Source of the DNA: Pseudomonadota bacterium
GTDB lineage: Bacteria; Pseudomonadota; Gammaproteobacteria; Steroidobacterales; JBCBZW01
Assembly (NCBI GenBank): GCA_039193195.1
Contig: JBCCWS010000014.1
Location: 1-64,000, forward strand
Direction: 5' to 3'
Length of the DNA: 64,000 nt
Position 1 is the first letter of the stretch. Each line of letters starts with the position of its first letter. The notes beneath the pieces were generated by a model. It worked only from the letters and a program-made list of their open reading frames with translations. It had not been told where the DNA came from and ran no database searches. The translations under genes were made by a program, and so were the position numbers. Positions 1 through 64,000 of the stretch are shown one piece after another.

Positions 1-111
1 TGGGACGTCACGTCCTGGTCCTCGCACTCCTTCAGACGCTGCCGTGCCGCGCCGACGTCATCGGAGAGCCCGCCCACCGGCGCTCACCGTGGTGTACGGG
101 GGCACACCAAA

Positions 112-182
112 CACGGGAGCAACGTACTCAGGGGCAAAAGTACCCGCGTATTTTTCAACGAACTTCTGGGACAGCACACTAG
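112..182 (+). repeat. Truncated copy of the 165-bp CTAG inverted-repeat element (copy A, right end only)
   Basis: From the shared CACGGGAG motif to the terminal CTAG this stretch matches the right half of the element at 26357-26520. The outer arm is identical there, and one 6-bp internal deletion is visible. The left arm and central core are missing, so this is a 5'-truncated relic. It ends 14 bp before the start codon of the TIR-domain gene, so it may form part of that gene's leader. Confidence 0.85.
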
Positions 183-196
183 CTACTGGAGATACT

Positions 197-1906
197 ATGC
201 GCCCTGCCCAAGTCTTCTTGAGTTACGCCCGCATAGACGACAGGCGTGCATTTGGGAGCCTTACCAAGACGGCCATTCGCCTCATCGAGGAAGTCAACAC
301 AACGCACCCCGCAGAGGTGTTCGTCGACTACGGTAACCTGCACGCTGGCGATCACTTCCCGGAAAAACTGGATCGCAGGGTACGCTCCGCAGACATATTC
401 ATTGCCTGCATCAGTCCCGCCTACGTGAAGTCTGCGTGGTGCCCGAAGGAACTCGCCCTGTTCCAGCGCGCACAGCTGGAGCGCAAGCGTACGCGGGCGG
501 AACAGCGCGTGCTCATCATTCGCCTGCCCGGCACGGGCGACGGCGTAATGGAGCAGCTCAAGCTGGATCATCTGCACCGGTGGCTCCTGTGGGAGGAGGT
601 GCCATGGCTGTATCGGGTGGGATTGCAGCGCTCACTGCCGGAAGTGCTCCGGCACGCGGCCAACGACCTTAGGCGCCGAATCGACCAAGTGCGTCCAAAA
701 CCTGTGGGCAAGCCGGCAACACCACTTCCTCGGTCTTTCCAATTCCACTCCGCCCTAGACTCGGTTCGTACCCAGCGCGGCAGCACCAACCAGCTGCCCT
801 TTGTTAGCGCGCGAGTGAAGCTTGGCTATTTGCTCGGGTACACCGCGGTTCTGCCGGAAGCTCAGGCGTTCGATTCGCTGGGTGCGATTCAGTGCGTGAG
901 CGAGGCTGCGAAGGGCTGGTCTGCAGCGGCAGTGCGCCGTGTTCCACCATTTCCACCCTTCGAGTGGATACACTACAACGCGCGTTCGCCTCACCTCACA
1001 GATCGGGCACGCGAGCGCCTAGCGACGGAGCACTTCGAGTCGTCGGCGTGGTACGAACACGCTGAGCATCGCATTGGCAATGGAAGGGCCTTATCGCTCG
1101 CCGAGGTGGAACGGCTGGCAGAGTATCCACGGTTCCTGGAAGCTGCCGAGTTCCTGACGTGGTTCTCTGGCCGCGAGCTTGCACAACGCCCGTCCCTGGA
1201 CCTCCTCGACCGACTCCAGCACCTGCGCGAGCGTACGGTCATCGAGAAGAAGGAGGGACCGCTTGTTCGCGGGCTCAGTTTGCTGGTCGCAAGAGGGAAG
1301 GAGACGCGATCGGAAATGTACGCCCTCGCCGATCAGTTCGGCGCAGAAGATCCAACCATGCCGGTGGAATCGCTCAAGGACTTGGTGGATCTCGCCTACA
1401 ACCGCACCATCGCGGAGAGCGTTCTCCACGCGGCGTCGCCCGAGTTCATGGCGCGCTCTTTCGTGCTCACCGACCCCACGCCCTCTAGCGAAGCGGATGA
1501 TGAGTCTGATGAGCTGACGACACTGGCACGCTGGCTCGCCGAGCAGCGCGCTGCGGAAGAAAGCGAGGCGTTCCACAGGGAAGTGTTCGGCGCCGCTGAG
1601 GCGACTGACAGCGAATCGCCCGCGGGCAGCCTGTCTTGGAGCACCCTGTTTGAGATAGTGGCGGAACCTGACTGGGGAGAGCGCTACGAGAGGCTGGTGG
1701 CGGCTCGCCGCAAAGGCGATATCAGGCGGCAGGGTGATGCGCTGAGAGAGCTCGCGAGCTGGGTGCGAATACAACTCTCTAACACCCATGTGCACCTCGA
1801 AGAGGGTGCGGATGTGGGAGGCGTAGCGCTATCTGACAATGGCGCAATTGCGACGTTGGGTGACGAGGTGATGGGCGTAGCGGCTACGGGAGCTGCCCTA
1901 TCCTGA
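197..1906 (+). CDS. TIR-domain protein with uncharacterised C-terminal region
   Basis: The N-terminal ~150 residues form a TIR domain: a VFLSYAR first strand, VFVDYGNLHAGD around the BB loop, and the WCPKE segment whose Glu (E85 from the chosen start) is the position of the catalytic glutamate in NAD-cleaving TIR enzymes. The remaining ~420 residues are hydrophilic, helix-rich and acidic near residues 430-470, and I do not recognise them. No membrane segment is visible. I chose the ATG at 197 because it follows GGAG and because the longer in-frame extension is translated from the repeat element upstream. Bacterial TIR proteins are commonly effectors of antiphage or cell-death systems; that role is inferred from family. 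The gene runs tail to tail into the Nudix gene with a 9-bp overlap. Confidence 0.8.
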   Translation: MRPAQVFLSYARIDDRRAFGSLTKTAIRLIEEVNTTHPAEVFVDYGNLHAGDHFPEKLDRRVRSADIFIACISPAYVKSAWCPKELALFQRAQLERKRTRAEQRVLIIRLPGTGDGVMEQLKLDHLHRWLLWEEVPWLYRVGLQRSLPEVLRHAANDLRRRIDQVRPKPVGKPATPLPRSFQFHSALDSVRTQRGSTNQLPFVSARVKLGYLLGYTAVLPEAQAFDSLGAIQCVSEAAKGWSAAAVRRVPPFPPFEWIHYNARSPHLTDRARERLATEHFESSAWYEHAEHRIGNGRALSLAEVERLAEYPRFLEAAEFLTWFSGRELAQRPSLDLLDRLQHLRERTVIEKKEGPLVRGLSLLVARGKETRSEMYALADQFGAEDPTMPVESLKDLVDLAYNRTIAESVLHAASPEFMARSFVLTDPTPSSEADDESDELTTLARWLAEQRAAEESEAFHREVFGAAEATDSESPAGSLSWSTLFEIVAEPDWGERYERLVAARRKGDIRRQGDALRELASWVRIQLSNTHVHLEEGADVGGVALSDNGAIATLGDEVMGVAATGAALS

Positions 1907-2599
1907 GCGTTCCGTCCATGCCTTCAGGCGCGCCAAGCCCGCTAGAGCCAAGGCGTCGGCTGAAGCGACCACAGCATCCTCCCAGTCAAGGAAGAGGATT
2001 TGCTCGATCTCGGCGCCCGGCGGTGTCCACCAGCGACCGCTAACCTTGGGGCTTGACGGACTGGGTGCGAGGAGGTCGTCGTGCATCTTCCGGCCAGTGG
2101 TGTCGCGCTCGCTGACCAACTCGACCTGCGCTTGCGGAACCGCCACCGCAAAGAAGTGCACGCCTTTGCCCGCGGGGAGATCGGCGACGAAGAACGCGCG
2201 GTTGCTTAGCGCTGGGGTGCCGGGTAACGCGTGCACGGTTTCACTCGCCAGGCCCACCTCTTCGAGTGCTTCTCGTTGGGCCGCGCGCAGGTGACTCTCG
2301 TCCCCATCGACGAACCCACCGATGGCGCCCCACACCTTGCTACCGGCATTCGGGCGCTGCTCCGCTATGAGACCGACCAGCAAGCGACCTTCAACCTTTA
2401 CGTAGGGCAGCACGATCGCCCCGCCCCCGGCGTGCTCCGCGAACCACCAGGTATCGTAGCCTCCTGGGTGCCACCCGTAGGACCATGCGCCGAACACAGA
2501 CTCAAGCCGCGCCATCCGGCAGCGCATGGGCGTACCGTCGACGATCAGCGTCCAGTCCGGCTCTGCATCGGAGGGTAGCTCGGTGAGAGAGGTGTTCAT
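1898..2599 (-). CDS. Nudix hydrolase
   Basis: A complete Nudix box is visible around residues 90-113 (G, five residues, E, seven residues, then REALEEVGL). This is the Mg-binding and catalytic signature of enzymes that hydrolyse nucleoside diphosphates linked to another moiety. The substrate cannot be read from the sequence. The N-terminal ~70 residues are tryptophan- and glycine-rich and may shape substrate choice. The protein is ~233 aa, slightly long for a simple Nudix enzyme. The start is ambiguous: the ATG at 2599 follows a purine-rich GGAAGGG only two bases away, and an in-frame ATG at 2626 would add nine residues. It converges on the TIR gene. A functional link between NAD-cleaving TIR proteins and Nudix enzymes is conceivable but not shown. 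Confidence 0.85.
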   Translation of the reverse strand: MNTSLTELPSDAEPDWTLIVDGTPMRCRMARLESVFGAWSYGWHPGGYDTWWFAEHAGGGAIVLPYVKVEGRLLVGLIAEQRPNAGSKVWGAIGGFVDGDESHLRAAQREALEEVGLASETVHALPGTPALSNRAFFVADLPAGKGVHFFAVAVPQAQVELVSERDTTGRKMHDDLLAPSPSSPKVSGRWWTPPGAEIEQILFLDWEDAVVASADALALAGLARLKAWTERSG

Positions 2600-2626
2600 G
2601 CCCTTCCGGTAAGTCGATTGACCCAT

Positions 2627-3050
2627 GCGCGCGCAGCCCCGGGCGGGGCCGAGGCCGAGGCTCCTTTCGCACCGTAAGCTGACCTGCGCTGGGGATCAAC
2701 TGGCTACTGGCCCCGAGGAGCACCTCACGCCAAAGTGGCATGGTGCGGGTCGGCGCGAGGACGCCGTGTGCGCCGTGGCGCGTCTCACCCCGTTTCCTGA
2801 CTCTAGCGGGTCACCAGTTGCAGTTATTTCGGATCCGCGAGAACGCCGCTTCCATTCCCGTCATTTCAACCGAGCTGTGATCACTCCGCCTTGAGGCGGT
2901 AAAGCGCGAACGGCCATGCGCTTCACCGTTTGCAGCTCTCTTGCGAACAAGTAGGGTTTTCTGCGCAGCTAGGCGGGTCCCTTTCCAGCGTGTCCATGAG
3001 CCAGATACTCAACACCATCTCGAAACGGCTATTGATCGTGCAACTTCACC
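2627..3050. other. Intergenic stretch without a recognisable gene
   Basis: About 420 bp between the Nudix gene and a doubtful small ORF. Both strands were read. Reading frames present are short, arginine/proline-rich and look like GC-rich shadows. A small CCGCC-TTGA-GGCGG hairpin at about 2888-2901 is the only structure noticed, and it lacks a T tract. Confidence 0.5.
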
Positions 3051-3278
3051 TCAGCGCCCGTAGTACTCCGAAACGCCCATGTAGTGCCCCCATTCAAGCC
3101 AACCCTGCGTGCCGTTGTCCTTGCAGTAGAACGCTAGACCAACAGGGTTGGTGTTGGCGGCCCTCGACGGAATTGGCTGCAACGATGGCCCAGTAGCCCT
3201 CTCCCATAAGAGTTCGTCCGTGGTCGTCCCCTTTTCCCACCTGGCAGTGGCTGGCGAAACAGTCACCAGGCACAACAC
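3051..3278 (-). CDS. Possible small exported protein (doubtful)
   Basis: A 75-codon frame opens with GTG and begins with a hydrophobic stretch (VLCLVTVSPATA) that resembles the core and AxA end of a signal peptide. A compact mature segment containing FYCKDN and GWLEWGHY follows. In-frame codons extend upstream without an ATG, so the true start may be missing or the frame may be the 3' end of a decayed gene. I recognise no family. It lies downstream of the membrane-protein gene on the same strand. The low confidence reflects the poor start and short length. Confidence 0.25.
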   Translation of the reverse strand: MLCLVTVSPATARWEKGTTTDELLWERATGPSLQPIPSRAANTNPVGLAFYCKDNGTQGWLEWGHYMGVSEYYGR

Positions 3279-3361
3279 CGCTAGAGATACAGCGCGTGCT
3301 CGGGGCCGCTGGTATGCAGGGTCTTGCTCACGCGCCGTGCCACAGCACCGGTCAGCGTCTT

Positions 3362-3940
3362 CTAGATTCCTCGTTCAAGCACTCCACCTGCTTCGAGACG
3401 GCCCGCAGCCACTGCGAATCCCCCTGACGCCAAAAGTACAACAGCGAGGAGGGCTAAGTTTGAATCCAAGGTCGCCGAAAGGCCTGCACCGCCGATTGCC
3501 CCCACGTAGAAAAGCGCAAACCCCAAGGCCGCCGCCAAGGCGTGACTCGTCACCTGTCGGACCGCAACACGATGGATCCACTCGCGCAGTTTCGAATCAT
3601 GCGGGTCGTGGACTGCCACGATCGACGGAACGAAGAGACTCGCTAGCGGAAGCCAGAACACGGTGACGATTCCGAAGAGCAGCGCCCCGAGAGACTTGAC
3701 CATGATCAGACCCGATAAGATGAGTGTGCACTCGCGCAGATCGCGGCGGGCGATGGCGCCGCGAACGCGCGTCAGGGGCCAAGTGCGGTCAAGCGCCTCG
3801 AGCTTCTTGCGGTGTGCTGACTCGGCGACTCGCCTGAGCGGGGTCCAACCGGCAAGCCGCTCGCCCACCTGCAGGAAGAACATCGAAGCGGCTTGCGTGA
3901 GGACCCACGAAAGCAGAAACAGACCAGTTATAGATTTCAT
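3362..3940 (-). CDS. Hypothetical multi-pass inner-membrane protein
   Basis: The 192-residue product has about four predicted membrane segments: residues ~4-24, ~75-110 (probably one long or two short helices, ending FVPSIVAV), ~130-150 and ~158-180. A basic cytoplasmic loop containing RRVAESAHRKK separates the first two. I do not recognise the family. It sits 24 bp downstream of the CadC-like regulator on the same strand and may be cotranscribed with it. No signal peptidase site is evident. Confidence 0.6.
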   Translation of the reverse strand: MKSITGLFLLSWVLTQAASMFFLQVGERLAGWTPLRRVAESAHRKKLEALDRTWPLTRVRGAIARRDLRECTLILSGLIMVKSLGALLFGIVTVFWLPLASLFVPSIVAVHDPHDSKLREWIHRVAVRQVTSHALAAALGFALFYVGAIGGAGLSATLDSNLALLAVVLLASGGFAVAAGRLEAGGVLERGI

Positions 3941-3964
3941 TGGGCAGCGACCTAAGCAAGCGAG

Positions 3965-6067
3965 CTATGGATCGATGCGCAAGCGGATCAGATCGGCGCT
4001 GAGCTGGCTCCGACTTGCGTAGAATAGGGTTTTTCCATCCGGCGCTATCGACAGGTTTGTTGATTCACGCAAGACCGGTTGATCGAGTGCAACGATGGTG
4101 CGACGTGATCCCGTACCGATATCGACCGCAACCACCTCGGCGTCGCCTTGCTGATTCCGCGCGAAGTAGATCTGATCGTCGTGCACGGTCCAGTTGCCCC
4201 AGTGTTCCGATGAAAGATCCTCTACGATGCGCTCCGCTACTCCGCCAAAGGGCAGTTTCCACAAGCCGGGTTGATCGCGGCGGCTGAAAATCAGGCCACG
4301 GTCTGCACGTGTCCGGTACTCCCGTTGAGCATAGGCGCCACCTGAGGTCAGCCGCGTCGTATCAGAATCGGCAAGTCCGTAGCGCCACACTTCCCAATCC
4401 CCGCTCCTATTCGAGGAGAAGTAGAGCGATCTGCCGTCGAGCGCCCACGAAGGCGTCCGATTGTCTCCGGGCACCGTCAACCACTGCGTTGAATCCGTAC
4501 CCAACGTGTACAAGGCGATCTGACTCGTGCCTTTTCGGCGCACTTCAAACGCGATCTGTCGCGAGTCCGGTGACCACCGTGGCGACTCCACAGCGACGCC
4601 CTTTGGCAACTGCACAGACCTCACAACGCGGCCGCTGTCGAGGGATCCGATCCACAGCAACGGTGGACCAGAACGACTCGACACCCACGCCAGGTAGGCA
4701 CCGTCGGGCGCAGGCGCTGGAGCGAAATCGTACCGATTCGAAGAAAACAAGCGGTTCGCCGGGCCCGTGGCTTCCGCCAGCGCCCGCGAGTAGATATCAG
4801 CATCAGCGGTCCACTGTTCAGCGATCACGACGCCACTCGCCGATACCGCAGGTTGCCGCACAATGCCGGAAAAGCCGTGGTGGGTGACCTGGGGTTGACG
4901 GCCGGTCGGCAGGCGCCACAGCGAATAGCCGTTGCCCTTCGCGTTGGAAAAGAACACCAGATCCGCTTTGGAGCCCGTGCCGACCCAAACCAAACCGGTC
5001 ACTTCCGCCGGCTCGGCGGTCAGTGTTCTTAACATCCGCGTCTCATCGCGATAGCCACCGTTGATGGGCGCGGCATAGACACGACCGATCCCAGGGGTGA
5101 CGTAGGTCGATAGGGTGGATATCCGGTCCGCGCGAAAAAACGCAAGCGTGCGACCGTCTGGGGCCAGTGCCGGAAACAGATCTCCAACGGAGTGTACAGG
5201 CGGCCGCGTGACGGTGGAGATCGGGCCGCCCTCGGCAGGCACAGAACGGATCTCAAAGGGACCTGCGCCCGGACTGCCAAGGTCCGAATAGAACAGATGC
5301 CGACCGTCGACGGACCAGGCAAGGCTACCGTCGTTGCGACGATGGCACGGCGTCAGCAGATCGTGGGATCGGTCTTCTAAGTGGAAGACTCGAATTTCGC
5401 AGCCTGTCCCTTCAGTGGCCTGATAGGCGATCCGTTTGCCGTCCGGGTGTACCGCGACACCCTCGCCGCCGGCGGACAGCAGGACGTTGGACGTAAGGCT
5501 GTCCACGTCCTGAACACACAGGCCCGGTTGCTCGCTGTCCGCCGTACTGCAGCTAAAGAACACTCGTCGGCCGTCCGGGTGGAAGCTGGGGTGAGTATCG
5601 AAGCTTTGCTGCGTACTGAACGGCTGGATATCCACCAACGTCGCTTGAGGACCGGAGAGTCCAGTTCGCCCCAGTACCCACAACACAGCGAGTAGACCGA
5701 CGCCTACAAACCGCAGCGCAATGCCAGGGAACCGCGGGCCGTCTCGAGTCTGATCGGCCGGGGGATCGACCAATCGGTACCCCACCTTTCGAATGGTCTC
5801 AATCGGTTCGAGGCCAGGTTGCAGCGTCCTGAGCGCCTTTCGCACATCGAATACGGTGCGGTTTAACGCGTCATCGGTCACTTCGGCGGAACGCCAGACT
5901 AAGTCAAAGATCTCGCGCCGGCTGACCACCGTGCCGCGCCGCTGAAGCAGCAAATGCAGAACCTGCATGGCACGGGGCTCCAGCGAGAGAGAGCGGGTGC
6001 CACACGTTAGCCGATTGGTCGACGGATCGATATCGATCTTGGCAAGTTGGAAGCGCTCAGTGGTCAT
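3965..6067 (-). CDS. CadC-like membrane regulator: OmpR-type winged helix, one TM segment, TolB-like beta-propeller
   Basis: Residues ~8-105 form an OmpR/PhoB-type winged helix (LEPRAMQVLHLLLQR, VSRREIFDLVW, IRKVGYRL). A single hydrophobic segment follows at ~118-138. About 550 residues then carry repeated WD40/PD40 (TolB-like) motifs such as HPSFHPDGRRVFF, LAWSVDGRHLFYSD and APDGKTLFYASR. This is the layout of one-component, membrane-integrated transcription regulators whose periplasmic propeller senses a signal. The frame can be extended to a TTG two codons upstream, but the ATG at 6067 is the more likely start. It is divergent from the amidohydrolase gene with ~90 bp between starts, which suggests that gene as a target; this is inferred from position. 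Confidence 0.85.
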   Translation of the reverse strand: MTTERFQLAKIDIDPSTNRLTCGTRSLSLEPRAMQVLHLLLQRRGTVVSRREIFDLVWRSAEVTDDALNRTVFDVRKALRTLQPGLEPIETIRKVGYRLVDPPADQTRDGPRFPGIALRFVGVGLLAVLWVLGRTGLSGPQATLVDIQPFSTQQSFDTHPSFHPDGRRVFFSCSTADSEQPGLCVQDVDSLTSNVLLSAGGEGVAVHPDGKRIAYQATEGTGCEIRVFHLEDRSHDLLTPCHRRNDGSLAWSVDGRHLFYSDLGSPGAGPFEIRSVPAEGGPISTVTRPPVHSVGDLFPALAPDGRTLAFFRADRISTLSTYVTPGIGRVYAAPINGGYRDETRMLRTLTAEPAEVTGLVWVGTGSKADLVFFSNAKGNGYSLWRLPTGRQPQVTHHGFSGIVRQPAVSASGVVIAEQWTADADIYSRALAEATGPANRLFSSNRYDFAPAPAPDGAYLAWVSSRSGPPLLWIGSLDSGRVVRSVQLPKGVAVESPRWSPDSRQIAFEVRRKGTSQIALYTLGTDSTQWLTVPGDNRTPSWALDGRSLYFSSNRSGDWEVWRYGLADSDTTRLTSGGAYAQREYRTRADRGLIFSRRDQPGLWKLPFGGVAERIVEDLSSEHWGNWTVHDDQIYFARNQQGDAEVVAVDIGTGSRRTIVALDQPVLRESTNLSIAPDGKTLFYASRSQLSADLIRLRIDP

Positions 6068-6154
6068 CCCCAATGCATTCCCAAGCTGATCCTAAGGCTC
6101 CTGTCGTTGGATTAGGTTAGCGTCGATTCGTTCACAACGGAGGTGGCGAGACAA

Positions 6155-7858
6155 ATGAGGCGGGGCTTTTCTATGAGCTCGATGGCGCTAGCCAGCTTCT
6201 GCCTCAACCCGAGCAGCGGGCCTATCGATGTCGAGCTCGTCGTGGAGAATGTCGCCATCGTGGATGTCCGCTCGGGAAAACACATCGAGCACCATGTGCT
6301 CGTGGTCGACGACGGGGTCATTCTCGATGTGGTGCCCGAAGCTTCGGCTGCAAGCTACGTTGCTGAGCGGATCATCGACGGCGCCGGGGGATATCTGATA
6401 CCCGCCTTGGGCGATGTTCACGTCCACTTGCAAAGCTACGCGGAACTGAAAAGCTACCTTCGCTACGGGGTGACGGCCGTCTTCAATATGTCTGGGCGCC
6501 CGGAGCACCTGAGGATGAAGGCGTCGACTTCGAGGGGCGATGTACTCGGCCCACGGATTTTCAGTGTCGGGCCGACGCTCGATGGTCTAGAACCCACCAA
6601 TCCTCTCTTTACTGCCGTCACTCCCGACACGGCCGACGAGATCGTCGCGTGGATTCAAGCGCAAGGCTATGACGCGATCAAGGTGTATCAACGGATCGAG
6701 CAGGATGCGCTCGCCGCTGTCGTGTCGAGCGCCACGGCGCGCGGTATGATCACGACAGGGCATGTATCTCGCCTCGCCGGCATCGATGGGTCCCTGGCAG
6801 CAGGTCTCAGGTACATCGCACACGGCGAAGAACTGGCCTTCCCTTACTACGACAGCGAGAGCCGTGGGTACGTGCCGATGGGGCTGCCAGCGCTCGCCCG
6901 ATTGCTTCGCGTTGCCGGTGCTACCGTAACGCCAATGGTCGACTATCTGGAGAGCATTCCGCCGCAGGTGCTCGATCTCGATGGCTATCTCGACCAGGCA
7001 CCCATGCAGCTCGTACCAGCCGCGGTGAAACTATCCTGGGGCGAGCGTCAAGGCTACTACTCGAACCGCCGCAATCCGGTGCAATACGTCGCACAGGTCA
7101 GGGCGCTGGCGGGGTTCGTTGGGGCCCTGACTCACGTCCTACAGGACGAGGGGGTCCCGTTGCTCTTGGGCACGGACGCGAGCTTCGGCGGCGCCATTCC
7201 CGGCTACAGTGTCCATCAGGAGCTGCTAAGCCTGGTCCGGGTGGGGCTTACGCCGTTGCAAGCGCTCCAGGCCGCGACAATCAACGTTGGCGTCTATCTC
7301 AACGATTCCGGCGTTCTGGATGTTGCCTGGGGCGAGATCAAGGCAGGTTACGCCGCCGACTTTGTGCTTCTGCGGCGCGATCCGCTGGCCGACATCTCGG
7401 CAACACAGGATATTGCGGGTGTCGCCAAAGCGGGGGCATGGCTCGGTCAACTCGAGCTGGCAAACATCGAATCGGCTCTGCGGGTGGAGCAGGACGAGCT
7501 GTACGACAAGACCCACGCCGTGGAGGCGCATATCGCGGAGGGGGACGCCGCCGCACTTCGAGCATTGGTCGATGCGTATCGAGCGCCTGGCGTTGTAGAT
7601 CCACTGATCCACCCGGACAACTGCATCTTCCTCGGCTATCGGCACTACTACGGTGGCCGCCGTGCTCTGGCGGGCGAGCTGTACGAATCCTGCGCACTGA
7701 TGAGCCCACGTCACGCGCCACTATGGATCCACGTGGCACGCGCGCGCGAGGCGAGTGGCGATGAGGCTGGGGCACTGGAGGCGTATCAGACAGCCGAGTC
7801 TCTAAACCCATGGTACGGCAGACCGCGCCAAGCCGTTAATCGTCTCGAACGGGAGTGA
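6155..7858 (+). CDS. Amidohydrolase-family protein with C-terminal TPR-like helices
   Basis: The metal-dependent amidohydrolase fold is shown by the GDVHVHLQS motif near residue 88 (HxH metal ligands), the GHVSR and IAHGEEL segments, the GTDASFGG aspartate motif near residue 338, and the GEIKAGYAADFVLL closing element typical of imidazolonepropionase-like amidohydrolases. After ~residue 440 the protein continues as helices with TPR character (GRRALAGELYESC, GDEAGALEAYQTA), an unusual addition. I chose the ATG at 6155, 11 nt after GGAGG; an in-frame GTG at 6143 overlaps that ribosome-binding site. The N terminus is weakly hydrophobic and may be an export signal. The substrate is unknown; dipeptides, lactams or cyclic amides are family possibilities. 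Confidence 0.8.
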   Translation: MRRGFSMSSMALASFCLNPSSGPIDVELVVENVAIVDVRSGKHIEHHVLVVDDGVILDVVPEASAASYVAERIIDGAGGYLIPALGDVHVHLQSYAELKSYLRYGVTAVFNMSGRPEHLRMKASTSRGDVLGPRIFSVGPTLDGLEPTNPLFTAVTPDTADEIVAWIQAQGYDAIKVYQRIEQDALAAVVSSATARGMITTGHVSRLAGIDGSLAAGLRYIAHGEELAFPYYDSESRGYVPMGLPALARLLRVAGATVTPMVDYLESIPPQVLDLDGYLDQAPMQLVPAAVKLSWGERQGYYSNRRNPVQYVAQVRALAGFVGALTHVLQDEGVPLLLGTDASFGGAIPGYSVHQELLSLVRVGLTPLQALQAATINVGVYLNDSGVLDVAWGEIKAGYAADFVLLRRDPLADISATQDIAGVAKAGAWLGQLELANIESALRVEQDELYDKTHAVEAHIAEGDAAALRALVDAYRAPGVVDPLIHPDNCIFLGYRHYYGGRRALAGELYESCALMSPRHAPLWIHVARAREASGDEAGALEAYQTAESLNPWYGRPRQAVNRLERE

Positions 7859-8224
7859 GGACCTGACATGTCTTCTGTTCGAACCAGATGTACCTAACTC
7901 TCGAGCGAGCAACTCCTATGGCCGAAGGAGCAGAGCGCTGGGGTGAAGAGACCATGGCACGTCCTCTCGAGGACTACCCTTACACTTAACCTTCCTCCTG
8001 GTCATTGAAAACCCAGGCCACGCTGAGCAAAGCGCCAGATCGACGTTGGATCTCTCCTTCCTCGTAGGAGAGCGGGCGGTCGAATGGACTTACGCACCGC
8101 GCACTGCGGTGAATGGAAGAACACTATCCGGATCGCTAGCTGGTGAGCGTGTACTCAACGAGCAGTACATCTTCTGCAATTACTTTTTCGCATGGGCGAA
8201 CCGGGCGCCGATCATCGAACATGT
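7859..8224. other. Intergenic stretch without a convincing gene
   Basis: About 365 bp after the amidohydrolase. A plus-strand frame from 8046 runs through it but lacks a ribosome-binding site and turns into low-complexity residues opposite the possible transposase remnant, so I do not call it. No clear promoter, hairpin or repeat was seen. Confidence 0.4.
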
Positions 8225-8390
8225 CTACAACGTCGGTCCCGACGGCCGCGCCGGCACGGCCCCGCGCTCCCCCAAGTGCGTCAGGATTCGCTCGATCATG
8301 GTGAGCTCCTCGACCGCGGCGATCACCTTCATCAGTGGCACCGCAGACGGCGCCGTCGGTGTACCAGGCGCCGAGCGGCGTAGTGGCGGG
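8225..8390 (-). pseudogene. Possible C-terminal remnant of a transposase
   Basis: On the minus strand an open stretch of roughly 55 codons ends with PLMKVIAAVEE followed by IERILTHLGERG and a proline/arginine-rich tail. This arrangement (hydrophobic strand, short helix ending HLG, PR-rich tail) resembles the C-terminal end of IS91-type and related transposases, where it follows a CxxC zinc ribbon. The cysteines and everything upstream are absent, so at most a degraded fragment remains. The identification is from memory of the family and is tentative. Confidence 0.3.
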
Positions 8391-8419
8391 GCAAGACCCC
8401 GACGCGAGGGGCCCGCCCC

Positions 8420-9238
8420 CTAAGGGCCCTTGGGGCGCGGCCAGACGATCGGGTAGCGAACACCGCGCAGAGCGGCGCCGTCGCTGAGGGCCGCGTCTTG
8501 CAGGTAGGGGCTGGTGCCCGGCCCGTCGTAGTAGGTGCAGTCTGACGCGCAGTAGCGCACGGCGTAGCCGCGACGGCGGGCCTCGCCCTGGTTGGCCCGC
8601 GCGCCGTGAACGGTGAGGGCGTGGAACGCGACGAGGTCGCCGGGGGCCATGTCCCACGCGATGAGGTCCTGCACCGGTACCATCGCCTCGATGTCAGGCA
8701 TCGGTACGTAGTCCGGGTTGCGCGCGTAGGCGGAGCCGCCCGGGGCGAAGGGCTCGGGTTGGAACCAGCGCTGCCAACGGTGCGAGCCCCTCACGAAGCG
8801 AAGGCCTCCCGTCGCCGGCGTCACCGGATCGAGGGTGAGCCAGAGGGACAACACGTGCGCCCCGCGCATCGGCCAATAGGGCTGATCGTTATGCCACCGC
8901 GTGGGCGCGTCGGCACCCGGCTCCTTCACGAAGAGTTGATCGTAGTAGAGGCGAAGCTCCGCCACGCCCAGCAGTTGCACCGCCAGCGCAGGCAGGCACG
9001 AGTCGCGACAGAAGGTGGCGAGGGCATCGTCGTGCTCCCACAGTCGCATATTGCCGTGGAAGCGGCCCTGCCCCGACGATACCTGATAGCCGTGATAGCA
9101 AGGCCCGGGCGATTCGATGTCGCGCTCGATGGCAGCGGCCAGGGAGGCGAGCCAGCACGCGTCCACGGCGTTGCGCAACACCACGACGCCATCCTCGCGA
9201 AACGCATCGATGGTGGACGATTCCAGCGCCTGTTCCAT
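8420..9238 (-). CDS. Phytanoyl-CoA dioxygenase (PhyH) family protein
   Basis: This is a double-stranded beta-helix, Fe(II)/2-oxoglutarate-dependent oxygenase. The iron triad is visible as H116 and D118 in RWHNDQPYWP and H211 in LTVHGARAN, with a downstream arginine-rich RRGYAVRY strand that would bind 2-oxoglutarate. The length (~272 aa) is typical. I chose the ATG at 9238 (MEQALESS), since the 11-residue upstream extension adds nothing conserved. PhyH proteins hydroxylate many small molecules besides phytanoyl-CoA, so the substrate is unknown. It is divergent from the flavin disulfide reductase gene with ~145 bp between starts. Confidence 0.88.
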   Translation of the reverse strand: MEQALESSTIDAFREDGVVVLRNAVDACWLASLAAAIERDIESPGPCYHGYQVSSGQGRFHGNMRLWEHDDALATFCRDSCLPALAVQLLGVAELRLYYDQLFVKEPGADAPTRWHNDQPYWPMRGAHVLSLWLTLDPVTPATGGLRFVRGSHRWQRWFQPEPFAPGGSAYARNPDYVPMPDIEAMVPVQDLIAWDMAPGDLVAFHALTVHGARANQGEARRRGYAVRYCASDCTYYDGPGTSPYLQDAALSDGAALRGVRYPIVWPRPKGP

Positions 9239-9382
9239 GCGGGTAAACGACTCGGGCTTCCTGGGAAGCACACATCATAACGCTCGTGACGAAAGAAACT
9301 TCCGCCGCCCCCTCAACTTCCAAGGGCAGCTCCACTAGGCTTGAGCCTGCGCATCGTTACCATTCCCACCCCGGAGACCGCG

Positions 9383-10786
9383 ATGGAAACCTTCGACTAC
9401 CTGATCCTCGGCAGCGGCCAGGCCACCGGCACCCTGCTCGGCGACCTGCTCCCGCGCGGCGCCCGGGTCGCCGTGGTGGAGGGGAACCAGGTGGGCGGCA
9501 GCTGCGTGAACTACGGCTGCACCCCCACCAAAGCCCTCGTCGCCAGCGCCAAGGTGGCGCACCAGGCCCGGCGCAGCGACGACTTCGGCGTCAGCAGCGG
9601 TCCCGTCTCCGTCGACTACGAGGTGGTGAAGGCGCGCATGGATCGGATCCGCTTCGCGAGTCGAGACGGCCTGACCGAGTGGATGGAGGGCAGCGACCAG
9701 GTCAGCCTGGTGCGCGGCTGGGGCCGCTTCGAGGGCCCGAAGACCCTGCGCGTGGGCGATCGCCGGCTCACCGCACCTACCATCTTCATCAACACCGGCA
9801 CCCGCCCCCGCACACCGACGCTGGAAGGCCTGGACATCGTCCCTTGGCTCGACAGCGCGCGCCTATTGGATCTCGAGGCCGTACCGGAACACTTGCTAGT
9901 GCTTGGCGGCGGCTACATCGGGCTGGAGTTCGCGCAGGTCTACCACCGCTTGGGGGCGAAGGTAACCGTGATTGCGAGCGGTGATCAGCTGATGCCGCGG
10001 GAAGACGCAGATGTGGCCGAGGCCCTGCAGCAGATCCTCACGGAAGAGGGGATACGGATTCACCTCAACGCCAGGGCCAACGCGGTCTCCCCGATCACCG
10101 ATCGGGGCGTGACCCTGCAGTACCGCGAGGGCGATCGACCCGCCACCGCCGTCGGCTCGCACCTGCTCATCGCCACGGGGCGCGCGCCCAATACGGATCA
10201 ACTTGAGCTCGACGCGACGGGCGTGACCGTCGATGCGCACGGTTACATCGAGGTGGACGACTGCCTGCGCACGCAGGCGGAGGGGATCTTCGCCCTAGGC
10301 GATGTCAACGGTCATGGCGCGTTCACCCACACCTCCGTCAACGATGCGGAGATCGCCCTCGATCACCTGTTCGAGCGGGGCGATCGACGCCTGTCGAGTC
10401 GCGTGATCACCTATGCCTTGTTCACTGACCCACCGCTCGGCCGCGTTGGCCTCACCGAGAAGGAAGCACTCAGCCAAGGCCATCGCGTGTTGAAGGCCAC
10501 ACGGCCCATGCGCAACATCAGCCGGGCGCGCGAGATGAGCGAGACCGACGGCTTCGTCAAGGTGCTGGTGGATGCGGACGCGGACCTGATCCTCGGCGCC
10601 TCCATCCTGGGGGTTCACGGCGATGAGGTGATCAACATGTTCGCCACGCTGATCGCCAGTCGCCTGCCCTGCCGCACCTTCCGCAAGACCGTGCTGGTGC
10701 ACCCGACCGTGTCGGAGCTGATGCCCTGGACCTTGGATAATCTGTCGGAGATCGAGTCCGATCCCCCTGAGGAAAGCCGCATGTGA
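9383..10786 (+). CDS. FAD-dependent pyridine nucleotide-disulfide oxidoreductase
   Basis: A 467-aa class I flavin disulfide reductase of the dihydrolipoamide dehydrogenase/mercuric reductase type. An N-terminal FAD Rossmann motif (ILGSGQATG) is followed by the redox-active CVNYGC disulfide, then an NAD(P) motif (VLGGGYIGLEFA), the second FAD motif (IFALGDVNGHGAFTH), and a dimerisation domain ending in VHPTVSELMPW, where the family's catalytic His-Pro is found. I chose the ATG at 9383 because GGAG lies 7 nt upstream; a longer frame starts 14 codons earlier. No pyruvate or oxoglutarate dehydrogenase subunits lie nearby and there is no N-terminal heavy-metal domain, so the physiological disulfide or metal substrate is open. 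Confidence 0.88.
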   Translation: METFDYLILGSGQATGTLLGDLLPRGARVAVVEGNQVGGSCVNYGCTPTKALVASAKVAHQARRSDDFGVSSGPVSVDYEVVKARMDRIRFASRDGLTEWMEGSDQVSLVRGWGRFEGPKTLRVGDRRLTAPTIFINTGTRPRTPTLEGLDIVPWLDSARLLDLEAVPEHLLVLGGGYIGLEFAQVYHRLGAKVTVIASGDQLMPREDADVAEALQQILTEEGIRIHLNARANAVSPITDRGVTLQYREGDRPATAVGSHLLIATGRAPNTDQLELDATGVTVDAHGYIEVDDCLRTQAEGIFALGDVNGHGAFTHTSVNDAEIALDHLFERGDRRLSSRVITYALFTDPPLGRVGLTEKEALSQGHRVLKATRPMRNISRAREMSETDGFVKVLVDADADLILGASILGVHGDEVINMFATLIASRLPCRTFRKTVLVHPTVSELMPWTLDNLSEIESDPPEESRM

Positions 10787-10941
10787 GCGCGCGTGCCCCT
10801 AGCCGGCGGCACCGGCCGATGCGTTCTCAACTGCCTGACGGCTGCGCGCGGCACGCACGCGACTCAGCAATCGGCTGGCGCATCAGGTAGGGTGCGCGTC
10901 TGCCAAGGGCGGTTCCAGCGCCGCCCACCACCCTACATTGA

Positions 10942-13089
10942 GTGCCCGTGAGGTCTTCTGTGACTACCGCCCTGCGTCCCCGCACCTCGACCCTACCGCG
11001 CCGCAGTGCCCTAGCACTGCTGCCCGCCTTCGCAGCCCTCCTCGTCGCCTGCGGGGCGAGCGATCCCGAGCCTGCCCCCATCGAACCCGCCGACGGCGGC
11101 GCGACCGAGGTCGCGTCCGCACCAGCTGCGCCTGCGGCTGAGCTGGGCGCCTGGGGCGTCGACCTCACCGCTCGCGACACGGCGCAGCACCCGGGCAATG
11201 ACTTCAACCTGTACGTGAACGGGCACTGGCTAGACACCTTCGAAATCCCCGCCGATCGCGCCCGCTGGGGGATCTTTGACGCCTTGCGCGAGCGCTCTAC
11301 CGAACAGGTACACGCCATCCTCACGGACCTCGCCGAAAGCTCCGCCAGCGCGGGCTCCCTGGAGCAGAAGGTGGGCGACTACTTCGCCACATGGATGAAC
11401 GTCGAGCAGATCGACAGCCTCGGCGCCGACCCGCTGCGCCCGCATTTGGAGGCCATCGACGCCATCGCCGACAAGGACGCCCTGCTCGTGGCCATGTCGG
11501 ACATCCACGCCACCGCGCCCTTCGGCGTCGGCATCATTCCTGACCCGGCTGACACGACGCGCTACTCCGTGTTCGCCAGCCAGGCCGGCCTCGGCCTCCC
11601 CGATCGCGACTACTACCTGCTCGATGACGAGCGTTTCGTCACCTTCCGGGCTGCTTATCGCGACTACATGATCAAGGTCCAGGAGCTCGCCGGCCTCGAA
11701 CAGCCCGCCGCCCGCGCCGATGCCATCATCGCGTTGGAAACTCGCCTTGCAGAATCCCAATGGTCGCGCGCTGAGAGCCGCGACATCCAAAAGATCTACA
11801 ACCCCATGACCGTGGCCGAGATGACCGAACTGGCCCCGCAGATCACCTGGGGCGTGGTGTTCGACACCTTAGGGTTGGGCGGTGTGGAACCGGTAGTGGT
11901 CGCTCAGCCAAGCGCAATGACCGCCGCCGCCGAACTCTTTTCTTCGGTGCCCCTAGAGACATGGAAGCAGTACCTCGCCTTCCACTTCATCCGCACCAAC
12001 GCCCGGCTTCTGAGCAGCAACTTCGACCAGGCCCACTTCGACTTCTACGCCAAGACGCTGAACGGCATCGAAGCCCAGCGCGATCGCTGGAAGCGCGGCG
12101 CCGATCTGGTCAACGCCAACCTCGGGGAGGCCGTCGGCAAGCTCTACATCGATCGCCACTTCCCGCGCGAAGCCAAGGAACAGATGGACGAGCTTGTCGC
12201 CAACCTCGTCGCTGCCTTACAGGAACGCCTGGGCGAGAACGAATGGATGGACGATGAGACCCGCGACGCCGCCCTGGTCAAGCTCGGTACCTTCGAGCCG
12301 CGCATCGGCTATACCACGAAGTGGACCGACTACAGTGACCTCGAAATCGTCGCTGGCGACATGCTGGGCAACGCCCGTCGCATCGACGACTTTGCGTGGA
12401 AGCAACAGGTGGACCGCTTAGGCGGCGCCGTGGATCGCGAGATCTGGCCCTACCCACCTCAGACGGTCAACGCCTCCTATAATCCGCTCCTGAACCAGAT
12501 CACGTTCCCCGCCGGCATTCTGCAGGCGCCGTTCTTCGATCCGAACGCCGACCCCGCGGTGAACTACGGCGCCATCGGCGCGGTGATCGGCCACGAGATC
12601 GGCCACGGCTTCGACGACCAGGGCCGACGCTTCGATGAGGTAGGCCGCATCCGCGACTGGTGGACCCTCGCCGCCGACGCCCGCTTCAAGACACGTTCCG
12701 ATGCCCTGGTCGCCCAGTACGACGAGTACTCACCGATCGAGGACATGAATGTCAACGGCCGCCTCACCTTAGGCGAGAACATCGGTGATCTCGGCGGCGT
12801 CGAGATGGCCTACGCGGCCTACCAGCGCTACGTGGCGGAGCACGGCGAACTGCCCGTGCTGGACGGGTACACGGGCGAGCAGCGCTTCTTTCTCGGTTGG
12901 GCCCAGGTGTGGCGAGGCCTGATGCGCGAAGACGCGTTGCGTGAGCAATTGCTAACGGATCCGCACAGTCCTGCCGCGTACCGCATCAATGGCGTGGTGA
13001 GAAATGTGGATGCGTGGTACCGGGCCTTCGAGGTGAGCGAAGAAGACGATCTCTACCTGGCGCCGGATGCGCGCGTGTCCATCTGGTAG
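10942..13089 (+). CDS. M13-family zinc metallopeptidase (PepO/neprilysin-like lipoprotein)
   Basis: The zinc site HEIGH lies near residue 551 and the second conserved box ENIGDLGG near 612, which together define the M13 (neprilysin/PepO) family. YPPQTVNASYNP and the preceding substrate-cleft region also fit. The ~715-residue length is normal for the family. The N terminus carries a basic segment, a hydrophobic core and a lipobox-like LLVAC around residue 37, so it is probably a lipoprotein facing the periplasm. The start is uncertain between in-frame GTG codons at 10942, 10948 and 10960. It probably degrades small peptides. Monocistronic, with a hairpin 17 bp after the stop. Confidence 0.9.
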   Translation: MPVRSSVTTALRPRTSTLPRRSALALLPAFAALLVACGASDPEPAPIEPADGGATEVASAPAAPAAELGAWGVDLTARDTAQHPGNDFNLYVNGHWLDTFEIPADRARWGIFDALRERSTEQVHAILTDLAESSASAGSLEQKVGDYFATWMNVEQIDSLGADPLRPHLEAIDAIADKDALLVAMSDIHATAPFGVGIIPDPADTTRYSVFASQAGLGLPDRDYYLLDDERFVTFRAAYRDYMIKVQELAGLEQPAARADAIIALETRLAESQWSRAESRDIQKIYNPMTVAEMTELAPQITWGVVFDTLGLGGVEPVVVAQPSAMTAAAELFSSVPLETWKQYLAFHFIRTNARLLSSNFDQAHFDFYAKTLNGIEAQRDRWKRGADLVNANLGEAVGKLYIDRHFPREAKEQMDELVANLVAALQERLGENEWMDDETRDAALVKLGTFEPRIGYTTKWTDYSDLEIVAGDMLGNARRIDDFAWKQQVDRLGGAVDREIWPYPPQTVNASYNPLLNQITFPAGILQAPFFDPNADPAVNYGAIGAVIGHEIGHGFDDQGRRFDEVGRIRDWWTLAADARFKTRSDALVAQYDEYSPIEDMNVNGRLTLGENIGDLGGVEMAYAAYQRYVAEHGELPVLDGYTGEQRFFLGWAQVWRGLMREDALREQLLTDPHSPAAYRINGVVRNVDAWYRAFEVSEEDDLYLAPDARVSIW

Positions 13090-13105
13090 GAGCCGCCACT
13101 CCTGT

Positions 13106-13134
13106 TGGGTCGCTGTTCACGAGGCGGCGACCCA
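13106..13134 (+). terminator. Hairpin after the M13 peptidase gene
   Basis: A perfect 8-bp stem (TGGGTCGC with GCGACCCA) encloses a 13-nt loop, 17 bp after the stop codon. No T tract follows, so termination is inferred from position and stability only. Confidence 0.4.
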
Positions 13135-13341
13135 CGCGCCCGCCGCCTCGGCGATACCCTTACGTTCAATGGGATCTCGCGTGAAAAGCGGCGCGCACGC
13201 GCCGGGCGCCCCATAGCACTGTCGCACAACTCAGCTGACCGCTACACTCCTCACACGACACCCTTGACCCGGCCCGGCAGCGCGTCAGGCGCATGCCTCG
13301 TTCCGCAGGGCACCGACAGGCCAGGCAGAGACGTATAGCGA

Positions 13342-14382
13342 ATGGCGCGCAGACCCAGAAAGACCCAGGCGTCCGACATGCGGATGGAGGACATCGCCAA
13401 GATGGCGGGGGTCGCCAAGTCCACCGTCTCGCGCGCCCTCGCCGACAGCGACCAGGTGTCGGCGTCAACGAAGGCGCGCATCCGCCAGATCGCCAGCGAA
13501 TACAACTACCGCCTAAACGTGGCAGCCCGCGATTTCCGCCTGCGCCAGACCCGCACCGTCAAGGTCATGGTGCCCCTCGGCGCCGCCGGCCTGCCGATGT
13601 TCACCGACCCGTTCGTGATGGAGCTGACCGCCTCGCTGGCCGACACGCTCAGCGAGCGCAACTACAACATGCTGCTCTCGAAGATCGCCCTCTCCTCTCC
13701 CGAGATGATTCGCGACGCCTTCGACACGCGCAACGTGGAAGGGCTGATCGTGATCGGCCAGCGCCGCTTCCACAACGATCTGAACGAGATGGCCCAGAGC
13801 AAGGTGCCGCTCGTAGTGTGGGGCGCTCAATTCGATGATCAGCTGTATTGCACGGTGGGCGGTGACAACGTGGCTGGCGCCCGCCGTGCCACCGAACACC
13901 TGCTGAAGCTCGGCCGGCGCCGCATCGCCTTCCTCGGCGACTGCAAGGACGCCGAGCCCAACCTACGCTTCGACGGCTATCGCTCGGCGCTCGAACGTGC
14001 CGGCGTGCCCTTCGACGAATCGCTAGTGATCCCGACGGCCTACGATCGCCTGGCTGGGCACGCCGCGGTGAGCCGTCACATCGAGGACGGCCCTCCGTTC
14101 GATGCCCTCTTCGGCACCACTGACCTGCTCGCGATGAGTGCCATCTCTGCCCTGCACGACCATGGCGCGAACGTGCCGTCCGACGTCGCCGTGGTGGGCT
14201 ACGACGACATCACCCTCGCCAGCTACTTCAGCCCAGCGCTCACCACCATCCGTCAGGACATCTCGCGCGCCAGCCAACTCCTGGTGGATAAGGCCCTCAG
14301 CATGATCGCCGGGGAAAGCGCCGAGTCAGAAACGCTCCCGACCGAACTGGTGATTCGCAAGTCCTGCGGCGCCATGGGGTGA
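13342..14382 (+). CDS. LacI/GalR-family transcriptional regulator
   Basis: Residues ~15-40 form the LacI helix-turn-helix (MEDIAKMAGVAKSTVSRAL) with the hinge-helix region after it. A periplasmic-binding-protein-like sugar-sensor core follows, including GLIVIGQRR, TEHLLKLGRRRIAFLG and VAVVGYDDITLASY. The length of 346 aa is standard. It stands at the head of the sugar-uptake and catabolism locus and converges on the symporter gene (9 bp between stops). By family logic it is released from DNA by a sugar or sugar phosphate from this pathway. A strong candidate operator lies between the symporter and receptor genes at 16074-16087. Confidence 0.92.
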   Translation: MARRPRKTQASDMRMEDIAKMAGVAKSTVSRALADSDQVSASTKARIRQIASEYNYRLNVAARDFRLRQTRTVKVMVPLGAAGLPMFTDPFVMELTASLADTLSERNYNMLLSKIALSSPEMIRDAFDTRNVEGLIVIGQRRFHNDLNEMAQSKVPLVVWGAQFDDQLYCTVGGDNVAGARRATEHLLKLGRRRIAFLGDCKDAEPNLRFDGYRSALERAGVPFDESLVIPTAYDRLAGHAAVSRHIEDGPPFDALFGTTDLLAMSAISALHDHGANVPSDVAVVGYDDITLASYFSPALTTIRQDISRASQLLVDKALSMIAGESAESETLPTELVIRKSCGAMG

Positions 14383-14391
14383 GCGAGGCGC

Positions 14392-15972
14392 TCACCACAA
14401 CCACACCACCAGCGCCGCCGAGATCAGCACGATCGCGCCGGCCTGCAGGCGATAGTTCGCATACCACGGTACGCCCGCGAGTAAGGCGGACTCCTCGGCG
14501 AACTTCTTCCGCGTCCAGAGGTAGTCCTGGATAGCCCCCGGCGAAGGGGCTTGCGTTGCCAAGCTTACGAAAACCATGGGCACGCAGCAGATCGTGAAGA
14601 TGATCGGCGCAACGAGCAGGAAGTGGATGTTCGTGACCGTCATAATCTCGTTCAACGCAAACAGCACGACCGCACTCACCAGCCCTGTGACGATTGCCGC
14701 GAATGCCCCCTGCGCATTCGCGCGGGCCCAGAAGGTGCCGAACAGAAATAGACACACTACCGGCGGCACCCCGTAGGCGAGCACCTTTTGCAGATACTTG
14801 AAGAGGGAGCCGAAGTTCTGGATCTGCGGCGCCCACAGCACGGCGAAGAGCATGAAGAGCACGGTCACGTAGCGGCCTACTCTAAGCAGCTGCTCGCCTG
14901 AGAGGTTTGGTCGATAGCGGCGCACGAAGTCCATCGTCACTAGCGTGGAGGCGGAGTTCAGGGTCGAGTCGATCTGCGACATCAAGGCAGCCAGGAACCC
15001 GGCGAGCACGAGGCCGAGAATGCCTACCGGCAGCAGATCGAACATCAGCACCGGGAACACGAGATCGGGTCGCTCTAGCTCCGGGTAAAGCACGATTGCC
15101 GCGGTCCCCGGCAACACCATGAGGAATAGGACGGGCAACTTCAAAAGGCCCGCGAACAGCGCTCCCCAACGCCCGTGGTTCACATCCTTGGCCCCTAACA
15201 CCCGCTGCACCATGAACTGGTTGGTGCACCAGAAGTAGAACCCAAGCAGGGGGACCCCCAGCACCAGCCCCAGCCAGGGCATGCTCGGGTCGTCCATGGG
15301 TCGAATCAGGCTGAGGCGCTCAGGGTCGACCATCGCCGTGATGTTCTCCCACCCCCCAGCCTCAGCGAAGGCGAAGGTCGCGATCAGCAGCGAGCCGATG
15401 ATCAGCAGCACCGCCTGAATCACGTCCGTGATCATTACCGCCGAGAGGCCACCCACGATCGTGTAGAGCCCCGCCACCAGGGCCAGGCCCGCAATCGTCT
15501 GCCAGATCGGCAGGTCCGGCCAGATCAGCTGCATGATGAGCGCCCCCGCGTACAGGCTGCCGGCCGTGTCCAGCACGATATTCAAGAACAGCGTGAGCAG
15601 GGCGAAGTAGGTGCGCGCCCGACCGTCGAAGCGCCGCTCGAGGTACTCGGGCATCGTGTAGACCTGGGACTTCAGGTACTGCGGCAACAAAAACACGGCG
15701 AAGAATGCCATTAGCACGGCGGACATCCACTCGTAGTTGTAGACCGAGATGCCCGTGGCGTAGGCGTCGCCCGCAAGGCCCACCAGGGTGGTGCTCGAGA
15801 TCTGCGAGGCGAACAGGGAGAAGCCTACGAGGGGCCAGACCATGCGCCGACCGGCCAGGAAGTAGTCCTGGGCGTTCTCGTTCTTGCCGGCGAAGGCGAG
15901 ACCCACCCCGATCATGAACACGAAGTACACGGCGATGATCACCAGATCGATCGTATGCAGTGCGAAATCCAT
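14392..15972 (-). CDS. Sodium:solute symporter (SSS family), probably sugar
   Basis: A ~526-aa protein of about 13-14 hydrophobic segments, beginning MDFALHTIDLVIIAVYFVFM. It carries SSS-family marks: FLAGRRMVWPLVGFSLFASQ in the first core helices, VYTMPEYLERRFDGR, and LAGFLAALMSQIDSTLNSAS, the conserved segment contributing to the sodium site. I chose the ATG at 15972, preceded by GGGGGAG; a longer frame extends 29 codons upstream without support. It is divergent from the TonB receptor gene across a shared regulatory region with LacI-type operators. This implies a two-step route: receptor across the outer membrane, symporter across the inner. The substrate is inferred to be the sugar cleaved by the GH13 enzyme. 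Confidence 0.9.
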   Translation of the reverse strand: MDFALHTIDLVIIAVYFVFMIGVGLAFAGKNENAQDYFLAGRRMVWPLVGFSLFASQISSTTLVGLAGDAYATGISVYNYEWMSAVLMAFFAVFLLPQYLKSQVYTMPEYLERRFDGRARTYFALLTLFLNIVLDTAGSLYAGALIMQLIWPDLPIWQTIAGLALVAGLYTIVGGLSAVMITDVIQAVLLIIGSLLIATFAFAEAGGWENITAMVDPERLSLIRPMDDPSMPWLGLVLGVPLLGFYFWCTNQFMVQRVLGAKDVNHGRWGALFAGLLKLPVLFLMVLPGTAAIVLYPELERPDLVFPVLMFDLLPVGILGLVLAGFLAALMSQIDSTLNSASTLVTMDFVRRYRPNLSGEQLLRVGRYVTVLFMLFAVLWAPQIQNFGSLFKYLQKVLAYGVPPVVCLFLFGTFWARANAQGAFAAIVTGLVSAVVLFALNEIMTVTNIHFLLVAPIIFTICCVPMVFVSLATQAPSPGAIQDYLWTRKKFAEESALLAGVPWYANYRLQAGAIVLISAALVVWLW

Positions 15973-16073
15973 AGCTCCCCCGTCAGCCTTTCCCCGTCCC
16001 TGTGGCGCCCCCAATCGGATGGCGAACAACCCCCACGATCCGGCCTCAAGGTAACACATCGACTCGCCGATGT

Positions 16074-16087
16074 CGCAACCGATTGCG
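16074..16087. promoter_or_regulatory. Candidate LacI/PurR-type operator
   Basis: CGCAACCGATTGCG is a 14-bp dyad with the central CpG typical of LacI-family operators. It matches the classical PurR consensus (CGCAAACGTTTGCG) at 12 of 14 positions. It lies between the divergent symporter and TonB receptor genes, about 100 bp and 130 bp from the two starts, and is the most plausible site for the locus's LacI regulator. Confidence 0.65.
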
Positions 16088-16116
16088 TTATATAGAACAG
16101 TAAGTTATATAAGTTT

Positions 16117-16146
16117 TTGACAATCGTTGCGCAGATTGCAACAATT
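16117..16146 (+). promoter_or_regulatory. Candidate promoter with overlapping inverted repeat upstream of the TonB receptor
   Basis: A perfect -35 hexamer TTGACA at 16117-16122 is followed, 18 bp later, by a weak -10-like ACAATT at 16141-16146. A GTTGC-N7-GCAAC dyad (16126-16142) fills the spacer, so a bound regulator would occlude polymerase. Function is inferred from sequence alone. Confidence 0.4.
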
Positions 16147-16163
16147 TCTCCCGCCCGGGGGAA

Positions 16164-16177
16164 GTTGCAAGGGCAAC
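16164..16177. promoter_or_regulatory. Second inverted repeat, possible operator
   Basis: GTTGC-AAGG-GCAAC, a perfect 5-bp dyad in the leader of the TonB receptor gene. It uses the same half-site as the dyad at 16126-16142 but lacks a central CpG. It could be an auxiliary operator or a weak leader hairpin. Confidence 0.35.
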
Positions 16178-16217
16178 CAGGTCGCAGCGCGTCGACCGCA
16201 ATCAAGTGGGGGAACTC

Positions 16218-18653
16218 ATGTTCAACAAGCTAAGTCGGCGACTGCTCGGGTCGCTCGTGGTGCCAGCACTGCTGATCTCGCCCGCCGGGGCCCAGCAGGG
16301 CGGCGAGGAGGAGCCGGAATCGATCCTGGAAGAGGTGATCGTGACCGGTGTGGTGCGTCAGGCCGTCAAGCTCGAGACGAGCGTGTCCATCTCCAGCCTC
16401 GACGGCGATGAGATCGGCAAGTACTCGCCGCGCGGCATCGCCGAGCTCTATCGCAGCCTGCCCGGTATCCGCTCCGAACCTGCCACCGGTGAAGGTAACG
16501 GCAGCATCGCCGTGCGCGGGATCCCGCTCGCCACCGGCGGCTACAAGTACGTGCAGCTGCAGGAAGACGGCCTGCCCATCCTGCAGTTCGGCGACATCAT
16601 CGTGGGCAACACTCCGAACTTCGTTCGCGCCGACTTCAACCTGGAGCGCATCGAGGCCATTCGTGGCGGCAGCGCCTCCACCCTCGCCAGTGATGCGCCC
16701 GGCGGCATCATCAACCACATTAGCCGAACGGGGCGTGACGAGGGCGGCTCCGCCGGCCTTAGCTTCGGCCTCGACTACGACGAGCTGCGCTTTGACTTCG
16801 GCTACGGCGGGCGCATCTCGGACAACTGGTACGGCTTCGTCGGCGGCTACTGGCGCGAGGGTGAAGGCGTTCGCGACGTCGGATACAACGCCACCACCGG
16901 CGGCCAGATCAAGGCCAACATCACCCGCGAGTTCGATCAGGGTTACATCCGCTTCTACTTCAAGCACCTCGACGAAAACCTGGCGACCTACCACAACTTC
17001 CCGTCCATCGCCCAACCGGGCGGCGGCTTCGAGCCCTTCGGCGATTGGGACGGCAGCAGCCAGTCGGCTGGCACCATCTTCCGCACCAGCAAGAGCGTGA
17101 CCGACGCCAATGGCACGCCGATCGTGCGTCGCCCGCGCGACCAGATCGAATCGCGCGTGGATGCCTTGGGCGTGGAGTTCTCCTGGGACTTCACCGATCG
17201 CCTGTCCCTGATCAACCGCTTCCGCGTCTCCGACGTGAGCGGCGGCCAGATCTCCGCCCTGCCCTTCGGCGCCGGCGATCTCGGCGTGGCCACGGACCTG
17301 GCCGCAGCCATCTGCAACTGCGACAACCCCTCCGTCGTGCTGGCCGCAGGACCGAACGCCGGTGACGCCTACGACGGCCTCGCCCTGCAGTACCTCGAGC
17401 TCGACTTCCTCAACGAGAGCCTCAACTTCGTCGTCAACGACCTGCGCGCGAGCTTCGCTGCCACGGACGCCGTGACCCTGACCGGTGGCCTCTACTACTC
17501 CCAGCAGGAGATCCGCCAGAACTGGCCCAACTGGGACCGTTTCATCACCACCTTCGATGGCGACAACGCCGTGCCGCTGCTGATCACCGATGGCGACACG
17601 GGCGTGGAGTACTCCGACGCCAACGGCACCTTCAGCCGCGGTCTGCTTACGCGCCTGGTCGACCTCGAGTACACCACCATCGCCCCCTTCCTGGACCTCA
17701 CCGTGGACCTCGACCGCGTCAGCTTCAACGCCAGCGTGCGCCGTGACGAGGTGGACGTGCGCGGCGTGGCCGCCGGCGCCGGCGGCTTCCTCGGCGACAC
17801 CCTGCCCTGCGACAACAACGGCGACGGCGACACCACCGATCCCCTCGACGTCTGCAGCGTCTCGGACCTGAGCAACGGCACGGTGCACGACTACGACCCC
17901 GGCTACACCTCCTGGTCCATCGGCGGCAACTTCAACATCGGCGATAACCAGGCCGTGTTCGCCCGCGTGAGCGAAGGCGGTGTGATCGTGGCCGACCGCC
18001 TCTTCGACGGCGGCGCCGATCGCGTACTGGCTGCCAACGCCGGCATCAGCGACGGCATCGACGACGTGCTCCAGTACGAAATCGGCTACAAACTGAACCA
18101 CAACCTATTCGATCTGTTCGTAACCTTCTTCCGCGCCGAGACCCAGGAGACCCAATCCGAGGTCACCACGGGCAACGTCTTCGTGCAGGAGTACGAGGCC
18201 AACGGTGCGGAGATCGAAACGGTGTTCAGCATCGCTGACGTGCTCGACGTTAACGCCAACTTCACCTGGACCGACGCGGAGATCGTCGACAGCGACACGG
18301 CGCCCGAGAACATCGGTAACCGCCCGAATCGCCAGGCCGACTACATCTACACGGTGAACGCCGGCTACAACAACGACCGCTTCTCCGGCGGCCTCACCTT
18401 CGTCGGCAGCGGTGACTTCTTCATCGGTGACACGGAGACGATCCAGCAGGACGCGTACACGCTGATCCACGCCTACGCCACGTTCTTCGTCACCGACAAG
18501 TTCTCCCTCTCCCTGAACGCCAACAACCTGACCGACGAGTACGTGGCCAGCTTCGGCGAAGGGGGCATCGTGGAGTTTCAGGGTCAGAGCCTCTACGGCG
18601 CCGAAGTGCTGAACGGCAGATCGATCAGCGCCTCCCTGCGCTACGACTTCTGA
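16218..18653 (+). CDS. TonB-dependent receptor (carbohydrate locus)
   Basis: A signal peptide ends near PAGAQQ and is followed by the EEVIVTGV TonB-box-like segment. The plug domain comes next (IAELYRSLPGIRSEP, IAVRGIPLATGG, IEAIRGGSASTLASDAPGGI), then a ~650-residue beta-barrel that closes with a terminal aromatic (SLRYDF), as outer-membrane beta-barrels do. I chose the ATG at 16218, preceded by GGGGGAA; a GTG lies four codons upstream. The ~811-aa length is usual. It is the first gene of the catabolic run, and its position behind a LacI-type operator suggests induction by the cognate sugar. It would move an oligosaccharide or glycoside across the outer membrane using TonB energy. Confidence 0.92.
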   Translation: MFNKLSRRLLGSLVVPALLISPAGAQQGGEEEPESILEEVIVTGVVRQAVKLETSVSISSLDGDEIGKYSPRGIAELYRSLPGIRSEPATGEGNGSIAVRGIPLATGGYKYVQLQEDGLPILQFGDIIVGNTPNFVRADFNLERIEAIRGGSASTLASDAPGGIINHISRTGRDEGGSAGLSFGLDYDELRFDFGYGGRISDNWYGFVGGYWREGEGVRDVGYNATTGGQIKANITREFDQGYIRFYFKHLDENLATYHNFPSIAQPGGGFEPFGDWDGSSQSAGTIFRTSKSVTDANGTPIVRRPRDQIESRVDALGVEFSWDFTDRLSLINRFRVSDVSGGQISALPFGAGDLGVATDLAAAICNCDNPSVVLAAGPNAGDAYDGLALQYLELDFLNESLNFVVNDLRASFAATDAVTLTGGLYYSQQEIRQNWPNWDRFITTFDGDNAVPLLITDGDTGVEYSDANGTFSRGLLTRLVDLEYTTIAPFLDLTVDLDRVSFNASVRRDEVDVRGVAAGAGGFLGDTLPCDNNGDGDTTDPLDVCSVSDLSNGTVHDYDPGYTSWSIGGNFNIGDNQAVFARVSEGGVIVADRLFDGGADRVLAANAGISDGIDDVLQYEIGYKLNHNLFDLFVTFFRAETQETQSEVTTGNVFVQEYEANGAEIETVFSIADVLDVNANFTWTDAEIVDSDTAPENIGNRPNRQADYIYTVNAGYNNDRFSGGLTFVGSGDFFIGDTETIQQDAYTLIHAYATFFVTDKFSLSLNANNLTDEYVASFGEGGIVEFQGQSLYGAEVLNGRSISASLRYDF

Positions 18654-18748
18654 CCGACCCCTGGCGGGAGCACCGCGCCTGCGAAAACCAACTTCCCCTG
18701 GACTGGTAGACGCGGTGTTCCTCCTTACAAGACCGACGGAGACTTTCG

Positions 18749-19693
18749 ATGCAGGCAGCGATGCTCGGCAAGGGCGGCTTCACCCTAAATCAGCGCGACA
18801 TCCCCCAGCCCGCCGCCGGCGAGGTGCTAGTGAAGACCATCGGCTGCGGCGTCTGCGGCGGTGACCTCTTCACCTACCGCTCCCGCGACCGACTGACCCA
18901 GGGCGAGACCCTGCTGGGCCACGAAGGCACCGGCACGATCGTCGCACTGGGCGCGGGCGTCACCGAATTCGCCGTCGGCGAGACGGTCACGGCGCTCGGC
19001 GGCGCCTACGCGGACTACTTCGTCGCTCCCATCGACCTGCTGGCGAAGGTGCCGGCGGAGATCGATCCGATCGCCGCGCTTGGCGAGCCCGTCGCGTGCT
19101 GCGTTCATGCCAGCGAGCGCTTCGGCGTGCGCGAGGGCGACCGCGTCGCCGTGGTGGGCTGCGGCTTCATGGGCTTGATCTGCCTGCAGCTCGCGCGCAA
19201 CCAAGGGGCCGGCGAGATCACCGCCATCGATCCGATCCCCTACCGCCGCGACATGGCGGCTCGCCTCGGCGCCCACCGCACCTTGCACCCCGATGAGGTG
19301 GTGGTGGCAGATCGGGCTACCGGATTAGCGCAGGTGGTGATCGAAGCCGGTGGCGTGCCGGCGACGCTCGAGCTGTGCACGGATCTCGTCACCCAACACG
19401 GCCGTATCATCATTATCGGTTACCACGAGTCTAACGAGGGCATGCGCAACATCGACATGAAGCTGTGGAACTTCAAGTCGATCGACGTGGTGAACGGCCA
19501 CGTGCGGCGCGACGAGGAAAAGCACACGGCGATGCTCGCCGGCCTTGAGATGCTGCGTGCCGGCACCCTGCAGACCACGCCGCTGATCACCTCCTACGCC
19601 TTGAACGAGGTAGAGCAAGCCTTCGCCGATTTCGGCGCCGCTAAGGAAGGGCTGTTCAAAGCAGTGTTGGTCACCGGTGACGATGTCACATGA
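18749..19693 (+). CDS. Zinc-type alcohol dehydrogenase-like protein (MDR superfamily)
   Basis: A GroES-like N-terminal half contains catalytic-zinc ligands in the expected places (C36 in GCGVCGGDL, H58-E59 in LLGHEG). A Rossmann half carries GCGFMG. The 314-aa length is short because the four-cysteine structural-zinc lobe is absent, as in some sorbitol/threonine-dehydrogenase-like MDR proteins. It is the second gene of the sugar run and its stop overlaps the next start by 11 bp. It probably oxidises or reduces a sugar or polyol released in this pathway; the substrate is not readable. Confidence 0.85.
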   Translation: MQAAMLGKGGFTLNQRDIPQPAAGEVLVKTIGCGVCGGDLFTYRSRDRLTQGETLLGHEGTGTIVALGAGVTEFAVGETVTALGGAYADYFVAPIDLLAKVPAEIDPIAALGEPVACCVHASERFGVREGDRVAVVGCGFMGLICLQLARNQGAGEITAIDPIPYRRDMAARLGAHRTLHPDEVVVADRATGLAQVVIEAGGVPATLELCTDLVTQHGRIIIIGYHESNEGMRNIDMKLWNFKSIDVVNGHVRRDEEKHTAMLAGLEMLRAGTLQTTPLITSYALNEVEQAFADFGAAKEGLFKAVLVTGDDVT

Positions 19694-21140
19694 GGTGCAG
19701 CTGATCGCCTACGGCGATCGCCTGGGTGACGGGACCCTAAAGGACCTGAAATCCCTCCTGGAAGGCCCGCTGGCGGGCCTCTTCGGCGGTCTGCACCTGC
19801 TTCCCTTCTACGATTCCATCAGCGGCGCGGACGCGGGCTTCGATCCCACGGACCACCTGGCGGTCGACCCCGTACTGGGGGACTGGGGTGACGTGCGTGC
19901 GCTCGCCGCGAAGACGAACCTGGTGGTCGATCTAATCGTCAACCACATCTCTTCTCACTCGGCGCAATTCCAGCACTACCTGACCCACGGCGCTCACTCA
20001 CCCTACGCCGGCATGTTCCTCACCGAGCAGCAGGTGTTTCCAGGCGGGATGAGTGACCCTGATCGGCAGGCCCTATTCGTGATCGGCGCCGATGATCCGT
20101 TCGTCGAGTGTGAGCTTGGCGACGGCACGAGCGAACGTCTCTGGGCCACCTTCACGCAGCGGCAGATAGACCTAAACCCGGACCATCACCAAACCGAGGT
20201 CTACCTGGACGCAGTGCTTACCGCGCTGGCCAAGTCCGGCGCGCGGCGGGTGCGCCTGGACGCCGTCGGCTTCACCGTGAAAACCCGCGGCACCAGTTGC
20301 TTCCTCACCCCCGCCACCTTCGCCTACATCGATCGCCTGAGCCGCAAAGCCCACGCGCTGGGGCTCGAGGTGCTCGCCGAGACCCACACGCACTTCGAAC
20401 GCCAAGGCGACGTCGCCCAACATGTTGATTGGGTGTACGATTTCGCCCTCGGCCCCCTGCTGCTGCACAGCTTGTTCGAGGGCAACAGCTTGAGTCTGAA
20501 GCGATGGCTCGCTGCACGTCCGCGCAACGCCATCACCGTGCTCGACACGCACGATGGCATCGACGTTGGCGACGTGGCCGCCGACAAGCTCCCGCCCCAC
20601 CGCCCCGGGCTGCTGGACGACGCAGCCGTAGACGCGCTGGTCGCTAGGATTCATCGCCATAGCGGCGGGGTCAGTGCGCGCGCCTCCGGCGCCGCCGCCG
20701 GCAACGTCGACGTGCACCAGATCAATTGCACCTACTACGATGCGCTGGGGGCCGATGACGAGGCCTACCTGGCCGCTCGCCTCGTGCAGCTGTTCTCACC
20801 AGGCATCGCGCAAATCTACTATGTGGGATTGCTAGCAGGCAGCAACGATGTGGCGGGGTTCGCGCGCAGCGGCGTGGGGCGCGACGTGAATCGCCGCTAC
20901 TACACGCAACCAGAAGTGGAGGCCGAGCTAGCGAGGCCCGTGGTGCGCAGACTCATGGGCATGATCCGCTTGCGCAATCACCACCCTGCCTTCCGCGGCA
21001 CCTTCGAGGTGCGCCCCTCGCCTACTCATACGCTACTCTTGAGGCGAGCATGCGAGGCTTACTGGGCCGAGGCCCACGTCGACTTTCGCGCGCGGTCCTT
21101 CACCATTCGTTGCTCGCACCCAGAGACCTTCTCGCCATGA
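19683..21140 (+). CDS. Sucrose phosphorylase-like glycoside hydrolase (GH13_18)
   Basis: It opens EVQLIAYGDRLGDGTLK and contains GADAGFDPTDH, both hallmarks of sucrose phosphorylases. The catalytic residues fall where expected: nucleophile D193 (RVRLDAVG), acid/base E233 (LAETH) and stabiliser D291 (LDTHDG). The acceptor loop NVDVHQINCTYY also fits. One thing differs: the arginine/proline-rich loop before the B-domain strand that helps bind acceptor and phosphate in well-studied sucrose phosphorylases is shortened and lacks its RPR motif. The true substrate could therefore be another alpha-glucoside handled by this subfamily (glucosylglycerol, glucosylglycerate or sucrose 6'-phosphate). Product by family: glucose 1-phosphate plus the acceptor. 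It overlaps the next gene by ATGA. Confidence 0.85.
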   Translation: MSHEVQLIAYGDRLGDGTLKDLKSLLEGPLAGLFGGLHLLPFYDSISGADAGFDPTDHLAVDPVLGDWGDVRALAAKTNLVVDLIVNHISSHSAQFQHYLTHGAHSPYAGMFLTEQQVFPGGMSDPDRQALFVIGADDPFVECELGDGTSERLWATFTQRQIDLNPDHHQTEVYLDAVLTALAKSGARRVRLDAVGFTVKTRGTSCFLTPATFAYIDRLSRKAHALGLEVLAETHTHFERQGDVAQHVDWVYDFALGPLLLHSLFEGNSLSLKRWLAARPRNAITVLDTHDGIDVGDVAADKLPPHRPGLLDDAAVDALVARIHRHSGGVSARASGAAAGNVDVHQINCTYYDALGADDEAYLAARLVQLFSPGIAQIYYVGLLAGSNDVAGFARSGVGRDVNRRYYTQPEVEAELARPVVRRLMGMIRLRNHHPAFRGTFEVRPSPTHTLLLRRACEAYWAEAHVDFRARSFTIRCSHPETFSP

Positions 21141-22147
21141 CCCTGAGGATAGGACTGCTCGGCGCATCGCGCATCGCACCGCAAGCCATCCTGACGCCAG
21201 CCGCCACGATGGACGATGTGGTGGTCACGCGGGTGGCCGCGAGTTCGCCAGCACGCGCCGAACAGTTCGCCGCCGAGCATGGGATCGCCGACGTCGAGCG
21301 CGACTACGCCGCGTTGCTCCGCAGCGATCAGGTGGATTTGGTGTACAACGCCTTGCCCCCGCATGCGCACCTGGAACTGACCCTTGCTGCCGTCAGTGCG
21401 GGCAAGGCGGTACTGTGCGAGAAGCCCTTCGCCATGAACGCTGCGCAGGCCGTGCGCATGGTTCACGCCGGACAGAGCGCCTCGCAACCGGTGATCGAGG
21501 CCTTCCACTACCGCTTCCATCCCCTGATGGATCGCACGCTGGAGCTCCTGCGATCAGATACGATCGGCAGGCCCACCCAGCTCGAGGCGCACTTCAACGT
21601 CCCCATTCCCTATCGCGCAGGGGAGCTGCGCCATACGCTGGAGCTGGGTGGCGGGGCCCTAATGGATCTCGGCTGCTATCCCGTGCATTGGGTGCGTGCG
21701 GTCATGGGCACTGAACCCAGGGTGCATACCGCACACGCTGAGCAAGGCCAACCGGGCATCGACATCTCCATGCACGCGACGCTCCACTTCGACGGCGTCC
21801 CCGCCACGGTCTCCTGCTCTATGGACACGCGCCTTGCGCCGGGGATCAGCGCTCGCCTGCACGTGATGGGCACCCACGGTCATCTCAGCATCGACAACCC
21901 GATCGCCCCTCAGTCCGGACACGAGCTACGCTGGCAGGTAAGGAGCGGCCCGACGCAGACCGAGCGAGTGACCGGCAACTCGACCTACTGGCACCAGCTG
22001 CGCCACGTGAAGGCCGTGATGGACGGCACGGCATCTGCCATCACGGGCGGTCAAGACGCCATAGCAAACATGGCGGCCATCGATGCGATCTACAGGGCCG
22101 CCCGAATGCACCCGCGCGGTCGGACCCAGGAGCTGCCCGCGCCATGA
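21137..22147 (+). CDS. GFO/IDH/MocA-family oxidoreductase
   Basis: An N-terminal NAD(P) Rossmann fold (RIGLLGASRIAPQAIL) is followed by the family signature CEKPFAMNAAQA near residue 95, the VIEAFHYRFHP catalytic-region strand, and GGGALMDLGCYPVHW, a typical motif of glucose-fructose oxidoreductase and related dimeric sugar dehydrogenases. The length of 336 aa is normal. The start is fixed by a 4-bp ATGA overlap with the GH13 gene, so translation is probably coupled. It likely oxidises, reduces or dehydrates a sugar of this pathway; a second oxidoreductase in a sucrose-type locus is unexpected. Confidence 0.88.
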   Translation: MTLRIGLLGASRIAPQAILTPAATMDDVVVTRVAASSPARAEQFAAEHGIADVERDYAALLRSDQVDLVYNALPPHAHLELTLAAVSAGKAVLCEKPFAMNAAQAVRMVHAGQSASQPVIEAFHYRFHPLMDRTLELLRSDTIGRPTQLEAHFNVPIPYRAGELRHTLELGGGALMDLGCYPVHWVRAVMGTEPRVHTAHAEQGQPGIDISMHATLHFDGVPATVSCSMDTRLAPGISARLHVMGTHGHLSIDNPIAPQSGHELRWQVRSGPTQTERVTGNSTYWHQLRHVKAVMDGTASAITGGQDAIANMAAIDAIYRAARMHPRGRTQELPAP

Positions 22148-23097
22148 GTATCGCCGTCGTGGGTGAGGCCCTCATCGATTTCATCGCGACAGGCGCTGGC
22201 AGCTACCAACCGCACCTGGGCGGCTCGCCCTTCAACGTGGCCATCGGCCTTGCACGCCAGGGCATGGACGTGAGCTATCTCTCGCCCTTGTCGGACGATG
22301 GCTTCGGCCAGCAGCTGCTGGAGGCCCTTCACCACGAAGGCGTAAAGGCAATCAATCCACGACGTTCGCCGTGGCCGACGTCACTGGCCTTGGTCACGGT
22401 GGCTGCGGACGGTATGCCGAGCTATCGCCTCTACCGAGAGGGCATCGCCGACAAGGACACCACCTTCGAAGCGCTACGCGACCTGCTCCCGGCGTCGCTT
22501 CAGATCTTTCACACGGGATCCCTGGCGATCACCCCGAGCCAACTGCCGAAGCTAAGGCGGCTGTTCGGCTTGCTCAGGGAGCGTGGGGTGCTGATCAGCG
22601 TGGACATCAACATTCGCCTCGGCGCAAGCGTCGACACCCAGGCTTACCTAAGCGGTGTGCGGTCCTTGTTTTCATGGTGCGACCTCATCAAAGCCAGCGA
22701 CGAAGACCTCGACGCCATGGATCTCGCACCCACTGCCCGCGAGGCAGCGGTTCGCGTACACGAACGGATGCCTAACGGCGGTATGGTCGTGCTGACCGAA
22801 GGCTCCGGCGGCAGCGTCCTGATCGATGCTCAAGGGCAGCTCGAGTGCCCTGCCTACGCCGTTGCGCGGGTGGAGGACACGGTCGGGGCGGGAGACACCT
22901 TCCACTCGGCATTTCTCGCCGGTTTGGTGCGTGCAGACGCGCTGCCTGGAGGCCGAGTGCAGCTGAGCCGAGAGGCTCTCGCCGACCTCCTGGATGCTGC
23001 GTGCGCCGCCGCCGCAATCAACGTATCCCGGCGAGGATGCTCGCCGCCGACGGCGGACGAGGTGGCTCGCTACCAAGAACAAGCGCGCCGCGACTGA
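22144..23097 (+). CDS. PfkB-family sugar kinase (fructokinase-like)
   Basis: This ribokinase-fold kinase shows both PfkB signatures: the N-terminal GGSPFNVAIGLARQG and the C-terminal DTVGAGDTFHSAFLAG, whose GAGD aspartate is the catalytic base near residue 250. The length of 317 aa is typical of fructokinases and 2-keto-3-deoxygluconate kinases. The start overlaps the upstream stop by ATGA. If the GH13 enzyme cleaves sucrose, this kinase would phosphorylate the released fructose. It is the last gene of the run. Confidence 0.9.
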   Translation: MSIAVVGEALIDFIATGAGSYQPHLGGSPFNVAIGLARQGMDVSYLSPLSDDGFGQQLLEALHHEGVKAINPRRSPWPTSLALVTVAADGMPSYRLYREGIADKDTTFEALRDLLPASLQIFHTGSLAITPSQLPKLRRLFGLLRERGVLISVDINIRLGASVDTQAYLSGVRSLFSWCDLIKASDEDLDAMDLAPTAREAAVRVHERMPNGGMVVLTEGSGGSVLIDAQGQLECPAYAVARVEDTVGAGDTFHSAFLAGLVRADALPGGRVQLSREALADLLDAACAAAAINVSRRGCSPPTADEVARYQEQARRD

Positions 23098-23227
23098 ACT
23101 CGTCCGCTTGCCCAATCCCGCGGCCTCAGGTACAGCTGGCGATCACTCGTCGCCCGTACGCGCAGGCTTCGCGGCCGCGGGCGGGAACATCACTGCTGCC
23201 CACCCGCTGACCGCCGCAGTCGGTCAC

Positions 23228-26125
23228 TCAGTCGTCCGCAAGACTACTCCCCATCGCGCCCGCTGAATTCAGCGGCACCAGGTCACGAACCGCATCGGAC
23301 CACAGGTACCCATCGGACCACAGGTAGGCATCACTCCACAGATACCCGTCACTCCACAGGTAGGCATCGGACCACAGATAGCCATCGCTCCACAGGTACG
23401 CATCACTCCACAGGTACCCATCGCTCCACAGGTAAGCGTCGGACCAGAGGTAGCCGTCGCTCCACAGGTAGGCATTCGACCACGCTGGGTGTCCCCAAAG
23501 GGCGGCCGTGTTTTCGATCAGGGCCGTGGCACCATCGTTGCTGCGCGCAAGGCGCGGCGACAAGGCCTGGCCTGAGATCCAGCCGCTCTCGTCCATCGCA
23601 CCCTCGATGTCGAGCACGCCAGCGCCGGTCTCGAGAATGGTGCCCTGCACCTTGCGCGCGGAGCGCATCAGCCGCGCCTTGACCGTGCCAGGGTTCAGCT
23701 GCGGATCCTTCGACAGCATGAGCACTACCGCACCGGAGGCCATCGCGGCCGCCATGCTGGTGCCTGACAGTTCCAGGTAATCAGACCCGTTGCGCCGATC
23801 GAGGTAGTCCACGTAAAGCTGCGAGTACGCACCGACGGAGGCGACCACTCGATTGCCCGGCGCCAGCAGATCAGGTTTCAGGTAGTGATCGACCAGCGTG
23901 GGCCCACGCGAGGAGTAGGTGGACACGTAATCATCGCCAAGCTCGGGGGTATTCTGATCGGTGATGGAGCCAACCGTGATCACCTTCGGCGAGTTGCCTG
24001 GGCTGGTGATCGTAAAGTTGCCGTCGCGACCGTAATTTCCTGCCGAGGCCACGACGACCAGGCCCGCATCCCAGGCGGCCTCTACCGCACGCACCAGTGG
24101 ATCGGTAGACGCGCTCTCGAGCACGGCCTTGCCAAGGGATAGGTTAACCACGCGAATTTTCTCGTCATCGGCATTCGCCAGCACCCAGTCTAGTCCGGCG
24201 ATGACGTCTGAGGTATAGCCACGTCCTTCGCCGTCGAGCACGCGAACGGAGACGATTCCCGCGCCAGGCGCGATGCCGCGATGGTCGAACAAGGTGGTCG
24301 GCGACGCGGCGACGATGCCTGCCACGTGCGTACCATGCCCCTTTTGATCGTAGCCATCGACGTCACTGGCCGTGACATGAATCTCCAAGTTGTCGATGCC
24401 CAGCATGCCTTCGCGATTGGGATTGCCTCCCGGCCCCTCAAGGCTCCCAGGCGCCAGCACACGGAAGCGCAGCTGGGTCTGCTCGCTGGCGTAGGGCAGC
24501 AGATCAACGCTGAGGGCCCTGTCGTGGACGACCCGGTCCATGACGAAGGTCTCGAGCGTTGACCAACCTGCGCCGCCGTCCGATGACGCCTCCAGCGCGA
24601 TCGTGCCACCGAGCGTATGCGAGTAGGTGAAGCTCAGCTCCGCGCCGGCGGCGCCGGCAAGATTCATCTTGCGCACCACCGCATCGTTCGCATCGCCAGT
24701 CTCGACCTGGAGGCAATCACCGCTCAGACATAGACCGAAATCGTTGTCCACCTCTAGGAATCCGCGCAGAGCGCCATCACTCTCGCCCACCTCGATCCAG
24801 CCGGACGCGAAGCTAAGGGTTCCGTTGTTATTGCTAAACACGCGGGACGTGAAGATGTCGCGAAGGGTGCCGCTCTCGGCATCCTGCACACTAGCACCTG
24901 CGGCTACACAGGCTTCTTGGGGCAGCACCGCATCGATACGGAGGTTGTCGATGCCGAGCACGCCGAAGCCAGAACTCGCATCAGAAGACGAGCGCACGAT
25001 ACGGGCACGGACCGTCGTATCAGCGCTGGCAAAGCGCGAGATGTCCATGCTAACGCCGGTCACGCCATTGGCCTGCTCGAGGCGATAGCTCTCGAGAGTC
25101 TCGAAGGCGTTTCCATCCGCCGAGATCTCGACCACCACCTCACCCGTGCCAGCGGCGTTGCCCACCATGTAAGAGAGCGTGGCATCACCCGCCCCGGCGA
25201 TATCAAAGCTGCGGCTGGCGCTTCTGCCCACCTGGCGAGCCTCTAGCTCCAGGCAGGCGCCCGCAAGACAGGCGCCGTAGTAGCTGTTGACTTCGATCGA
25301 CCCGTTTCTGACGCCGTCGGACTCACCGCCCTCGACCCAAGCTCCGTTCCAGGCGTGATCACCGTTACTGCCGTCGAAGGCCCGCACGTCGAATCGGTCC
25401 TCGATCGAACGGGTGGCGCCGCGTGCGCCGGCGGTGCAGTCGGCTCGAGCCGTGACGTTGAGGTCTTGGTGATCGGAGACGCCGGTGTCGAGGACGGCGA
25501 CACGCACATCATCAGCCGGACTGTAGTTATTGGGGGATAGCAAGCCCGGGCGACGCACCGCGTGACGTTTGATCCACGAAGCGCCGGCAACCGGCTCATC
25601 GAGGGCAAGCAGATCGATATCGCTGCGAAGGCTCAGCTGCGCAAGCGCACTCGCGGGCAACTCGAGTTCCGCGATGCCAACCGCGGGGAAGTCGCGCAGA
25701 ACCCGCGCGTTGATAGCGGCGAGGGCCGCTTGTTGTGGCAGAGCATCGTAGGCACTGAGCACTCGGACCAACCCGTCGCCCCCCTGCCAAGCCAGCGCCG
25801 CCACCGCGTTGCTCATCTTGCTCGTCTCACCGGGCACGTCGGCACCGGTGGGCGGTCTTGGCAGCGCCGGCGACTCCGTATCGCTTGCCTGAGACCAGGG
25901 GAACCCTTGCGGCATTGGTACGGTCGTGACAGCCGTGGCCGCAAGGTGCGTATCGGCTTCCTCGTTGCTGGCCAGCACGCGGGTTGAATCAGGCGGCACC
26001 GCCGCTACCGGCACCGGGGCCGGGCGTGCGCGCTTTACCGAATAATTTTGATCGCTAGTCGCGAGCCATGTCGCGGGAACAGCAAGGGTTACCAGCACCA
26101 AGGTGGTGGCAGTGCGTATGCGCAT
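23228..26125 (-). CDS. Subtilisin-like (S8) serine protease with inserted beta-sandwich repeats and a YLWSD repeat tail
   Basis: The S8 triad is present: Asp in VAVLDTGVSD (~residue 210), His in GHGTHVAG (~598) and Ser in LSGTSMAAAMASG (~790). The distance from Asp to His is ~390 residues instead of the usual 30-60. It is filled by two copies of a ~165-residue module, each with a WxExGESDG start, a YxxCLxxxCLE/Q strand and a final LGIDNL, probably MAM-like or concanavalin-like beta sandwiches. After the catalytic domain come ten YLWSD units. A signal-peptide-like start (MRIRTATTLVLVTLAVPATW) supports the ATG at 26125. It is probably secreted and may be surface-retained; the substrate is unknown. 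Confidence 0.9.
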   Translation of the reverse strand: MRIRTATTLVLVTLAVPATWLATSDQNYSVKRARPAPVPVAAVPPDSTRVLASNEEADTHLAATAVTTVPMPQGFPWSQASDTESPALPRPPTGADVPGETSKMSNAVAALAWQGGDGLVRVLSAYDALPQQAALAAINARVLRDFPAVGIAELELPASALAQLSLRSDIDLLALDEPVAGASWIKRHAVRRPGLLSPNNYSPADDVRVAVLDTGVSDHQDLNVTARADCTAGARGATRSIEDRFDVRAFDGSNGDHAWNGAWVEGGESDGVRNGSIEVNSYYGACLAGACLELEARQVGRSASRSFDIAGAGDATLSYMVGNAAGTGEVVVEISADGNAFETLESYRLEQANGVTGVSMDISRFASADTTVRARIVRSSSDASSGFGVLGIDNLRIDAVLPQEACVAAGASVQDAESGTLRDIFTSRVFSNNNGTLSFASGWIEVGESDGALRGFLEVDNDFGLCLSGDCLQVETGDANDAVVRKMNLAGAAGAELSFTYSHTLGGTIALEASSDGGAGWSTLETFVMDRVVHDRALSVDLLPYASEQTQLRFRVLAPGSLEGPGGNPNREGMLGIDNLEIHVTASDVDGYDQKGHGTHVAGIVAASPTTLFDHRGIAPGAGIVSVRVLDGEGRGYTSDVIAGLDWVLANADDEKIRVVNLSLGKAVLESASTDPLVRAVEAAWDAGLVVVASAGNYGRDGNFTITSPGNSPKVITVGSITDQNTPELGDDYVSTYSSRGPTLVDHYLKPDLLAPGNRVVASVGAYSQLYVDYLDRRNGSDYLELSGTSMAAAMASGAVVLMLSKDPQLNPGTVKARLMRSARKVQGTILETGAGVLDIEGAMDESGWISGQALSPRLARSNDGATALIENTAALWGHPAWSNAYLWSDGYLWSDAYLWSDGYLWSDAYLWSDGYLWSDAYLWSDGYLWSDAYLWSDGYLWSDAVRDLVPLNSAGAMGSSLADD
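23297..23476 (-). repeat. Ten 18-bp tandem units encoding YLWSD(A/G)
   Basis: Ten in-frame 18-bp units at the 3' end of the subtilase gene. The sixth residue alternates strictly between Ala and Gly, so the effective period is 36 bp. Third-position differences between units show the array is not freshly duplicated. The units lie inside the reading frame with no spacers. Confidence 0.92.
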
Positions 26126-26356
26126 CGTCTGTCTCCAATTCCGCTGGCTGCCACGGGCAGCTGTAAAGGCATGGAGAGTATTTGAGCAGCTCGTGCCCTG
26201 GACACGCTGGCGATCTAAGGTCGAGTTCGCGCGCGTCCACGTGAAGTAGCTCACATAGTTGTCGGGTTAAATTCGCCGGATCGACTAAACATGTGCGAGC
26301 GTCGAGGCGCGCGCGGTTACGCCCCAGTGAACATCAACCGCTGCTCCCCCGCCCAC

Positions 26357-26520
26357 CTAGTGTGCTGCCCCAGAAGTCCGTTGAAAATACGCACGGGGCC
26401 TTTCGTTCCTGGGTGCGGCGCGACGACGAGCGTGGCAGGCCCCACGGGAGGAGGAGCAACGTACTCAGGGGCGAGAAGTACCCGCGTATTTTTCAACGAA
26501 CTTCTGGGACAGCACACTAG
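26357..26520 (+). mobile_element. CTAG-bounded inverted-repeat element, copy B (MITE-like)
   Basis: A 164-bp element with ~36-bp terminal inverted repeats (two mismatches and one indel between arms), each arm beginning CTAG then TGTGCTG. Inner arms are also partly complementary, so nearly the whole element can fold around an asymmetric core containing GACGACGAGCGTGG. It encodes no protein. CTAG at both ends fits a 4-bp YTAR target duplication as seen for IS5-type transposases; that parentage is a guess. Confidence 0.85.
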
Positions 26521-26850
26521 CGCCAGCGGATCGAGTTGCTGACGCAGTGATGCGTCGATAGCGCAGCCGAAGATCGGCAGCGACTCAGTCCCATATCCGG
26601 TGGTTAACGTTGCCATGATCTGCTCACCACGCGCGACGCTTGCGGCAGGATGATCAAAATAGCCCCCCAGATAGAGCAGCTCGCCGCGCCTGTCTGTGAC
26701 CAGCAAGGCGTACGGGGAACTGACACCCCGGACACTGGTCGGGCTGAGCGAGGTAAGCCGCCAGTGCCGGGGCACCACCGGGAAGAGGGGAGTACAACCC
26801 CGTCCCTGGGGGTGTGGATATTCTTCCCTCGCAGACGCACCGGCGCCCAC
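26521..26850 (-). pseudogene. Possible remnant of a thioredoxin-fold/DUF6436-like gene ended by the repeat element
   Basis: On the minus strand a coherent protein segment reads ALLVTDRRGELLYLGGYFD, then EQIMATLTTGYG, then PIFGCAID before running into the repeat element. The order (hydrophobic strand, DxxG turn, YxGxY strand, helix, GC motif) resembles the C-terminal half of DUF6436-type thioredoxin-fold proteins, which end in a GC(F/A)-type motif. The N-terminal half is not found in a single frame. I regard it as a decayed gene whose 3' end is now the element; family assignment is tentative. Confidence 0.35.
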
Positions 26851-26916
26851 GTATCGCTATAGGCGTGGGCCGCTTGAAAACCGGCTCACCGCAGGCGCGG
26901 ATTCGCGCACCCACGG

Positions 26917-27513
26917 CTATTGAAGAAACTGCTCCCCGCCGTAGTCAGGGCATTGCTCCACCGGTGTCGGCAGGTCCGTCACCGACGCTGTGGGCGTCCA
27001 GCATTCATCGAAGACGGAGCAAAAGCACACGTCCACGTCGATCCGCTCGCGGTTGCCCAGGATGAGCTCAACCACCTCAGGATCGCGCGACTGGAACACC
27101 TCGATGAGCTCACCTGAGCGAACCAAGCGCCCAGCGATCTGGCTTTGACCGTAACGGTAATCCGCCTCGGCACCGAGCGCCGTCAGCATGGCTCCCCAGT
27201 CAGTCTGTGCCACCTCGTCTACCCGGACCCGCATCGCGCGCACTCGGGCTGGACCGATACCGTTATTCACCGCCAAAAAGGTGAAACGCGCATCCTCTCC
27301 CGCCTCGTTGTAGCTCTGGGCGAACACGAGATCAGGCAGTACGCTCGCCAACTGCTGCTTGCGCACGGCATCGGTTTCCGTCAACGCCGCCCACAGGGCG
27401 ACCGCGCCGGTGAACAAGCCCGCTAGGGCGAGGATCGTTTGCAGCACGGAGATGCGCACGAAGATCCCTTCGGCGCGTGACAGGGTCTGCTCGGGCCTAG
27501 ACTCGTTGACCAT
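26917..27513 (-). CDS. Hypothetical membrane-anchored protein
   Basis: The 198-residue product has a hydrophilic start, one membrane segment (~residues 22-45, VLQTILALAGLFTGAVALWA), and a soluble domain of about 150 residues with alternating beta character (FTFLAVNNGIGPARVRAMRV) and four cysteines in the last third, including CFC. The NNGIGPARV motif resembles segments of other single-span proteins of unknown function. No partner is evident in the neighbours. Function unknown. Confidence 0.6.
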   Translation of the reverse strand: MVNESRPEQTLSRAEGIFVRISVLQTILALAGLFTGAVALWAALTETDAVRKQQLASVLPDLVFAQSYNEAGEDARFTFLAVNNGIGPARVRAMRVRVDEVAQTDWGAMLTALGAEADYRYGQSQIAGRLVRSGELIEVFQSRDPEVVELILGNRERIDVDVCFCSVFDECWTPTASVTDLPTPVEQCPDYGGEQFLQ

Positions 27514-27595
27514 AAAGGTACCGTAAGGGCAGAGACGATGCTCGCCAGCTTACGGCAGTCCTTTCGCGGGCCCAACCCCGCCTAGGCACGGTGCA

Positions 27596-28573
27596 TCAAT
27601 GGTGGAAGTTGGTCGGGATCTGATCGCCATCCTGAGGCTCGAGGAAGGCGCTGAAGAACAGGTTCTGACCGCAGCCTGCCGGCACCCCGGCCCCGTAGTA
27701 GTCGTCTTGGTCGATGTCCACAGTGGTCGGAAACCACGGCTCCGGCCCGGCGTACATGAGATCCGAAGGACTATCGCCCACGTGCGAGGGCGCCGCCGCG
27801 TTGTAGCGCGGTGCACAGGGATCGACGAAGGCGAGGATGTGCAATACCTCGTGGGCGGCGACCCATTCCCAGAAGCCCGGCGTGTCATCGGCGCCAGCGA
27901 AGCGGCTGCTCTCGCAGCCGCGGGTGCCGCTTGGGGTCCCCTTGAGGTACAGGGCGGCGACAGGGTCACCGGTGCCCAAGGCGGGGCCGCTGCCGCACGC
28001 GGCGTTGTTGGCTCCCTCGTAGTACACCAGGTAGGCCTTTTGCGCGTCGGTGAAGCCGGCGCTGAGGACATCCGTCTCGAGCGCGTCGCGCGCGAAGACG
28101 CCCTGCTCCGCGTAGAACGCATCCTCCCGTGGCAGGGCCAGGTAGGTCACATCGAGTTCGCCTTCGAGATTGAGGTCATAGCGAATCGTCTTGCCGCCGC
28201 TGGCGTCCTCGAAGAAGCGGTTCGATGCGGCCGCGGTGCCGGCGATCGTGCCGTCGCGGTCGAGTTCCCGGTCAATGCCGTCGGCAGGCACGGCGTAGAT
28301 CACGTGGACTTGATAAGCATCGACGATCAAGTCGGGCTGGTCGGCGGTTTGCCGAGCGGCAAGGACCGGCGGCGGCGGCGCAGGCGGCTCAGGTTCGTCC
28401 ATGAGCGATGCGCTCGGTGCTGCACCGCCGCCGCACCCCACCAGCATGGAGGCGCAGATAAGCATCGTGACTGCGCGTAAGCCCCTGCCCCAAAGTGCAT
28501 CGCCCGGGGGAGGGATAGCCGGCATGGTGGCGGCCAATGAGGTCGTATCGGCTCGAGTAACAGGTAGCAACAC
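27596..28573 (-). CDS. Lipoprotein with a metzincin-like HExxH site
   Basis: A long basic-hydrophobic start leads to a lipobox (SMLVGC) followed by a proline-rich linker. The second half contains AAHEVLHILAFVD: an HExxH zinc motif with an Asp where metzincin-type peptidases carry their third ligand. A SDLMY turn about 35 residues later is reminiscent of a Met-turn. No other conserved peptidase region was recognised. The GTG start at 28573 is supported by GAGAGG 6 nt upstream. Probably an envelope-anchored zinc peptidase of unknown substrate; loss of activity cannot be excluded. Confidence 0.65.
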   Translation of the reverse strand: MLLPVTRADTTSLAATMPAIPPPGDALWGRGLRAVTMLICASMLVGCGGGAAPSASLMDEPEPPAPPPPVLAARQTADQPDLIVDAYQVHVIYAVPADGIDRELDRDGTIAGTAAASNRFFEDASGGKTIRYDLNLEGELDVTYLALPREDAFYAEQGVFARDALETDVLSAGFTDAQKAYLVYYEGANNAACGSGPALGTGDPVAALYLKGTPSGTRGCESSRFAGADDTPGFWEWVAAHEVLHILAFVDPCAPRYNAAAPSHVGDSPSDLMYAGPEPWFPTTVDIDQDDYYGAGVPAGCGQNLFFSAFLEPQDGDQIPTNFHH

Positions 28574-28821
28574 GCGCTTGCCTCTCTAATGGAAGTTCAT
28601 AGGCCAGTCAGTGTGTTCTGGCGCGCATTCCTCTCACTCAACCATCGACATAGGCACCCATCAGCCACAGCAGCACGGGGCGCGACCGCCCAATCGGCTC
28701 TGGCGGTCACCCTCAGGGTTGCCGCGACGATCGCCGGAACCGTTACTATCCGAGCTGCTGGCCCGAAGAAGGGCATCTCACGCGGTCTCCGACATTACGG
28801 ATAATCTAAGGAGTCAGTCTC

Positions 28822-29793
28822 ATGAAGTACTACTCAGCCATCGTAGTTTCGCTCTCCGTCGCGCTAGGGCTCGCCCCTGCCCTCGCCCACGACATCGCCG
28901 CCGACGACCGCGGCTGGTATCGACGGGGCCTGCACAACCCCACCAATATGAACTACCTCACCGGGGATGCGGTCTCCGGAGACCCCACCTATAGCTTCTT
29001 CGTCTTCAACCTGGACGGCGTAAGCGAGGAGATCGTCGGCGCGAGCCTGCGCTTGCGTCTAGAGGACAACGGCCTGGTCAGCGATCAGGGCTTCGAAACC
29101 CTCGCCCTCAATGAGGTGACTACCGACATCGACGCACTCATCGGCGGCACCGGCGGCATGGCTGGGTTCGAGGACCTGGCAGACGGCCCGCAATTCGGCG
29201 GCGTCACGGCGAGCGGGCGCGATCGCGACGCCACCATCACGGTGCCCCTGAACGCCGCGGGCTTGGCCGCCCTAAACGCCAGTCGCGGTGAGCGGATCGC
29301 CATCGGCGCAAGCCTCGTAAGCGCAGATAACGAGGAGAGAATCGAGTTCCTGTTCGGTTTCTCAGGATCGGTGAGCTCGGACACGCGCCTGATACTCGAG
29401 ACCGCCGACGCAAGCGTCGGCGGCAGCGTTGCGGGGGGCAATGCCCTAGTGGCTTTCTGCGAGAACCTCAGCGACCCGCAGTCCGTGGTCATCCCCCTGG
29501 CCGAGAACATGGCGGTTGAAGCGTTTGACTGCGAAGCCGCCGGGCTCAACGTGACCCCAGGGGATCAGCTGCGCATCCTCGTGCGCGCCAACGTGCCCGG
29601 CAACGAAGGCAACCGCTTGAACGGCACGGTGACGGGCCTCAGCGTGACCGACCCGGTCGTCTGCGCCAATGACACGCGCGACGAGGTGTCCGGTTGGGTG
29701 GTGACGGGCATCATCTGGGACTGCGTCCGTTCGGGAATCCCGCTCATCGGGAATGACTCAGTCCGACTGGTAATCACCGGCACGGCGAACTGA
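28822..29793 (+). CDS. Hypothetical exported beta-rich protein
   Basis: A clear signal peptide (MKYYSAIVVSLSVALGLAPALA) with a good AGGAG site upstream is followed by ~300 residues of acidic beta-rich sequence. The first half resembles a jelly-roll wall/surface domain (YSFFVFNLDG, SLRLRLEDNG, TITVPLNAAGLAAL). The second half has four cysteines that could pair. No catalytic motif or membrane anchor is visible. Probably a secreted or periplasmic structural/binding protein. A strong hairpin follows the stop. Confidence 0.65.
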   Translation: MKYYSAIVVSLSVALGLAPALAHDIAADDRGWYRRGLHNPTNMNYLTGDAVSGDPTYSFFVFNLDGVSEEIVGASLRLRLEDNGLVSDQGFETLALNEVTTDIDALIGGTGGMAGFEDLADGPQFGGVTASGRDRDATITVPLNAAGLAALNASRGERIAIGASLVSADNEERIEFLFGFSGSVSSDTRLILETADASVGGSVAGGNALVAFCENLSDPQSVVIPLAENMAVEAFDCEAAGLNVTPGDQLRILVRANVPGNEGNRLNGTVTGLSVTDPVVCANDTRDEVSGWVVTGIIWDCVRSGIPLIGNDSVRLVITGTAN

Positions 29794-29817
29794 GCGGGCC
29801 CGAGCCCTGAGCTCCGA

Positions 29818-29852
29818 GCGCAGGCGGCCGCCACCACGGGCGCCGCCTGCGC
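29818..29852 (+). terminator. Hairpin terminator after the exported protein gene
   Basis: A perfect 11-bp GC-rich stem (GCGCAGGCGGC pairing with GCCGCCTGCGC) with a 13-nt loop lies 25 bp after the stop codon. There is no long T tract, as often in GC-rich genomes. It would insulate the phytochrome gene downstream. Confidence 0.6.
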
Positions 29853-29959
29853 TTGGCCCTCGTAGACACGGGACGGTCTGCTCGCCGATCATGGCGGGCT
29901 GATGCGTCGCGGCGCCGTTCGATGCCGCACGCGCTCGCGTTTACGAGGACCCCCCGACC

Positions 29960-32614
29960 GTGAGCCAAGACCCAGTCTCGGGCCAAGCCCTGACAGACGC
30001 CGAGCTTCGTGAGGCCATCGAGCGCTGCGATCGCGAACCCATACATATCCCCGGAACGATCCAGCCCCACGGATACCTCTTGGGGCTTGATGAGCAGCGT
30101 ACGGTTCGCTTCGTCAGCGCCAACTGCGTAACGCTGTTCGAGCGTGAGCTAGCAGATCTCATCGGCCTTTCGGCATCGGTACTCTTCGCCGAGCAAGACC
30201 TGGAGGGCCTGGAACAGGCCCTGGCCGGCGCCCTCGCCCCCGTACGCTACCGGGAAGTCCAGCCGCGCAATGGGCGCGGCAGCTTTCACGCAGTTATGCA
30301 CCGCAGCGGACCGGGTCTGATCCTCGAGCTGGAACCTGCGGGCGAGACCCAAGCCAGCGGCGCGCCAAGCCCGCAGGATCTGTTCGCGCGCGCCGCCCAG
30401 TTCGCCACCCGTCTGCAGCAAGTAGAGAGTCAACACCAGCTGCAGGCGTACGTGGTGAACGAAGTGCGCGCCCTGACCGGCTTTGACCGAGTCAAGCTGT
30501 ATCGCTTCGATGAGGATTGGAACGGCGAGGTGATCGCCGAGAGTCGCGCCACCCACATGGTGAGCTACGAGGGTATGCGATTTCCCGCGTCGGACATCCC
30601 GCGCCAGGCCCGCACCCTGTATGCGAGGAACTTCCTGCGCCTGATCCCCAACGTGAGCTACGCGCCAGTCGCCTTGGTGCCAGGCGATCGCTGGCCGAGC
30701 GAGTCCGAGCAAGTCGATCTCACCCACTCGGTCCTACGCGCCGTCTCGCCGGTACACCTCGAGTACCTAGCCAACATGCAGGTGGCCGCCTCCATGTCGA
30801 TCTCCGTGATGCAAAACGAGAAGCTGTGGGGGCTGATCGCTTGCCATCATTCGCAACCGCTACACGTGCCCTATCCCATGCGCATGGTGGCCGAACTGCT
30901 GGGCCATACCTTCTCCGCCGTGCTCAGCAATAGCGCCCGGCACGCTGCCCAGACCAGCACAAGCCATCGCGAAGCCACTGTCCGCGAGCTCACCGCCGCC
31001 CTGAGCCCAGACGAATCGCTGTTGAAGGCCATGAAGTCTCAGCACCAAAAGATGCTGGATGCGGTGGACGCGGACGGCATGATCCTGCGCGTGTCGGGCA
31101 AGTACCTTGCCTTCGGCCAGATTCCCGAGGTGTCCTTCACGCGCGAACTCATCGCGTGGCTCGAGGCCCACCACGACAAGCGGGTGTTCGTCACCGACTC
31201 GATTGCGCGCGATACGGCCCTCATCACCGCCGCGCAGCCCTTCGCCAGCGGCGTCCTCGCGGTGCCCGTTAGCGCCTCGATCGAGGACTACGTCATGTGG
31301 TTTCGCGAGGAACAATCCGAGCAGGTCAACTGGGCGGGGCGCCCGGAGAAGCGTATCAGCCGCGATGCCGCTGGCTTCCACCTCTCACCGCGGGCGTCCT
31401 TCGGTCGCTGGCGCCAGGTAATCCGCGGGCGGTCCCGGCCCTGGGAGCCAATGGACATTACCCTAGGCACGCGAATCGCTGACATCGTGCTCGGCAAGCG
31501 ACAGGAAGCGTCCCTACGCCAAGCACGCTATGATTTCCGTTCGGTACTGGACAACGCCAACGCCTACATCTTGATCACTGACCCGCTGGGCAACATCATC
31601 AGCCTCAACAGCCGCACGGTGGAGGAGTTCGGCCTGGACGGACCCTCGATTACAGGCAAGCCGCTAGGTGAGGTACTGCCCGAGGAATTCGCCAGCGCCC
31701 TGGATGAGCACCGCGAGACCCTGCGGCGCGAGCCGCAAGCTGTGAGCTTCGCCGTGAGCTTCCGCTCACGCTCATGCAACGTTCACCTCATCGCCTCCCA
31801 ATTCCCCCTCTACGATGCCTACGATGAGATCTACGCGATTTGCAGCATCGCCAACGACATCTCCGAGTTGCGAGCGACGCAGCTAGAACTGGAACACGCC
31901 AACACCGAGCTCGAGCAGTTCGCCTACATCGCCTCGCACGACCTACGCGCCCCCATGCGCAGCATCGACAGCCTCGCCGAATGGATCGCCGAGGACCTGC
32001 AGGGACAAACGCCTGAAGAGGCCACCGACAAGCTCGACATGCTGCGCGGTCGCGTCCAGCGGCTCGAGGCCCTGCTCGATGACATCCTGCTCTACTCGCG
32101 CGTCGGCAAGATGAAGGAAGCACCCCGGGAAGTTGATGTGGGTGCTCTGCTCCGCGAGGTGATCGCAGAGGTGGCTGCGCCTGAGGATTTCACGATTTCC
32201 GTAGCTCCGGAAATGCCCACGCTACAGACAGCTGCCACGCCGCTACGGCAGATCTTTGGCAATCTCATCTCCAACGCGGTCAAGCACCATGACAAGATCG
32301 CTGGCACCATCGAAATCGCCGCCGCTGACAGCACCAACGATGAGGTCACGTTCTCGGTCACCGACGATGGGCCTGGCATCGACCCTCGCTACCACGAGCG
32401 CGTGTTCAAGATGTTCCAGACGCTGAAGTCGCGCGATGTGGTGGAGGGCTCAGGCCTGGGACTTTCTATCGTACAGAAGCTCGTGCGATGGCAGGGTGGG
32501 CGCTGTTGGATCGACTCGCAAGCCGGACGACGCGGTACCGGCGTGCACTTCACGTGGCCGAGGCACTACCAAACGAAAGGAGCATCCGGTGGCACCGCAG
32601 GCAACAGGGAGTAA
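29960..32614 (+). CDS. Bacteriophytochrome sensor histidine kinase
   Basis: The domain order is PAS, GAF, PHY, a further PAS, HisKA, HATPase. The N-terminal CDREPIHIPGTIQPHG places a Cys at residue 23, the biliverdin attachment site of bacterial phytochromes. The GAF domain has RFPASDIP and, downstream, WGLIACHHSQP, both chromophore-pocket motifs. The PHY region is followed by an extra PAS (~520-640), the phospho-acceptor His in IASHDLRAPM (~659), and ATP-binding motifs DDGPGID and GSGLGLSIV. The start is a GTG. It should autophosphorylate in response to red/far-red light and pass phosphate to the single-domain regulator that overlaps its 3' end. Confidence 0.94.
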   Translation: MSQDPVSGQALTDAELREAIERCDREPIHIPGTIQPHGYLLGLDEQRTVRFVSANCVTLFERELADLIGLSASVLFAEQDLEGLEQALAGALAPVRYREVQPRNGRGSFHAVMHRSGPGLILELEPAGETQASGAPSPQDLFARAAQFATRLQQVESQHQLQAYVVNEVRALTGFDRVKLYRFDEDWNGEVIAESRATHMVSYEGMRFPASDIPRQARTLYARNFLRLIPNVSYAPVALVPGDRWPSESEQVDLTHSVLRAVSPVHLEYLANMQVAASMSISVMQNEKLWGLIACHHSQPLHVPYPMRMVAELLGHTFSAVLSNSARHAAQTSTSHREATVRELTAALSPDESLLKAMKSQHQKMLDAVDADGMILRVSGKYLAFGQIPEVSFTRELIAWLEAHHDKRVFVTDSIARDTALITAAQPFASGVLAVPVSASIEDYVMWFREEQSEQVNWAGRPEKRISRDAAGFHLSPRASFGRWRQVIRGRSRPWEPMDITLGTRIADIVLGKRQEASLRQARYDFRSVLDNANAYILITDPLGNIISLNSRTVEEFGLDGPSITGKPLGEVLPEEFASALDEHRETLRREPQAVSFAVSFRSRSCNVHLIASQFPLYDAYDEIYAICSIANDISELRATQLELEHANTELEQFAYIASHDLRAPMRSIDSLAEWIAEDLQGQTPEEATDKLDMLRGRVQRLEALLDDILLYSRVGKMKEAPREVDVGALLREVIAEVAAPEDFTISVAPEMPTLQTAATPLRQIFGNLISNAVKHHDKIAGTIEIAAADSTNDEVTFSVTDDGPGIDPRYHERVFKMFQTLKSRDVVEGSGLGLSIVQKLVRWQGGRCWIDSQAGRRGTGVHFTWPRHYQTKGASGGTAGNRE

Positions 32615-33020
32615 GGAGGTTCACATCCTCCTGGTGGAGGACGATCAGCTGGATGTAACGCTGCTCAAGCGCTCCTTCGAAAAGGAGAAAATCGCCAACC
32701 CTATCTCCGTCGCCGCCGATGGCATTGAAGCCCTGGAAATGCTGCGAGGAGGTCTCATTCCCAAGCCTTATCTCATCCTCCTCGACATCAACATGCCCCG
32801 CATGAACGGCCATGAGTTCCTGCAGGAGGTCCGTCAAGATTCCGATCTGCACGATGCCATCGTTTTCGTGCTGACCACCTCCAACGATGAGGAAGATCGC
32901 TTCCGTGCCTACGATCGCAACGTCGCCGGCTTCCTCGTCAAGCAACACTCGGGCCCGAGCTTCCTCAACGCAATCAGGATGATCGATGCCTACTGGCGCG
33001 TGGTGCAGTTCCCTAGCTAG
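32589..33020 (+). CDS. Single-domain response regulator (Rcp1-type)
   Basis: A stand-alone receiver domain of ~143 aa: acidic pocket in LLVEDDQLD, phospho-acceptor Asp in LILLDINMPRMNG, and switch Thr in FVLTTSND. The conserved Lys is followed by Gln (FLVKQHSG) rather than the usual Pro. The GTG start at 32589 is preceded by AAAGGAG and overlaps the phytochrome gene by 26 bp, so the two are translationally coupled. This is the usual cognate partner of phytochrome kinases; with no output domain it must act by protein contact. Confidence 0.9.
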   Translation: MAPQATGSKEVHILLVEDDQLDVTLLKRSFEKEKIANPISVAADGIEALEMLRGGLIPKPYLILLDINMPRMNGHEFLQEVRQDSDLHDAIVFVLTTSNDEEDRFRAYDRNVAGFLVKQHSGPSFLNAIRMIDAYWRVVQFPS

Positions 33021-33044
33021 GGCGAGCGGGCCTGGTACGCAGCG

Positions 33045-34114
33045 TCAGTTCCCGCCCCACGCACCAAGGCTGAGCAGCGCCCACCACATCGTCGCCACTT
33101 GGTTGTCACGGCCGGTCATCTCCCAGCGGATGAGCGAGATCGGAATCTGCTCCGATGCGCGAAAGCGATCGTGGAAGGCACCCAGATCGAAACGCCTACC
33201 GCGCTGCGACGCCACCTCGGCCAGCAACGCTTCCAGCTCAACCTTACCCATGTAATAGCCGATACCGTAGCCTGGCTGGCGCAAGTAAAGCTCTAGATCG
33301 AAGCGGGCGATCGCATCGTTCGGCCCCATCCAGTAGGGCGTTCGGGTGGTGAGGGAGTCGAGGGCCTGGGCGTAGGTCCACGCGTTCTTGTGCATCTGAA
33401 GCTCCGGCATCACGCGCGCGGCACGCTTGGCTTGCAAGATGTAGTGGATCTCGCGAGTCTTCGGCCGATCGCTGAGCAAGCCCGTCTGCAGGATCATCTC
33501 CTCAAGGTACATGGCCCAGCCTTCAGCCCGGATGCCGCTGATGAAGTACAGGCGGGGATCGCCACGGATCAGACGTTTGTCGCGGCGCTGCTCTAGTGTC
33601 CTGAGTTAGAAGTTCGTGGATGAATTCGCGGCACCCTTTCGCCCCTGAACGCGTTGCTCTTCCTCCCGTGGGGCCTGCCACGCTCGTCGTCGCGCCGCGC
33701 TCAGGGATAAAAACTCGCGTGCGAATTCATCCACGAACTTCCAACTCAGGATACTAGGGAATCGAATAGGTGCCCTGGCACGTTGTGGGCGCGCAGGGGA
33801 ATCGGCCAATCCTGATCGTCGATCGCATCCAAGCCGGTGCGAAGCTCGATCAGTGCTTGGTGCTGAGCCCGCATCGCCGCCAGCGAGTAGTCCGCGACTC
33901 CCTAGTGCCATTCGCCCTGCGCCAGCGCGCGAAAACGCTCGTAGAGGGTGAGCAGCTGCCGATAACCCGCGTAGCTCTCACCGACATCGGCCGCAGCCGC
34001 TCGCGTGGGCAACCAAGGTGACTCCGGCTCTGCCCACACGGGCGACGAGCAAGCCCCCGCAACAAGCAACACAGCAAGCGTGCGGCCCCAGTTCCTTCGC
34101 ATCGCGCCTGCCAT
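33045..34114 (-). pseudogene. Broken DUF885-family gene carrying a repeat element
   Basis: Reading right to left, a signal peptide (MRRNWGRTLAVLLVAGACSS, near 34102) starts a DUF885 protein. An in-frame TAG at 33902-33904 interrupts it, after which the family sequence resumes (GVADYSLAAMRAQH). The frame then runs into the repeat element. On the other side the C-terminal part resumes (YFISGIRAEGWAMYLEEM, LRQPGYGIGYYMGKVE, ISLIRWEMTG). About 110 N-terminal and 190 C-terminal residues remain of a family that is usually near 580, so the middle, including the metal-binding region, is gone. Lesions: one nonsense codon, one large internal deletion and one insertion. Not expected to give a functional protein. 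Confidence 0.85.
33593..33757 (-). mobile_element. CTAG-bounded inverted-repeat element, copy C (inside DUF885 pseudogene)
   Basis: A 165-bp element with CTAG at both ends and ~36-bp terminal arms matching with two mismatches. Its core (GACGACGAGCGTGGCAGG on the minus strand) matches copies B and D, but in the opposite orientation. The arm sequence (GTGGATGAATTCGC) differs from copy B (GTTGAAAAATACGC) on both sides, so the arms have changed together. Confidence 0.88.
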
Positions 34115-34243
34115 CCCCGCATGATTGAACTCAAGCGGCAGTCTACGTGAGCACGCGGTCGCCATGCGCACCGGAGACCTCACAAAATCGTATGACACGC
34201 CCCTGGCGGCGGTGACTTACCATCTTCCCATGAGAGATGCGCC

Positions 34244-34918
34244 ATGAATGTCCTGCTGATCGAAGACGACGACCAGACGGCTGCGTTCATCTGCCGCGCC
34301 CTAGAGGAGGTCGGCGAGAGCGTGACGCGATGCTCCAGCGCCCACGAGGGCTTGCTGAGCGCGGTGGATCCGGCGATCGACATCATCATCTTCGATCGCC
34401 TGCTGCCGGGCATGGATGGCCTGGACGCCGTGCGCGTGCTGCGCCAGTCGAACGTGAAGACCCCGATCCTCATGCTGACGGCCCTCTCGGGCATCGACGA
34501 CCGCGTCGACGGTCTGAACGCTGGCGCCGACGACTACATGGTCAAGCCCTTCGCCTTCTCCGAGCTCCACGCGCGCCTGCGTGCACTCCTTCGCCGTCAA
34601 CCCATGGTGGATACTCAACTGCAGCTGCGGGTGGGCGCGCTCACCCTCGATCGCACCACCCAGCAGGTGGCCCGAGACGGCACACCGATCGATCTGCCGC
34701 CCCGCGAGTACCGCATCCTTGAATACCTCATGGACCACGCCGGTCAGGTGGTCACGCGCACGATGCTGCTTGAGAAGATCTGGGGCTTTCGCTTCGACCC
34801 GAAGACCAGTCTGGTACAGACCCACGTGAGTCGTCTGCGGGCGAAGGTGGACAAGCCCTTCGGCCACGACCTCATCAAAACCGTCCGCGGCGCTGGCTAT
34901 GTCATCTCCGACGCGTGA
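34244..34918 (+). CDS. OmpR/PhoB-family response regulator
   Basis: An N-terminal receiver (LLIEDDDQ acidic pocket, phospho-acceptor Asp in IIIFDRLLPGMDG, switch Thr in LMLTAL, Lys in YMVKPF) is followed by a winged helix (LDLPPREYRILEYLM-type start, HVSRLRAKVDKPF, TVRGAGYVI). The length of 224 aa is typical. It overlaps the sensor kinase by 20 bp, so the pair is coupled. The regulon is unknown. The divergent neighbour is the ruined DUF885 gene, so any former target there is lost. Confidence 0.93.
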   Translation: MNVLLIEDDDQTAAFICRALEEVGESVTRCSSAHEGLLSAVDPAIDIIIFDRLLPGMDGLDAVRVLRQSNVKTPILMLTALSGIDDRVDGLNAGADDYMVKPFAFSELHARLRALLRRQPMVDTQLQLRVGALTLDRTTQQVARDGTPIDLPPREYRILEYLMDHAGQVVTRTMLLEKIWGFRFDPKTSLVQTHVSRLRAKVDKPFGHDLIKTVRGAGYVISDA

Positions 34919-36329
34919 GCGGCTGCTGCACTCGGCCGTGTTGCGCCTCACGATGCAGGCGGTGGCGGCGTTCATCGTGGTGGCCATTGGCCTGGGCGCC
35001 CTGCTCGGGGCCTGGCGACTGGCCGCAGTCGATCGAGACGAACGCGAAGACCTGGAGGCTACCGCGCACTTCCTACGGGAGGTCTACGAGGAGGCGGGCG
35101 TCGCGGGCCTGATCGAGGAGCTGCGCGACGACGAGGGGCTCCTGTGGAGCGAATGGCACACCTTGCTGCGGGTGTGGGAGCACGAACCGATCGCCCTCCT
35201 CCTCGACGAGAACAGCCCCCGCGTCGGGTATGCAGAGCTCGATGACGTGGATGATTGGGCGTGGCAGACCCTGGCGCTAGAAGATGACGACGGCGGCGAC
35301 AACACCGTGCGGGTGCGCACCCTCAACGTACCGCTGGCGCGAGATCTTCACGTCATCGTCGCGGCCGCGCGCGGATGGCACTACGAAGCCTATCGCGATG
35401 GCCTTAGGGCCGGCCTGTTCTGGCTACTCGGCATTGCGCTCCCCCTGTCCCTGATCACCGGCTACACGATCAGTCGCCTGGTGTTCGGTCGGCTCCAGGC
35501 ACTCTCGGCGGTGGCCGCGCAGATCGGTGAGGGGCAGCTCCACCGGCGTGTTCCCCTGCGCGAACCAGCTGATGAATTCGATCGCTTGGGGGCGAGCTTC
35601 AATCTCATGCTCGACCGCCTCGAGGCCTTGCATCGGAACATCCAGGACGTGTCCGTCGGCATCGCTCATGACCTCAAGACCCCGGTTACCCACTTGGATC
35701 AACGCTTGCGCCTGCTCGAACACGATCTAGACGAGCGTGATCTGGCGCTCGAGCATCTGGAGCAAGCGCACTCGGAGATCGCCAGCCTCCTGCGCACCTT
35801 CGAGGGGCTCTTGCGCCTAGGTGAGATCGAATCGGGCCGGCGGCGTACAGCGTTCACGCGTGTCGATCTCTCCCAACTGCTGATCGACCTTAGCGAGAGC
35901 TTCGAGCCGGTCTTCACCGAACACGAGCGAGCCCTCGAGCACTCGATCATCCCCGGCATCACGATCCAGGGCGATGTGGACCTGCTCACGCAGATGGTCA
36001 CCAACCTCCTGGAGAACTCCGTGGAGCACGGCCGCCCCGGCGGCCGCAGCTGGCTACGCCTGCAGACCTCTGCCCGAGGCGCCGTGTTGCAGGTGGGTGA
36101 TGATGGCCCAGGCATTGCGCAGGAACATCACGCGCAGCTATTCGACCGTTTCTATCGCGCGGACAAGAGTCGTTCCACGCCGGGCAACGGGCTGGGGCTG
36201 AGCATCGCCCGCGCCGTCTGCACGCTGCACGGCGCGCACATCGAGGTGCAGCCGGGGCAGCCAGGCGCGGTGTTCGATATCCACTTCATCGAACCGGGAT
36301 CGCCCACGCCGCATGCGCGTGTCGCCTAG
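34899..36329 (+). CDS. Membrane sensor histidine kinase (OmpR-type partner)
   Basis: Two membrane segments (~residues 16-38 and ~170-190) flank an acidic periplasmic domain of ~130 residues. HAMP, a HisKA domain with His in VGIAHDLKTPVTHL, and HATPase motifs (NLLENSVEHG, DDGPGIAQEHH, GNGLGLSIARAVC) follow. The length of ~476 aa is standard for an EnvZ/QseC-like kinase. The periplasmic domain is rich in Asp/Glu (DDEGLLW, DDVDDWAW, EDDDGG), which could bind cations; that is speculative. It is cotranscribed with the regulator upstream. Confidence 0.92.
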   Translation: MSSPTRERLLHSAVLRLTMQAVAAFIVVAIGLGALLGAWRLAAVDRDEREDLEATAHFLREVYEEAGVAGLIEELRDDEGLLWSEWHTLLRVWEHEPIALLLDENSPRVGYAELDDVDDWAWQTLALEDDDGGDNTVRVRTLNVPLARDLHVIVAAARGWHYEAYRDGLRAGLFWLLGIALPLSLITGYTISRLVFGRLQALSAVAAQIGEGQLHRRVPLREPADEFDRLGASFNLMLDRLEALHRNIQDVSVGIAHDLKTPVTHLDQRLRLLEHDLDERDLALEHLEQAHSEIASLLRTFEGLLRLGEIESGRRRTAFTRVDLSQLLIDLSESFEPVFTEHERALEHSIIPGITIQGDVDLLTQMVTNLLENSVEHGRPGGRSWLRLQTSARGAVLQVGDDGPGIAQEHHAQLFDRFYRADKSRSTPGNGLGLSIARAVCTLHGAHIEVQPGQPGAVFDIHFIEPGSPTPHARVA

Positions 36330-36478
36330 CGCTCTACGGTTCGCGCCAGCGCGTAATCCATACGATTCCGTAAGCTCGCTGCCGCCGCTTCGTAAACCAA
36401 TCTCTCCGCGCTTGTTGCTAGAAATACTCCAGACGAGTCGCTGACCGCACCGGTCGCCCCTGAAGGAGTACAACAGCC

Positions 36479-38347
36479 ATGTCCACGGCAAGCGTTCCAC
36501 GCCCCCGCTGGCGCTCTCTCATTCCCACCCTACTGCTAACGGCAGGCTTGGGTGCCTGCGGCGGCGAGGACTCGCCACTGGCCGAAGCGCAGGTGAGCGC
36601 GCCTGATTCGCTCGACACCGCGGCAGTGACCCTCGACGTATCCAATACCGATACGCAGGAGATCGACGATTTCGGGCCGGCCGGACCACCGGACGGCGTG
36701 TTTGCCAACGAAGCGCTCACCGCACGCTTTTTCACCCAAGCTACCTTCGGACCCTCAGCGCAGGAGGTCGCGCGCTGGACGAACCAGAGCGCCTCGCGGT
36801 GGCTGCGCGGGGAATTCGCCCGCCCGCCAAGCTTAGTACTGCCCCAGCTGCGCCGCTTCCTCGCCCTGAGTGGCGCCGAAGACGAACTCACTCTGTGGGG
36901 TTCTCAGACCAACAACTTTCCCTTCTGGACCAACGCCATCAGCGGCCGCGATCAGCTCCGCCAGCGCATGGCCTTCGCTCTGTCTCAGATCCTAGTGGTC
37001 TCAAACGGCGGCGGCGAGGTGCTCACGGATATCCCAGACGCCGTTGGCTACTACATGGACATCCTCAACACCCACGCCTTCGGCAACTACCGGGAGCTCC
37101 TGGAGGCAGTGACCTACTCGCCCGCCATGGGCCACTACGTCACTTACATGGGCAACCGAAAGGCGGACCCACAGACAGGCCGCATGCCCGATGAGAACTA
37201 CGCCCGGGAGATTCTGCAGCTGTTCACGGTGGGCCTCGTGCAGCTGAACCCGGACGGCACCGCGGCCCTAGATGCCCAGGGGCAGCCGATCGAACTGTAC
37301 GGCAACGCCGACATCACAGGACTGGCTCGCGTTTTCACCGGCATCGATATCGATGCAGAGGTCATCGATCCCGTGGACGCAGAGAACACAGACTGGGCCA
37401 AGCCCATGATCACCCGCGCGGAGGAACACTCGCGGGAGGAGAAGCGCTTCCTCGGCACGGTCATCCCCGAGGATACGGGACCGAAACAAAGCGTAAGCCT
37501 CGCCCTAGACGCGATCTTCGCCCATCCCAACGTCGGCCCCTTTATCGGTCGACAGCTGATCCAACGCTTCGTGACTAGCAATCCCCAGCCCGCCTACGTG
37601 GCGCGCGTTGCCCAAGCCTTCGGCGCGGGCACCTTCGAGCTACCCGACGGCACGAGCGTCGGCACGGGTCGACGGGGCGATTTAAAGGCGACGATCGCCG
37701 CGGTGCTCTTCGACGCCGAAGCTCGGGAGGCCGCCAACCTCACCAAAGCCGACTTCGGTAAGCTACGCGAGCCCGTCCTGCGCTTCACCCACTGGGCCCG
37801 GGCCTTCAACGCCAGCGCCGTGACCCCCGAGTACACCTTGGAGCTGTGGGAGGCGGAGTCTAGCGAAGCGCTCAACCAACACCCCTACCGCGCCCGCTCC
37901 GTGTTCAACTTCTACCGACCCGGCTACATCGCCCCAGGCACGCAGTCCGGCGAGGCAGGCATGACCGTGCCGGAGCTGCAGATCGTCAACGCGGCCAGCG
38001 TACCAGGCTACGCCAACTTCATGACCTTCTTCGTGAGCGGCGAGGCCCGCTACGCCGACTTCCGCGAGCTTCGCGATCTGTTCGAAGAGGCGGACGTGGA
38101 CCTGGACGCGCGCAACGCCAGGCGCAGCTTCGTGCCGGACTACTCGCGTGAGCTCGCCCTAGCAGGCGACCCCGACGCGCTCGTGGATCACCTCGACCGA
38201 CAGCTGCTCTACCGCTCGATGAGCCCCACCACGCGACGATCCATCGTCAACACTGTGAGTGCGATCGACGATGAGGATCCCGAGGACCGGGTGAACATCG
38301 CGGTTCTGCTCACCATGACCTGCACCGACTACCTCATCCAACGCTGA
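36479..38347 (+). CDS. DUF1800-family lipoprotein
   Basis: It begins with a signal peptide and lipobox (LLLTAGLGAC). The DUF1800 pattern follows: LTARFFTQATFGPS, a WL-rich helix, RMAFALSQILVVS, GNYRELLEAVTYSPAMGHY, NENYAREILQLFT-like PDENYAREILQLFTVGL, and HPNVGPFIGRQLIQRFVTSN. At ~622 aa the length fits. DUF1800 genes are almost always followed by a DUF1501 gene, as here (27 bp downstream). The biochemical role of the pair is not established; an exported function is indicated by the signal sequences. Confidence 0.88.
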   Translation: MSTASVPRPRWRSLIPTLLLTAGLGACGGEDSPLAEAQVSAPDSLDTAAVTLDVSNTDTQEIDDFGPAGPPDGVFANEALTARFFTQATFGPSAQEVARWTNQSASRWLRGEFARPPSLVLPQLRRFLALSGAEDELTLWGSQTNNFPFWTNAISGRDQLRQRMAFALSQILVVSNGGGEVLTDIPDAVGYYMDILNTHAFGNYRELLEAVTYSPAMGHYVTYMGNRKADPQTGRMPDENYAREILQLFTVGLVQLNPDGTAALDAQGQPIELYGNADITGLARVFTGIDIDAEVIDPVDAENTDWAKPMITRAEEHSREEKRFLGTVIPEDTGPKQSVSLALDAIFAHPNVGPFIGRQLIQRFVTSNPQPAYVARVAQAFGAGTFELPDGTSVGTGRRGDLKATIAAVLFDAEAREAANLTKADFGKLREPVLRFTHWARAFNASAVTPEYTLELWEAESSEALNQHPYRARSVFNFYRPGYIAPGTQSGEAGMTVPELQIVNAASVPGYANFMTFFVSGEARYADFRELRDLFEEADVDLDARNARRSFVPDYSRELALAGDPDALVDHLDRQLLYRSMSPTTRRSIVNTVSAIDDEDPEDRVNIAVLLTMTCTDYLIQR

Positions 38348-38374
38348 TCCCGACGAGCCAAGGAGACCCCGCTC

Positions 38375-39763
38375 ATGACCACACGACGAGACTTCCTGCG
38401 CAGCGTCGGCAGCACCGCCCTAGTCGCTAGCACGACAGGCCTGGCCAGCACCCTCGCCGCCTTCCCCACGCGCGCCGCCAGCCTCAGCGGCGAGTACCGC
38501 GCCATGGTGTGCGTGTTCCTCTTCGGCGGCCTCGACAACCACGACGTGGTGCTGCCCTACGACCAGGCGTCCTACGGCCAATTCATCGCCGCGCGCCCCA
38601 CGCTGATCGCTGCCCAAGGCAGCCAACGCCAGCGAGAGAACCTGCTAGCCATCTCGCCCCTCAACGGCGAAGACTACGGTACGCGTCAGTTCGCCCTGCC
38701 GCCGGAGATGCCGGGGCTGCACGGCTTGTTTAACCAGGGCGATGCGGCCATCGTGGGAAACGTCGGCCCCCTTATCCAACCCACCACCTTCGAGGACTTC
38801 GAGAACGAGTCCGTGCCCCTGCCACCGCGCCTGTTCTCCCACAACGATCAGCAGTCCACTTGGCAGGCGAGCGTCCCGGAGGGGGCGCAGTTCGGGTGGG
38901 GTGGGAAGTTCGCCGACGCCGTGTTGGCCGGGGGTGCCAACGGCGCGGCGCAGTTCACCGCCATCAGCAGCGCCAACGCCGATCTGTTCCTCACCGGGCA
39001 GGTCGCCCAGCCCTACCAGGTGAGCGTGAGCGGGGCGGCCACCATCGACTTGCTCGACGACCTGGCCGAGGAGGACCCCGCTCTCGCCACGGCCCTGAAG
39101 GCGCACTTCCGCGCGGAAGCTTATGCAGGCACCAACCTCATCGGCCAGGACATCGCCGCCAAGCAGCGCCAAGCGCTCGACTCGAACGAGATGTTCAACC
39201 AGGCCAAGCAGGCGGCTATCCCCTTGGGCACGGAATTTCCCGAGTCCGAACTCGGCGCACAGCTGCGCGCCGTTGCCGAGGCCATCTCCGTGCGAGACCT
39301 GCTGCAAGCGCAGCGCCAGATCTACTTCGTCGGTCTCGGTGGCTTCGACACCCACTCGGAGCAAGCCCCACAGCTACCGGCTCTGCTGGGTCAGATCGAC
39401 GGCGCCGTCTCCGCCTTCTGCACCGCGATGGGCGAGTTAGGCCTGGGCGACAAGGTCACCCTGTTCACGGCGTCGGACTTCGGCCGCACGCTCGCGGTGA
39501 ACGGCGACGGTACGGATCACGGCTGGGGCGGCCATCACTTCGTAGTGGGGCAGGCCGTGAATGGGAATCGGATCTTCGGTGATATCCCGCCGCCGGTCTT
39601 TGGCCATGCGCAAGACTCGGGCTCTGGCCGGCTGATTCCGACCGTGGCCGTGGAACAGTACGCCGCTGCCCTAGGCAGCTGGTTTGGCCTAAGCGAGGGA
39701 GAGCTCCTCGCCTCCCTGCCGAATCTGCCCAACTTCTCGGGTCGACCCAGCCTGTTCGGGTAA
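38375..39763 (+). CDS. DUF1501-family protein with Tat signal
   Basis: The twin-arginine motif TTRRDFLRS starts the protein and a hydrophobic stretch ending near RAASLSG follows. DUF1501 (alkaline-phosphatase-superfamily-like) segments are seen as MVCVFLFGGLDNHDVVLPY, FDTHSEQAPQLPALLGQID, LFTASDFGRTLAVN and DHGWGGHHFVVG. The His/Asp arrangement suggests metal binding. At 462 aa it is full length. It is paired with the DUF1800 gene upstream and probably exported folded by Tat. A strong hairpin follows the stop. Confidence 0.9.
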   Translation: MTTRRDFLRSVGSTALVASTTGLASTLAAFPTRAASLSGEYRAMVCVFLFGGLDNHDVVLPYDQASYGQFIAARPTLIAAQGSQRQRENLLAISPLNGEDYGTRQFALPPEMPGLHGLFNQGDAAIVGNVGPLIQPTTFEDFENESVPLPPRLFSHNDQQSTWQASVPEGAQFGWGGKFADAVLAGGANGAAQFTAISSANADLFLTGQVAQPYQVSVSGAATIDLLDDLAEEDPALATALKAHFRAEAYAGTNLIGQDIAAKQRQALDSNEMFNQAKQAAIPLGTEFPESELGAQLRAVAEAISVRDLLQAQRQIYFVGLGGFDTHSEQAPQLPALLGQIDGAVSAFCTAMGELGLGDKVTLFTASDFGRTLAVNGDGTDHGWGGHHFVVGQAVNGNRIFGDIPPPVFGHAQDSGSGRLIPTVAVEQYAAALGSWFGLSEGELLASLPNLPNFSGRPSLFG

Positions 39764-39783
39764 TGCCGAGTGCACCCGTGACC

Positions 39784-39809
39784 CCCTGCCCCGTCCGTAT
39801 GGGGCAGGG
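39784..39809. terminator. Hairpin between convergent genes
   Basis: A perfect 9-bp stem (CCCTGCCCC with GGGGCAGGG) and an 8-nt loop lie between the DUF1501 stop and the end of the opposing cupin gene. It is placed to end transcription from both sides; no T tract. Confidence 0.55.
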
Positions 39810-39824
39810 AGCCACGCATTCGCG

Positions 39825-40328
39825 TTAGGCGCGCTGGGCGCCGGCGAGATGGTCGAAGGCGTTGTTCGCTTTCGCCGCGTCTACCATCCAATCGACGTCT
39901 ACAATCCCGGCGATGCGTCCGTCCTCGTCGTAGCCTGCCACCGCGCCGTGACTGAAGCCGAGCAGTACGCAGCCATCCGGGTCGACCTCTGGCGCGTGGT
40001 CTATCCCACCGGCTTCGACGAAGAAGTCACCGGCACGAACGCCGCCCTTCTCATAGCTGAAGCCCCCTTGCAGGATGTACGCGTTGGCGGCACCGATGTG
40101 CTTGTGTGCGGCTTTCGGTGCCTGCGGCGTGATCTTCAGCAGGAACACCCAGTACGCGTGGTTTTGGCTGTAGTCGAGTAGCTTGAAGTACGTGCCCTCG
40201 AGCGCCCACCGCGTCCAGGGGATGCGCTCCGCGCGGACGACGAGCGATCCGTCGTCCCACACTTCGTGTGCCTGACGCTTGGGATAGCACCCTTCATCTT
40301 GCGCTAGCACTGGAAGCTCCTTCGTCAA
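39825..40328 (-). CDS. Cupin-domain protein 1 (dihydroxyacetophenone-dioxygenase-like)
   Basis: A 167-aa cupin. The first motif reads AAHKHIGAANAYILQGGF (H..H and Gly-rich turn) and the second GGIDHAPEVDPDGC supplies a further His. The segment WTRWALEGTYFKLLD is shared, with changes, by the two other cupins of this locus. Similar proteins are annotated as 2,4'-dihydroxyacetophenone dioxygenase-like or acetylacetone-cleaving enzymes, so metal-dependent C-C bond cleavage of a small ketone is a reasonable but unproven guess. It lies in a run with cupin 2 and the SDR gene. Confidence 0.82.
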   Translation of the reverse strand: MTKELPVLAQDEGCYPKRQAHEVWDDGSLVVRAERIPWTRWALEGTYFKLLDYSQNHAYWVFLLKITPQAPKAAHKHIGAANAYILQGGFSYEKGGVRAGDFFVEAGGIDHAPEVDPDGCVLLGFSHGAVAGYDEDGRIAGIVDVDWMVDAAKANNAFDHLAGAQRA

Positions 40329-40370
40329 TCGAGGCCGCGCGATTCATGTTCATGACCGCCCTAGACCGCA

Positions 40371-40847
40371 CTACTGCCGCACGTGCGCTGCCACGCCATG
40401 CTCATTCGCCATCTGCAGCATGAGCTTGGCGTCGACAACTCCAACCATTGCGCCCGCGTCGTCCAGCCCCGCGATCGGCCCGTAGAACACGCAAAACAGC
40501 TCGCAGCCATTGGGAGACTTAGGTTCGTGGATATCCCCGGCGGGCTCGAAGATGTAATCGCCCGCGCCGCCCATGTCCTCGGGCGTGTAGCAGATGTCGC
40601 CCGACACCACGAAAACTTCGATGCCCCCCATGTGATGGTGCACCGGGGCCTTGACCTCGGCAGCCACCCGCAGCATGCAGGTGAACCCGCCGCTACGCTT
40701 GTCCACGCTCATCAACTTGTACTCAACCCCTTCCATCACCCAGGGGCGGTAGGGAATCTGGGCGAGCTTGGTGAACGTGGGATACGGCTGGGTGATCAAC
40801 GCCTGAACGGGGGCGTCATCTGTGGTGAGGCTGAGCGTGCTTACCAT
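40371..40847 (-). CDS. Cupin-domain protein 2
   Basis: A 158-aa paralogue of cupins 1 and 3. It shares RPWVMEGVEYKLMSVD, APVHHHMGGIEVFVVSG (three adjacent His) and the closing GVVDAKLMLQMA segment. The second motif (PAGDIHEPKSP) keeps one His. A cupin fold with an active-site metal is expected. It lies 42 bp upstream of cupin 1 and ~31 bp downstream of the SDR gene, so the three probably form one transcript. The substrate is unknown; three diverged copies suggest different substrates or subunits. Confidence 0.82.
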   Translation of the reverse strand: MVSTLSLTTDDAPVQALITQPYPTFTKLAQIPYRPWVMEGVEYKLMSVDKRSGGFTCMLRVAAEVKAPVHHHMGGIEVFVVSGDICYTPEDMGGAGDYIFEPAGDIHEPKSPNGCELFCVFYGPIAGLDDAGAMVGVVDAKLMLQMANEHGVAAHVRQ

Positions 40848-40878
40848 CGTAGTATCCTCTTCTTCAGTGGGCCAAAAA

Positions 40879-41664
40879 CTAGTGGGCTAGGGTGAACCCG
40901 CCGTCCACAGCGAGCGACTGACCGGTGATGTAGCGCGATTCATCGCTGGCCAGAAACATCACCGCATTAGCGATATCGATTGGCTCCTGGAACTCGTCCA
41001 GGGGAATTTCACCGCGGAACTTGGCGGCGAAGTCATCGAGACTCGTGCCCGCCGCCTGCGCCATACGCTCGAACAGCCCGTCGAGCATCGGCGTACGGAC
41101 CTGCCCTGGATGAACGGAATTGCAGCGGATCCGGTAGCCCGCGCGGGCGGCGTACAGGGCGATGGACTTACTCAGATGCTCTACGGCCGCCTTGGATGCG
41201 CCGTAGGCCGTGATGAAGGGCGTAGGGACGAGGGAGGCCACGGAGGACAGATTGATGATGGCGCCGCCTCCGGAGCGAGCGATCAGCGGCAGGCAGGCCT
41301 TGCAGCCGAGGAAGGTGCCCGTCACGTTCACGTCGAAGATCTCCTGCCAGTCCGACAGCGGCGCGTGTTCCGGGTCCTTCGGCGCGTCACCGGCGCCCTC
41401 GATCCCCGCATTGTTGACCAACAGATGCAGCGCCTGTGCGGAGGTCTCGATACTCTCCACCACCTGGCACCAGTCGGACTCATAGGCGACGTTCTGGACG
41501 AGAAAGCTGGCGCCAATCTGCCGCGCGAGCGCTTCACCTGCCTCGCGTTTCACGTCGGTGATGAAGACGGTGGCTCCGGCTTCGCGAAAGCGGCCCGCAA
41601 TCGCCGCGCCAAGCCCCTGGGCGGCACCGGTGATCAGGGCCACGCGCCCATCGAGGCTCGTCAT
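40879..41664 (-). CDS. Short-chain dehydrogenase/reductase (SDR)
   Basis: A 261-aa classical SDR: coenzyme motif ITGAAQGLGAAI (TGxxxGxG), the NNAGIEGAG strand, catalytic Ser in NLSSVAS, and the YGASKAA Tyr/Lys pair. The C terminus IDIANAVMFLASDES with GQSLAVDGG is typical. I chose the ATG at 41664 (MTSLDGRV); the longer frame reaches toward the repeat element. It probably oxidises an alcohol or reduces a ketone with NAD(P), which fits beside ketone-handling cupins. Confidence 0.9.
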   Translation of the reverse strand: MTSLDGRVALITGAAQGLGAAIAGRFREAGATVFITDVKREAGEALARQIGASFLVQNVAYESDWCQVVESIETSAQALHLLVNNAGIEGAGDAPKDPEHAPLSDWQEIFDVNVTGTFLGCKACLPLIARSGGGAIINLSSVASLVPTPFITAYGASKAAVEHLSKSIALYAARAGYRIRCNSVHPGQVRTPMLDGLFERMAQAAGTSLDDFAAKFRGEIPLDEFQEPIDIANAVMFLASDESRYITGQSLAVDGGFTLAH

Positions 41665-41761
41665 GATCTGCCCGAACGGGTGCGACCGCGCACCGCTAGT
41701 CCGGGTGCAGCGCCAGGCTGCGTAGCGACAGCCGCCCGCTGCCAAGGGCCAGGGGACACCA

Positions 41762-41926
41762 CTAGTGCCCTGCCCTGTTAGTTCGTTGAAGAAGTCGCAC
41801 GGGGCCTTTTGCTCCTAGGCGCGGCGCGAGGACGAGCGTGGCGGGCGCCACGGGCGGAGGAGCAACGTGCCCAGGGGCAAAAGGTACCGGCGAATTCTTC
41901 AACGAACTAACCTGACAGGGCACTAG
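41762..41926 (+). mobile_element. CTAG-bounded inverted-repeat element, copy D
   Basis: A 165-bp element, same orientation as copy B, with ~37-bp terminal arms (four mismatches between arms) and CTAG at each end. Outer arms start TGCCCTG, unlike TGTGCTG in copy B, yet match each other. The right-hand CTAG contains the stop codon of the TonB receptor gene on the minus strand. It lies ~100 bp upstream of the SDR start, where it may separate the two genes. Confidence 0.88.
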
Positions 41927-44202
41927 AAGTTCACCCTCAGCTGCACGCCCGTCACCCGCGGGTTAGCGAAGACCTGCTCCACCAGACCGTTGCCAGGGAA
42001 GGTGATGTCGAAGGCGTACTGCAGCTGCTCGTCGTTCAGCAGGTTGCGGCTGAAGACGGCGAGGTCCCACTTGCCGCTACCGGGGGTGAAAGCAACCCGA
42101 GCGTTGACGTTCCAGTAGTCGCCCGCGGCGGTAACCGGCGCGTTGGTGAGCTGGGAGAAATAGTCGCCCACGTACGTCGTATCGGTACCGAAGCGCAGCT
42201 CGCCACCGGCGACGCGGACGCCTTGCGAGAGCCCGACATTGAGTTCCACATCCGGAGTTTGCGGCGCCTCGCGGTCGAGGGGCGTACCGCCGATATCGAT
42301 GTCTTTCACATCGGTCTCAAGCAGCGTGAGGCCCACGCGGCCCGCGAAGCCGCTGTCGAGGCTCACGGTGAGTTCGCCTTCGAAGCCGTAGATCGTGGCA
42401 TCCGTGTTGGACAGTATGAAGCTGACCCCGCGCTGATCGAAGGCTTGGTAGTCGTTGTAGTCGTAGTAGAAACCGGCGACGTTGAGCCGCGCCCGGTTGC
42501 CGAAGAACTCAAGCTTGCTGCCGAGCTCGTAAGCGTTTAGCTGCTCGCCGTCGAAGCGCACGAACTCGACCTGGGCGGCGCCGGCGAAGCCGGCGTTGTA
42601 GTTGAAGGCCTTGTAGCCGCGGTTGTAGCTGCCGTAGAGCAGCCAGTTGTCCGTGGCGCGATAGTCGAGCTGCAGGCGAGCAGAGATCCCGTCTTCATCG
42701 TGATTGTCCGTCACCACGCCCGCGCCCGCGAGGGTCTCAGGGTCCGCGGGCGGACAGGCCAGGGGCGAGCCGACCAAGCTCTCGCAGAAGTTCTGGTACC
42801 GGTAGTCCTTCTCATCGTGGGTGAATCGCAGGCCCGCAGTCAGCGTGAGCGGTTCACTCACATCGAAGGCCGCCTGGGCGTACACGGACCAGGACTCCGT
42901 CTCCACCGCGTAGTCGGCGAACTGGTTCTGACCAAGGGGAATCAGGATCGCCCCCGGCGTGCCGCCCGGGAGGGCCTCGCTGGGCGCACCTAAGGCCTCA
43001 TCGAAGTTCCCGAGATTGTTGATCTGGAAACCCTGCACGTAATCGCCGTCGATATTGAGGTAGTAGAGCCCCGAGGTGATCCGTACGCCGTCGAGATCGA
43101 CGCTCGCGCGCAACTCCTGCGAGAACGTCTGCTGCGCCGTGGTCTGGTAGAACTCGGTGACATCGAAGGGTGAGAGGTCGTTGTCTTCGAAGTAGTCAAA
43201 GTCGATGTCGTTGAAGGCGCTGATCGACTTCAGCTGCCAGCTGTCGGCGTCGTAGGTGAACTCGGCGGCGAGATTGAGCTCTTCGCGCTGAAACGACCCG
43301 TCTTGGTTGAAGGAGCCGCTGAACACATCCCCGTCTGCGTCGATGTAGCCGGTATCCGTATTGCCCGACGGGCGGAACTGGCCGAGGGTGTCAGGCCCCG
43401 CGAAACCGCCCGTGGGGAAGGTGCCGCCGATGGCGTCGGACTCGTTATCGGCAAACTCGCCGGTCAAGCGCAGGCTCAGCTTATCGCTGAGGTCGAGGTG
43501 CAGCTTGGCGCGCAGGCCGTAGGCGTCCATCTCGCCGGAATCGGCGCCGATGTCGTTGGTGACGTAGCCGTCGTTGTGGCTGCTGTAGCCGGCTAGGCGG
43601 AAGCGGGCGTTCTCGGTCAGCGGCAGGTTGACCGCGCCTTCGGCAATCACCGTGTTGAAGGCAGAGATCTGAAGATCGGCGTAGCCGTCGAGCTCGTCAC
43701 CGGGATCGTTGGTGATCACGTGGATGAGGCCGCCGGTGGCGTTGCGGCCGAACAGGGTACCTTGCGGCCCCTTTAGCACTTCGACCCGCTGGACGTCGTA
43801 CAGACGGGTGAGGTTGCCGCCGTTGGACGGTCGGTACACATCATCCGTGTAGAAGATGTTGGCGGATTCTAGGTGTGAGGCGAAGTCGTTCTGAGCGACG
43901 CCACGAATGGCCACCAGCCCCGCGAGGGGCGAGCCGGGGCGGATCAAGGACAGGCCCGGTGTAGTGTTCGACAGGTCGTCGGTAAGCACCACGTTGGCGT
44001 CGCGCAGCTGCTCGCCGCTCAGCGCGCTCACGGAGACGCCTATGTCCTGCACGCTCTCGGCGCGTCGGGTCGCCGTGACGATGACCTCTTCGAGGCTACT
44101 GCTCGAGTCGCTTTGCGCTAGCGAGGAAGCCGCCGCCCCGAATGCCAACGACCCGACGGCACCCGCTCGAACAAACCTGAAAATCCCTTCCGTGATCTGC
44201 AT
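41923..44202 (-). CDS. TonB-dependent receptor (cupin/SDR locus)
   Basis: A signal sequence (FGAAASSLAQSD) is followed by the EEVIVTATRRAESVQDIGVSV TonB-box/plug start, with plug motifs VAIRGVAQNDFASHLES and VEVLKGPQGTLFGRNATGG. A long beta-barrel ends in LRVNF. At 759 aa it is typical of the FecA/iron-complex-type receptors that marine gammaproteobacteria use for many organic substrates. Its stop codon (TAG) falls in the CTAG boundary of the repeat element. It is divergent from cupin 3. It probably imports the compound processed by the cupins and SDR; identity unknown. Confidence 0.92.
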   Translation of the reverse strand: MQITEGIFRFVRAGAVGSLAFGAAASSLAQSDSSSSLEEVIVTATRRAESVQDIGVSVSALSGEQLRDANVVLTDDLSNTTPGLSLIRPGSPLAGLVAIRGVAQNDFASHLESANIFYTDDVYRPSNGGNLTRLYDVQRVEVLKGPQGTLFGRNATGGLIHVITNDPGDELDGYADLQISAFNTVIAEGAVNLPLTENARFRLAGYSSHNDGYVTNDIGADSGEMDAYGLRAKLHLDLSDKLSLRLTGEFADNESDAIGGTFPTGGFAGPDTLGQFRPSGNTDTGYIDADGDVFSGSFNQDGSFQREELNLAAEFTYDADSWQLKSISAFNDIDFDYFEDNDLSPFDVTEFYQTTAQQTFSQELRASVDLDGVRITSGLYYLNIDGDYVQGFQINNLGNFDEALGAPSEALPGGTPGAILIPLGQNQFADYAVETESWSVYAQAAFDVSEPLTLTAGLRFTHDEKDYRYQNFCESLVGSPLACPPADPETLAGAGVVTDNHDEDGISARLQLDYRATDNWLLYGSYNRGYKAFNYNAGFAGAAQVEFVRFDGEQLNAYELGSKLEFFGNRARLNVAGFYYDYNDYQAFDQRGVSFILSNTDATIYGFEGELTVSLDSGFAGRVGLTLLETDVKDIDIGGTPLDREAPQTPDVELNVGLSQGVRVAGGELRFGTDTTYVGDYFSQLTNAPVTAAGDYWNVNARVAFTPGSGKWDLAVFSRNLLNDEQLQYAFDITFPGNGLVEQVFANPRVTGVQLRVNF

Positions 44203-44272
44203 CCGGCCCCCAACGTTTCCTGACTTGAGATCGATGTCACGCAGGCTAGGGCGATGGGCACGACGCGGACAA

Positions 44273-44288
44273 TAGTGATTTTTTACTA
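44273..44288. promoter_or_regulatory. Short AT-rich dyad between divergent receptor and cupin genes
   Basis: TAGT-N8-ACTA with an all-T run in the spacer stands out in an otherwise GC-rich 170-bp divergent intergenic region. It could be a site for the nearby LuxR-type regulator or part of a promoter. The half-sites are only 4 bp, so this is weak. Confidence 0.25.
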
Positions 44289-44371
44289 GTGCGGCCGAGG
44301 CGGTGCAGCGTTAGCGTTGTGCTCGCGTGGCACCCACGCCTTTGTTCCGCCACACGAGGAAGGGCGATTCC

Positions 44372-44857
44372 ATGTCGACTCAACCATCACACGCCATACC
44401 CGTTCACATCACCCGACCGTATCGTTCAGCGTTCATCGATCCCGACACCCTCGAGTGGGTGCCCTGGGTGATGGAAGGCACTTGGTTCAAGCTGCTGAAC
44501 GTGGATTCGAAGACCGGCGGCTTCTCCATGTTGCTGAAGGTAAGCCCGAACAACGAAGCCCCGATTCACGGCCACCTTGGCGATGTGGAAGGCATCATTC
44601 TGAGCGGCGGCTTCGGCTACGTGGACGACGATGGCCACGCAGGGTGCTACGTGCTCGAACACGGTGGGATCAACCACAAACCGCACACGGGACCAGATGG
44701 CATGGAGATGTTGGCGATTGCCCACTCTCCGCTGGTGGGCTACGACGATGACGGATCCGTCGCCCTCATCGTGGACGCCAAGATGATGTACCGCCTAGCG
44801 CGCGACGGCGGCGGTGCGGATCACCTGCACCCACCTGCCCAGTGGACGGACCTCTAA
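44372..44857 (+). CDS. Cupin-domain protein 3
   Basis: A 161-aa third member of the local cupin family: WVPWVMEGTWFKLLNVD, APIHGHLGDVEGIILSGG (first cupin motif), GGINHKPHTGPDG (second motif His) and a VALIVDAKMMYRLA tail equivalent to that of cupin 2. I chose the ATG at 44372. It is divergent from the TonB receptor gene, whereas the other two cupins follow the SDR. The shared WxxEG(T/V)xFKLL-type segment shows that all three arose by duplication. Confidence 0.82.
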   Translation: MSTQPSHAIPVHITRPYRSAFIDPDTLEWVPWVMEGTWFKLLNVDSKTGGFSMLLKVSPNNEAPIHGHLGDVEGIILSGGFGYVDDDGHAGCYVLEHGGINHKPHTGPDGMEMLAIAHSPLVGYDDDGSVALIVDAKMMYRLARDGGGADHLHPPAQWTDL

Positions 44858-44958
44858 CGCAGCGCCCGTCATAGGGCGCGCTACCCGAGCAGTGTACGTG
44901 ATCGTTTGGCGCGGGCTGCAGGCCGCCGGAAGCGGCGCGGGGTGATCGCGGGCGCGCG

Positions 44959-46002
44959 CTACGCGGCCGGGGGACTGCGGTTCCAGCCCGCGGCGAGCGC
45001 CGTGCGACTGTTGACGCCGAGCTTGTGGTAGATCGTGCTCAGGTGATTGACCACGGTGTTCTCAGACACGCCTAGGCGATCCGCCACCTGGCAGTTTCGC
45101 GCCCCATTCGCCACGAGCCGCGCCACCTCGAGTTGCCTGGGCGTCAGGCATTCCCAGGCCAGCGCATGGTCCTCCTCAGGACGCAGCAAGGTCACCAGCA
45201 CATACTGATTGAAAGCCTCGATCTGCCGTAAGCGTAAGGGGATCGAATGCTCACCATCCTCGAGCACGAGTTCCTGTAGGCGCGCCTCGCCGAGCAGGAA
45301 CTCGTCTATCGCACGGCGAAACGCCGCGGTCCGTGCGCTAAGCTTACGGAACATCTCATGGTCTCGCGCCGACTGGCTGGCATCGAGGACATTGGCCTCC
45401 TTATCGACCAACAGGAGCGACTGCCGGGAGACCTTGCTGATAAAGGTGTTGGTGACATCCAGCACCGCCCGCTCGTCCTGCTTGAAGTGCATCCCGCGGA
45501 ACGACTGACGTAATACAGGCGCTAGGTATTCCCCAACCTGGCACTCATCGGGGGTGAAGTCTTTGAACGAGGCGTCGCGGTGCATCGCGATCAGCAGCCG
45601 CTCTTGCGCCGCGCCGCCGAGGGGAATGGACATGACCATCATGTGCTCGACGTTGGCCCAGCGCAGGAAGTCCACGAAGTCCGTGTCGATCGGATCAGAG
45701 AGATCTGACAGGCGGAACACGCCGCAACGATCGAGCACGTTGGTTCGCCAGTGCATCAACACCGGATCGTTCTGGCGGTAGTGAGCGAAGTAACGCTGCA
45801 GGGTGTTTTCCGGTTGGTTCACCACCACCATCGCCTCCTGCCAACCTTCGTTCTCCATCTGGTTCTGCGACAGCATGAGCAGGCTGCTCGCCTCGAAGGC
45901 GTGCATGAGCGGCGTCACCGAACTCGGGCCAAGTTCGGTAAGGGCCTCACATCCGCAAATCGTCGAAACTGAACGAACCACATTGAGTGCATCGACCGAC
46001 AT
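44959..46002 (-). CDS. LuxR-type transcriptional regulator
   Basis: The C-terminal ~65 residues form a LuxR/GerE helix-turn-helix (LTPRQLEVARLVANGARNCQVADRLGV, split here for length as ECLTPRQLEVARLV and SENTVVNHLSTIYHKLGV). The ~270 N-terminal residues carry a sensor region with GAF/autoinducer-like character (MMVMSIPLGGAAQERLLIAM) that I do not match to a named family. No receiver domain is present, so it is not phosphorylated like NarL. Position beside the cupin/TonB locus suggests it controls that locus in response to a small ligand. Confidence 0.85.
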   Translation of the reverse strand: MSVDALNVVRSVSTICGCEALTELGPSSVTPLMHAFEASSLLMLSQNQMENEGWQEAMVVVNQPENTLQRYFAHYRQNDPVLMHWRTNVLDRCGVFRLSDLSDPIDTDFVDFLRWANVEHMMVMSIPLGGAAQERLLIAMHRDASFKDFTPDECQVGEYLAPVLRQSFRGMHFKQDERAVLDVTNTFISKVSRQSLLLVDKEANVLDASQSARDHEMFRKLSARTAAFRRAIDEFLLGEARLQELVLEDGEHSIPLRLRQIEAFNQYVLVTLLRPEEDHALAWECLTPRQLEVARLVANGARNCQVADRLGVSENTVVNHLSTIYHKLGVNSRTALAAGWNRSPPAA

Positions 46003-46350
46003 GATCCCTCCCCACCAAGGTCAGCGGATTTCGAGGCGCCATTATGCAGGGCCGACGCCGGCGTTGTGACGACCACGCTGCCACTCACCATCATGCGCGT
46101 GCGGGTGGCGGCGTCGCCAGGCCCCAAGCGGTGTTTCGCGGTGGTGCTTTGCAGCAGCGTACTCGCCCCTACCGCTTACAGCCCAAGGGTCCGTGGTCTC
46201 GGCGGCCCTGTGTCGCGCCTGGCGTCGAGCCATGTCGGGATTCCTCCACGCTTTCCGTAACACCCAGTAGGCGCGGGCAACAGCCGCGATTCTCCCTCCG
46301 CGAAACATCTACGGCGACGCGGCGCCCACGGAAGCCAAGGAGATAGGGAA
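46003..46350. other. Intergenic stretch without a recognisable gene
   Basis: About 350 bp between the LuxR-type gene and the exported-protein gene. Frames on both strands are arginine/proline-rich and look like noise. An AAGGAG ribosome-binding site near 46336-46341 belongs to the next gene. No repeat or strong hairpin was noted. Confidence 0.5.
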
Positions 46351-47208
46351 GTGCTCAACCACCCCATGCTGATAACGCCCCATACCTCGTTTGCCGTCCT
46401 CGCCCTCATCGCCCTGAGCAGCCACGGAGCGAACGCCGAGGAGGCCTCTCCACGCAACTGCGACACCCCCTGGGCCAACCACGGCGTGTCCGAAGCCACC
46501 ATCGTGTACGGCGCAGACGAGCTGATCCCCCCGGGAGAAGGCCCCTTTCTGCCGATGGACGAGGTGCGCAACACGCCCGCGTATCGCGCCCTCGCCTTCG
46601 ACTTCTTCGAAGCGCGCTTCGGCGTGGCCTTCGACGTCAACAACCCCGGCATCCAGATCGCCGTCGACGCCTCGGGACGCGTCGCCGAGATGCAGCCCAT
46701 CAAGTTCGGCCTAGGATCCACCCACCAGGTGTACGCCATCGATGCGCAGCGCATCCCTCGCTGGCGCCACCGCATGCCGATGACCAACGTGGCCCTGCGC
46801 GATGACGGCTACTTCGTGTTCATCGGCGCGGACGGCTTCGAGGTGAACGGCACCTACGGCGGCGAGGCGGGCGTCACCTTGCCCGCGGGCACGGTGGTGC
46901 TGCTGGGTGAGTATCGGATGTTCGACGAGAACGATGAGCTGATGGATACGCTGCGCTACTTCTCGGATCAGCCGGCCTTTGCCGTGGTCGATCCGGGGGC
47001 GCCGCTGCCGACGACGCTGTTTACGATCACCTGCAAGGTGCAGAGTGAGATCTTTGGGGAGGGCCAAGTGGGCGCGCTAGGTCAGCTCGTTGCGCTCGAG
47101 GATGGGTCAACGGATTTGGACTTTCGCTACACGCTGCGGTTTCCGGCGCGGATTAGGGATTCGGGCTTGATTCGGCCGCGGTGTAAACCGGCGCGGGCGT
47201 TGGAGTAG
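46351..47208 (+). CDS. Hypothetical exported protein
   Basis: A GTG start nine bases after AAGGAG leads into a signal peptide (FAVLALIALSSHGANA) and a 260-residue mature protein with two N-terminal and two C-terminal cysteines. The body is beta-rich (DDGYFVFIGADGFEVNGTYGG split as DDGYFVFIGAD and FEVNGTYGG). I recognise no family. The TAG stop at 47206 is in the same frame as the reverse-transcriptase fragment that begins at the very next codon, but the protein itself shows no reverse-transcriptase motif, so the join looks like a recombination junction. Confidence 0.6.
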   Translation: MLNHPMLITPHTSFAVLALIALSSHGANAEEASPRNCDTPWANHGVSEATIVYGADELIPPGEGPFLPMDEVRNTPAYRALAFDFFEARFGVAFDVNNPGIQIAVDASGRVAEMQPIKFGLGSTHQVYAIDAQRIPRWRHRMPMTNVALRDDGYFVFIGADGFEVNGTYGGEAGVTLPAGTVVLLGEYRMFDENDELMDTLRYFSDQPAFAVVDPGAPLPTTLFTITCKVQSEIFGEGQVGALGQLVALEDGSTDLDFRYTLRFPARIRDSGLIRPRCKPARALE

Positions 47209-47469
47209 AGATCGCTCCGTTGGCTAGGCTTCGTTGTGTTCCCGAGCCACCGGCGGGTGAAGGCGCGCAAGGTCCGCGCCAGTCACCGCCACCTCCGAGC
47301 GCGCCTGTCGGACTATCACGCGGGGAAAATCAGCTTCGCGGAGTTCGATGCAAGCGTGAAGGGCTGGGTCAATCACGTGAGCCAGGCAGAGACCTGGGGC
47401 CTGCGGCGGCGTGTGTTGGACTCGCTCGTCATGGAGCCGCCCCGAGATGAGAAGGAAGTCGAGCGGTAG
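47209..47469 (+). pseudogene. C-terminal remnant of a DGR/retron-type reverse transcriptase
   Basis: The 86 codons after the upstream stop read [20 protein letters not shown], then a basic helix, then [20 protein letters not shown] and [10 protein letters not shown]. This is the thumb and C-terminal pattern of reverse transcriptases of diversity-generating retroelements and related bacterial groups: (F/W)LGF strand, RRLKRRNV-like basic loop, ~30-residue helix, then (V/I)xxWxxHxxxA(D/E)TxxLR. The palm domain with its YxDD motif is missing upstream, so the enzyme is dead. A possible restart GTG is at 47236. It converges on the TIR-NACHT-FGE gene with 66 bp between stops. Confidence 0.75.
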
Positions 47470-47498
47470 CGTGCCGCCGCGAATCCAAAATCCGCGTA

Positions 47499-47520
47499 AG
47501 GCGGCGCTGGCGCGCCGCCT
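47499..47520. other. Perfect GC-rich hairpin beyond the variable-repeat gene (DGR-type or terminator)
   Basis: A 9-bp perfect stem (GGCGGCGC plus a closing A-T) with a 4-nt loop lies 15 bp after the stop of the TIR-NACHT-FGE gene. DGR target genes need a GC-rich hairpin/cruciform of about 8 bp with a 4-nt loop just downstream of the variable repeat for efficient homing, and this matches in size and place. The loop (GCCA in the target sense) is not the GRNA reported for the phage model. It could equally be a bidirectional terminator between convergent genes; no T tract. Confidence 0.6.
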
Positions 47521-47535
47521 GTCAGGGGGCAGAGG

Positions 47536-50286
47536 TCAAGATGGGGACGCTAAACACAAACGAAAACCCACGACGTAGCTACGGTGGAACGGATCGCTGG
47601 GGACGCGGTCCTCGGACAGCGCGAGGTTCCGGTTGTTGTACCAGGACCCACCGCGCAGCACGCCAACCGAGCGGTCCTCATCGGGGCCTGGCGCGCACCA
47701 TTCGAGAACATTACCCGTCATGTCGTGTACCGCGTACTCGGTGCAACGGGCGCGGGGAAAGATCCCAACCGCGCTGGGTTGCCCCAAGCCCGCCTCAGAA
47801 GTGTTGCAAATGCCTGATTCCCAATCGTCGCCCCAGGCGTACGCGCCTCCTCTCGCGCCACGTGCAACAGCCTCCCACTCCGTTTCGACGAGTAGCCGAC
47901 CCCCTGCCCACGCCGCACATGCTTCGGCTTCGAAGTAGCTCACGCCAACCACAGGTTGATTGGGCGAATTGAAGCGAGACGCCGCTACATACCGAGGCGA
48001 TTCCAGCTTAGTGCGCTCCAGCCAAGCCCACCCTGGTTCCGACCACCACTTGCGCTCGCGATACCCCCCCTCCTCAATGAACTCCGCAAACTGGCGGTTC
48101 GTTACGGGATAGCGCGCTACCCGAAGCGGCTGATGCAGCGACTTGATCTTCTTGACGACTGCCTTGGGCAGGTTGACCACCGGTATCTCCACGTACGCAG
48201 CAGGGTCCCCCAAGGAAAGGACACGAGGATCCCCCATGCGCCCCATGGTCAGCGCCAATGCCTGTCGGCTCGATAGGGCAATCTCACCCTCTATCGCTTG
48301 CAGCGCAAGCTGGACGAACGGCGCCTTGATCGCCTCACTCACCGCGCGCCCCTTCGCCAACATCAAGTCGAGCATCTCCGCCAGTAGGTGCGCCCGCGCT
48401 GGATTCTCCTCTACTTCCTTACGTTGCAGCTCACCCAGCCGTTTCTGAAAAAAGCGCACGACCCAGTCCGGCCGCTTTATCTCCAGCAGTGCAGCAAAGA
48501 GAAACACTAGCGTAGGTCGCCACTCGGCGACTGCGCCCCAACGCGCAAAGGCCTCGTGGGGCTCGTCGCTGCGGCAAAGGTGCTCCGCTGCCAGGTACTC
48601 CTGGAAGCTGAGGTGGTAGAAGGCGACGTCGGCGCCACGGGGCAGCAGCAGCCCGGACTTCTCGAGCAGCGTCTCGCAGCGCTCGCTCGGTTCCACCCGC
48701 GCATCCTCTTGGCTCCATCCCTGGTTGCCCATGTCGAGGAGCACTCGCTCGGCCTCGCGACGCGGCACCTCCGGCGCCGGCACCTGCCGCGGCTCATCCT
48801 CCGTGCCCTCATGCATCCCCAAGGCAATGGCTTCCAGGCGCGCGTTGATCGGGTCCGTCTCACGCTTGCCGCCGGGGAAACGGTTGAACAGCACGTTCTC
48901 CACAAGCCGCTTGTAGAGATGATAGCGATCCTCCGGCAAGCGTCCCCCGCCGTCGTAAAGGATGCATACGGAGGTGAGCAGCATGGGGTTCTCAACCAGC
49001 GGCTCCAGCTCGGCACGCTCATCAATAGCCTGTATCGATTCGTCGGCGAGATGCTCCTTGCGTAGCGTGTGGAACCAACGCTTGACGAATAGCTGCTGTA
49101 ACTCTCGCGGTAACGGGGACAGGGTGACTTCAGGCAAGCCCAAGCGGTGCAGCCGGGCGCGTTCCATGCCGCCCGGGCGCCCCGTGAGCAGCACCCGATT
49201 GCCGACGCCCAGCCAGCGCGGCATCGCGTCTGCGAGGCCGGTCAACACTAGCTCACGCGGATACGCGGTGGAGCCCTTTCCCTGGGCGGATTCGGGCAGC
49301 TCGTCGAGGCCGTCGATGAGTAGTATTGCCGTGCCCGCGCCTAGGTGCTGGCGCAGCTGATCGCCACCGAGGCTCGAGATGGCCTCGTCCACGTAGGCCG
49401 CTAGCGCAGCCTCCAGTTCTTCCATGCACCACTCCCGGGCACCAGGGGGGAAGTGCGTGCGCGGGCCGAACTCGCGCAGCGGCACGAGCACCGGCAAGTG
49501 CCCCGCGAGCGACTCGGGGATCGACTCGCGGCACTCATCGGGCGTCGGAACCGGGTGGTCGAGGGCCTCATCGCCCAGGCACTGCAGCATGACCCACCGA
49601 CAGAAGGTGGACTTTCCCGTGCCCGCCTGCGCCAAGATGTAGCAGGAAGACTCGCCCAGGCGGTTGAGCAGGGGCTCGAAACGTGGCCCCTCTTGCTTGT
49701 CCTCGCGGCCTCGCGCCAACGCCATCTCGTCCTGGCGCGCCGCCGTGAGGGCGGGCACGTAGACGTTGTCGAGCTGGAAGGCGTGGCTCTTTTCGGCCTG
49801 TTGGCCGAGGAGATCGACGTTGGTGTACTTGTCCTTCACCCACTTGACGTACTCAGGGGGCACTTCGGGGGCAGCTGGCGTCGGATCGCCGGCCAGCGCC
49901 CGAACGGACGCGACCAACACGTCGTAACCGTCGTGCTGCTTCGTCGGCGTCCACCCAAACAGGTCCGTGTAGTTCAGCAGATCGTGTTGCACGGGCGTCG
50001 TCACGTCCTGCAGCTTGACCGGCACGAGTTTCTTCGCCCGCAGCGCACGGCTCGCCTCGGCGGGCACCCAATCGCTCTGCAGGGCAGCGTCCGACCAGAG
50101 CACGACGACACACGTCGCGCTATCGAGCTCCTTGTCGATGACTTTATCGACACGTTGGCCGGCCAGCATGGTGACGTCTCGGAACACGCTCCACCCAAGC
50201 GCCTTGAGCGCTTTATGGAGCTTGTCGGCGATGCCGTCGTCTTCTCGCGCGTAGGAGATGAAGATGTCGTGTGGTTTGTCGCTCAT
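47536..50286 (-). CDS. TIR-NACHT-FGE-sulfatase (C-type lectin fold) protein, likely DGR target
   Basis: Domains in order: TIR at residues 1-~135 (HDIFISYARED; WVPAE with candidate catalytic E77), a linker, a STAND/NACHT NTPase (Walker A QAGTGKSTF ~220; Walker B ILLIDGLDELPE ~320; winged-helix region with FYHLSFQEYLAAEHL), and a formylglycine-generating-enzyme-like domain from ~715 (RVARYPVTNRQFAEFI, QPVVGVSYFEAEACAAW, TEWEAVARGARGG, DMTGNVLEWC, VLRGGSW, VGFR). The ATG at 50286 follows AAAGG. In this architecture the lectin-fold end acts as sensor, NACHT oligomerises, and TIR cleaves NAD or signals, as inferred from families. The last ~30 codons have variable-repeat character. Length 916 aa, intact. 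Confidence 0.9.
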   Translation of the reverse strand: MSDKPHDIFISYAREDDGIADKLHKALKALGWSVFRDVTMLAGQRVDKVIDKELDSATCVVVLWSDAALQSDWVPAEASRALRAKKLVPVKLQDVTTPVQHDLLNYTDLFGWTPTKQHDGYDVLVASVRALAGDPTPAAPEVPPEYVKWVKDKYTNVDLLGQQAEKSHAFQLDNVYVPALTAARQDEMALARGREDKQEGPRFEPLLNRLGESSCYILAQAGTGKSTFCRWVMLQCLGDEALDHPVPTPDECRESIPESLAGHLPVLVPLREFGPRTHFPPGAREWCMEELEAALAAYVDEAISSLGGDQLRQHLGAGTAILLIDGLDELPESAQGKGSTAYPRELVLTGLADAMPRWLGVGNRVLLTGRPGGMERARLHRLGLPEVTLSPLPRELQQLFVKRWFHTLRKEHLADESIQAIDERAELEPLVENPMLLTSVCILYDGGGRLPEDRYHLYKRLVENVLFNRFPGGKRETDPINARLEAIALGMHEGTEDEPRQVPAPEVPRREAERVLLDMGNQGWSQEDARVEPSERCETLLEKSGLLLPRGADVAFYHLSFQEYLAAEHLCRSDEPHEAFARWGAVAEWRPTLVFLFAALLEIKRPDWVVRFFQKRLGELQRKEVEENPARAHLLAEMLDLMLAKGRAVSEAIKAPFVQLALQAIEGEIALSSRQALALTMGRMGDPRVLSLGDPAAYVEIPVVNLPKAVVKKIKSLHQPLRVARYPVTNRQFAEFIEEGGYRERKWWSEPGWAWLERTKLESPRYVAASRFNSPNQPVVGVSYFEAEACAAWAGGRLLVETEWEAVARGARGGAYAWGDDWESGICNTSEAGLGQPSAVGIFPRARCTEYAVHDMTGNVLEWCAPGPDEDRSVGVLRGGSWYNNRNLALSEDRVPSDPFHRSYVVGFRLCLASPS
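47560..47655 (-). other. Variable-repeat-like segment of a diversity-generating retroelement
   Basis: Between the fixed LRGGSW and VGFR motifs, thirteen codons have the form NNC, reading Y N N, N, L, D, V, S, F, H, S, Y, V. Fixed Arg and Pro codons stand at the positions where DGR templates for this domain usually carry them. The pattern is what adenine mutagenesis of AAC (Asn) codons at positions one and two gives. It is the standard location of the variable repeat in FGE-type DGR targets, at the extreme 3' end. No template repeat was found by eye in this window. Confidence 0.7.
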
Positions 50287-50578
50287 CAAATGCCTTTCTT
50301 CTTCCCCGAAGGACGGGTGCGGTCGACGCTGGCGTACCTCGCGCGAGGGCCCCACCCGGTGATTCCTCCCCGAGCAAGCTTACCCATTCTCAAGGCGACC
50401 TAGCCAACTCCCCGCGGGCGTCCAGCCACGAGAGATCGTCCTTGCCGTGAAGCCGCCTCGACCGGACATTCGCCCGCGCGCTGCAAGGTCCTATCGGTGC
50501 CTATGTCAGATGCGCCGCGCTCCCCACGAACTCCTCCGCATGGTCCTTGTAAAGTGCGACACTGAAGGAGAACATCGC

Positions 50579-50881
50579 ATGGCCTCGCCGTACCCGCCAG
50601 CACGTCCGTTCCAAACCTTCTGCAGTGGATTGACCATCGCCGCCATCCTCCTCCTCGGAGCCGCACTACCTGACGACACCGAGGCGCACGACAGCCAAAG
50701 CACCTCGGTGCGTACGGATCGCCCCGTGTTCCTGCAGCACGGCGGCGAGGGCCGATTTGACGGGGATCAGGCCTTCGCACTCGATCTGAAGCCACCCTCC
50801 TCGCGGACACCCCAGAGCCGTCGGCGCAGGCCGCATCCCTATGTGCCCGGCGCAACGTTCGCCGATCACGCGACACGTTAG
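50579..50881 (+). CDS. Small hypothetical exported protein
   Basis: A 100-codon gene with GGAG 8 nt before the ATG. The product has a signal-peptide-like segment (FCSGLTIAAILLLGAAL) and a short, basic, proline-rich mature part ending in RRRRPHPYVPG. No family recognised. It is 19 bp upstream of the lipoprotein gene and may be cotranscribed. A ~290-bp stretch between this gene and the TIR-NACHT-FGE start holds nothing else that I can identify. Confidence 0.5.
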   Translation: MASPYPPARPFQTFCSGLTIAAILLLGAALPDDTEAHDSQSTSVRTDRPVFLQHGGEGRFDGDQAFALDLKPPSSRTPQSRRRRPHPYVPGATFADHATR

Positions 50882-50900
50882 GCCACGCTATAGGCACTCC

Positions 50901-51938
50901 ATGCGCTTACCTCACATTTGCCCCCTCGTCGCCGCCGGCCTTGCCGCCACGGCAGCGGGCTGCATCAGCATCCATAGCGCCGATCTCGACATTCCCACCC
51001 GCGGTCCGGAGGCGGAGGTCACACTCGCTGTGGTGGCAGAGCGCGACGCCAATACGGCCGCTGACTGGCCAAACGTCTCCGTGGAGGCCACGCTCTCTTA
51101 CACCGCCTTCCGTACCTGGCCCGAGCCCGCTGACCGGACCGTCGAGCTGCAGTTCGTGCGTCCCGAGGCGGGTGGGCGGCGCGGCCTGTTCGTGATGAAT
51201 GCGGACGATAGGCGGGTTTCAGACACCTGCCTTCGACACGTAAGCGCAGAGGTCACGACGAGGTCATCGGGAATCTTCACTATCCCTCAACGGACCACAG
51301 TGACCACGGACGTAAGCTTGCCTGAGCAGGAAGTGGACAACCCGCGCTTCGCGGGTACACCGCAGACCTTGGTGCTGGCGATGACAGGGGCGATTTCCGC
51401 TCCCGATTGGATCGACCACAGACTGAGCGGCTTCTACAGCTACGCGGTGAGCACCGACTCGGACTATACGTTGACGATGACCGTGCCCTGCCCGTTCCCG
51501 CAGGACACGCCAATCACCCTCGCCGCCACCGTGGATGTGGCCGCCTGCCCACCGAGAGATCCTATCGCTGATCTGAACTTCTGCGAGGCCCTGGCGATCG
51601 ACGTCGACGTGGACCGCTCCGGCATTCAGACTGCCCGCACCGTCGTCCTGCCCGCCGGGACGACGTTCCTCGACCTGCCAATCGAGATCCCTACTCGACG
51701 AGAGGTGTACGACAGAACGTTCTGGGACGATAACGCACACCTGATCACATCCCTTCGCGCGACGATGCTCCATCGCGATCAGCTCGTCGAGGAAGACATC
51801 GTGATCTGCCCCATCGACGCGGGTACGCGCGTCCTACCGGATTTCTGCCCTCTCTACACCCCGCCGGCGGTCGACTCCTTCGAGTGCCGCCCGATCCAGT
51901 GTGGTGTGCAGACCCTACCGCCGCCTCCGGAATCGTGA
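50901..51938 (+). CDS. Hypothetical lipoprotein
   Basis: The start MRLPHICPLVAAGLAATAAGC gives a lipobox (TAAGC) about 20 residues in. The mature protein of ~325 residues is beta-rich with ten or so cysteines concentrated toward the C terminus (VDVAACPP, IVICPID, DFCPLYTPP, FECRPIQCG), suggesting disulfides in the periplasm or on the cell surface. No known domain was recognised. I chose the ATG at 50901 over an upstream in-frame codon because it begins the lipoprotein signal. Confidence 0.6.
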   Translation: MRLPHICPLVAAGLAATAAGCISIHSADLDIPTRGPEAEVTLAVVAERDANTAADWPNVSVEATLSYTAFRTWPEPADRTVELQFVRPEAGGRRGLFVMNADDRRVSDTCLRHVSAEVTTRSSGIFTIPQRTTVTTDVSLPEQEVDNPRFAGTPQTLVLAMTGAISAPDWIDHRLSGFYSYAVSTDSDYTLTMTVPCPFPQDTPITLAATVDVAACPPRDPIADLNFCEALAIDVDVDRSGIQTARTVVLPAGTTFLDLPIEIPTRREVYDRTFWDDNAHLITSLRATMLHRDQLVEEDIVICPIDAGTRVLPDFCPLYTPPAVDSFECRPIQCGVQTLPPPPES

Positions 51939-52234
51939 TTTAACTCACCAAAAACTCAGCAGCTCGCCAATCGCCTTCGCGACCCGCTCGAAGGCTGATA
52001 CAGCGTCGCGTGTTCATACGCCATGGATGAGTGGGACTGAGAACACCTCGCAGTTGGCTACGGACCCGTTTGCCTAGCTCCCGCGGCGCCAAGCGTTCGC
52101 CACACGAACGCGGATGACGACCCTAAAGTCTATTAGCGCCTGAGCCGAGTGGGCGCGACCGATGATGTGGCCGTGTCCGGTCAGCCATCCACCTGCCGCC
52201 CGCGCGAGGCACCACCATCCAGCGGGAGGGCGTT

Positions 52235-55108
52235 GTGACGTCGTCTGCGAATACCGATTACGCCGAAGTCGAATCCACCGTCGAAGCCCTGCTCGCGCTC
52301 TGCGCAGCGGAACGGGTGGCCCGTCTCGCCGCGCTGGCCGAAGAGGCACCCGCATTGGCGGCGCGCGTCGACGCCCTGCTCAAGGCTGACGCGCGCCTGG
52401 GCGATGCATCCTTCCTGGCAGAACCGCTAGTCAATCCCCTGGCTAACGATGACGTCCGCACAGACGAGCCGATACCCACCCCGCTGCCGGAGTCTATCGA
52501 TCGCTACCGCATCCTCAAGCACCTCGGCAGCGGTGGGATGGGGGCGGTGTACCTGGCGGAACAATCCGAACCGGTGCAGCGTCAAGTGGCGATCAAAGTG
52601 ACCCATGCGTTCCAGTCGCAACGCGATCGCACCCGCTTCAGCCTAGAGGCGCAGGCGCTCGCGAGCATGCAGCATCCGAACATCGCGGCACTTCACGACA
52701 GCGGCACCACTGAAGACGGCATGCCCTTCGTGGTGATGGAGCTGGTCGAAGATGCGATGACCATCCTCGAGTGGTGTGACCACACGCAGGCCTCCCTGGA
52801 AGAACGCTTAGCCTTGTTTCTCCAGGTGTGCGCTGGCGTCGCCCACGCCCATGAGAAGGGTCTGCTTCACCGCGACATCAAGCCCGCGAACGTGCTGGTC
52901 ACGCGCGTCGGCGGCAAACCCCTGGTCAAGGTGATCGACTTCGGCATCGCGCGGACATTCGTCGATGAAGACGGACGCGCCATCTCTGAGGCCTCGGTGG
53001 CAGGCTCGCCGGTCTACATGAGCCCAGAGGCGATCGGGGGCGATGGCAAGGCGGGCTTGGATACGCGCAGCGATGTCTACTCGCTCGGCCTGTTGCTGTG
53101 CGAGCTGATCAGCGGCGACCTGCCCTTCCCACCCGACGCATCGCTCGGCGCCCTCGTCGAGCGCATTCGCAGCGAGCGGGTGACGGCGCCCGCCGAGCGC
53201 CTCGCGAGCCAAGCGTTGGACCGCCTGGAGGCGATCGCGGGCGCCCGGTCCCTCTCCGTAGCTGGCCTGCGGCGGGCCGTCTCCGGCGATCTGGACGCGA
53301 TCGTGATGAAGGCGATCGCGTTCGATAGGGAGCTTCGCTACGCTTCACCGCGCGACCTAGCGCGCGACGTGGAACGCCACCTCCAGCACCAACCGATCGA
53401 GGCACGCCCCCCGCATTGGACCTACCACTTGCGCCGGTTCATCCGCCGCAACCGCGCCGCCGCAGCCGCCGCTACGCTCGTGTTCGGCACGATGGTGGCC
53501 TTCACGATAACCACCTCGGTACAAGCCGAACGCATTGCGGCAGAGCGCGACCGCGCCAACCGGGAAGCGCAGGCCAAGGGGTTCGTCGCCAACTTCCTCA
53601 CCGAGCTGTTCTCCAAGGCCGACCCTTACTCGACATCGGGTGAAGCGGTCACCGCACGAGAGCTCCTGGACCGCGGAGCCGAGTCCATCGGCACCGCCTT
53701 CGACGCCCAGCCCGACGTCAAGGCAGCGCTCCTCGACAGTATGGGTACCGCCTACCGCATGCTCGGCATCTTCCCGCAGTCCGAAGCGCTATTGCAGCAG
53801 GCGCTAGCCACACGAAGGGAGCTGTTCGGTGAGCAGCACCTGCTGACGCTGGAGTCCATGGGCGCGCTGGGCGCACTCTACTACGAGAATGCTCGCGTGG
53901 AAGAGGCGGAATCGCTACAACTCGCTGCCGTGGAGGGATTCGAGAGCGCGCTGCGAGGCGATGACCTTCGCGCCGCCCAGGCCCAGGGTCGACTGGCGCG
54001 GGTCTACGCCCGCCAGGGCCGCTACGAGCTGGCGGAGCCGCGCTACATCGCCTCGATAGCACAGTACGAACGGCTCCTCGGCGCTAGCGCGGAGGAAACG
54101 CTGGTGGCCAAGGCTGCCCTCGGTGCCGCCTACATGCGCCAGCAGCGCCTCGACGAGGCGGAGCCCCTCGTGCGCGCGTCAGCCGAAGGACTGGAGCGGG
54201 TGAGCGGCAAAGGCGATCCGCGCACTCTGGACTCCCTGAATCTGCTCGCGGTGCTGTCCGCCATGCGGGGCGACTACAAGAGCACCGAGCCCCTGTTCGT
54301 CGAGCTCCTGGCGCGCTACGAGGAGGTTGCGGGGCGGGACCACTTTGCCACCCAGGCGGCGCGCAACAACCTGGGCGTGTTGTACAAGGACACGGAGCGC
54401 TACGAGTCGGCAGAGACGCTGTTTCTGGAGAACCTGGAGAGCCGCCGTCGCTCCTTGGGCGACGAACATCCGGAAACGCTCAACGGCCTGCTCAACATCG
54501 CCCACATCTACCAGAGCACCGGCCGTCGCGACCTCGCCATCGAGACCTACCGCAACGTGTTGACCGCGCAGCGGCGAGTGCAAGGTGCGGACCACCCTGA
54601 GACGATGGAGGTGGTGATGGCGCTTGGCGACGCGCTGTTCGCTCAACAGGAGACTGCGCCCGCGGCAGCGCTCTACCAGGAAGCGGCGAAGGTGTACACC
54701 GCCTCCGTCGGTCAGGACAACCCCCTGACGATCAAACCCGTTTACCGAGTGGCCTTGTCACAATGGCGCCAGGGCAACGCCGCACTTGCCGCCCCCCTGT
54801 ATCGTGATGTCATCGCGCGGGCGAAACGCACCTACGGCGAGAAGCACCTGTACACCGCACACATGCTATTCGACTACGCCTGCGTATTGGCAATGCTAGG
54901 CGAGCAGGAGCAGGCTACCGCCGTGTTGACAGAAGCGGTCGACGCAGGGTTCTTCGACGTACCGCGCATGCGTGAGCAACCCGAACTTGCAGTCCTTAGG
55001 GGTGATCGCTTCGATCAACTCGTGGCCGAGGCAGCGGCCAATCCAGACGAGCTGCCCCCGGATTGGCGCTACGGGCCGTTGGTGATCCACGAGGCCGCAG
55101 CCCCGTGA
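52235..55108 (+). CDS. Transmembrane Ser/Thr protein kinase with C-terminal TPR array
   Basis: A Hanks-type kinase domain: glycine loop LGSGGMGAVYLAEQ (~residue 96), catalytic loop LLHRDIKPANVLV (~212), metal-binding IDFGIARTF (~235), activation segment ending GSPVYMSPEAIGG. One membrane segment follows (~407-430, LVFGTMVAFTITT). About 480 residues of TPRs come next (TLDSLNLLAVLSAMRGDY, NGLLNIAHIYQSTGRRDL and similar). The GTG start at 52235 follows GGGAGGG. Kinases of this layout are common in gammaproteobacteria and are often encoded near an ECF-type sigma factor, which is absent here. The signal and substrates are unknown. The ~295 bp before it hold no gene that I can see. Confidence 0.92.
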   Translation: MTSSANTDYAEVESTVEALLALCAAERVARLAALAEEAPALAARVDALLKADARLGDASFLAEPLVNPLANDDVRTDEPIPTPLPESIDRYRILKHLGSGGMGAVYLAEQSEPVQRQVAIKVTHAFQSQRDRTRFSLEAQALASMQHPNIAALHDSGTTEDGMPFVVMELVEDAMTILEWCDHTQASLEERLALFLQVCAGVAHAHEKGLLHRDIKPANVLVTRVGGKPLVKVIDFGIARTFVDEDGRAISEASVAGSPVYMSPEAIGGDGKAGLDTRSDVYSLGLLLCELISGDLPFPPDASLGALVERIRSERVTAPAERLASQALDRLEAIAGARSLSVAGLRRAVSGDLDAIVMKAIAFDRELRYASPRDLARDVERHLQHQPIEARPPHWTYHLRRFIRRNRAAAAAATLVFGTMVAFTITTSVQAERIAAERDRANREAQAKGFVANFLTELFSKADPYSTSGEAVTARELLDRGAESIGTAFDAQPDVKAALLDSMGTAYRMLGIFPQSEALLQQALATRRELFGEQHLLTLESMGALGALYYENARVEEAESLQLAAVEGFESALRGDDLRAAQAQGRLARVYARQGRYELAEPRYIASIAQYERLLGASAEETLVAKAALGAAYMRQQRLDEAEPLVRASAEGLERVSGKGDPRTLDSLNLLAVLSAMRGDYKSTEPLFVELLARYEEVAGRDHFATQAARNNLGVLYKDTERYESAETLFLENLESRRRSLGDEHPETLNGLLNIAHIYQSTGRRDLAIETYRNVLTAQRRVQGADHPETMEVVMALGDALFAQQETAPAAALYQEAAKVYTASVGQDNPLTIKPVYRVALSQWRQGNAALAAPLYRDVIARAKRTYGEKHLYTAHMLFDYACVLAMLGEQEQATAVLTEAVDAGFFDVPRMREQPELAVLRGDRFDQLVAEAAANPDELPPDWRYGPLVIHEAAAP

Positions 55109-55205
55109 CGCGGCAGATCGCAGGTGCGCCCACGCACACGTTGCGCACCGCTCGCGTAACAACGCTTGACCGGCTCCCCCATTCGTAAGAGCATCATCGC
55201 GCGTC

Positions 55206-55400
55206 GTGGGAGAGACCGGCCCTGCGGCCGGCGCCGAAGGAGCAACCGCCCCGGAAACTCTCAGGTACCGAGGACCGCGACGCACGAACACTCTGGAGAG
55301 CGGTGAGCCCGCGGCTCACCCACCGAAGGGGCCAAGGTGCAGCCCGCACGCTGCGGCGCCACACCCGAATCTTTCAGGTCACGTGACAGAGGGGGCAAGA
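55206..55400 (+). ncRNA. Tandem glycine riboswitch upstream of gcvP
   Basis: Two consecutive aptamers of the gcvT class. Aptamer 1 (about 55206-55300) shows GGAGAGACC, GCGCCGAAGGAGCAACC, AACTCTCAGGTACC and ACTCTGGAGAG. Aptamer 2 (about 55295-55400) shows CACCGAAGGGGCCAAGG, GAATCTTTCAGGTCACGTG and ACAGAGGGGGC. Such leaders usually turn on glycine-cleavage genes when glycine is abundant. About 65 nt separate its end from the gcvP start. Confidence 0.9.
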
Positions 55401-55465
55401 CACCCGGCGGGCGCTCACAAGGTGCTGGCCGGCTCTCTTGGCTAGCCGCATCCTCTGGAGCCCAC

Positions 55466-58375
55466 GTGAGCACGACGCGCCCCATCGACATCGACCTCAC
55501 CGCCAACCCCGCGGACGAGAGCACGACGCCCCATTACAAGCCCTACGACTTCGCCAACCGCCGCCACATCGGCCCGTCTCAACCCGAGATGGACGCGATG
55601 CTCGACGCGCTGGGGGTCGATAGCCTCGAGGGGCTGATCGATCAAACGATCCCCGCCAACCTGCGCCTGCAGGATCCCCTGGACTTCGGCCCCGGCATGG
55701 CGGAGGGCGATGCCCTGAACTACGTGCGCGAGACCGCGCGCAAGAACCAGGTGCTGCACTCGATGATCGGCCAGGGCTACCACGGCACCACCCTGCCCCC
55801 GGCTATCCAACGCAACATCCTCGAAAACCCTGCGTGGTACACAGCCTACACGCCCTACCAGCCGGAGATCAGCCAGGGCCGCTTGGAAGCGCTGCTCAAC
55901 TTCCAGACCCTCGCCTCGGACCTCACGGGGCTGGACGTTGCCAACGCGTCGCTCCTCGACGAGGCCACCGCCGCCGCCGAGGCAATGGGCGTGGCACGGC
56001 GAACCAACCGGGCCAAAGTGAACGCCTTCTTCGTCGACCAGGACTGCCTGGCGCAGACCATCGCCGTGCTGCGCACCCGCGCCGAACCTCTGGGCCTGCG
56101 AATCGTGGTGGGCGATCCGTACAAAGACCTCGACCCCACGCAGGTGTTCGGCGCCCTCTTCCAGTACCCCGGCGTTAACGGCCTGATCCACGACTTTGCG
56201 GCGCCCATTGCTGCCTTGCACGAGCACAAGGCGCTGGCTGTGGTGGCGGCCGACCCGATGGCTCTGTGTCTGCTCAAGCCACCCGGCGAGATGGGCGCTG
56301 ACATTGCCGTGGGCTCCATGCAGCGCTTCGGCATGCCCATGGGCGCTGGTGGACCGCACGCGGCCTATATCGCTGTGCGCGACAAGCTCAAGCGCGCCCT
56401 GCCCGGACGCCTGGTGGGCGTCTCGCGCGATGCGCGCGGCAACCGCGCCTACCGCCTGGCCCTGCAGACGCGCGAGCAGCACATCCGCCGCCAGCAGGCC
56501 ACCTCCAACATCTGCACCGCGCAGGTGCTACCAGCGGTGATCGCCTCCATGTACGCGGTCTTCCACGGCCCGCAAGGCCTTCGCGCCATCGCCCGCTCCA
56601 TCCACAAGCGTGCGGTAGTGATCGCCGAGGGCCTGGAGCAGATCGGCTTTGAGGTGCTGCCGGAAGCATTCTTCGACACGCTGACGGTTCAGGTCGACGC
56701 TTACCAGGGCCTCATCGTACGCAACGCTCTGCAGGAAGGCATCAACGTGCGCCGCGTGGGCCACGATCGCATCGCCCTCACGGTGGATGAGACCACCCGT
56801 CGCCCGCACATCGAGGGCATCTGGCGCGCCTTCGGCGGCTCGCGCGTGAAGGTGGAGGAAGGCTCTGGTCTGGATCGGTTGCCGGAGGATATGCGCCGCA
56901 CCAGCGAGTACCTCAAGCATCCGGTGTTCCACATGAACCGCGCCGAGGCGGAGATGACGCGCTACATGCGCCGCCTCGCCGATCGTGACCTTGCCCTCGA
57001 TCGCGCAATGATTCCCTTAGGCTCGTGCACGATGAAGCTCAACGCCACGGCACAGATGCTACCCATCACCTGGCCCGAATTCTCGAATGTCCACCCCTTC
57101 GCACCCGCCGACCAGCGCGCTGGCTACGCGGAGCTAATCGAGGACCTCTCCGAGAAGCTCTGCACGATCACCGGCTTCGACGGCCTCTCCATGCAGCCAA
57201 ACTCCGGCGCCCAGGGCGAGTACGCGGGGCTCCTGACGATCCGCGGCTACCATCACGGCCGCGGCGATAAGCAGCGCGACGTCTGCCTCATCCCCTCCTC
57301 CGCACACGGCACCAACCCTGCCTCGGCCGCCATGTGCGGCATGCAGGTGGTGGTGGTGAAGACCGACGACGCCGGCAACATTGACATGGATGATTTCCGC
57401 GCCAAGGCGGAGACTCACGCCGACCACCTCGCAGCGGCGATGATCACCTACCCCTCCACCCACGGTGTGTTCGAAGAGACGATCAGCGAGGTGTGCAACA
57501 TCGTCCACGCACACGGTGGCCAGGTGTACATGGACGGCGCAAACTTGAACGCCCAGGTAGGCCTCGCCCGCCCCGGCGACTTCGGCGCCGACGTCTGCCA
57601 CCTAAACCTACACAAGACGTTCTGCATCCCCCACGGCGGCGGCGGCCCGGGCATGGGCCCGATCGGCGTGAAGGCACACCTCGTGCCCTACCTGCCCGAT
57701 CACCCGGCCAACGGCGGCGCCGAGGGCAGCCCGACCGTCTCGGCCGCGCCCTACGGCTCACCGGGGATCCTGCCGATCTCGTGGATCTACTGCCTGCTGA
57801 TGGGCGGCGACGGCCTCACCCAGGCCACCCGCGTGGCGATCTTAAACGCAAACTATATCGCCCAACGACTCTCTAAGGCTTACGACATTCTCTACACGGG
57901 CAGCGATGGGCGAGTCGCCCACGAGTGCATCGTGGATACGCGCCCCTTGAACGACAAGGCCGGCGTGACCGTCGACGACATCGCCAAGCGCCTGATCGAC
58001 TGCGGTTTCCACCCGCCCACCATGAGTTGGCCCGTGGCGGGTACCTTCATGATCGAGCCCACCGAGTCGGAGTCGAAGGCGGAGCTCGATCGCTTCTGCG
58101 ACGCCATGCTGGCGATCGCAGAGGAGGCCGCGGCCATCGAACGGGGCGAGGTCGACCGGGAAATCAATGCCCTCAAGAACGCCCCGCACACGGTGGAAGA
58201 CCTGGTGGGCGACTGGGATCGACCCTACTCGCGAGAGACCGCCTGCTTCCCCGCCGGCGCCTTCCGCATCGACAAGTACTGGCCACCCGTGAACCGGGTC
58301 GACAACGTGTACGGCGACCGAAATCTGGTCTGTGCGTGCCCGCCCCTCGAGGACTACGCCAGCGACGAGGAGTAG
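55466..58375 (+). CDS. gcvP: Glycine dehydrogenase (decarboxylating), P-protein
   Basis: A full-length (~969 aa) homodimeric-type P-protein of the glycine cleavage system. It decarboxylates glycine with PLP and passes the aminomethyl group to lipoylated GcvH. Seen: [15 protein letters not shown] at the N terminus, [20 protein letters not shown]-type segment, [45 protein letters not shown], and the PLP-lysine region [19 protein letters not shown] (~residue 716). A GTG start at 55466 follows GGAG; the longer frame runs into the riboswitch. gcvT and gcvH are not adjacent, so the operon is split. Regulation by the glycine riboswitch is expected. Confidence 0.97.
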
Positions 58376-58390
58376 CCGCCCCCCCCCACC

Positions 58391-58420
58391 GGCCGGCGTG
58401 CGTCCCTTGCCACGCCGGCC
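58391..58420 (+). terminator. Terminator hairpin after gcvP
   Basis: A perfect 10-bp stem (GGCCGGCGTG with CACGCCGGCC) with a 10-nt loop begins 15 bp after the gcvP stop. No T tract. It isolates gcvP from the TonB receptor operon. Confidence 0.65.
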
Positions 58421-58506
58421 CTATGTCCAATCCTCGACTGTGACTCAGTTCCCGAGGTGTTCAGCCCCCCCTAAACCCCACGAGGTCCGTGCCGACATGA
58501 CCCTGG

Positions 58507-60594
58507 ATGACAGCCATCCAGGACGACCTCCGCATGACCTCGTGTCGCTGGCAGCTCGCCGCCTTCGCCAGACGCCAAGCCAGCTTGGTGCGGGCCGGGC
58601 TCCTCGGTTTCGCCATGGCGCTGAGTTCGACGGCACACGCCGGCGATGACCTGTTCGACCTCAGTCTCGAAGAGCTGGTCAATCTGGAGGTCACCTCCGT
58701 GTCGCGCAAGAGTGAGCGACTCAGCGACGTCAGCGCCGCTGTCTTCGTGATCACCCAAGCGGACCTTCAGCGCCACGGAATCCGCAGCATCCCCGAAGCG
58801 CTACGCCTGGCCCCCGGCCTGGCCGTCCTGCAGATCGACGGCAACAAATGGTCCATCAGCAGCCGCGGCTTCGGCGGACGCTTCGCCAACAAACTGCTTG
58901 TACTAATGGATGGACGCGTGCTGTACACACCGCTCTTCTCCGGTGTGTTCTGGGACGTGCAGGATACCTTGATAGAGGAAATCGAGCGCATCGAGGTGAT
59001 TCGAGGCCCGGGCGCTGCCAGCTGGGGGACCAACGCAGTTAACGGTGTCATCAACATCATCACGCGAAAGGCTAGCGCCAGCGACAAGCCAATGTTGATC
59101 GGTGGCCTAGAGCCGCAGCAGGCACAGTTTGCTGCCGGGCGCTTCAGTGGGCAGCTAGGCGACCGCGGCGCCTTCCGCGCCTTTGCGCAGTATCGCAACG
59201 GGGAAGGCAATGTCGACCTTGCGGGCGACCCTACGGGCGATGAGTGGGAGCAGCTGCGCGCCGGCGTACGTGCCGACTGGTCGACGAACCGCTTGGCACT
59301 GCAGGCCACGCTCGAGGGCTACGAGGGGCGCAGCGGACAGACCCAGCCCATCTTTCAGAGTGCGCCACCGTTGCAGCGACTGGAGGAGACCAGCGCCGAG
59401 GTCGGCGGTCTGTTCGCCATCGTCGGACTCTCTCGCAGCAGCGGGGTGAACAACACCAGCGCTCAGCTCACCTTCGACTACACCGATCGCGAGACCGTCG
59501 ACTACGTTGATCAACGCACGATGGTCAGCCTCGAGCTCCAGCATAGACGTGGCTTAGGTCGCCACACGTTGGTCACAGGTGGCCTAGCGCGAGCGGACGT
59601 TTTCCGCCTCGCCGCCTCGGGCGTGATCGAGTTCTCAGATGCCTCGAGCACTTACGCCGTGGCCAGCGCCTTCATCCAAGACGATATCTCCCTGACTGAA
59701 GATAACCTAACGCTTACGCTCGGTGCGCGCATAGAGTCCAACGAACTCTCTCCTCGTGATCTGGAGTGGATGCCGACGGCGCGGCTCGCCTGGAAAATCA
59801 ACCCGCGCCACACGGCCTGGGCCGCGCTGACGCGGGCGGTACGCACACCGTCGCTCGGTGACCTGACCTCGCGCGTGCTTGACGTACTGCCGCCCACCCC
59901 AGTGGGCGATCCGACCAACCCCTTCCCGGTGCCCTTCCGCGTCGCCACCGCACCCAACCCGGAATTTCGCTCTGAAACGCTGCTGGCGAGCGAACTCGGC
60001 TTGCGGGGGCAGCTGTCCCCACGCTTGACCTACGATCTCGCGCTGTACCGCATGGATTACGACCGGCTGCGCGATCTCGACATGGTCGGGGAGACCGTGT
60101 GCCTCCCGTCAGGCGTGTCCCTTGCGGCCGACCCGACTTGCCTCGCCCTCGCCGACAGCGTTGCCACCAGCTTCCCCTTCACCAATGGCGCACAGGGCAC
60201 GGTCACGGGCGGTGAGCTGGTCCTCGACTGGCAAGCCCAGGAGAACTGGCGCCTTCGCGGGTCCGTGTCCTACGCGGACGAGTCCATCGACGATGTCCTG
60301 GCCCGTAGCTACCCCCTTTGGCAGGCTAGCTTGCGTACCGAGTGGTCGCCGCTGGACAGCATCGATCTGGCGATGTGGTGGCGCTACGTGGGAGAGGTCG
60401 AGGCGACGAACACCAGTGCCTTCACCCAAGCCAACCTGCACCTGCGCTGGCGCTACGGGGACCACTGGTCGATGTCCTTGGGCGTGAGAAACTTGCTGCG
60501 ATCGCAGACCCTAGAGTCCGTATCCGAGTTCAGCGATGTGGTGCCGACAGCGATTCAACGAACGGCGTTCATCAATGTGCGCCACGCGTTTTAG
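58507..60594 (+). CDS. TonB-dependent receptor (YfiR/hybrid-kinase operon)
   Basis: A signal peptide ends near SSTAHAGDD. The plug reads DLSLEELVNLEVTSVSRKSE, VFVITQADLQRHGIRSIPEAL, ISSRGFGGRFANKLLVLMDG and IEVIRGPGAASWGTNAVNG, followed by a barrel with a final aromatic (NVRHAF). At ~690 aa it is of the FepA/vitamin B12-like size. An alternative start at 58534 gives a neater signal peptide. It is followed 30 bp later by a YfiR-like gene and an overlapping hybrid kinase, a recurring arrangement in which receptor-like, YfiR-like and kinase proteins probably form one sensory unit; that is inference. Confidence 0.9.
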   Translation: MTAIQDDLRMTSCRWQLAAFARRQASLVRAGLLGFAMALSSTAHAGDDLFDLSLEELVNLEVTSVSRKSERLSDVSAAVFVITQADLQRHGIRSIPEALRLAPGLAVLQIDGNKWSISSRGFGGRFANKLLVLMDGRVLYTPLFSGVFWDVQDTLIEEIERIEVIRGPGAASWGTNAVNGVINIITRKASASDKPMLIGGLEPQQAQFAAGRFSGQLGDRGAFRAFAQYRNGEGNVDLAGDPTGDEWEQLRAGVRADWSTNRLALQATLEGYEGRSGQTQPIFQSAPPLQRLEETSAEVGGLFAIVGLSRSSGVNNTSAQLTFDYTDRETVDYVDQRTMVSLELQHRRGLGRHTLVTGGLARADVFRLAASGVIEFSDASSTYAVASAFIQDDISLTEDNLTLTLGARIESNELSPRDLEWMPTARLAWKINPRHTAWAALTRAVRTPSLGDLTSRVLDVLPPTPVGDPTNPFPVPFRVATAPNPEFRSETLLASELGLRGQLSPRLTYDLALYRMDYDRLRDLDMVGETVCLPSGVSLAADPTCLALADSVATSFPFTNGAQGTVTGGELVLDWQAQENWRLRGSVSYADESIDDVLARSYPLWQASLRTEWSPLDSIDLAMWWRYVGEVEATNTSAFTQANLHLRWRYGDHWSMSLGVRNLLRSQTLESVSEFSDVVPTAIQRTAFINVRHAF

Positions 60595-60624
60595 CCGAGC
60601 GCCTCAGCGGTTCCGCTGCTCCCT

Positions 60625-61197
60625 ATGCACCTATTTGCGAAAACGAGCGGCGCATTCGCCACCGTAGCAGCACCGCTGATGGTGCTCATCGCCCTCTTAT
60701 CTCGCGATGTGCTCGGCGCTACGGCCTCCGCGGAGGAGATCCAGCTGGCGGTGGTGTACCGGTTGGCCAAGTTCGTCACCTGGCCAGCCTCGCAGGCACA
60801 CGGCGGACACACGGGTTTCACCCTTTGCATCGATGACAGGAACACCTTCGAGGTAGCACGAAGGCGCCTGCAGGGCCGATCGATTCGAGAGCAGACGCTG
60901 CGCTTTACGCTCATCGATCCCGCCTCGCCGCTACCCCACTGCGACCTGCTCTACATCACCGAGCGTCGCATCAATCGCGCCAGCGATCTACTCGACCAAG
61001 TAAAGGGCCTCCCGGTACTCACGGTCGGTGACTCGCCCGAGTTCACTAAGTACGGCGGCATCGTCCAGCTGCTGAATCGAGATAAGCGCATCCGTATGCA
61101 GATCAACGTGGAAGCGGCGCGACGGGTAGAGCTCGACTTCAGCTCTCAGCTCCTGTCCCTAGCTGAGCTGGTCGATGACCAAGGGAGCCGTCTGTGA
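60625..61197 (+). CDS. YfiR-like (DUF4154) exported protein
   Basis: The 190-residue product has a signal-like hydrophobic start and the DUF4154 pattern: YRLAKFVTWPAS (aromatic-rich first helix), FTLCIDD strand, LPHCDLLYIT and VLTVGDSPEFTKYGGIVQLL, then the NVEAARRVELDFSSQLLSLA tail. YfiR proteins are periplasmic regulators that act on inner-membrane signalling proteins. Here the downstream hybrid kinase, which overlaps by GTGA, is the likely partner instead of a diguanylate cyclase. Confidence 0.88.
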   Translation: MHLFAKTSGAFATVAAPLMVLIALLSRDVLGATASAEEIQLAVVYRLAKFVTWPASQAHGGHTGFTLCIDDRNTFEVARRRLQGRSIREQTLRFTLIDPASPLPHCDLLYITERRINRASDLLDQVKGLPVLTVGDSPEFTKYGGIVQLLNRDKRIRMQINVEAARRVELDFSSQLLSLAELVDDQGSRL

Positions 61198-64000
61198 TCG
61201 CCCTGTTCTCCCAGCTGAAGCTTGAGCGCAAGGTGCAAGTGCTCATCGTGAGCGCGGCCTCGCTCGCCTTGCTGTGCGCGTGCTTACTGGTGCTCGTCGG
61301 CCAGACGATGGAGGCACGCAGCGAACTCACCGACCGCCTAGACACCCTTTCGGAGGTGATCGCCAGCAACAGCGTCGGCGCTCTGAGCTTCGAGGACGAC
61401 GAGCAGGCTGAACGGGTGCTCAGCTCTTTGCTGGCGCAGTCCAGCGTCACCTTCGCTGCCCTGTACACGAACGAGACGAAAGCGCTCGCCGAGTACGTTC
61501 GGTCCGCCAACCGCTCCGAAGCCATCGCTGATCCTGGGGGCTGGTTGCACAGGCTCCTCGCCGACCCTAGCCCCGGGGAAAACACCACGCGCTACAGCTG
61601 GCACGCGGTGGAACTGGTACATCCGGTCGTCTTCGACGGAGAACACATCGGCACGCTTTACCTACGCTCTACCCTCGCCCCGATCATCCAGGGCGTGCTG
61701 CGATCGACGGTGTTGATTGCGCTGGCCCTGACCGCCGGCACCGTGGCCGCGCTGTTCCTCGCCTCGGTCCTCTCGCCCGCTCTCATCGCACCGCTCATGC
61801 AGCTCTCGCAGATGGCGCAGTCCGTCTCGCGGGACAACGACTTCTCCCTGAGGGCACAGGTCAAAGGCAACGATGAAATCGCCGCCCTCGCCCATGCGGT
61901 CAATGAGATGCTGCGCCAGCTAGAGCTCCGCGATCAGCGGCTCGCCGCCCACCGCGAACGCCTAGAAGCGGAGGTAGTAGAACGCACGCAGCGCCTCGCC
62001 GATACCAACGGCCGTCTCGAGTCGCTGGTGGAGGAACTGCGCGCTGCACGCGATCGTGCGCAAGCCGCCAGCACGGCCAAGAGCGATTTCCTTGCCCGCA
62101 TGAGTCACGAGATTCGCACCCCCATGAATGGCGTTCTCGGCATGACCGAGCTACTGCTGTCCTCGGAACTCGAGCCACGCCAGCGCCGCTACGCCGACAG
62201 CATCCACCACTCGGCCGAAGCGCTGCTCAGCATCATCAACGACATCCTCGACTTCTCGAAGATCGAAGCCGGCAAGATGGAACTCGACCATGCCCCCTTC
62301 GACCTGCGCGAGGCCATCGAGGACGTCGCTGAACTGCTCTGCGAGCGCGCCGACAGCAAGGGCGTGGAACTGCTCTGTGATATCCCTACGGACCTGCGGG
62401 TGCAGCGCGTCGGCGATGCGGCGCGCATTCGACAGGTGTTGATCAACCTGGTGGGTAACGCCGTCAAGTTCACCGAACAAGGTGAAGTGGTGGTTCGCGT
62501 ATTTGCCATTCAGCACGAAGGCGATGAGCAGCTGCGGATCGAGGTGAGCGATACCGGCATCGGCATCTCCAGCGAGAGCCTGACCAAGGTATTCGACTCG
62601 TTCTCCCAGGAAGATGGAACGGTGACGCGCCGCTTTGGTGGTACGGGGCTTGGCCTCACCATCTCACGACAACTGGTGGAACTGATGGGGGGCGAAATCG
62701 GCTGTCGAAGTCAGGTGGGCCGAGGCTCCACCTTCTGGTTCCACATCCCCCTCGCGTGCGCCACGCAGAGCACTGAGCTGCAGCGCGATCGCCTCACGGG
62801 CGCGCGGGCGCTGATCGTCGACGACAACGCCAGCAACCGGGAGATCCTGCATCGCCAGCTGAGCGCCTGGGGCATGGAGGTGCTCAGCGCCCGCGACGGC
62901 GAAGGCGCGCTCAGCGCGGTTCGCAAGGCCAGCGATGATCCCTTCGACATCGTGCTGATGGACCTGCAGCTGCCGGACCGAAACGGCATCGACATCACCG
63001 AGTCGCTTCGCGTCGTCCCCGGCGGGGATATCCCGTCCGTGATCCTGCTGAGCTCGATCTCCGGACACGTGCGCGCCGAGGACCGTCTGCGCGTGGGCAT
63101 CGAAGCCACGCTCACCAAGCCGCTGCGCCAACATCAGCTTCTCGATTGCCTGGTGGGCCTGCTGCAGGGCAACGAGGGAAGCGCCCGCTATCGCGCCAGT
63201 AGCGCGCGACAGGACGCTCGGGCTATCGGTGAGATCGGGGCACGGGTGCTGCTGGTGGAAGACAACGAGGTCAACCAAGCGGTCGCTCTGGGCATGCTGG
63301 CGCAAATCGGATGCACTGCCCAATGCGCCAACAACGGCCGCGAGGCCGTGGAGATGCTGGAGGCGTCCTGGGACAGCGTCGATGTCGTGTTGATGGATTG
63401 CCAGATGCCGATCATGGACGGCTTCAGCGCCACCCAGGCGCTTCGCAACATCGAGGCGCTCGAGTCTCGCACGCCCCTGCCGATCATCGCCCTCACCGCC
63501 AACGCCATGGAAGGTGATCGCGAGAAGTGTGCGGCGGCAGGTATGTCTGATTACCTATCTAAACCTTTTACCCTGAATCAGCTTCGTGAGGTACTGCTGC
63601 GCCAACGCAAGACACCCACGACCGAAGGGCTGCCCCAGCCGGCCCTCGACGCCCGCGCCACCCTCGACACCTCGGTGCTCGCGGCGCTGAGCGCCCTCCC
63701 GGTAAGCGGCGCCGAGGGCACGCTCATGGAGCGGGTGGTGAAGCTGTACGCAGAGAGCTCTCCAGCGCTCCTAGAGCGCCTCATCAACGCCAATAGCTTC
63801 GACGAGGCCCGCAGCACTGCCCACGCCCTACGTTCGAGCAGCGCCAACGTGGGAGCACAGCGCGTCAGCGCCCTGTGCGAGCAACTCGAAGCGCTCCCAG
63901 CAGAAGCTGAGTCGGACGCTCAATGGCGTGCGATGGTCGAACAGATATCGAGAGAGCATGGCGAGGCGCTGCGGTCGCTCAACGCGTTCCTGCTGCCCCG
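61194..64000 (+). CDS. Hybrid sensor histidine kinase (HAMP-HisKA-HATPase-REC-REC-HPt), runs off the window
   Basis: The GTG start overlaps the YfiR-like stop. Two membrane segments (~14-36 and ~160-185) flank a periplasmic sensor with CHASE8-like character (SNSVGALSFEDDEQA). HAMP and a coiled coil follow, then HisKA (MSHEIRTPMNGVLGM, His ~305), HATPase (NLVGNAVKFTEQG, FGGTGLGLTISRQLV), receiver 1 (LIVDDNASN, LMDLQLPDRNG), receiver 2 (LLVEDNEVNQ, LMDCQMPIMDG) and an HPt domain (His in ARSTAHALRSSSANVG). The frame is still open at the last base, so the true end lies outside. It is a phosphorelay kinase whose final target is unknown, presumably regulated by the YfiR-like protein. Confidence 0.92.
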   Translation, partial: MIALFSQLKLERKVQVLIVSAASLALLCACLLVLVGQTMEARSELTDRLDTLSEVIASNSVGALSFEDDEQAERVLSSLLAQSSVTFAALYTNETKALAEYVRSANRSEAIADPGGWLHRLLADPSPGENTTRYSWHAVELVHPVVFDGEHIGTLYLRSTLAPIIQGVLRSTVLIALALTAGTVAALFLASVLSPALIAPLMQLSQMAQSVSRDNDFSLRAQVKGNDEIAALAHAVNEMLRQLELRDQRLAAHRERLEAEVVERTQRLADTNGRLESLVEELRAARDRAQAASTAKSDFLARMSHEIRTPMNGVLGMTELLLSSELEPRQRRYADSIHHSAEALLSIINDILDFSKIEAGKMELDHAPFDLREAIEDVAELLCERADSKGVELLCDIPTDLRVQRVGDAARIRQVLINLVGNAVKFTEQGEVVVRVFAIQHEGDEQLRIEVSDTGIGISSESLTKVFDSFSQEDGTVTRRFGGTGLGLTISRQLVELMGGEIGCRSQVGRGSTFWFHIPLACATQSTELQRDRLTGARALIVDDNASNREILHRQLSAWGMEVLSARDGEGALSAVRKASDDPFDIVLMDLQLPDRNGIDITESLRVVPGGDIPSVILLSSISGHVRAEDRLRVGIEATLTKPLRQHQLLDCLVGLLQGNEGSARYRASSARQDARAIGEIGARVLLVEDNEVNQAVALGMLAQIGCTAQCANNGREAVEMLEASWDSVDVVLMDCQMPIMDGFSATQALRNIEALESRTPLPIIALTANAMEGDREKCAAAGMSDYLSKPFTLNQLREVLLRQRKTPTTEGLPQPALDARATLDTSVLAALSALPVSGAEGTLMERVVKLYAESSPALLERLINANSFDEARSTAHALRSSSANVGAQRVSALCEQLEALPAEAESDAQWRAMVEQISREHGEALRSLNAFLLP

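What the first reader, a model, noticed from the sequence alone, without database searches (positions are those of the whole stretch)
47536..47660. 3' end of a TIR-NACHT-FGE gene has the signature of a DGR variable repeat
Seen: between LRGGSW and VGFR, thirteen codons are NNC (TAC AAC AAC, AAC, CTC, GAC, GTC, AGC, TTC, CAC, AGC, TAC, GTC), with Arg and Pro codons fixed between them. Known: diversity-generating retroelements copy a template repeat with adenine-specific mutagenesis, AAC codons are the classic hypervariable codons, and FGE/C-type-lectin domains are the classic targets with the variable repeat at the extreme C terminus. NACHT/STAND sensors with DGR-diversified lectin ends have been reported in multicellular bacteria. 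Inference: this is an immune-type receptor whose ligand surface has been hypermutated, coupled to a TIR effector.
Basis: partly seen in the sequence, partly recalled or inferred. Interest (0 to 1): 0.9.

Follow-up and report, generated by a model that had tools for sequence, protein, structure and literature searches.

The report
Stranded target of a lost hypermutator
The tail of this bacterial immune-type receptor gene looks as if it was once rewritten by a targeted mutation machine, but in this genome only the end of that machine's enzyme is left beside it, so the receptor may be frozen.

Summary
The 3' end of a TIR-NACHT-FGE gene (47536-50355, minus strand) carries the codon signature of a DGR variable repeat (VR; core 47557-47655). 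In L067 and L068, orthologs (48% and 47% identity) sit in the same position beside full-length RTs, with a template repeat (TR) and a matching hairpin. Ten columns that are AAC/AAT in at least 80% of 43 TRs from other genomes are all NNC here (P=3e-5). Differences from both orthologs at those columns avoid codon position 3, unlike the rest of the gene (P=0.001-0.002). No TR for this VR was found in its genome or in 395 others of the order, although four other TR families in the genome match ten VRs without a non-adenine change. Best reading: an orphaned DGR target, the right half of a decayed two-target DGR. Degenerate DGR loci with STAND/TIR-FGE targets are published (PMC10907252), so this is a new member of a known kind. 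Immune function and present-day diversification are untested.

The parts
47536..50355 (-). Target gene, 939 codons, open: TIR (49921-50265), NACHT (49069-49632), FGE/C-type-lectin domain (47557-48144)
   Evidence: motifs FISYARE, SDWVPAE, AQAGTGKSTF and LLIDGLDE present
47557..47655 (-). VR core, RGGSW to VGFRL
47553..47571 (-). 3' end of the VR, 19 nt identical to the C61 TR and its VRs; place of an IMH-like element (name by analogy, not tested)
47499..47520 (.). Hairpin, 9-bp stem and 4-nt loop (GCCA in the sense of the target gene), downstream of the VR
47212..47469 (+). 3' remnant of a DGR RT gene (last ~85 codons and stop), tail-to-tail with the target
47209..47216 (.). Probable deletion or rearrangement junction: DNA similarity to DGR RTs starts at 47216-47224 in the longest-reaching matches, just after the stop of an unrelated 285-aa gene (46351-47208)

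Best explanation
The segment is a DGR variable repeat stranded in a former DGR locus. The ancestral locus had the layout of L067: target 1 with VR1, TR, Avd, RT, then target 2 facing the RT tail to tail. Here everything left of the last quarter of the RT gene is missing; RT tail, target-site hairpin, VR and the whole TIR-NACHT-FGE gene remain. In its active past (inferred from the family) the RT copied a TR with random changes at adenines and the cDNA replaced the VR, changing surface residues of the C-terminal lectin-type domain; ligand binding there would switch the NACHT module and activate the TIR effector. Shown: VR signature, RT tail, hairpin, orthologous loci with full-length RT, no TR found. 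Inferred: past hypermutation of this copy, ligand binding, TIR output, and that this copy is no longer diversified.
For: RT tail 52% identical to residues 288-378 of the C61 RT, E=1.1e-24; 63-75% identity in the first eight rows of the genome-contig scan. Orthologs in L067 and L068, 48% and 47%, tail-to-tail with RT frames of 404 and 403 codons; the same two loci are the top two RT-tail matches by E-value. L067 TR against its two VRs: 20 and 19 of 26 adenines changed, no other site in 120 nt. RT motif to VR end: 198 nt in the window; 154-351 nt, median 212.5, in 24 of the 82 other sequences scanned. Hairpin like those of L067 and L068; stem of 7 bp or more in 62 of 86 VR-like, 9 of 53 TR-like and 167 of 2000 random 130-nt stretches. 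Ten of ten columns NNC, P=3.2e-5. Codon-position spectrum P=0.0012 and 0.0018. FGE model aligns with TvpA, Z 23.0.
Against: No cognate TR found, so adenine-restricted change cannot be shown directly for this copy. Against the TR consensus the adenine bias is weak (15 of 27 adenines, 16 of 60 other sites changed, P=0.015), and the closest TR elsewhere leaves 11 non-adenine differences. The hairpin loop GCCA does not fit the phage consensus GRNA. 16 of 84 translated matches to the RT tail start before the junction; I take these as weak extensions because that stretch is matched by a 64%-identical ortholog of the 285-aa gene in G001. In L068 the TR-VR match allows only 57-60 nt before a third non-adenine difference.
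Confidence: 0.88

Rival explanations
1. The VR is still diversified in part of the population: strains with an intact RT and TR at this locus coexist, or a TR lies in an assembly gap and is served by the RT of C61, C7 or C55 in trans.
For: 113 contigs, 98.7% complete; DGR loci C61 and C44 reach contig ends. PMC10907252 reports a locus (DGR 7) whose VRs have no match elsewhere in the reference genome but which is intact in other strains, and trans-diversified loci (passages). The C44 VR, beside a truncated RT, matches the C61 TR at all 61 non-adenine sites compared.
Against: The window VR differs from the four TR families found at 14-29 non-adenine sites; no TR for it was found.
Confidence: 0.25
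2. The target arrived by lateral transfer or rearrangement already without RT and TR, carrying the RT tail as a passenger; it was never diversified in this lineage.
For: No strong full-length homolog in 395 other genomes of the order (E 1e-40) or 368 others of the class sample (E 1e-60); same-genus G001 has another gene after the 285-aa ortholog; closest orthologs are in a Rhodospirillales MAG and Defluviicoccus.
Against: None directly; the time of the loss cannot be told from one genome.
Confidence: 0.35
3. An ordinary FGE-domain protein whose C-terminal codons end in C by chance, without DGR history.
For: G+C-rich genome; no TR found; two other FGE tails of the genome without a known TR also score 9 and 7 of 10 NNC.
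Against: RT tail in the expected orientation and distance, hairpin shared with L067 and L068, orthologous targets in DGR loci, codon-position spectrum.
Confidence: 0.03

Closest known systems
Degenerate DGR loci of Thiohalocapsa PB-PSB1, RT clade 5D (PMC10907252; abstract, sections 7 and 12, passages)
   Same: STAND/NACHT targets with C-terminal FGE/CLec VR, some with TIR; loci with RT or TR missing; a VR without match in its own reference genome
   Different: There MITE-like arrays or transposons replace the missing parts at several loci; here the RT is cut off abruptly and no such array was noted at the junction. Clade membership of this RT was not tested by a tree.
DGR of L067 (Rhodospirillales MAG) and L068 (Defluviicoccus sp. 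SSA4)
   Same: Orthologous FGE target in the VR2 position, same hairpin type, RT tail 64-67% identical
   Different: RT full length; L067 has TR and Avd; N-terminal Metallophos domain in place of TIR, and Pfam NACHT not scored at E 0.001 in either
TvpA, Treponema denticola DGR variable protein (PDB 2y3c)
   Same: FGE-type C-type-lectin fold, Z 23.0, rmsd 2.6 over 199 residues; sequence match E=3.8e-5
   Different: A separate variable protein, not joined to TIR and NACHT (recalled)
C44 locus of the same genome (L051)
   Same: 5'-truncated RT tail-to-tail with a NACHT-FGE target
   Different: Its VR matches the C61 TR at 61 of 61 non-adenine sites; effector domain DUF4062

Membership tests
Functional DGR (cis-complete) | Intact RT | tested here: not met
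   Only the part matching residues 288-378 of the 385-aa C61 RT remains
Functional DGR (cis-complete) | TR matching the VR except at adenines | tested here: not met
   None found in own genome or 395 others of the order; assembly gaps not excluded
Functional DGR (cis-complete) | Accessory protein Avd | tested here: not met
   bAvd only on C61 and C7; DGRs without Avd exist (recalled)
Former DGR target / degenerate DGR locus | VR signature at the 3' end of a CLec-fold gene | tested here: met
   10 of 10 columns NNC; codon-position spectrum; fold
Former DGR target / degenerate DGR locus | GC-rich hairpin just downstream of the VR | tested here: met
   9-bp stem, 4-nt loop, like L067 and L068; loop differs from phage GRNA
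Former DGR target / degenerate DGR locus | Remnant DGR machinery in the expected position | tested here: met
   RT tail at 198 nt, within the range of 24 other pairs
Former DGR target / degenerate DGR locus | Adenine-restricted variation between strains | not testable with these tools
   No same-species genomes or reads available
STAND/NLR-like receptor with TIR effector | TIR, NACHT and C-terminal sensor domain in one protein | tested here: met
   NACHT only just over Pfam's cut-off (27.7 against 26.7 bits)
STAND/NLR-like receptor with TIR effector | Ligand-triggered NADase or antiphage activity | not testable with these tools
   Needs an experiment; PMC10907252 (section 12) says CLec-STAND sensors were uncharacterised

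The most novel reading that the evidence does not exclude
Frozen receptors: once a useful binder exists, loss of TR and RT is tolerated or favoured and the receptor is kept with a fixed specificity. The genome would hold a live repertoire (C61, C7, C55) beside locked receptors (this locus, perhaps C3 and C5), a bacterial parallel to fixing a germline receptor out of a hypermutated pool.
Probability: 0.15. Interest if true: 0.75.

Novelty: new member of a known kind. Interest (0 to 1): 0.45.

Why it matters
It shows a DGR target outliving its mutator with an open frame and recognisable domains, in a genome that still has DGR loci with full-length RTs. That makes a simple question testable: is a stranded receptor kept for its fixed specificity, or is it only a relic? 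The TR-derived codon columns, the hairpin and the RT-tail geometry used here also offer a way to recognise former DGR targets when neither TR nor an intact RT is left.

Tried and rejected
TRs of C61, C55, C34 or C7 as source of the VR: rejected, 17/61, 29/68, 29/72 and 14/48 non-adenine differences. A TR elsewhere: the spaced pattern with up to 3 mismatches found only the VR itself in its own genome and among 396 genomes of the order, own included. Best TR in the loci held (L080) leaves 11 non-adenine differences. Viral contigs: no stretch matched the peptide patterns from residues 153-939. Rfam: of L025, L067 and L068 only L068 had a match, a tRNA. Terminator reading of the hairpin: not among the four terminator-like sites of 46200-50900; a terminator role is not excluded. 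Ordinary FGE tails as codon control: none in register.

Rows dropped or limited: the genome-contig scan confirmed 125 relatives and kept 80. Of these 80, 51 gave a TR-VR candidate and 29 none; 45 TRs were in register; L127 and L129 were dropped as misread, leaving 43. L122 and L123 have an identical TR core, so the 43 are not all independent, and they include L067. The motifs missed L067, L068, L025 and L026. C61 VR2 and the C7 repeats were compared over the last 66 of 99 nt only. The sorting into VR-like and TR-like is by AAC/AAT count, and put the C34 TR among the VRs. 66 of the 73 FGE tails went into the alignment for the fold. The structural comparison saw 157 chains. Exposure of VR residues in the model was not measured.

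Full report
What is there. The minus-strand gene at 47536-50355 encodes TIR, NACHT and FGE/C-type-lectin domains.

The neighbour that decides it. On the plus strand, 47212-47469 encodes [19 protein letters not shown]...GWVNHV..., the C terminus of a DGR reverse transcriptase: 52% identical to residues 288-378 of the 385-aa RT on contig C61 of the same genome, E=1.1e-24. A genome-contig scan with an alignment of this stretch and three RT tails of the same genome confirmed 125 relatives, of which 80 were kept; identities in the first eight rows are 63-75%. DNA similarity starts at 47216-47224 in the longest-reaching matches, and 68 of 84 translated matches start at or near that place; 16 start earlier, which I take for weak extensions. 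The stop of an unrelated 285-aa gene ends at 47208; that gene has a 64%-identical ortholog in the same-genus genome G001. In 16 kb around it there, neither the target nor the RT tail was matched. The RT body with the YVDD region is missing.

The counterpart with full-length RT. tblastn of the target against the 80 loci and seven loci of the own genome puts L067 (Rhodospirillales MAG) and L068 (Defluviicoccus) first: 48% over residues 163-938 and 47% over 141-938. Both orthologs lie tail-to-tail with an RT frame of 404 or 403 codons, and the two loci are also the top two matches of the RT tail by E-value. L067 is complete: TIR-nSTAND1-FGE target, TR, Avd, RT and second target; its TR differs from the two VRs at 20 and 19 of 26 adenines and at no other site in 120 nt. 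In L068 the TR-VR match is shorter (57-60 nt with two non-adenine differences). From the RT motif GWVNH to the VR end the window measures 198 nt; 24 of 82 other sequences scanned have such a pair, 154-351 nt, median 212.5. Both orthologs have a Metallophos domain where the window protein has TIR, and Pfam NACHT was not scored in them at E 0.001.

Target-site hairpin. Downstream of the VR, 47499-47520 reads AGGCGGCGC-GCCA-GCGCCGCCT in the sense of the gene. The L067 ortholog has AGGGCGGCGC-GCCA-GCGCCGCCCT, the other L067 VR and the L068 VR2 have GTCA-loop versions, and L068 has a similar stretch near its VR1. A stem of at least 7 bp lies in the 130 nt after 62 of 86 VR-like cores and 9 of 53 TR-like cores, and in 167 of 2000 random stretches. 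In phage BPP-1 such a hairpin is needed for efficient homing; phage loops read GRNA (PMC3240598, passages), which GCCA does not fit.

Codon evidence. Ten columns are AAC/AAT in at least 80% of 43 TRs from other genomes; the window has NNC in all ten (P=3.2e-5 against the gene's own usage). Differences from L067 at these columns fall 9, 8, 1 on codon positions 1, 2, 3; outside the VR 367, 321, 492 (P=0.0012). From L068: 8, 4, 0 and 372, 335, 537 (P=0.0018). L067 against L068, both beside full-length RTs, shows the same: 6, 6, 1 and 136, 102, 319 (P=0.0003). This is the pattern of adenine-targeted change in AAC/AAT codons. Against the consensus TR the bias to adenines is weak (15 of 27 against 16 of 60, P=0.015), as expected if the true TR is another one.

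No template. The genome holds four TR families: C61, C55, C34 and C7. In ten comparisons with their VRs no non-adenine change was seen over the stretches compared. The window VR differs from the same TRs at 17/61, 29/68, 29/72 and 14/48 non-adenine sites. A spaced pattern finds only the VR itself in its own genome and in 396 genomes of the order, own included. In this assembly the VR is an orphan.

Fold. An AlphaFold2 model of the FGE domain (mean pLDDT 88.4) aligns with EgtB (Z 27.2), human FGE (Z 23.2), the DGR variable protein TvpA (Z 23.0, rmsd 2.6, 199 residues) and Mtd (Z 14) among the 157 chains compared. [quoted passage not shown] this was not measured on the model.

Mechanism. Most likely this is the right half of a two-target DGR of the kind described for multicellular bacteria (PMC10907252: abstract, sections 7 and 12, passages). 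Retrohoming diversified the lectin-type end of a TIR-NACHT sensor; then TR and RT body were lost and the sensor stayed as an open gene with its last sequence. Shown: VR signature, RT tail, hairpin, orthologous loci, no TR found. Inferred: activity on this copy, ligand sensing, TIR output, present inactivity. The same paper reports a locus whose VRs have no match elsewhere in the reference but which is intact in other strains, so strain data could overturn 'frozen'. One genome cannot tell whether the loss came before or after the gene entered this lineage.

Status.

Noticed in passing
L051 13772-14291 (+) and 14445-17486 (-), contig C44: A second relic of the same layout in this genome: truncated RT tail-to-tail with a DUF4062-NACHT-FGE target whose VR matches the C61 TR at 61 of 61 non-adenine sites, though the coding DNA just upstream is only about 66-68% identical to C61; VR to hairpin is nearly identical. 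Fits trans-diversification or conversion.
   Followed up: partly
L053 5187-5285 and 5438-5536 (-), contig C34: A TR-VR pair 250 nt apart (10 of 15 adenines, 0 of 72 other sites changed) at a TIR-NACHT-FGE gene; no RT motif found in the 12 kb fetched.
   Followed up: partly
L027 8357-12079 (-), contig C55: One 1240-aa gene with two FGE domains and two VRs of the same TR family, beside a DGR RT.
   Followed up: no
L025 8640-9013 and L051 1-123: Near the start of a VR at the end of C61 and at the start of C44 the sequence breaks into similar foreign ends (TGTGCTAGT..CGAC.TGATCTGAC), as if a mobile element sat in the VR; the two contigs may adjoin.
   Followed up: partly
L030 4879-6219 (-), contig C3; L052 4681-4779 (-), contig C5: Two more FGE tails that look like VRs (NNC 9 and 7 of 10) without a known TR; C3 is a TIR-FGE protein of about 446 residues by its sequence.
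   Followed up: partly
window 26357-26521, 33590-33757, 41762-41926, part at 116-183: A dispersed repeat of about 130-165 bp in both orientations, with copies in the C7 and C44 loci and in G001.
   Followed up: no
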